Shown piece after piece: positions 1 through 12,968 of a stretch of 12,968 nucleotides of DNA. Both the position numbers and the translations under genes were made by a program. The DNA is from Tateyamaria sp. (lineage in GTDB: Bacteria > Pseudomonadota > Alphaproteobacteria > Rhodobacterales > Rhodobacteraceae), in NCBI GenBank assembly GCA_018668195.1, contig JABITU010000064.1:1-12968 (forward strand). The letters run 5' to 3'. The notes under the pieces are model-generated. The model made no database searches, had not been told where the DNA came from, and saw only the letters and a list, made by a program, of their open reading frames with translations. The first letter of the stretch is position 1; each line of letters begins with the position of its first letter.

Positions 1-89
1 GTTTTATCTATATATCTTGTTGTCGTAAGTATATCCGAATGATGAATGGATTACGGCCGTTCGCTGAACTGTGCATGGATGTCTGCTAT

Positions 90-107
90 GCGGACAAAGC
101 CGACATT
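90..107 (+). repeat. KADI-type intergenic repeat fragment, left copy
   Basis: The sequence GGACAAAGCCGACATT lies near the left edge. The minus strand of about 12720-12740 carries GGACCAAAGCGGACATT, which differs by one inserted base and one substitution. Both translate to a short peptide containing Lys-Ala-Asp-Ile. From memory, dispersed repeats giving this peptide are frequent in intergenic DNA of Rhodobacteraceae and are often mis-annotated as small proteins. The similarity does not visibly extend beyond this core, so the copy is degraded or the match is partly chance. Confidence 0.3.
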
Positions 108-266
108 ATGTTTCCCAACTTCGCTGATGCAGCATCTCCTCGCGTTTGAAGCAGGGATTTGGTGCAACTTAGCGCAGATCACTGAAGCAGCCATTTAAGT
201 CAGACAACAGGCGCCAAATGCAAACGACCGCTTCGCAGCGGGGATTATTGTATGGCTTTCGAAAGC

Positions 267-295
267 AGACTTTCGCCGCAATATCCGGTTATAAT
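267..295 (+). promoter_or_regulatory. Possible sigma70-type promoter for the sugar operon
   Basis: A perfect TATAAT lies at 290-295. Seventeen bases upstream, 267-272 reads AGACTT, which is a poor -35 box. Transcription from here would begin near 302 and place the palindrome at 370-405 inside the untranslated leader, about 70 bases downstream of the start. The -10 match alone is weak evidence in a fairly AT-rich stretch, and no better pair was seen closer to the first gene. Confidence 0.3.
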
Positions 296-369
296 GGTAC
301 AGCGTTGTCAGTCTTTTTAAACGCGTTTCTTCTGGAGAAACCGAACCTTGCGCATCTACTTAATTTCCG

Positions 370-405
370 GAGCATTGCACACTACCATGGTAGTGTGCAA
401 TGCTC
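370..405. promoter_or_regulatory. 36-bp perfect palindrome, candidate operator
   Basis: The two arms, starting GAGCATTGCACACTACC and ending GGTAGTGTGCAATGCTC, are exact reverse complements around a central AT at 387/388, giving an uninterrupted 36-bp palindrome. It lies 28 bases before the start codon of the first operon gene. The operon encodes its own GntR/FCD regulator, and such repressors bind short palindromes, so this is the obvious candidate operator. The centre TACCATGGTA does not match the usual TGGTNNACCA-like FCD core, so the assignment is an inference. It could instead act as an RNA hairpin in the leader. No T-tract follows it, so it is not a typical terminator. Confidence 0.55.
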
Positions 406-432
406 TTTATGAGATGATTCGTGGAGGGAGCT

Positions 433-1182
433 ATGTGTATCGTCGTAACGGGCGCAGCGAAGGGGATCGGCGCAGCCGTCTCGCGCCGTCTGTCTGATGA
501 CGGCGCATCCTTGGTGCTCGTTGATTCCGATGAGGAAGCGCTTCGCGATACCGCAGCGGCACTGCCCGGATCGCCAGTTTGCATTGTTGGCTCAGTTGCA
601 GAAGAAGCAACCGCGGAACACGCCGCTGCTGCGGCTGCCGACCTGGGTGGCGCAACCGGGTTCACACACAATGCAGGTATTCAGCGCTATGGATCAGCGG
701 CGGAGACCACTCCTAATCTTTGGGACGAAGTTATAGGCGTCAATTTAAGCGGCGCGTATTTGATGGCGCGGGCGCTCTTGCCGCAACTGGTGGAAAGCCG
801 TGGTCCCTGCGTGTTTATGGCTTCGGTTCAGGGGTTGGCGACACAGCAAAATGTTGCCGCCTATACCGCGTCTAAACATGGTCTGATCGGGCTGGCGAAA
901 TCTATAGCAGTCGATTTTGCGGCTGCGGGAGTGCGCTCAAATGCTGTGGCACCCGGTTCGGTCAAAACGCCGATGCTGGATTGGGCTGTCAATCTGGCTG
1001 ACGATCCCAATGCAGTGTGGGCCGAAATTAATAGTATGCACCCGCTTGGACGCGCAGCAGAGGCGAGCGAAGTCGCCGAAGTCGTGGCCTTCTTGCTGTC
1101 AGACAATGCATCGTTCATCACCGGTGAAGTTATCAAGGTCGATGGTGGATTGATGACGCGTATTGGGGGGTCACCGAAATGA
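433..1182 (+). CDS. Short-chain dehydrogenase, probable NAD-dependent sugar dehydrogenase
   Basis: This is a classical short-chain dehydrogenase/reductase of 249 residues. The cofactor loop TGAAKGIG is at residues 6-13, Asp31 at the end of the second strand favours NAD over NADP, and the catalytic set is Ser131, Tyr144 and Lys148 in YTASK. The family oxidises alcohols, including free sugars to their lactones. I chose ATG 433 over the in-frame GTG at 421 because GGAGG at 423-427 sits five bases before it and the fold begins at once. It opens an operon with a lactonase and a sugar-acid dehydratase, so oxidation of an aldose at C1 is the likely job, as in L-fucose dehydrogenase. The family call is firm; the substrate is inferred from context only. 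Confidence 0.9.
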   Translation: MCIVVTGAAKGIGAAVSRRLSDDGASLVLVDSDEEALRDTAAALPGSPVCIVGSVAEEATAEHAAAAAADLGGATGFTHNAGIQRYGSAAETTPNLWDEVIGVNLSGAYLMARALLPQLVESRGPCVFMASVQGLATQQNVAAYTASKHGLIGLAKSIAVDFAAAGVRSNAVAPGSVKTPMLDWAVNLADDPNAVWAEINSMHPLGRAAEASEVAEVVAFLLSDNASFITGEVIKVDGGLMTRIGGSPK

Positions 1183-1195
1183 AAGGTCAGAATTC

Positions 1196-2431
1196 GTGAC
1201 GATTGCCGACATCAAAGTGACGACTGTTGCCGTCCCACTAGAGGCGCCGCTCAGGCATTCCGCGGGCGCGCATTGGGGTCGCTTTATCCGCACCATTATC
1301 GAAGTGGTCGGCGATGACGGCCTGTCCGGTTGGGGCGAACTGGGTGGTGGCGGTGATAGTGCCGAGGGCGCCGTTATGTCATTGCTGCCTTATCTAAAGG
1401 GGCATGACCCGCTGAACCTAGAGCAGCTACGCTGGAAGATTATGAACCCGACCGCGACCCTGTATAACAACAGGTTGCAATTGCATGCAGCCATAGAAAT
1501 GGCTTGCCTGGATCTTGCAGGCAAGCGGCTGGGTGTTCCGGCCCATGCGCTGCTGGGCGGTGCGATCCGGACTTCGGTCGAATTCGTGTCCTATCTGTTT
1601 TATCGCTATGAGGCTGATGGCGTGGGCGGCGAAACGATGCCAGACGAAATCGTGGCCCATGCAAGGGCGCTGCGCGATGAGCACGGGTTTCGCACGCATA
1701 AATTGAAAGGCGGCCACTTCGCCCCGGACCATGATGTAGAGGTTTTTACCGCATTAGCCGATGCCTTTCCGCAGGACCGTGTACGCCTTGACCCTAACGG
1801 CGTGTGGTCTGTCGAAGAAGCGATCCGCGTCGGACGCGCGATTGCCCCCCTCAACAACGATTATTTCGAAGATCCTACGTGGGGTTTGGACGGGATGCGG
1901 CGTGCCCGTGACGGCCAGCCGATCCCGACGGCCACAAACATGGTCGTTGTGAATTTTGAACAGCTTGCTCAGTGTATTCGTCACGATCTTGTCGATGTCA
2001 TCCTGCTGGACACCACGTTCTGGGGCGGGCTCCGGCAGTCTGTAAAAGCGGGTCATGTTCTTGAGACGTTCCAACGCTCTGCAGCTGTCCATTCGTCGGG
2101 TGAGTTGGGCATCCAACTGGCGTCAATGCTGCACCTGGGTGCGATCCTGCCAAACCTGAATTTCGCCGCCGATGCGCATTATCACCACCTCAAGGATGAT
2201 ATTCTTGAAGGTGGCAAAATGACCTACAAGAATGGCCATATCGATGTGCCAACAGGCCCCGGATTGGGGGTCGAGGTCAGCCGCGAGAAGCTGGCGCAAT
2301 ATGCTGAATATTTCCGCGAGACAGGCGGCTACACCTATGACCGCGACCCTGCGCGGCCTGAATGGTATTCGATCTGGCCGGAACGAAACTACGCTGATCC
2401 TAAAGTCAAAACCGTTCCGGAGTTGTTCTAA
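1196..2431 (+). CDS. Enolase-superfamily sugar-acid dehydratase, glucarate dehydratase subgroup
   Basis: This 411-residue protein belongs to the enolase superfamily, which removes water from sugar acids to give 2-keto-3-deoxy acids using Mg2+. The barrel residues are visible in order: Lys169 and Lys171 (KLK), metal ligands Asp199 (LDPNG), Glu225 (FEDP) and Asn248 (ATNM), then the Asp272/His299 dyad (LLDTTFWGG and VHSSGE). Asn as third metal ligand and the 27-residue dyad spacing are hallmarks of the glucarate dehydratase subgroup, whereas fuconate and rhamnonate dehydratases use Glu. The start is probably GTG 1196 with AAAGG at 1182-1186; a TTG at 1163 would overlap the previous gene and add 11 unconserved residues. 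The TAA stop shares one base with the ATG of the ATPase gene. The substrate is unknown. Confidence 0.9.
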   Translation: MTIADIKVTTVAVPLEAPLRHSAGAHWGRFIRTIIEVVGDDGLSGWGELGGGGDSAEGAVMSLLPYLKGHDPLNLEQLRWKIMNPTATLYNNRLQLHAAIEMACLDLAGKRLGVPAHALLGGAIRTSVEFVSYLFYRYEADGVGGETMPDEIVAHARALRDEHGFRTHKLKGGHFAPDHDVEVFTALADAFPQDRVRLDPNGVWSVEEAIRVGRAIAPLNNDYFEDPTWGLDGMRRARDGQPIPTATNMVVVNFEQLAQCIRHDLVDVILLDTTFWGGLRQSVKAGHVLETFQRSAAVHSSGELGIQLASMLHLGAILPNLNFAADAHYHHLKDDILEGGKMTYKNGHIDVPTGPGLGVEVSREKLAQYAEYFRETGGYTYDRDPARPEWYSIWPERNYADPKVKTVPELF

Positions 2432-3534
2432 TGGCCGACGTGAAAGTACGGGAATTGGTAAAAGTTTACGGTCGCCAACTGGCTGTACGGGGCATTGACC
2501 TTGATATCCCTGACGGCGCATTTGTGGTGCTGGTGGGGCCGTCGGGTTGCGGCAAATCAACGACGTTGCGCATGATTGCGGGGCTCGAAAACATTTCCCA
2601 CGGTGAGCTTCTGATCAATGGCAAGCGTGCCAATGATCTGCCATCGCGTGATCGTGGCGTGGCGATGGTGTTCCAGACCTACGCACTTTATCCGCATTTG
2701 ACCGTTAAGGAAAACCTCGCGTTTTCGCTGAAGCTGGCAAAGGTCGATCCGGCCGACATGGACCGCCGGATTGATGGCGCGATCGAGGCGTTGGAACTAC
2801 AACCCTATCTGGACCGCCGCCCGTTTGAACTGTCGGGTGGGCAACGCCAGAGGGTAGCAATGGGGCGTGCAATTGTCCGCGAACCTGATGTTTTCCTGTT
2901 CGACGAACCCCTGTCCAATCTGGACGCCAAGCTGCGCAACCAGATGCGGGTTGAGATCAAACGCTTGCAACATCGCTTGGGTGTCACGACCATCTATGTA
3001 ACCCACGACCAGATCGAGGCGATGACACTGGCCGACGTGATTGTCGTGATGAAAGACGGCGAGATTGCACAACAGGGCACGCCACTTGAGGTATTTGAGA
3101 GCCCTGCCAACAAGTTCGTCGCAAGCTTTATCGGATCGCCACAGATCAATTTCTTTGACGGCGTGATCAAACAGAACGGCGAAAATTTTGCCTTCGTCAC
3201 TCCTGAAATTACCATCCCGCTGGACGCTGCAAGCTACGGCGGGGCCTTGACCGACGGGCAGCGTGTGACCGGCGGGCTTCGACCGGAGGACATTATTCCC
3301 CAAGGCCATGGCATGAAGCCCGATGGAGAAATTTCAATCAGGGGAGAAATCACCCTGACCGAGCTTCTGGGCAATGAAAGCCTGCTATTCGCGCGGTGCG
3401 GATCGGTCGATTTCGTCGCGCGGATGCAACAGCCGCGCATTGTGGCCGATGGCGAAAACCTCAGATTTCATATCGCGGGATCACGGCTGCATTTGTTCGA
3501 TGCGGATACGGAGGTCTCGCTCAGAACGACCTAA
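2431..3534 (+). CDS. Sugar ABC transporter ATP-binding protein (MalK/UgpC type)
   Basis: This 367-residue ATPase powers the sugar importer encoded by the next three genes. Walker A GPSGCGKST is at residues 36-44, the Q-loop follows in VFQTYALYPHLTV, the signature LSGGQ starts at residue 134, Walker B ends in Asp158-Glu159, and the switch histidine lies in VTHDQ. The last ~130 residues form the TOBE/OB regulatory domain typical of the MalK/UgpC group (GGLRPEDI), which marks a CUT1 carbohydrate transporter. The ATG overlaps the preceding stop by one base, suggesting translational coupling. The length and all motifs are normal for the family. Confidence 0.96.
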   Translation: MADVKVRELVKVYGRQLAVRGIDLDIPDGAFVVLVGPSGCGKSTTLRMIAGLENISHGELLINGKRANDLPSRDRGVAMVFQTYALYPHLTVKENLAFSLKLAKVDPADMDRRIDGAIEALELQPYLDRRPFELSGGQRQRVAMGRAIVREPDVFLFDEPLSNLDAKLRNQMRVEIKRLQHRLGVTTIYVTHDQIEAMTLADVIVVMKDGEIAQQGTPLEVFESPANKFVASFIGSPQINFFDGVIKQNGENFAFVTPEITIPLDAASYGGALTDGQRVTGGLRPEDIIPQGHGMKPDGEISIRGEITLTELLGNESLLFARCGSVDFVARMQQPRIVADGENLRFHIAGSRLHLFDADTEVSLRTT

Positions 3535-3562
3535 AGAAACGATTAAACAAGGAGGAAGACAA

Positions 3563-4792
3563 ATGAAGATCAAAGAGAAATTATTAGGAACTGCGGTGGG
3601 CGTTATGCTTGCTGCGGCGCCCGCTTTTGCGCAGGAAGTCCAGTTATTTCACGACAAAGGCTTCTGGTCTGAGCAACTTCAGTCCGTCGGGGATGCTGCG
3701 GCAGAGACAACTGGTGTCACCATCACGGAAACACCTTACGCCAACGCGGAGCAGTATAAGGCCTTTGTGCAGGCCTCTATTGCGTCTGGTGAAACTCCGG
3801 ACATGTTTACGTGGTGGACCGGCGCAACCTTTGCAGAGCTTGTGAGCAGCGGTCAGATTGCGCCACTGGATGATCTTTGGGACGAGATGATCAACTCTGG
3901 CGGTTATGGCGAGGCTTCTAAAGAGCTGTTCGTCGTAGATGGTCAGACTTATGCGGTCCCGCTTCTTCTGGCCCGCTGGGTCGTGCTTTACAATAAGCCG
4001 CTCTATGCAGAGCTGGGTTTGGAAGAACCAAAAACCTGGGACGAACTGATGTCCAATGCGGACGCGATTGTGGCCGCCGGAGAAACGCCTTTTCTTGCGA
4101 CGGTCCATGAGGGCTGGCGCGGCTTTATCTGGTTCCAAGAGTTGATGTTGCGCATGCATCCCGAAGCCTACAACGGTTTGAACGACGGCTCCGTCGCTTA
4201 TGACGGACAGGAAGTGCGCGCTGTGTTCGAGGCTTGGTCAGATATGTACGCGAAGGGTTATTTCTCTGATCCGCGGTCCACAGAAGAATTCAACGACTAT
4301 GTACGGGGCGCAGGTGCCATGTACTTGATCGGTGAATGGGCCGCAGGACTGGTTGTCCAAGCAGGTGTTCCGGCTGACGATCTAGGTGTGTTCATCATGC
4401 CGAATGCCATTGATGACGCACCCGCAGCTGTGATCGTCGAAGGATCGCCACTCGTGGTATCTGTTGACGGTGCTCAGGACGAAAACGTAATGAAAGCGTT
4501 GCGTTTCTGGGTGTCTGATGAGGGCGCAAACGCATGGGGTGACGCGACCGGAAACTATATCGGGAACAATTCGGCCGAAGCCCCGAATGCAATCGTTGCA
4601 GAAGTAAATGCGGATATCGCTGAGACAAGCGCGACGGCTTATCTGCGCTGGTGGGAAGCTGTCCCACCGGATCTTCAGGGTGAACTGGTCGCGGAAATGA
4701 ACCGCTTTATGCTCGATCCGACAATGAAAACTGCAGACGACGTCATGGCGACGATGCAAACCCTCAATGCCGCCTACTGGGCTGACCAGTAA
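3563..4792 (+). CDS. ABC transporter sugar-binding protein (CUT1 family)
   Basis: This 409-residue periplasmic protein binds the sugar and delivers it to the permeases. A Sec signal peptide occupies residues 1-23: lysines at 2, 4 and 6, a hydrophobic core, and an AFA cleavage site before Gln24. There is no lipobox. The rest reads as a family 1 extracellular solute-binding protein of the MalE/UgpB class (PDMFTWWTGATFAELV, YAVPLLLARWVVLYNKPLY, AGAMYLIGEWAAG). The start ATG 3563 has a strong GGAGGA at 3551-3556; the open frame extends upstream into the ATPase gene, but the signal peptide fixes this start. CUT1 binding proteins generally take mono- or oligosaccharides, glycosides or polyols, so the ligand may be a glycoside of the sugar metabolised here. 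Confidence 0.95.
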   Translation: MKIKEKLLGTAVGVMLAAAPAFAQEVQLFHDKGFWSEQLQSVGDAAAETTGVTITETPYANAEQYKAFVQASIASGETPDMFTWWTGATFAELVSSGQIAPLDDLWDEMINSGGYGEASKELFVVDGQTYAVPLLLARWVVLYNKPLYAELGLEEPKTWDELMSNADAIVAAGETPFLATVHEGWRGFIWFQELMLRMHPEAYNGLNDGSVAYDGQEVRAVFEAWSDMYAKGYFSDPRSTEEFNDYVRGAGAMYLIGEWAAGLVVQAGVPADDLGVFIMPNAIDDAPAAVIVEGSPLVVSVDGAQDENVMKALRFWVSDEGANAWGDATGNYIGNNSAEAPNAIVAEVNADIAETSATAYLRWWEAVPPDLQGELVAEMNRFMLDPTMKTADDVMATMQTLNAAYWADQ

Positions 4793-4809
4793 TTAAGGAT
4801 TTTTAAAAC

Positions 4810-5760
4810 ATGGACCGCGCCGCCAAAGACAAAGCACTGCTTGACCGGATTGGGATTGATCAGATCGCCCGAAACGCACGTGCTCGGCGGCGCGGCCAGC
4901 TTGGATTGGCGCTTGTTTTCATGTCCCCTGCCCTAATTCTGGTAGTGGGCGTGTTGCTGGTGCCTGTCTTGTTCAATATCTGGCTCAGCTTTACAAAATG
5001 GAAGAAATTTACAGGCTTTGGCGAATATGCCGGATTTGCGAATTACGAACGCATGCCCGGCAATCCGTTCTTCAACGAGGCTCTGATTAATACCGCAATC
5101 TGGGTCGGTGCTTCGGTTGTGTTTCCAATCGCGCTGGGGCTTGGCATGGCCATGTTCTTTCGCAACCTACGCGGTGCTGAGACCTTCAAGAACATTATTT
5201 TTATTCCGCGTATTCTGGCGCCCACGGCGGTCGGCGTCTTGTGGTTTTACGTATACGCACCCGATGGCCTTTTGAACCGTGGTCTTGGGCTTGTCTCGGG
5301 CCGCGATGTCGACATTGGCTGGCTGTATAGCGATGCCACAGTCACCCCCGCAATCATTGCAACATTCGTGTGGCAAACCGCTGGCCTTGTCATGGTGTTG
5401 CTGTTGCTTGGCCTGGCCGCGATCCCGAAGGATCCGATTGAGGCCGCCCATATTGATGGTGCAAACCGCTGGCAGATTTTCCGCTACATTACCCTGCCGC
5501 TGCTGATGCCAACCTTATTGATGGTCACTATTCTATCGGTCTTGGCTGGTTTCACGGTGTTCGATCTGCTTTGGGTGATGGGCGCGAATTACCCCGGTCA
5601 ACGCAGCCTTGCCCTTGCCGTGTTCATGTATTTCGAGGCGTTCCAGAAAGGCAGCTGGGCCTTCGGCTCTGCGGTTGCGGTTATCATTGGCCTGGTCGTT
5701 TTGTGCGTGACATGGGTTCAAACGGTTCTTCAGGGCCGCGTCGATAGGATGACACGCTAA
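4810..5760 (+). CDS. Sugar ABC transporter permease (MalF-like)
   Basis: This 316-residue inner-membrane permease is one half of the importer channel. After a basic cytoplasmic N-terminus (residues 20-29 rich in Arg) there are about six membrane segments, the first at roughly residues 30-57. The cytoplasmic EAA loop, which docks on the ATPase, is EAAHIDGANRWQIF from residue 211, followed by ITLPLLMP. AAGGA-like Shine-Dalgarno sequence AAGGA lies at 4795-4799, ten bases before ATG 4810. Its stop TAA shares one base with the ATG of the second permease, so the two are probably translated in step. The family assignment is secure; nothing in the sequence identifies the sugar. Confidence 0.95.
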   Translation: MDRAAKDKALLDRIGIDQIARNARARRRGQLGLALVFMSPALILVVGVLLVPVLFNIWLSFTKWKKFTGFGEYAGFANYERMPGNPFFNEALINTAIWVGASVVFPIALGLGMAMFFRNLRGAETFKNIIFIPRILAPTAVGVLWFYVYAPDGLLNRGLGLVSGRDVDIGWLYSDATVTPAIIATFVWQTAGLVMVLLLLGLAAIPKDPIEAAHIDGANRWQIFRYITLPLLMPTLLMVTILSVLAGFTVFDLLWVMGANYPGQRSLALAVFMYFEAFQKGSWAFGSAVAVIIGLVVLCVTWVQTVLQGRVDRMTR

Positions 5761-6641
5761 TGGCATTTGATATCTCAACACTTGATCTTGACGCGATTGA
5801 ACGGCGCGAAGCTGCAAAACACAAAGGCAGCACCTTGAAACTGTTCGCAGCCATCGGGTTCGCATTGCTCTGGATTGTTCCATTCTACTTCCTGGCGATT
5901 TCGATCTTCAAATCGAGCAATGAATATTCGCGCAACCCACCCTTGGCACTGCCCGAAGGGATCGCACCATTGTGGGATAACGTGACCCGCGCATGGGAGC
6001 TGGGGAGCATGGGGCAAGCCATGATGAACTCTGCTTTTTATGGCACTGTCGGGGCATCGCTTGCGGTATTCTTCGCGGCAATGGCGGCCTTTGCCATTAC
6101 GCGCCTTGATATCCCGTTCCGAAATGGCTGGTTCATGCTCATTTTCGCAGGCACTGTCTTTCCGTTTCAGATGTATCTCATTCCGCTTTTCTTCGGCTAT
6201 CAGAAACTGGGTCTGTTGAATTCGCATATGGGAATGCTGTTGTTCTACACCGCAATTTGCGTCCCGTTCCCAACCCTTGTCTTGCGCAATTTTATGTCCG
6301 GCCTGTCGCGTGAAATGGACGAAGCCGCGCGGATGGATGGGGCGAACGAATTTACCGTCTTTTTCCGTATCATTCTGCCCAACACGATCGGGCCAATGAC
6401 GGCAGTTTTCTTGCTGCAATTCACATGGATCTGGAACGACATGCTGTTCTCGACGGTTTTAGGCAACCGCTTGGAAACGCGGTCAATCATGAATGCTTTG
6501 TTGGTCTTCCAAGGCAGCTATTCATCGATTGGGCCGAATATCGTACTGACAGCAGCCCTTCTGGCCTCTCTTCCCAGTATTGTGTTGTTCTTTCTGCTTA
6601 GACGACATTTTATGCAGGGATTGCAGGTTCAACAATCATGA
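5760..6641 (+). CDS. Sugar ABC transporter permease (MalG-like)
   Basis: This 293-residue protein is the second channel subunit of the CUT1 importer. It has a cytoplasmic N-terminus of about 22 residues, roughly six membrane segments, and the EAA loop EAARMDGANEFTVFFRIILP starting at residue 188. As usual for MalG-type subunits, the region after the EAA loop is well conserved (FLLQFTWIWNDMLFS). It overlaps the previous permease by one base and ends 12 bases before the regulator gene. With the ATPase, binding protein and first permease it makes a complete importer. Confidence 0.95.
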   Translation: MAFDISTLDLDAIERREAAKHKGSTLKLFAAIGFALLWIVPFYFLAISIFKSSNEYSRNPPLALPEGIAPLWDNVTRAWELGSMGQAMMNSAFYGTVGASLAVFFAAMAAFAITRLDIPFRNGWFMLIFAGTVFPFQMYLIPLFFGYQKLGLLNSHMGMLLFYTAICVPFPTLVLRNFMSGLSREMDEAARMDGANEFTVFFRIILPNTIGPMTAVFLLQFTWIWNDMLFSTVLGNRLETRSIMNALLVFQGSYSSIGPNIVLTAALLASLPSIVLFFLLRRHFMQGLQVQQS

Positions 6642-6653
6642 AAGGGTCAAAAT

Positions 6654-7373
6654 ATGGCACTTCTCAAAAGCGCAAAGTCTGGCCGCCCGATGCCATTGGC
6701 GCGACAGGTATATGATGAGCTGCACAAGAGAATCCTCAGGTTTGAGCTGAAGCCCTATCAGGTTCTGTCTGAGGCTTCGGTCTCAGAGATGTTGGGGGTC
6801 AGCCGAACCCCGGCCCGTGAAGCGCTTACAAAATTGGCAGAGAACAAATTTGTCGATGTAGTTCCACAGCGTGGGTCGCGGGTGGCACCTTTGCGCCTCG
6901 AGGATCTCGACCGGTCGCAGTTCATGCGCGAGGCCCTAGAAGTTGCATTGCTGCGACGCGCAATGTCTTCGGGCGAAGGGGCTGCTATGGTCAAAGGGCT
7001 GCGCAAGGAAATAACCTTGCAGCGCACATATGTGACATTCGAAGACACCGAGAGCTTTTATGCGTCTGATGAAGCATTTCACGGTCTTATCGCGGAATAT
7101 GCCAAACAGCCAAGCGTTCTGCCCGAAATCTTCCGCCTCAAAGATCACATGGACAGGTTCCGGCATCTGATGGTGTCGGCCGTCGAAGATCTCGACACCA
7201 TTATCAAACAACACATTGCCATAGCCGATGCAATCGAGGCCGGCGACGAGGCGCTGGCCGAAGAACGCATGATCAAACATCTACGCCGCATTTTTGATTA
7301 CATCGATGAAGCTCGCGACAAGTTCCCTGATTATTTTGAACAAAGCGCAGAACACGCTAGGGCCGCAAGATGA
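6654..7373 (+). CDS. GntR-family transcriptional regulator, FCD (FadR) subfamily
   Basis: This 239-residue regulator has an N-terminal winged helix (residues ~15-80, including SEMLGVSRTPAREAL) and a C-terminal FCD ligand-binding domain. The FCD metal site is complete: Asp139 and His143 (SDEAFH), His187 (QHIAIADAI) and His209 (IKHLRRI). FCD proteins with this site commonly sense organic or sugar acids through a bound metal. The gene sits inside the operon between the importer and the lactonase, has an AAAGGG binding site at 6641-6646, and overlaps the lactonase gene by four bases. It therefore probably controls its own operon and is released by a pathway intermediate. The palindrome at 370-405 is the candidate target; that link is inference. 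Confidence 0.92.
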   Translation: MALLKSAKSGRPMPLARQVYDELHKRILRFELKPYQVLSEASVSEMLGVSRTPAREALTKLAENKFVDVVPQRGSRVAPLRLEDLDRSQFMREALEVALLRRAMSSGEGAAMVKGLRKEITLQRTYVTFEDTESFYASDEAFHGLIAEYAKQPSVLPEIFRLKDHMDRFRHLMVSAVEDLDTIIKQHIAIADAIEAGDEALAEERMIKHLRRIFDYIDEARDKFPDYFEQSAEHARAAR

Positions 7374-8239
7374 ACATCCGCGTCCTCGGAGACTTGCGCG
7401 ATGGCGTTGGCGAAAGCCCCTTTTGGAATCCGTGCGATGGTAAGGTTTGGTCAGTAGATATCACTGGTAGGGCGCTCATTGCCCGCGATCTTGCGAGCGG
7501 TAAGACTGCAAATTTTGCAACTGACGATCTACCGACTGCACTTGCACTCGACCTGGTTGGGGGGGCGATTGTTTCCTTCGCCCAAGGGGTGGCGCGGTGG
7601 CACGACGGAAAAACTGGTCCGCTGATCCAAGCCGAAACCAATCCTGTGATGCGGTTGAACGAAGGGGCCTGTGATCCATCAGGGCGGATGTGGGTCGCGA
7701 GTATGGAAAACAATCTGAGTGACGATCTGCAGCCCCGCGAACAGGCGCGCGCATGCGGGCGGTTGTTTCGGATTGACGCGAAGGGTGCGGTGCCAATGAC
7801 CGAACCCGAATTTGGAATACCGAACACGATGGTCTGGTCGCCTGAACGCGACAGGTTCTACCTTGGCGATAGCCTGCGTAATACGATCTGGGTTTGGGAC
7901 TATGACGATACGATGGGTGAGATTTCCAACCGCCGCGTCCATGTCTCTGGTGGGCCTGGCGTCCCGGATGGGTCCTGTGTGGATGCAGAAGGGTTTTTGT
8001 GGACCGCGCGGTTTGGCGCAGGGCGCGTGATCCGATATGATCCAAACGGAAAACCGGACCGTGAAATCATTGTGCCCGCGCAAAATCCGACGGCCACCAC
8101 GTTTGCAGGATCGGATTTGTCCACCTTGATTGTTACATCGGCGCGTTTCGGGATGGAAAATCCGGAGGATGCGGACGGGGCGATGATAGCACTCGATACG
8201 GATGTGATCGGGAAGCCCAAAAATCGGTTTGTCCAATGA
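7370..8239 (+). CDS. SMP-30/gluconolactonase-family lactonase
   Basis: This 289-residue protein is a six-bladed beta-propeller lactonase of the SMP-30/gluconolaconase/LRE family, which opens sugar lactones to sugar acids with a bound divalent metal. The expected metal ligands are present: Glu15 (GVGESPFW), Asn152 (IPNTMVWS) and Asp200 (PDGSCVDAEG); Asn97 (RLNEGACDPSGR) matches the substrate-binding asparagine. There is no signal peptide, so it acts in the cytoplasm, between the C1 dehydrogenase and the dehydratase. The ATG overlaps the regulator stop by four bases (ATGA) and its own stop overlaps the next gene in the same way. The length is normal for the family. The lactone itself cannot be named. 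Confidence 0.93.
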   Translation: MNIRVLGDLRDGVGESPFWNPCDGKVWSVDITGRALIARDLASGKTANFATDDLPTALALDLVGGAIVSFAQGVARWHDGKTGPLIQAETNPVMRLNEGACDPSGRMWVASMENNLSDDLQPREQARACGRLFRIDAKGAVPMTEPEFGIPNTMVWSPERDRFYLGDSLRNTIWVWDYDDTMGEISNRRVHVSGGPGVPDGSCVDAEGFLWTARFGAGRVIRYDPNGKPDREIIVPAQNPTATTFAGSDLSTLIVTSARFGMENPEDADGAMIALDTDVIGKPKNRFVQ

Positions 8240-8961
8240 CGGCCGATTTTGAAACGCGATGTGCTGCCTTGGTGGTCGAGCTTGGGCTCGGTCATGCTGA
8301 TGACATCCGATCAATAGAGCCGCTGACCGGCGGGGTTGCCTCGGATATCGGCAAGGTGGTGTTGGCCGACAGGACGATCTGCATCAAGTTTGCACTGCCC
8401 AAACTGAAAGTCGCGGAGGATTGGCACGCGCCGATCCTGTATTCACCGAAGATGACGAAACTCGACTGGGAGGTTGAGTTGGGGATCGTGATCGGCAAGC
8501 GGGCGCTGAACATCACTAAAGCCGACGCGCTTGATCACATTCTGGGCTTTACCGTCGTCAATGACCTGTCGGAACGTGCCTGGCAATTGGAACGTGGCGG
8601 GCAGTGGGCGAAGGGCAAAAGCTTTCCAAACTTCAGTCCCACCGGTCCATGGATTGTCACGCCCGACGAGGTTGGCGATGCTGCCGCTTTGCCCATGTGG
8701 CTTGACGTGAATGGTGGGCGGATGCAGACCGGAAACACCAAGACGATGATCTTCGATCCCGCGACAATCGTCAGTTACCTGTCAGAATTCATGGTGCTGA
8801 AACCGGGCGATTTGATTTGTACAGGCACGCCTCCTGGCGTCGGCGCGGGGATGAATCCCCCCCAATTCCTCAGCATTGGCGACACGGTGAGCCTCGGGAT
8901 CGAAGGGCTTGGGACACAAAGCAAGACTGTCGTTGTGTTGGAGGGGTCATCATGGACCTGA
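8236..8961 (+). CDS. Chimeric protein: phosphotransferase-like N-terminus joined to an FAH-family core
   Basis: The 241 residues fall into two unrelated parts. Residues 1 to about 66 (LTGGVASDIGKVV, ICIKFALPKLKVAEDWHAP) read as the start of an aminoglycoside/choline-kinase-type phosphotransferase, covering only its nucleotide-binding N-lobe. From about residue 68 onward it is a fumarylacetoacetate hydrolase-family core, with metal ligands Glu79 and Glu81 (DWEVELG) and Asp110 (VVNDLSER) at the same 2- and 29-residue spacing as in FAHD1, then KGKSFPNF, GPWIVT and the C-terminal TGTPPGVG. FAH proteins of this group are about 280 residues and start with a beta-domain and a GLNYxxHxxE motif; both are missing. 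In this operon an FAH enzyme would cleave a 2,4-diketo-3-deoxy acid to pyruvate and a small acid. Whether the fusion still works is unclear. Confidence 0.8.
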   Translation: MTADFETRCAALVVELGLGHADDIRSIEPLTGGVASDIGKVVLADRTICIKFALPKLKVAEDWHAPILYSPKMTKLDWEVELGIVIGKRALNITKADALDHILGFTVVNDLSERAWQLERGGQWAKGKSFPNFSPTGPWIVTPDEVGDAAALPMWLDVNGGRMQTGNTKTMIFDPATIVSYLSEFMVLKPGDLICTGTPPGVGAGMNPPQFLSIGDTVSLGIEGLGTQSKTVVVLEGSSWT

Positions 8962-9698
8962 ACCAACGCCTGAAAGGAAAAACCGCCGTCGTGACCGCAG
9001 CCGGCCAAGGGATCGGGCGGGCAATCGCGGAACGATTGCTGGCCGAAGGCGCGCAGGTTTACGCATCCGATTTGAATGCGGATCTACTGTCTGACTTCAA
9101 AGGCGCGCACACCACAGGTCTGGACGCGGCGCATGCTTTTGATGTGACCGAGTACTTTGACACGTTCGATAAGATTGACGTTCTGGTCCACGGGGTTGGC
9201 TATGTGCACCAAGGCACGATCGAGGAATGTGGTCTTGAGGATTGGCGCCGGTCTTGTGCCATCACTTTGGACAGTGCCTTTTTGGTCTTGAGTGCAGGTA
9301 TACCGAAAATGAAAGCACAAGGCGGCAGTATCATCACCATTGGATCGGTTGCCAGTTCTATCAAAGGCTTTCCAAAGCGGGCGGCGTATTGCGCGACCAA
9401 AGGCGGTGTGTTGGGCTTGACGAAATCAGTGGCCTCCGATTATTTGCCCTTTGGGATTCGGTGCAATTCCATATGCCCTGGCACCGTTGACAGCCCCAGC
9501 TTGCAAGATCGCATCGCAGAATTGGCCGACCAGATGGGCAGTCACGACGCCGCGATGAAATTCTTCATCGACCGACAGCCCGCAGGGCGTTTTGGCAAAC
9601 CGGACGAGATAGCAGGCCTTTGCGCCTTCCTCGCCTCGGAAGATGGTGCGTTTGTGACGGGTCAGGCCATCAACATTGACGGTGGCATTACGATTTGA
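8952..9698 (+). CDS. Short-chain dehydrogenase resembling 2-keto-3-deoxy-L-fuconate dehydrogenase
   Basis: This 248-residue SDR has the cofactor loop TAAGQGIG at residues 15-22, an Asp after the second strand (YASDLN) suggesting NAD, and Ser132, Tyr146 and Lys150 as catalytic residues (YCATK). The Ala in place of the first loop Gly, the VASSIKG segment, CPGTVDSPSLQDRI and the C-terminal INIDGG match the DHRS6/BDH2-like group that includes 2-keto-3-deoxy-L-fuconate dehydrogenase. That enzyme makes the 2,4-diketo acid that an FAH-family hydrolase cleaves, and an FAH gene lies immediately upstream. ATG 8952 is preceded by GAGGGG at 8941-8946 and overlaps the FAH gene by ten bases. The substrate assignment rests on similarity plus context. 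Confidence 0.9.
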   Translation: MDLNQRLKGKTAVVTAAGQGIGRAIAERLLAEGAQVYASDLNADLLSDFKGAHTTGLDAAHAFDVTEYFDTFDKIDVLVHGVGYVHQGTIEECGLEDWRRSCAITLDSAFLVLSAGIPKMKAQGGSIITIGSVASSIKGFPKRAAYCATKGGVLGLTKSVASDYLPFGIRCNSICPGTVDSPSLQDRIAELADQMGSHDAAMKFFIDRQPAGRFGKPDEIAGLCAFLASEDGAFVTGQAINIDGGITI

Positions 9699-10714
9699 CC
9701 GATACGGTTTGGACATTTGATTGGGGGAGTGTTCGCGGCGAAGTTGCCGCACTTGGCGGGATGCTTGGCCCTGTTTGGTTCACGCTTTCGGGCGGTCATA
9801 TCGTGCAGCCCTTTGCCGTCGCGCCCTGGGCCGATGATCCACCAGAAAAACTAAACGTGCTGTCACCCATTTTGCGGCAACTGCGCGGAGAGTTCCCCTG
9901 CGTGCCGTTCGGCGTCGCCCATGCGCGAACAGACTTGCCAGATCGATGGATGGACGGCCTTGATCTTTCAATCCCGCCCGCAGATGAATTTGCCCATGGG
10001 TATAGCGCAAATCATGAATGGCACCTCCTGAAACAAACAGACACCACCATCACGATCGGCATCGACTATCCTGAAGACCATGTCGTAAGTCGCCTAAAGC
10101 GGCGTATTTCGCAGGACGGTGATCTGCAGATTAAGATTGATCTACACATTGAAATACGGCGTGGTGCTGCGCTGCCGATCGGGCTGCATCCGATTTTTGC
10201 ATTACCCGTTAATTTGGGGGCCGCGCACCTGAGTATTCCGTCGCTGCAGAGCGCACGATCATTTCCGGTTCCCGTGGATGAAGTGTCGCAATGCATGCCC
10301 GATGAGACCGCCTATACCTTAACGCAGATACGGACAAAAGACGGAGCGATGCTGGACGTCACGCGACTTCCACTTGCGATCCAAACAGAGGAACTATTGG
10401 CCGTTTCGCTGACGGATGGTGATGTGCGCTTGTCAGACACGCAAAATGGCTATGCCGTCGATCTTTCGTGGGATATCGCAACGTTTCCCCAGTGCTTGCT
10501 GTGGCTTTCAAATCGGGGTCGCAAGGCCTATCCGTGGTGCGGTCGGTTTTGCGCCATCGGCATTGAACCGGTTGCGGCGTCCTTTGATCTGGGTGTCACG
10601 CACTCCGCTAATCGTCATGCGCCATTCGCAAGATCTGGAACAGCAACCCAAACGCCGCTTTCTGCCCGTGAACCATTCACCACAAGCTATTCAATCGCGG
10701 TGTGTCACCTTTGA
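9695..10714 (+). CDS. Aldose 1-epimerase (sugar mutarotase) family protein
   Basis: This 339-residue protein belongs to the galactose mutarotase-like fold, which interconverts alpha and beta anomers so that the dehydrogenase receives the right form. Candidate catalytic residues are His101 (AHGYSANHEW), His165 (GLHPIFALP) and Glu291 (GIEPVAASFDLG), in the usual order and spacing. The apparent start is TTG 9695, overlapping the SDR stop as TTGA. Only weak Shine-Dalgarno-like GGTGG (9680-9684) precedes it, so translation probably depends on the upstream gene. The first in-frame ATG falls 22 codons later and would remove conserved strand residues. It is the last gene of the operon. No signal peptide is present. 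Confidence 0.85.
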   Translation: MTDTVWTFDWGSVRGEVAALGGMLGPVWFTLSGGHIVQPFAVAPWADDPPEKLNVLSPILRQLRGEFPCVPFGVAHARTDLPDRWMDGLDLSIPPADEFAHGYSANHEWHLLKQTDTTITIGIDYPEDHVVSRLKRRISQDGDLQIKIDLHIEIRRGAALPIGLHPIFALPVNLGAAHLSIPSLQSARSFPVPVDEVSQCMPDETAYTLTQIRTKDGAMLDVTRLPLAIQTEELLAVSLTDGDVRLSDTQNGYAVDLSWDIATFPQCLLWLSNRGRKAYPWCGRFCAIGIEPVAASFDLGVTHSANRHAPFARSGTATQTPLSAREPFTTSYSIAVCHL

Positions 10715-10900
10715 TTATGTCGAGCCGAAAACCGCGCGTTCGCCATCATTTACGTCGCCCAGCGGTTCAACAGTCTGCGGGGAACCAAAAGCTGCCACGG
10801 GGGAGAGGCGCCTGGCTGATCTTCAGATCAGCAAAGATCACGGGATAGCATCACTACGAGTGCGGCCAACGGGGTCATCTTTTTTTAGAGAGGATACAAA
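10715..10900. other. 186-bp gap between the sugar operon and the hydroxylase gene
   Basis: No supported gene lies here. A 43-codon open frame starts at ATG 10717 and a longer frame runs through from inside the epimerase gene, but neither shows a domain or a convincing binding site. The gap contains one clean hairpin at 10815-10832 and ends with a T-rich run (10877-10885) just before the binding site of the hydroxylase gene. Confidence 0.5.
10815..10832. promoter_or_regulatory. Short perfect inverted repeat in the gap after the operon
   Basis: GCTGATC and GATCAGC flank the four bases TTCA, giving a 7-bp stem. It is followed by AAAGATCACGGG rather than a T-tract, so it is not a standard intrinsic terminator. 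It could mark the operon end through Rho or RNA processing, or be an operator for the hydroxylase gene. Confidence 0.3.
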
Positions 10901-11887
10901 ATGGACGATTCAAAATGGGGATCAGAAGATCGTCGCGGATATTGGAAACCCAACAAGCCGCTGACCTATCCCAACGTTTTTGTATGGCCGCTGAGCCTGA
11001 GTGGTATTCGCAGTTGGCTGCCCCAATATCTATTCCCTTGGACGATCGTCTACGCAGGCCTTTCGGTTGTTGTTTTCCTGTATCTCACCCCGTCCGCCGC
11101 TCGGATGCAAACACTGAGCATGGATTGGGTGTTGCTTATCTTGTTGCGCAATTATGCGCTTCATATCGCGGTGGTCGGCCTGCTGCACGTGTGGCTTTAC
11201 ACCCGTCAATCCCAAGGAACGGCGTTCAAATATAACCGCCGCTGGCCGCAATCGCACAACCCGATTTTTACCTTCAACAGCCAGACGCGTGATAATGTGT
11301 TCTGGTCACTTGTCAGCGGCGTGCCCATCTGGACAGCGTGGGAATGTCTGGCTTGGTGGCTATATGCCAACGGTTATGTCGCGCAGCTTGGCATTTCGGA
11401 ACACCCAGTTTGGTTTGTTTTGTTATGGCTGTTGGTGCCGTTGCTGCACGAATTCCACTTTTATTGCGTGCACCGGTTGATCCATGTTCCCTGGCTTTAT
11501 AAGCGCGTTCACTATTTGCACCACCGCAATATTAACCCCGGTCCGTGGTCAGGACTTTCGATGCATCCGTTTGAGCATCTACTCTATTTTTCAGGCTATT
11601 TGGTCTATTTTATTCTACCGGCTCATCCGTTGCATTTCATGAACGTGGGGCTTCTTGCGGGGCTGTCGCCGGCGCAGGGGCACACCGGTTTTGACCGTGT
11701 TGTGGCAGGCGAGGATAAATCGGTCGGGCTGTCCTACTACGCGCATTATCTGCACCACAGGTATTTTGAGGTAAACTATGCCGATGGTTCAATCCCGCTG
11801 GATAGATGGTTTGGGACGTTTCACGATGGCAGTCCTAAAGCTGATGAGGCTCTTAAACTGCGCCGCTCGAAACTATTGGGAAGGTAA
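10901..11887 (+). CDS. Fatty acid hydroxylase/sterol desaturase-family membrane enzyme
   Basis: This 328-residue integral membrane protein has the histidine clusters that hold the di-iron centre of this superfamily: His183, His186 and His191 (HEFHFYCVH), His204, His207 and His208 (HYLHH), His222 and His226 (HPFEH), His261, and His282, His285 and His286 (HYLHH). About four hydrophobic segments are visible, near residues 43-64, 76-99, 131-155 and 165-182, before the cytoplasmic catalytic region. The family uses O2 to hydroxylate or desaturate lipids; the lipid here is unknown. ATG 10901 has GAGAGGA about seven bases upstream. The 186-bp gap and different theme suggest its own transcription unit rather than part of the sugar pathway. 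Confidence 0.93.
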   Translation: MDDSKWGSEDRRGYWKPNKPLTYPNVFVWPLSLSGIRSWLPQYLFPWTIVYAGLSVVVFLYLTPSAARMQTLSMDWVLLILLRNYALHIAVVGLLHVWLYTRQSQGTAFKYNRRWPQSHNPIFTFNSQTRDNVFWSLVSGVPIWTAWECLAWWLYANGYVAQLGISEHPVWFVLLWLLVPLLHEFHFYCVHRLIHVPWLYKRVHYLHHRNINPGPWSGLSMHPFEHLLYFSGYLVYFILPAHPLHFMNVGLLAGLSPAQGHTGFDRVVAGEDKSVGLSYYAHYLHHRYFEVNYADGSIPLDRWFGTFHDGSPKADEALKLRRSKLLGR

Positions 11888-11919
11888 TCTGCACATCCGA
11901 ACAGTGAAAGCGTGCAGAT
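11887..11919 (+). terminator. Hairpin after the hydroxylase gene, weak terminator candidate
   Basis: ATCTGCAC at 11887-11894, overlapping the end of the stop codon, is repeated as its exact complement GTGCAGAT at 11912-11919 with a 17-base loop. Only a broken T-run (TTATTT) follows. It may terminate the hydroxylase transcript, but the long loop and poor T-tract make this uncertain. Confidence 0.3.
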
Positions 11920-12162
11920 GTTATTTGGGTTGGCCCGGCGCAGGCGATTACTGTCTTTTTCGGGCTGGCTGCAATGCTGTGCTGCGCCCTACATTTATGG
12001 CAGCCATGGGCTGTTTTTCCGCAACTGATCTTCTGGGCCCTCGACCGTAGACATTCGCGGCGGGACAGAAAATCGGCAAGTGGGGCTCCTTGCTGTCATC
12101 GGACGAAGGTTGCCGCAGGGCTGCTTGCAAAGGGCGGACGGCTTGAGCCATTCGCTTAAAGT
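11888..12162. other. Non-coding or decayed stretch after the hydroxylase gene
   Basis: No intact gene is visible in these 275 bases. One plus-strand frame, open from about 11911 to 12159, reads as a hydrophobic stretch (AITVFFGLAAMLCCALHLW) followed by a basic, low-complexity tail. It has no start with a binding site and no recognisable domain. It may be the remains of a membrane-protein gene or chance. Together with the integrase remnant next to it, it marks the change from functional genes to decayed accessory DNA. Confidence 0.4.
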
Positions 12163-12285
12163 TCAAATCTCGATCTTCTCAGCGATGCTTAGGGCATCCT
12201 CAACCTCGACGCCCAAATAGCGCACCGCGCTATCGATCTTTGTGTGGCGAAGGAACACTCGTTCCGCTGGCAAACTTCGGGTTTG
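12163..12285 (-). pseudogene. C-terminal remnant of a tyrosine recombinase/integrase
   Basis: Read on the minus strand, the last 40 codons before the TGA at 12163-12165 give a peptide containing FLRHTKIDSAVRYLGVEVED. In intact phage-type integrases of alphaproteobacteria the C-terminus reads like LLGHTKxxSTVRYLGVxVEDAL. The conserved His (RHTK) and the nucleophilic Tyr (VRYLG) are therefore still visible. Upstream in this frame the similarity stops and the sequence becomes basic and unstructured. The other catalytic residues and all N-terminal domains are absent, so it cannot be active. It is a scar of an integrated element. Confidence 0.75.
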
Positions 12286-12292
12286 ACTGTAG

Positions 12293-12529
12293 ATTGCGGG
12301 GGACTTTGTCCGGCGCTTAGATTTTGTGTTTTTGTTGCTGTCTGGCGGCACTATTGCACCATTTGTCTATCTGGGAATGGTTGGGGCGCTGTTAGTCTCT
12401 TACACACGCGCAAGGGTGATTCCACTTTCAGTCATGGGCCGCGCATTGGAATGGCTTGGTCTAAGTAAGGCGTCAAGACTTGTCGTAGAGTTGGATGCCG
12501 TTGCGCCAGATAAACGCTTAAACGCTTAA
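12293..12529 (+). pseudogene. Membrane-protein fragment, possibly CDP-alcohol phosphatidyltransferase
   Basis: After a TAG at 12290-12292 this frame stays open for 78 codons to the TAA at 12527-12529. It reads as a basic segment (DFVRRLDF), two hydrophobic stretches, then LLVSYTRAR and an amphipathic tail (GRALEWLGLSKASRLVVELD). The LVSYxRAR pattern after a membrane helix recalls the middle of CDP-alcohol phosphatidyltransferases, but the diagnostic DGxxAR...G...D motif is missing. There is no convincing start codon or binding site. It is best taken as an internal piece of a broken gene; the family suggestion is weak. Confidence 0.35.
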
Positions 12530-12534
12530 ACGCT
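12511..12534. repeat. Three tandem copies of an 8-bp unit
   Basis: TAAACGCT is repeated exactly three times without gaps. The array overlaps the end of the membrane-protein fragment and supplies its stop codon. Because eight is not a multiple of three, gain or loss of a copy would change the reading frame. Confidence 0.85.
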
Positions 12535-12842
12535 TTGTCCGCAGTGTGTAGATTTGACCACCGGTCCTTGCTGCGGTCTACATGAATGGCCGGTCTTCCT
12601 TCTGCGCGGCGGCACGAAATTTCTCGCTCCTGCGGTAATTCCTGCGCTGCGAGCGTACGCAGTACAAAACCAACAGGTCCGGTGTGGGCTCATAGCAGTC
12701 ATTCGCTGCACAATGCACAAATGTCCGCTTTGGTCCGAACCTGCTCGAAGGTGTCAGAATAGACTGGACTTCGCGGGCGCCAGGAGCGGTACTGGATAGA
12801 CAAGGCGCTCTTGGCATAATGCATGAAAGCGGAAAACTTCCC
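12535..12842. other. Repeat-like non-coding DNA at the right end
   Basis: No supported gene lies in these ~300 bases. Several short frames on both strands overlap each other and none has a domain or a convincing binding site. On the minus strand around 12690-12760 the translation contains RTKADIC, the same Lys-Ala-Asp-Ile core seen near the left edge (90-107), and TCATTCGCTGC-type sequence typical, as I remember it, of Roseobacter intergenic repeats. I read it as a patchwork of degraded dispersed repeats. Confidence 0.45.
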
Positions 12843-12909
12843 GTACTCCCGGCACTGCCGGGCTCTCCCAGTACAAGCCCCGGAACCCCCCGGGGTTGTC
12901 ACTGGAGAG
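12843..12909 (+). promoter_or_regulatory. Two overlapping hairpins that could hide a ribosome binding site
   Basis: Hairpin A is CCCGGC/GCCGGG (12848-12862, loop ACT), extended by GTACT at 12843-12847 pairing with AGTAC at 12870-12874. Hairpin B spans 12863-12909: CTCTCC pairs with GGAGAG, then AGT/ACT, ACAA/TTGT and CCCCGG/CCGGGG, with single-base bulges and the loop AACCCC. Both need 12870-12874, so the extended forms exclude each other. The GGAGAG arm of B is also the binding site of the ATG at 12914. This arrangement could be a translational switch or a bacterial dispersed repeat. No T-tract follows on the plus strand. Confidence 0.4.
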
Positions 12910-12913
12910 AACT

Positions 12914-12968
12914 ATGACCCTACGAAACGCACCGGTTTTTGAGTCTACCGGACCCAATTCCAAAACCA
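12914..12968 (+). CDS. Possible start of a gene cut by the window edge
   Basis: ATG 12914 follows GGAGAG (12904-12909) by four bases and opens a frame of 18 codons (MTLRNAPVFESTGPNSKT) that runs off the end. I do not recognise the protein. The well-placed binding site and the hairpin structure directly upstream are the only support, so this could equally be chance. Confidence 0.35.
   Translation, partial: MTLRNAPVFESTGPNSKT

Follow-up and report, generated by a model that had tools for sequence, protein, structure and literature searches.

A fused kinase-hydrolase reading frame in Tateyamaria sp. as the probable scar of a deletion in a tightly packed operon

The stretch of Tateyamaria sp. 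DNA analysed here (12,968 nucleotides, referred to as the window) contains a single open reading frame (ORF) at positions 8236-8961 of the forward strand that starts with ATG and encodes 241 amino acids. A preliminary description, made from the letters alone, had recognised in this ORF an in-frame chimera between the start of a phosphotransferase and a truncated FAH-family hydrolase, and had offered two origins for it: a deletion between neighbouring kinase and FAH genes, or a fusion selected for a new role. We wanted to know which of these origins applies. With a probability of roughly 0.8, we regard the ORF as a deletion scar: some 2.45 kb would have been lost spontaneously, by way of short direct repeats, from a tightly packed, putative sugar-acid breakdown operon, and the product of the fused frame is probably non-functional.

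The two parts of the fused reading frame

Residues 1-66 of the fusion correspond to residues 1-67 of a 334-amino-acid APH kinase of Flavimaricola marinus (locus L029), with 87% identity by tblastn. The full-length kinase of this relative matches the Pfam model APH (PF01636, E = 2.1e-19). When searched alone, residues 1-66 of the fusion matched no Pfam or NCBIfam model, and neither this segment nor the whole fusion gave an APH match in Pfam at E ≤ 1. The motif HGD, which we take to be the kinase catalytic loop of the APH fold and which is located at residues 197-199 in the F. marinus kinase and in a second fusion protein (P0012, see below), does not occur in the window ORF.

The second part is recognised by the Pfam model FAA_hydrolase (PF01557) at fusion residues 65-233 (E = 1.3e-58; 198.6 bits compared to a gathering score of 23.9), though along profile positions 47-214 of 214 only, so that the start of the profile is missing from the fusion. 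The acidic residues E79, E81 and D110, presumably the metal ligands of the FAH core, are retained and equal residues 124, 126 and 155 of the intact FAH, the surrounding motifs EVELG and NDLSER being located at positions 79 and 109 of the fusion and 124 and 154 of the intact protein. Deleted from the fusion is the motif GLNYSDHAAE, residues 77-86 of the intact FAH. The H-x-x-E spacing of this motif fits the His-Glu dyad His30-Glu33 given for FAHD1 in the relevant part of the published account (PMC8398924), an equivalence based on motif spacing and not on a structural alignment.

These results agree with the preliminary description in the phosphotransferase-like nature of residues 1-66, the FAH core with its Glu79/Glu81/Asp110 triad and the loss of both GLNYxxHxxE and the kinase catalytic loop; the switch, which had been placed at 8428-8445, was found close by, at about 8426-8433. 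We also considered that residues 1-66 are merely a divergent FAH N-terminus. This is ruled out by their 87% identity to a separate APH gene and by the FAH match, which starts at FAH residue 109. A structure model of the fusion was poor (mean pLDDT 63.5, with residues 1-62 and also residues 113-132 of the FAH part below 50) and serves as weak support; it represents a partial FAH core with 8gsr as best Foldseek match (TM 0.64 by query). As far as the sequence can be read, the chimera is confirmed as real.

The preliminary description had further pointed to the possibility of a clade of full-length FAH proteins with the same N-terminus. There was none: among the 120 matches listed, only P0001, P0002 and P0012 cover the whole query, all three share the N-terminus of the fusion and end their kinase part at the same or at other joins, and none of them is a full-length FAH.

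The intact operon and the joins found in its place

In F. marinus, the source genes are separate and collinear within an almost gapless operon consisting of SGL lactonase, APH kinase, enolase-like protein (437 aa), FAH (286 aa), SDR and an ORF of 339 amino acids, and the gene order of a second relative (L027) is identical. Separate APH and FAH genes, for which the preliminary description had suggested searching related strains, are thus present in both. In F. marinus, SGL and APH as well as enolase-like and FAH genes overlap by ATGA, FAH and SDR by 10 bases and SDR and the next ORF by TTGA; only a few bases separate the APH from the enolase-like gene. In the alignment, window 2880-8432 corresponds to L029 1-5553 (86%) and window 8428-11891 to L029 8004-11466 (91%), and the difference between the two offsets corresponds to 2455 bp that are missing from the window. 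Lost in comparison to F. marinus are the kinase from codon ~66 onwards, the entire enolase-like gene and FAH codons 1-108 including GLNYxxHxxE. The join carries a short direct repeat of 5 bp, as judged on the F. marinus locus as a proxy for the intact DNA of the species itself. The deletion envisaged in the preliminary description is therefore seen directly against intact relatives; its assumption that the two genes are direct neighbours did not hold, as the enolase-like gene lies between them and was lost as well. The features of the window are listed in Table 1. The last ORF of the operon (339 aa; window 9695-10714) is conserved with L027-L029 and has no significant Pfam match.

Table 1 Features of the window around the fused reading frame, with strand and supporting evidence.
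Feature	Position	Strand	Evidence or remark
Enolase-superfamily sugar-acid dehydratase-like gene, same cluster, open	1163..2431	+	Glucarate dehydratase best NCBIfam match, 167.5 bits, below cut-off of 828.7
Regulator gene, same cluster, open	6654..7373	+	ORF only; GntR-like by eye
SGL/gluconolactonase-like gene, open	7370..8239	+	PF08450, E = 2e-64; stop overlaps fusion ATG
5' remnant of APH-family kinase gene, start of N-lobe, without catalytic loop	8236..8430	+	Residues 1 to ~65; DNA 86% identical to L029 up to 8432
GAGGATTGGC, left copy of 10-bp direct repeat, jump point of G001 C169	8416..8425	+	Longest direct repeat between 8236-8436 and 8437-9698
Deletion join	8426..8433	+	5 bp (8428-8432) match both flanks in L029; 2455 bp absent relative to L029
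3' remnant of FAH-family hydrolase gene, codons 109-286 of 286	8428..8961	+	Triad kept, HxxE lost
SDR dehydrogenase gene, open, 248 aa	8952..9698	+	PF13561 for 8961-9698; overlaps end of fusion ORF by 10 bases
Right copy of 10-bp direct repeat, within SDR gene	9237..9246	+	Direct-repeat comparison

The enolase-like gene accompanies the kinase in 68 of 79 locus rows with an APH match; these rows represent several families, include some places fetched twice and, among the other 11, some loci that were cut short. A protein search gave 588 matches, of which 120 were listed, with intact ones reaching up to 84%. The closest intact APH among the matches listed is that of F. marinus, which shares ~85% identity with the species' own kinase. 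No intact copy from the species itself turned up among the matches listed in these word-limited searches, which does not prove its absence. The third protein search returned 2 proteins from 13 candidates and missed the fusions P0002 and P0121, both within its size range; the list of fusions is therefore incomplete. Viral contigs yielded no relative, and a plasmid search produced 173 records, all at 60-80% identity and none spanning 80% of the query in one place.

Besides the join of the window, which was recovered from another source with one changed residue (P0001, V41A), five further in-frame joins were found in the same segment. Contig C169 of genome G001 has one mismatch to the window across 8341 bp and jumps at GAGGATTGGC from window 8425 to the SDR gene at 9237, thereby keeping the frame as an APH::SDR fusion. 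Three joins were seen at the protein level: P0002 (261 aa) is APH up to residue 61 and FAH from about residue 85-86, P0012 (292 aa) is APH up to the HGD motif and FAH from about residue 192, and P0121 (203 aa) is APH up to about residue 185 followed by the final 18 residues of SDR. In the fifth, found in L028 and G492, residues 1-59 of APH are fused in frame to the C-terminus of the enolase-like protein (157 aa), followed by a full-length FAH; the fusion product of G492 is identical to P0240, which is attributed to Yoonia sp. R2331. Six genomes represent the genus of L028, which differs from that of the window: two carry this fusion, another two hold APH and the enolase-like gene as separate frames of full length, and two match only a more distant enolase. 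Yet another, different loss of the kinase-enolase module is found in L034, where only the tail of the enolase-like gene (7249-7665, residues 297-435) precedes a full-length FAH, with an in-frame stop upstream.

Contig C169 has no other close copy among the 24 genomes of the family of G001 that were compared, and the close relatives found are Rhodobacteraceae-type genomes; its presence in G001 may reflect mis-binning or horizontal transfer. At their left ends, the window (1-84) and C169 (1-113, L112) diverge within a palindrome-like repeat. A similar repeat occurs in contig C32 of G001 (L012), next to a stretch that matches window 12178-12252 at 80%.

The joins of the window, P0002 and P0012 are mutually exclusive and the Yoonia-type form belongs to a separate lineage, so that the six distinct joins seen would require at least four deletion events from an intact operon. 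We do not claim six fully independent losses, as the G001 join may have arisen from the window allele by a further deletion, and that of P0121 in the same manner from the P0012 allele. Nor do we take in-frame joining as proof of selection: four joins, those of the window, P0002, P0012 and P0121, were noticed as ORFs, and when chance repeats between these genes are counted with a minimum length of 5-8 bp, 41-52% of them are in frame. The only joins found regardless of frame, those of G001 and L028, are both in frame.

The left end of four of the six joins lies within kinase codons 57-66, as would be expected if a fixed break or replication site gave a constant left end and variable right ends. 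When breakpoints were simulated from the repeats present in L029, four of six fell within 30 bp with p = 0.0016-0.13 across 16 settings that varied the repeat length, the frame and the range. Leaving out P0002, which was found by its similarity to the window, reduces this to three of five with p = 0.025-0.30; moreover, the G001 join, with its possible origin from the window allele, is not surely independent, and the microhomologies used differ between the joins. We therefore consider such a site rather unlikely, and both the in-frame bias and the left-breakpoint hot spot are suggestive only.

Activity, selection and origin of the fusion

Since neither the kinase catalytic loop nor the HxxE motif of FAH is present, the fusion product is predicted to be most likely without enzyme activity. 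With regard to selection, the fusion that could be compared across species is the APH::enolase form. Between L028 and G492, it differs by 9 nonsynonymous and 2 synonymous changes (dN/dS 1.56), compared to 25 nonsynonymous and 52 synonymous changes in six neighbouring genes (dN/dS 0 to 0.20; Fisher p = 0.0026). The ratio of 9:2 is compatible with neutral evolution (p = 0.74); the contrast between the enolase part and FAH alone is weaker (8:2 versus 7:11, p = 0.055). This Yoonia-type fusion thus appears to evolve like neutral sequence with no sign of purifying selection, a result that applies to this fusion and not to that of the window. In the window, the FAH remnant deviates at 3 of 93 near-invariant positions, defined by a conservation of 97% or more across 34 intact homologues chosen by us from hits and loci; these homologues themselves range from 0 to 3 deviations, 21 of them having none. 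Two of the three unusual changes (E189K and Q230K) are common to P0002 and P0012 and may therefore predate the deletions. The dN/dS of the remnant is 0.106 between window and L029, only modestly higher than the 0.061 between L029 and L027, and the open SDR gene rises similarly (0.148 versus 0.039), so that these values do not demonstrate decay of the window's own copy, for which the signal is weak. The deletion in the window is probably recent.

These data bear on the suggestion that the fusion was kept for a new role, for instance as a metal-binding FAH core with an N-terminal docking tail. The ORF is open and in frame, the metal-ligand residues are kept, and the dN/dS of the FAH part to L029 still resembles that of constrained sequence. 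Such a role is hard to reconcile, however, with joins that vary even between near-identical sequences and include APH::SDR and APH::enolase versions, with the loss of the HxxE motif, with the low confidence of the structure model for residues 1-62 and with the apparent neutrality of the sole fusion testable across species, and we give it only a very slight chance. A somewhat larger, but still small, chance is left to the idea that the join is an artefact of chimeric reads or of misassembly and that the real genome is intact. Chimeric amplification would likewise give different joins in near-identical DNA, the G001 join lies near the end of its contig, which stops 82 bases past the repeat, and C169 may be mis-binned, given that the 23 other genomes of the G001 family gave either no match or one of at most 42%. 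Artefacts would be expected to occur less often than the intact form, but among the matches listed no intact kinase came closer than the one from F. marinus with its ~85% identity; also, the middle segment is absent from G001 except for one weak match of 75 bp, the P0002 cluster (90% identity) represents 5 contigs from several sources, the longest of 78 kb, and the APH::enolase form is located on contigs of 2.8 and 2.9 Mb in two genomes.

We therefore favour the deletion scar. In the proposed course of events, ~2.45 kb would have been lost between short direct repeats in the operon SGL - APH-like kinase - enolase-like - FAH - SDR - 339-aa ORF, joining kinase codon ~66 in frame to FAH codon ~109 and leaving a product that would lack enzyme activity and be under no selection. 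The fused ORF keeps its start on the SGL stop and its end over the SDR start, and the frame may have been retained because, with these overlaps, an in-frame join would keep translation running into the next gene, so that downstream genes would still be translated. The kinase-enolase module appears to have undergone repeated loss, which may reflect selection or a relaxed need for it, and the fusion does not seem to be a new bifunctional enzyme. A more far-reaching proposal is that marine Rhodobacteraceae-type bacteria experience strong recurrent selection for losing the APH-kinase/enolase-like module, near-clonal cells carrying different in-frame alleles in which the downstream overlapping genes are still translated, possibly with a preferred left breakpoint. 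We hold this proposal as tentative, at clearly less than even odds; if true, in-frame module loss would be a natural counterpart of the parallel catabolic loss seen in laboratory evolution.

Concerning the pathway, the FAH is closest, in NCBIfam as well as in PDB, to 2,4-diketo/didehydro-3-deoxy-rhamnonate hydrolases, with an NCBIfam score below the family cut-off. The products of such an FAH would be pyruvate and a short hydroxy acid, and a kinase together with an enolase could convert a glycerate to phosphoenolpyruvate. The enolase-like protein of L029 (6367-7680) passes the NCBIfam model eno with 453 bits (cut-off 300). In the enolase-like proteins of APH loci (69 loci including some duplicates, each represented by its best match), the position of Glu167 is Asp in all 67 covered cases and that of His369 is Ala in all 34 covered cases, in E. 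coli enolase numbering; where covered, they keep the catalytic Glu and Lys of enolase. The Asp and Ala replacements suggest that the substrate may differ from 2-phosphoglycerate, and our guess is that the protein may be a paralogue of enolase that acts on another substrate and is paired with the APH kinase.

The deletions matter in two respects. The P0002 fusion is named 'fumarylacetoacetate hydrolase family protein' in a source despite the loss of the His from its HxxE motif, so that a pathway reconstruction would credit these bacteria with a step that they probably lack. Besides, a single operon that carries different deletions, two of which lie in nearly the same DNA sequence, offers an unusual natural view of ongoing gene loss, and the set makes the reason for losing the kinase-enolase module testable.

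Comparison with known systems

In a limited literature search, we found no paper on the window's fusion or on an APH-enolase-FAH operon. Among characterised proteins, the fusion resembles L-2,4-diketo-3-deoxyrhamnonate hydrolase (PDB 8gsr/8gst; NCBIfam NF053535), to which its FAH core aligns at residues 70-232 (E = 5.2e-56), but the window copy is devoid of the N-terminal part and the HxxE motif, and even the intact FAH homologue of L029, with 349.7 bits, stays below the family cut-off of 500. The likeness to APH-fold phosphotransferases (PF01636) is that the intact homologue is a protein of this family and the window retains its first ~66 residues; unlike these enzymes, it lacks the HGD loop (residue 197 onwards) and everything else after residue ~66.

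With regard to the deletion itself, RecA-independent recombination between short direct repeats, as described in part of an earlier study (PMC5426353), likewise removes the sequence between the repeats; for the present operon, we infer this mechanism from the 5-10 bp of shared sequence. Repeated loss by deletion is also known from the selection-driven and parallel loss of catabolic genes (PMC3386194) and from long-term experimental evolution of E. coli, in which rbs was deleted (PMC7881107). The rbs deletion described there goes through IS150 recombination (PMC7881107), whereas short direct repeats appear to be involved here and selection is a proposal only. A parallel to the chimeric ORF is ppe38-71 of Mycobacterium tuberculosis, where, according to the relevant part of the source, a multigene deletion joins two genes in frame (PMC7671302). 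In both systems, a deletion results in one in-frame chimeric ORF, but the chimera of M. tuberculosis is reported to be functional (PMC7671302), whereas the operon described here shows several different joins and the product of the window's fusion is probably inactive.
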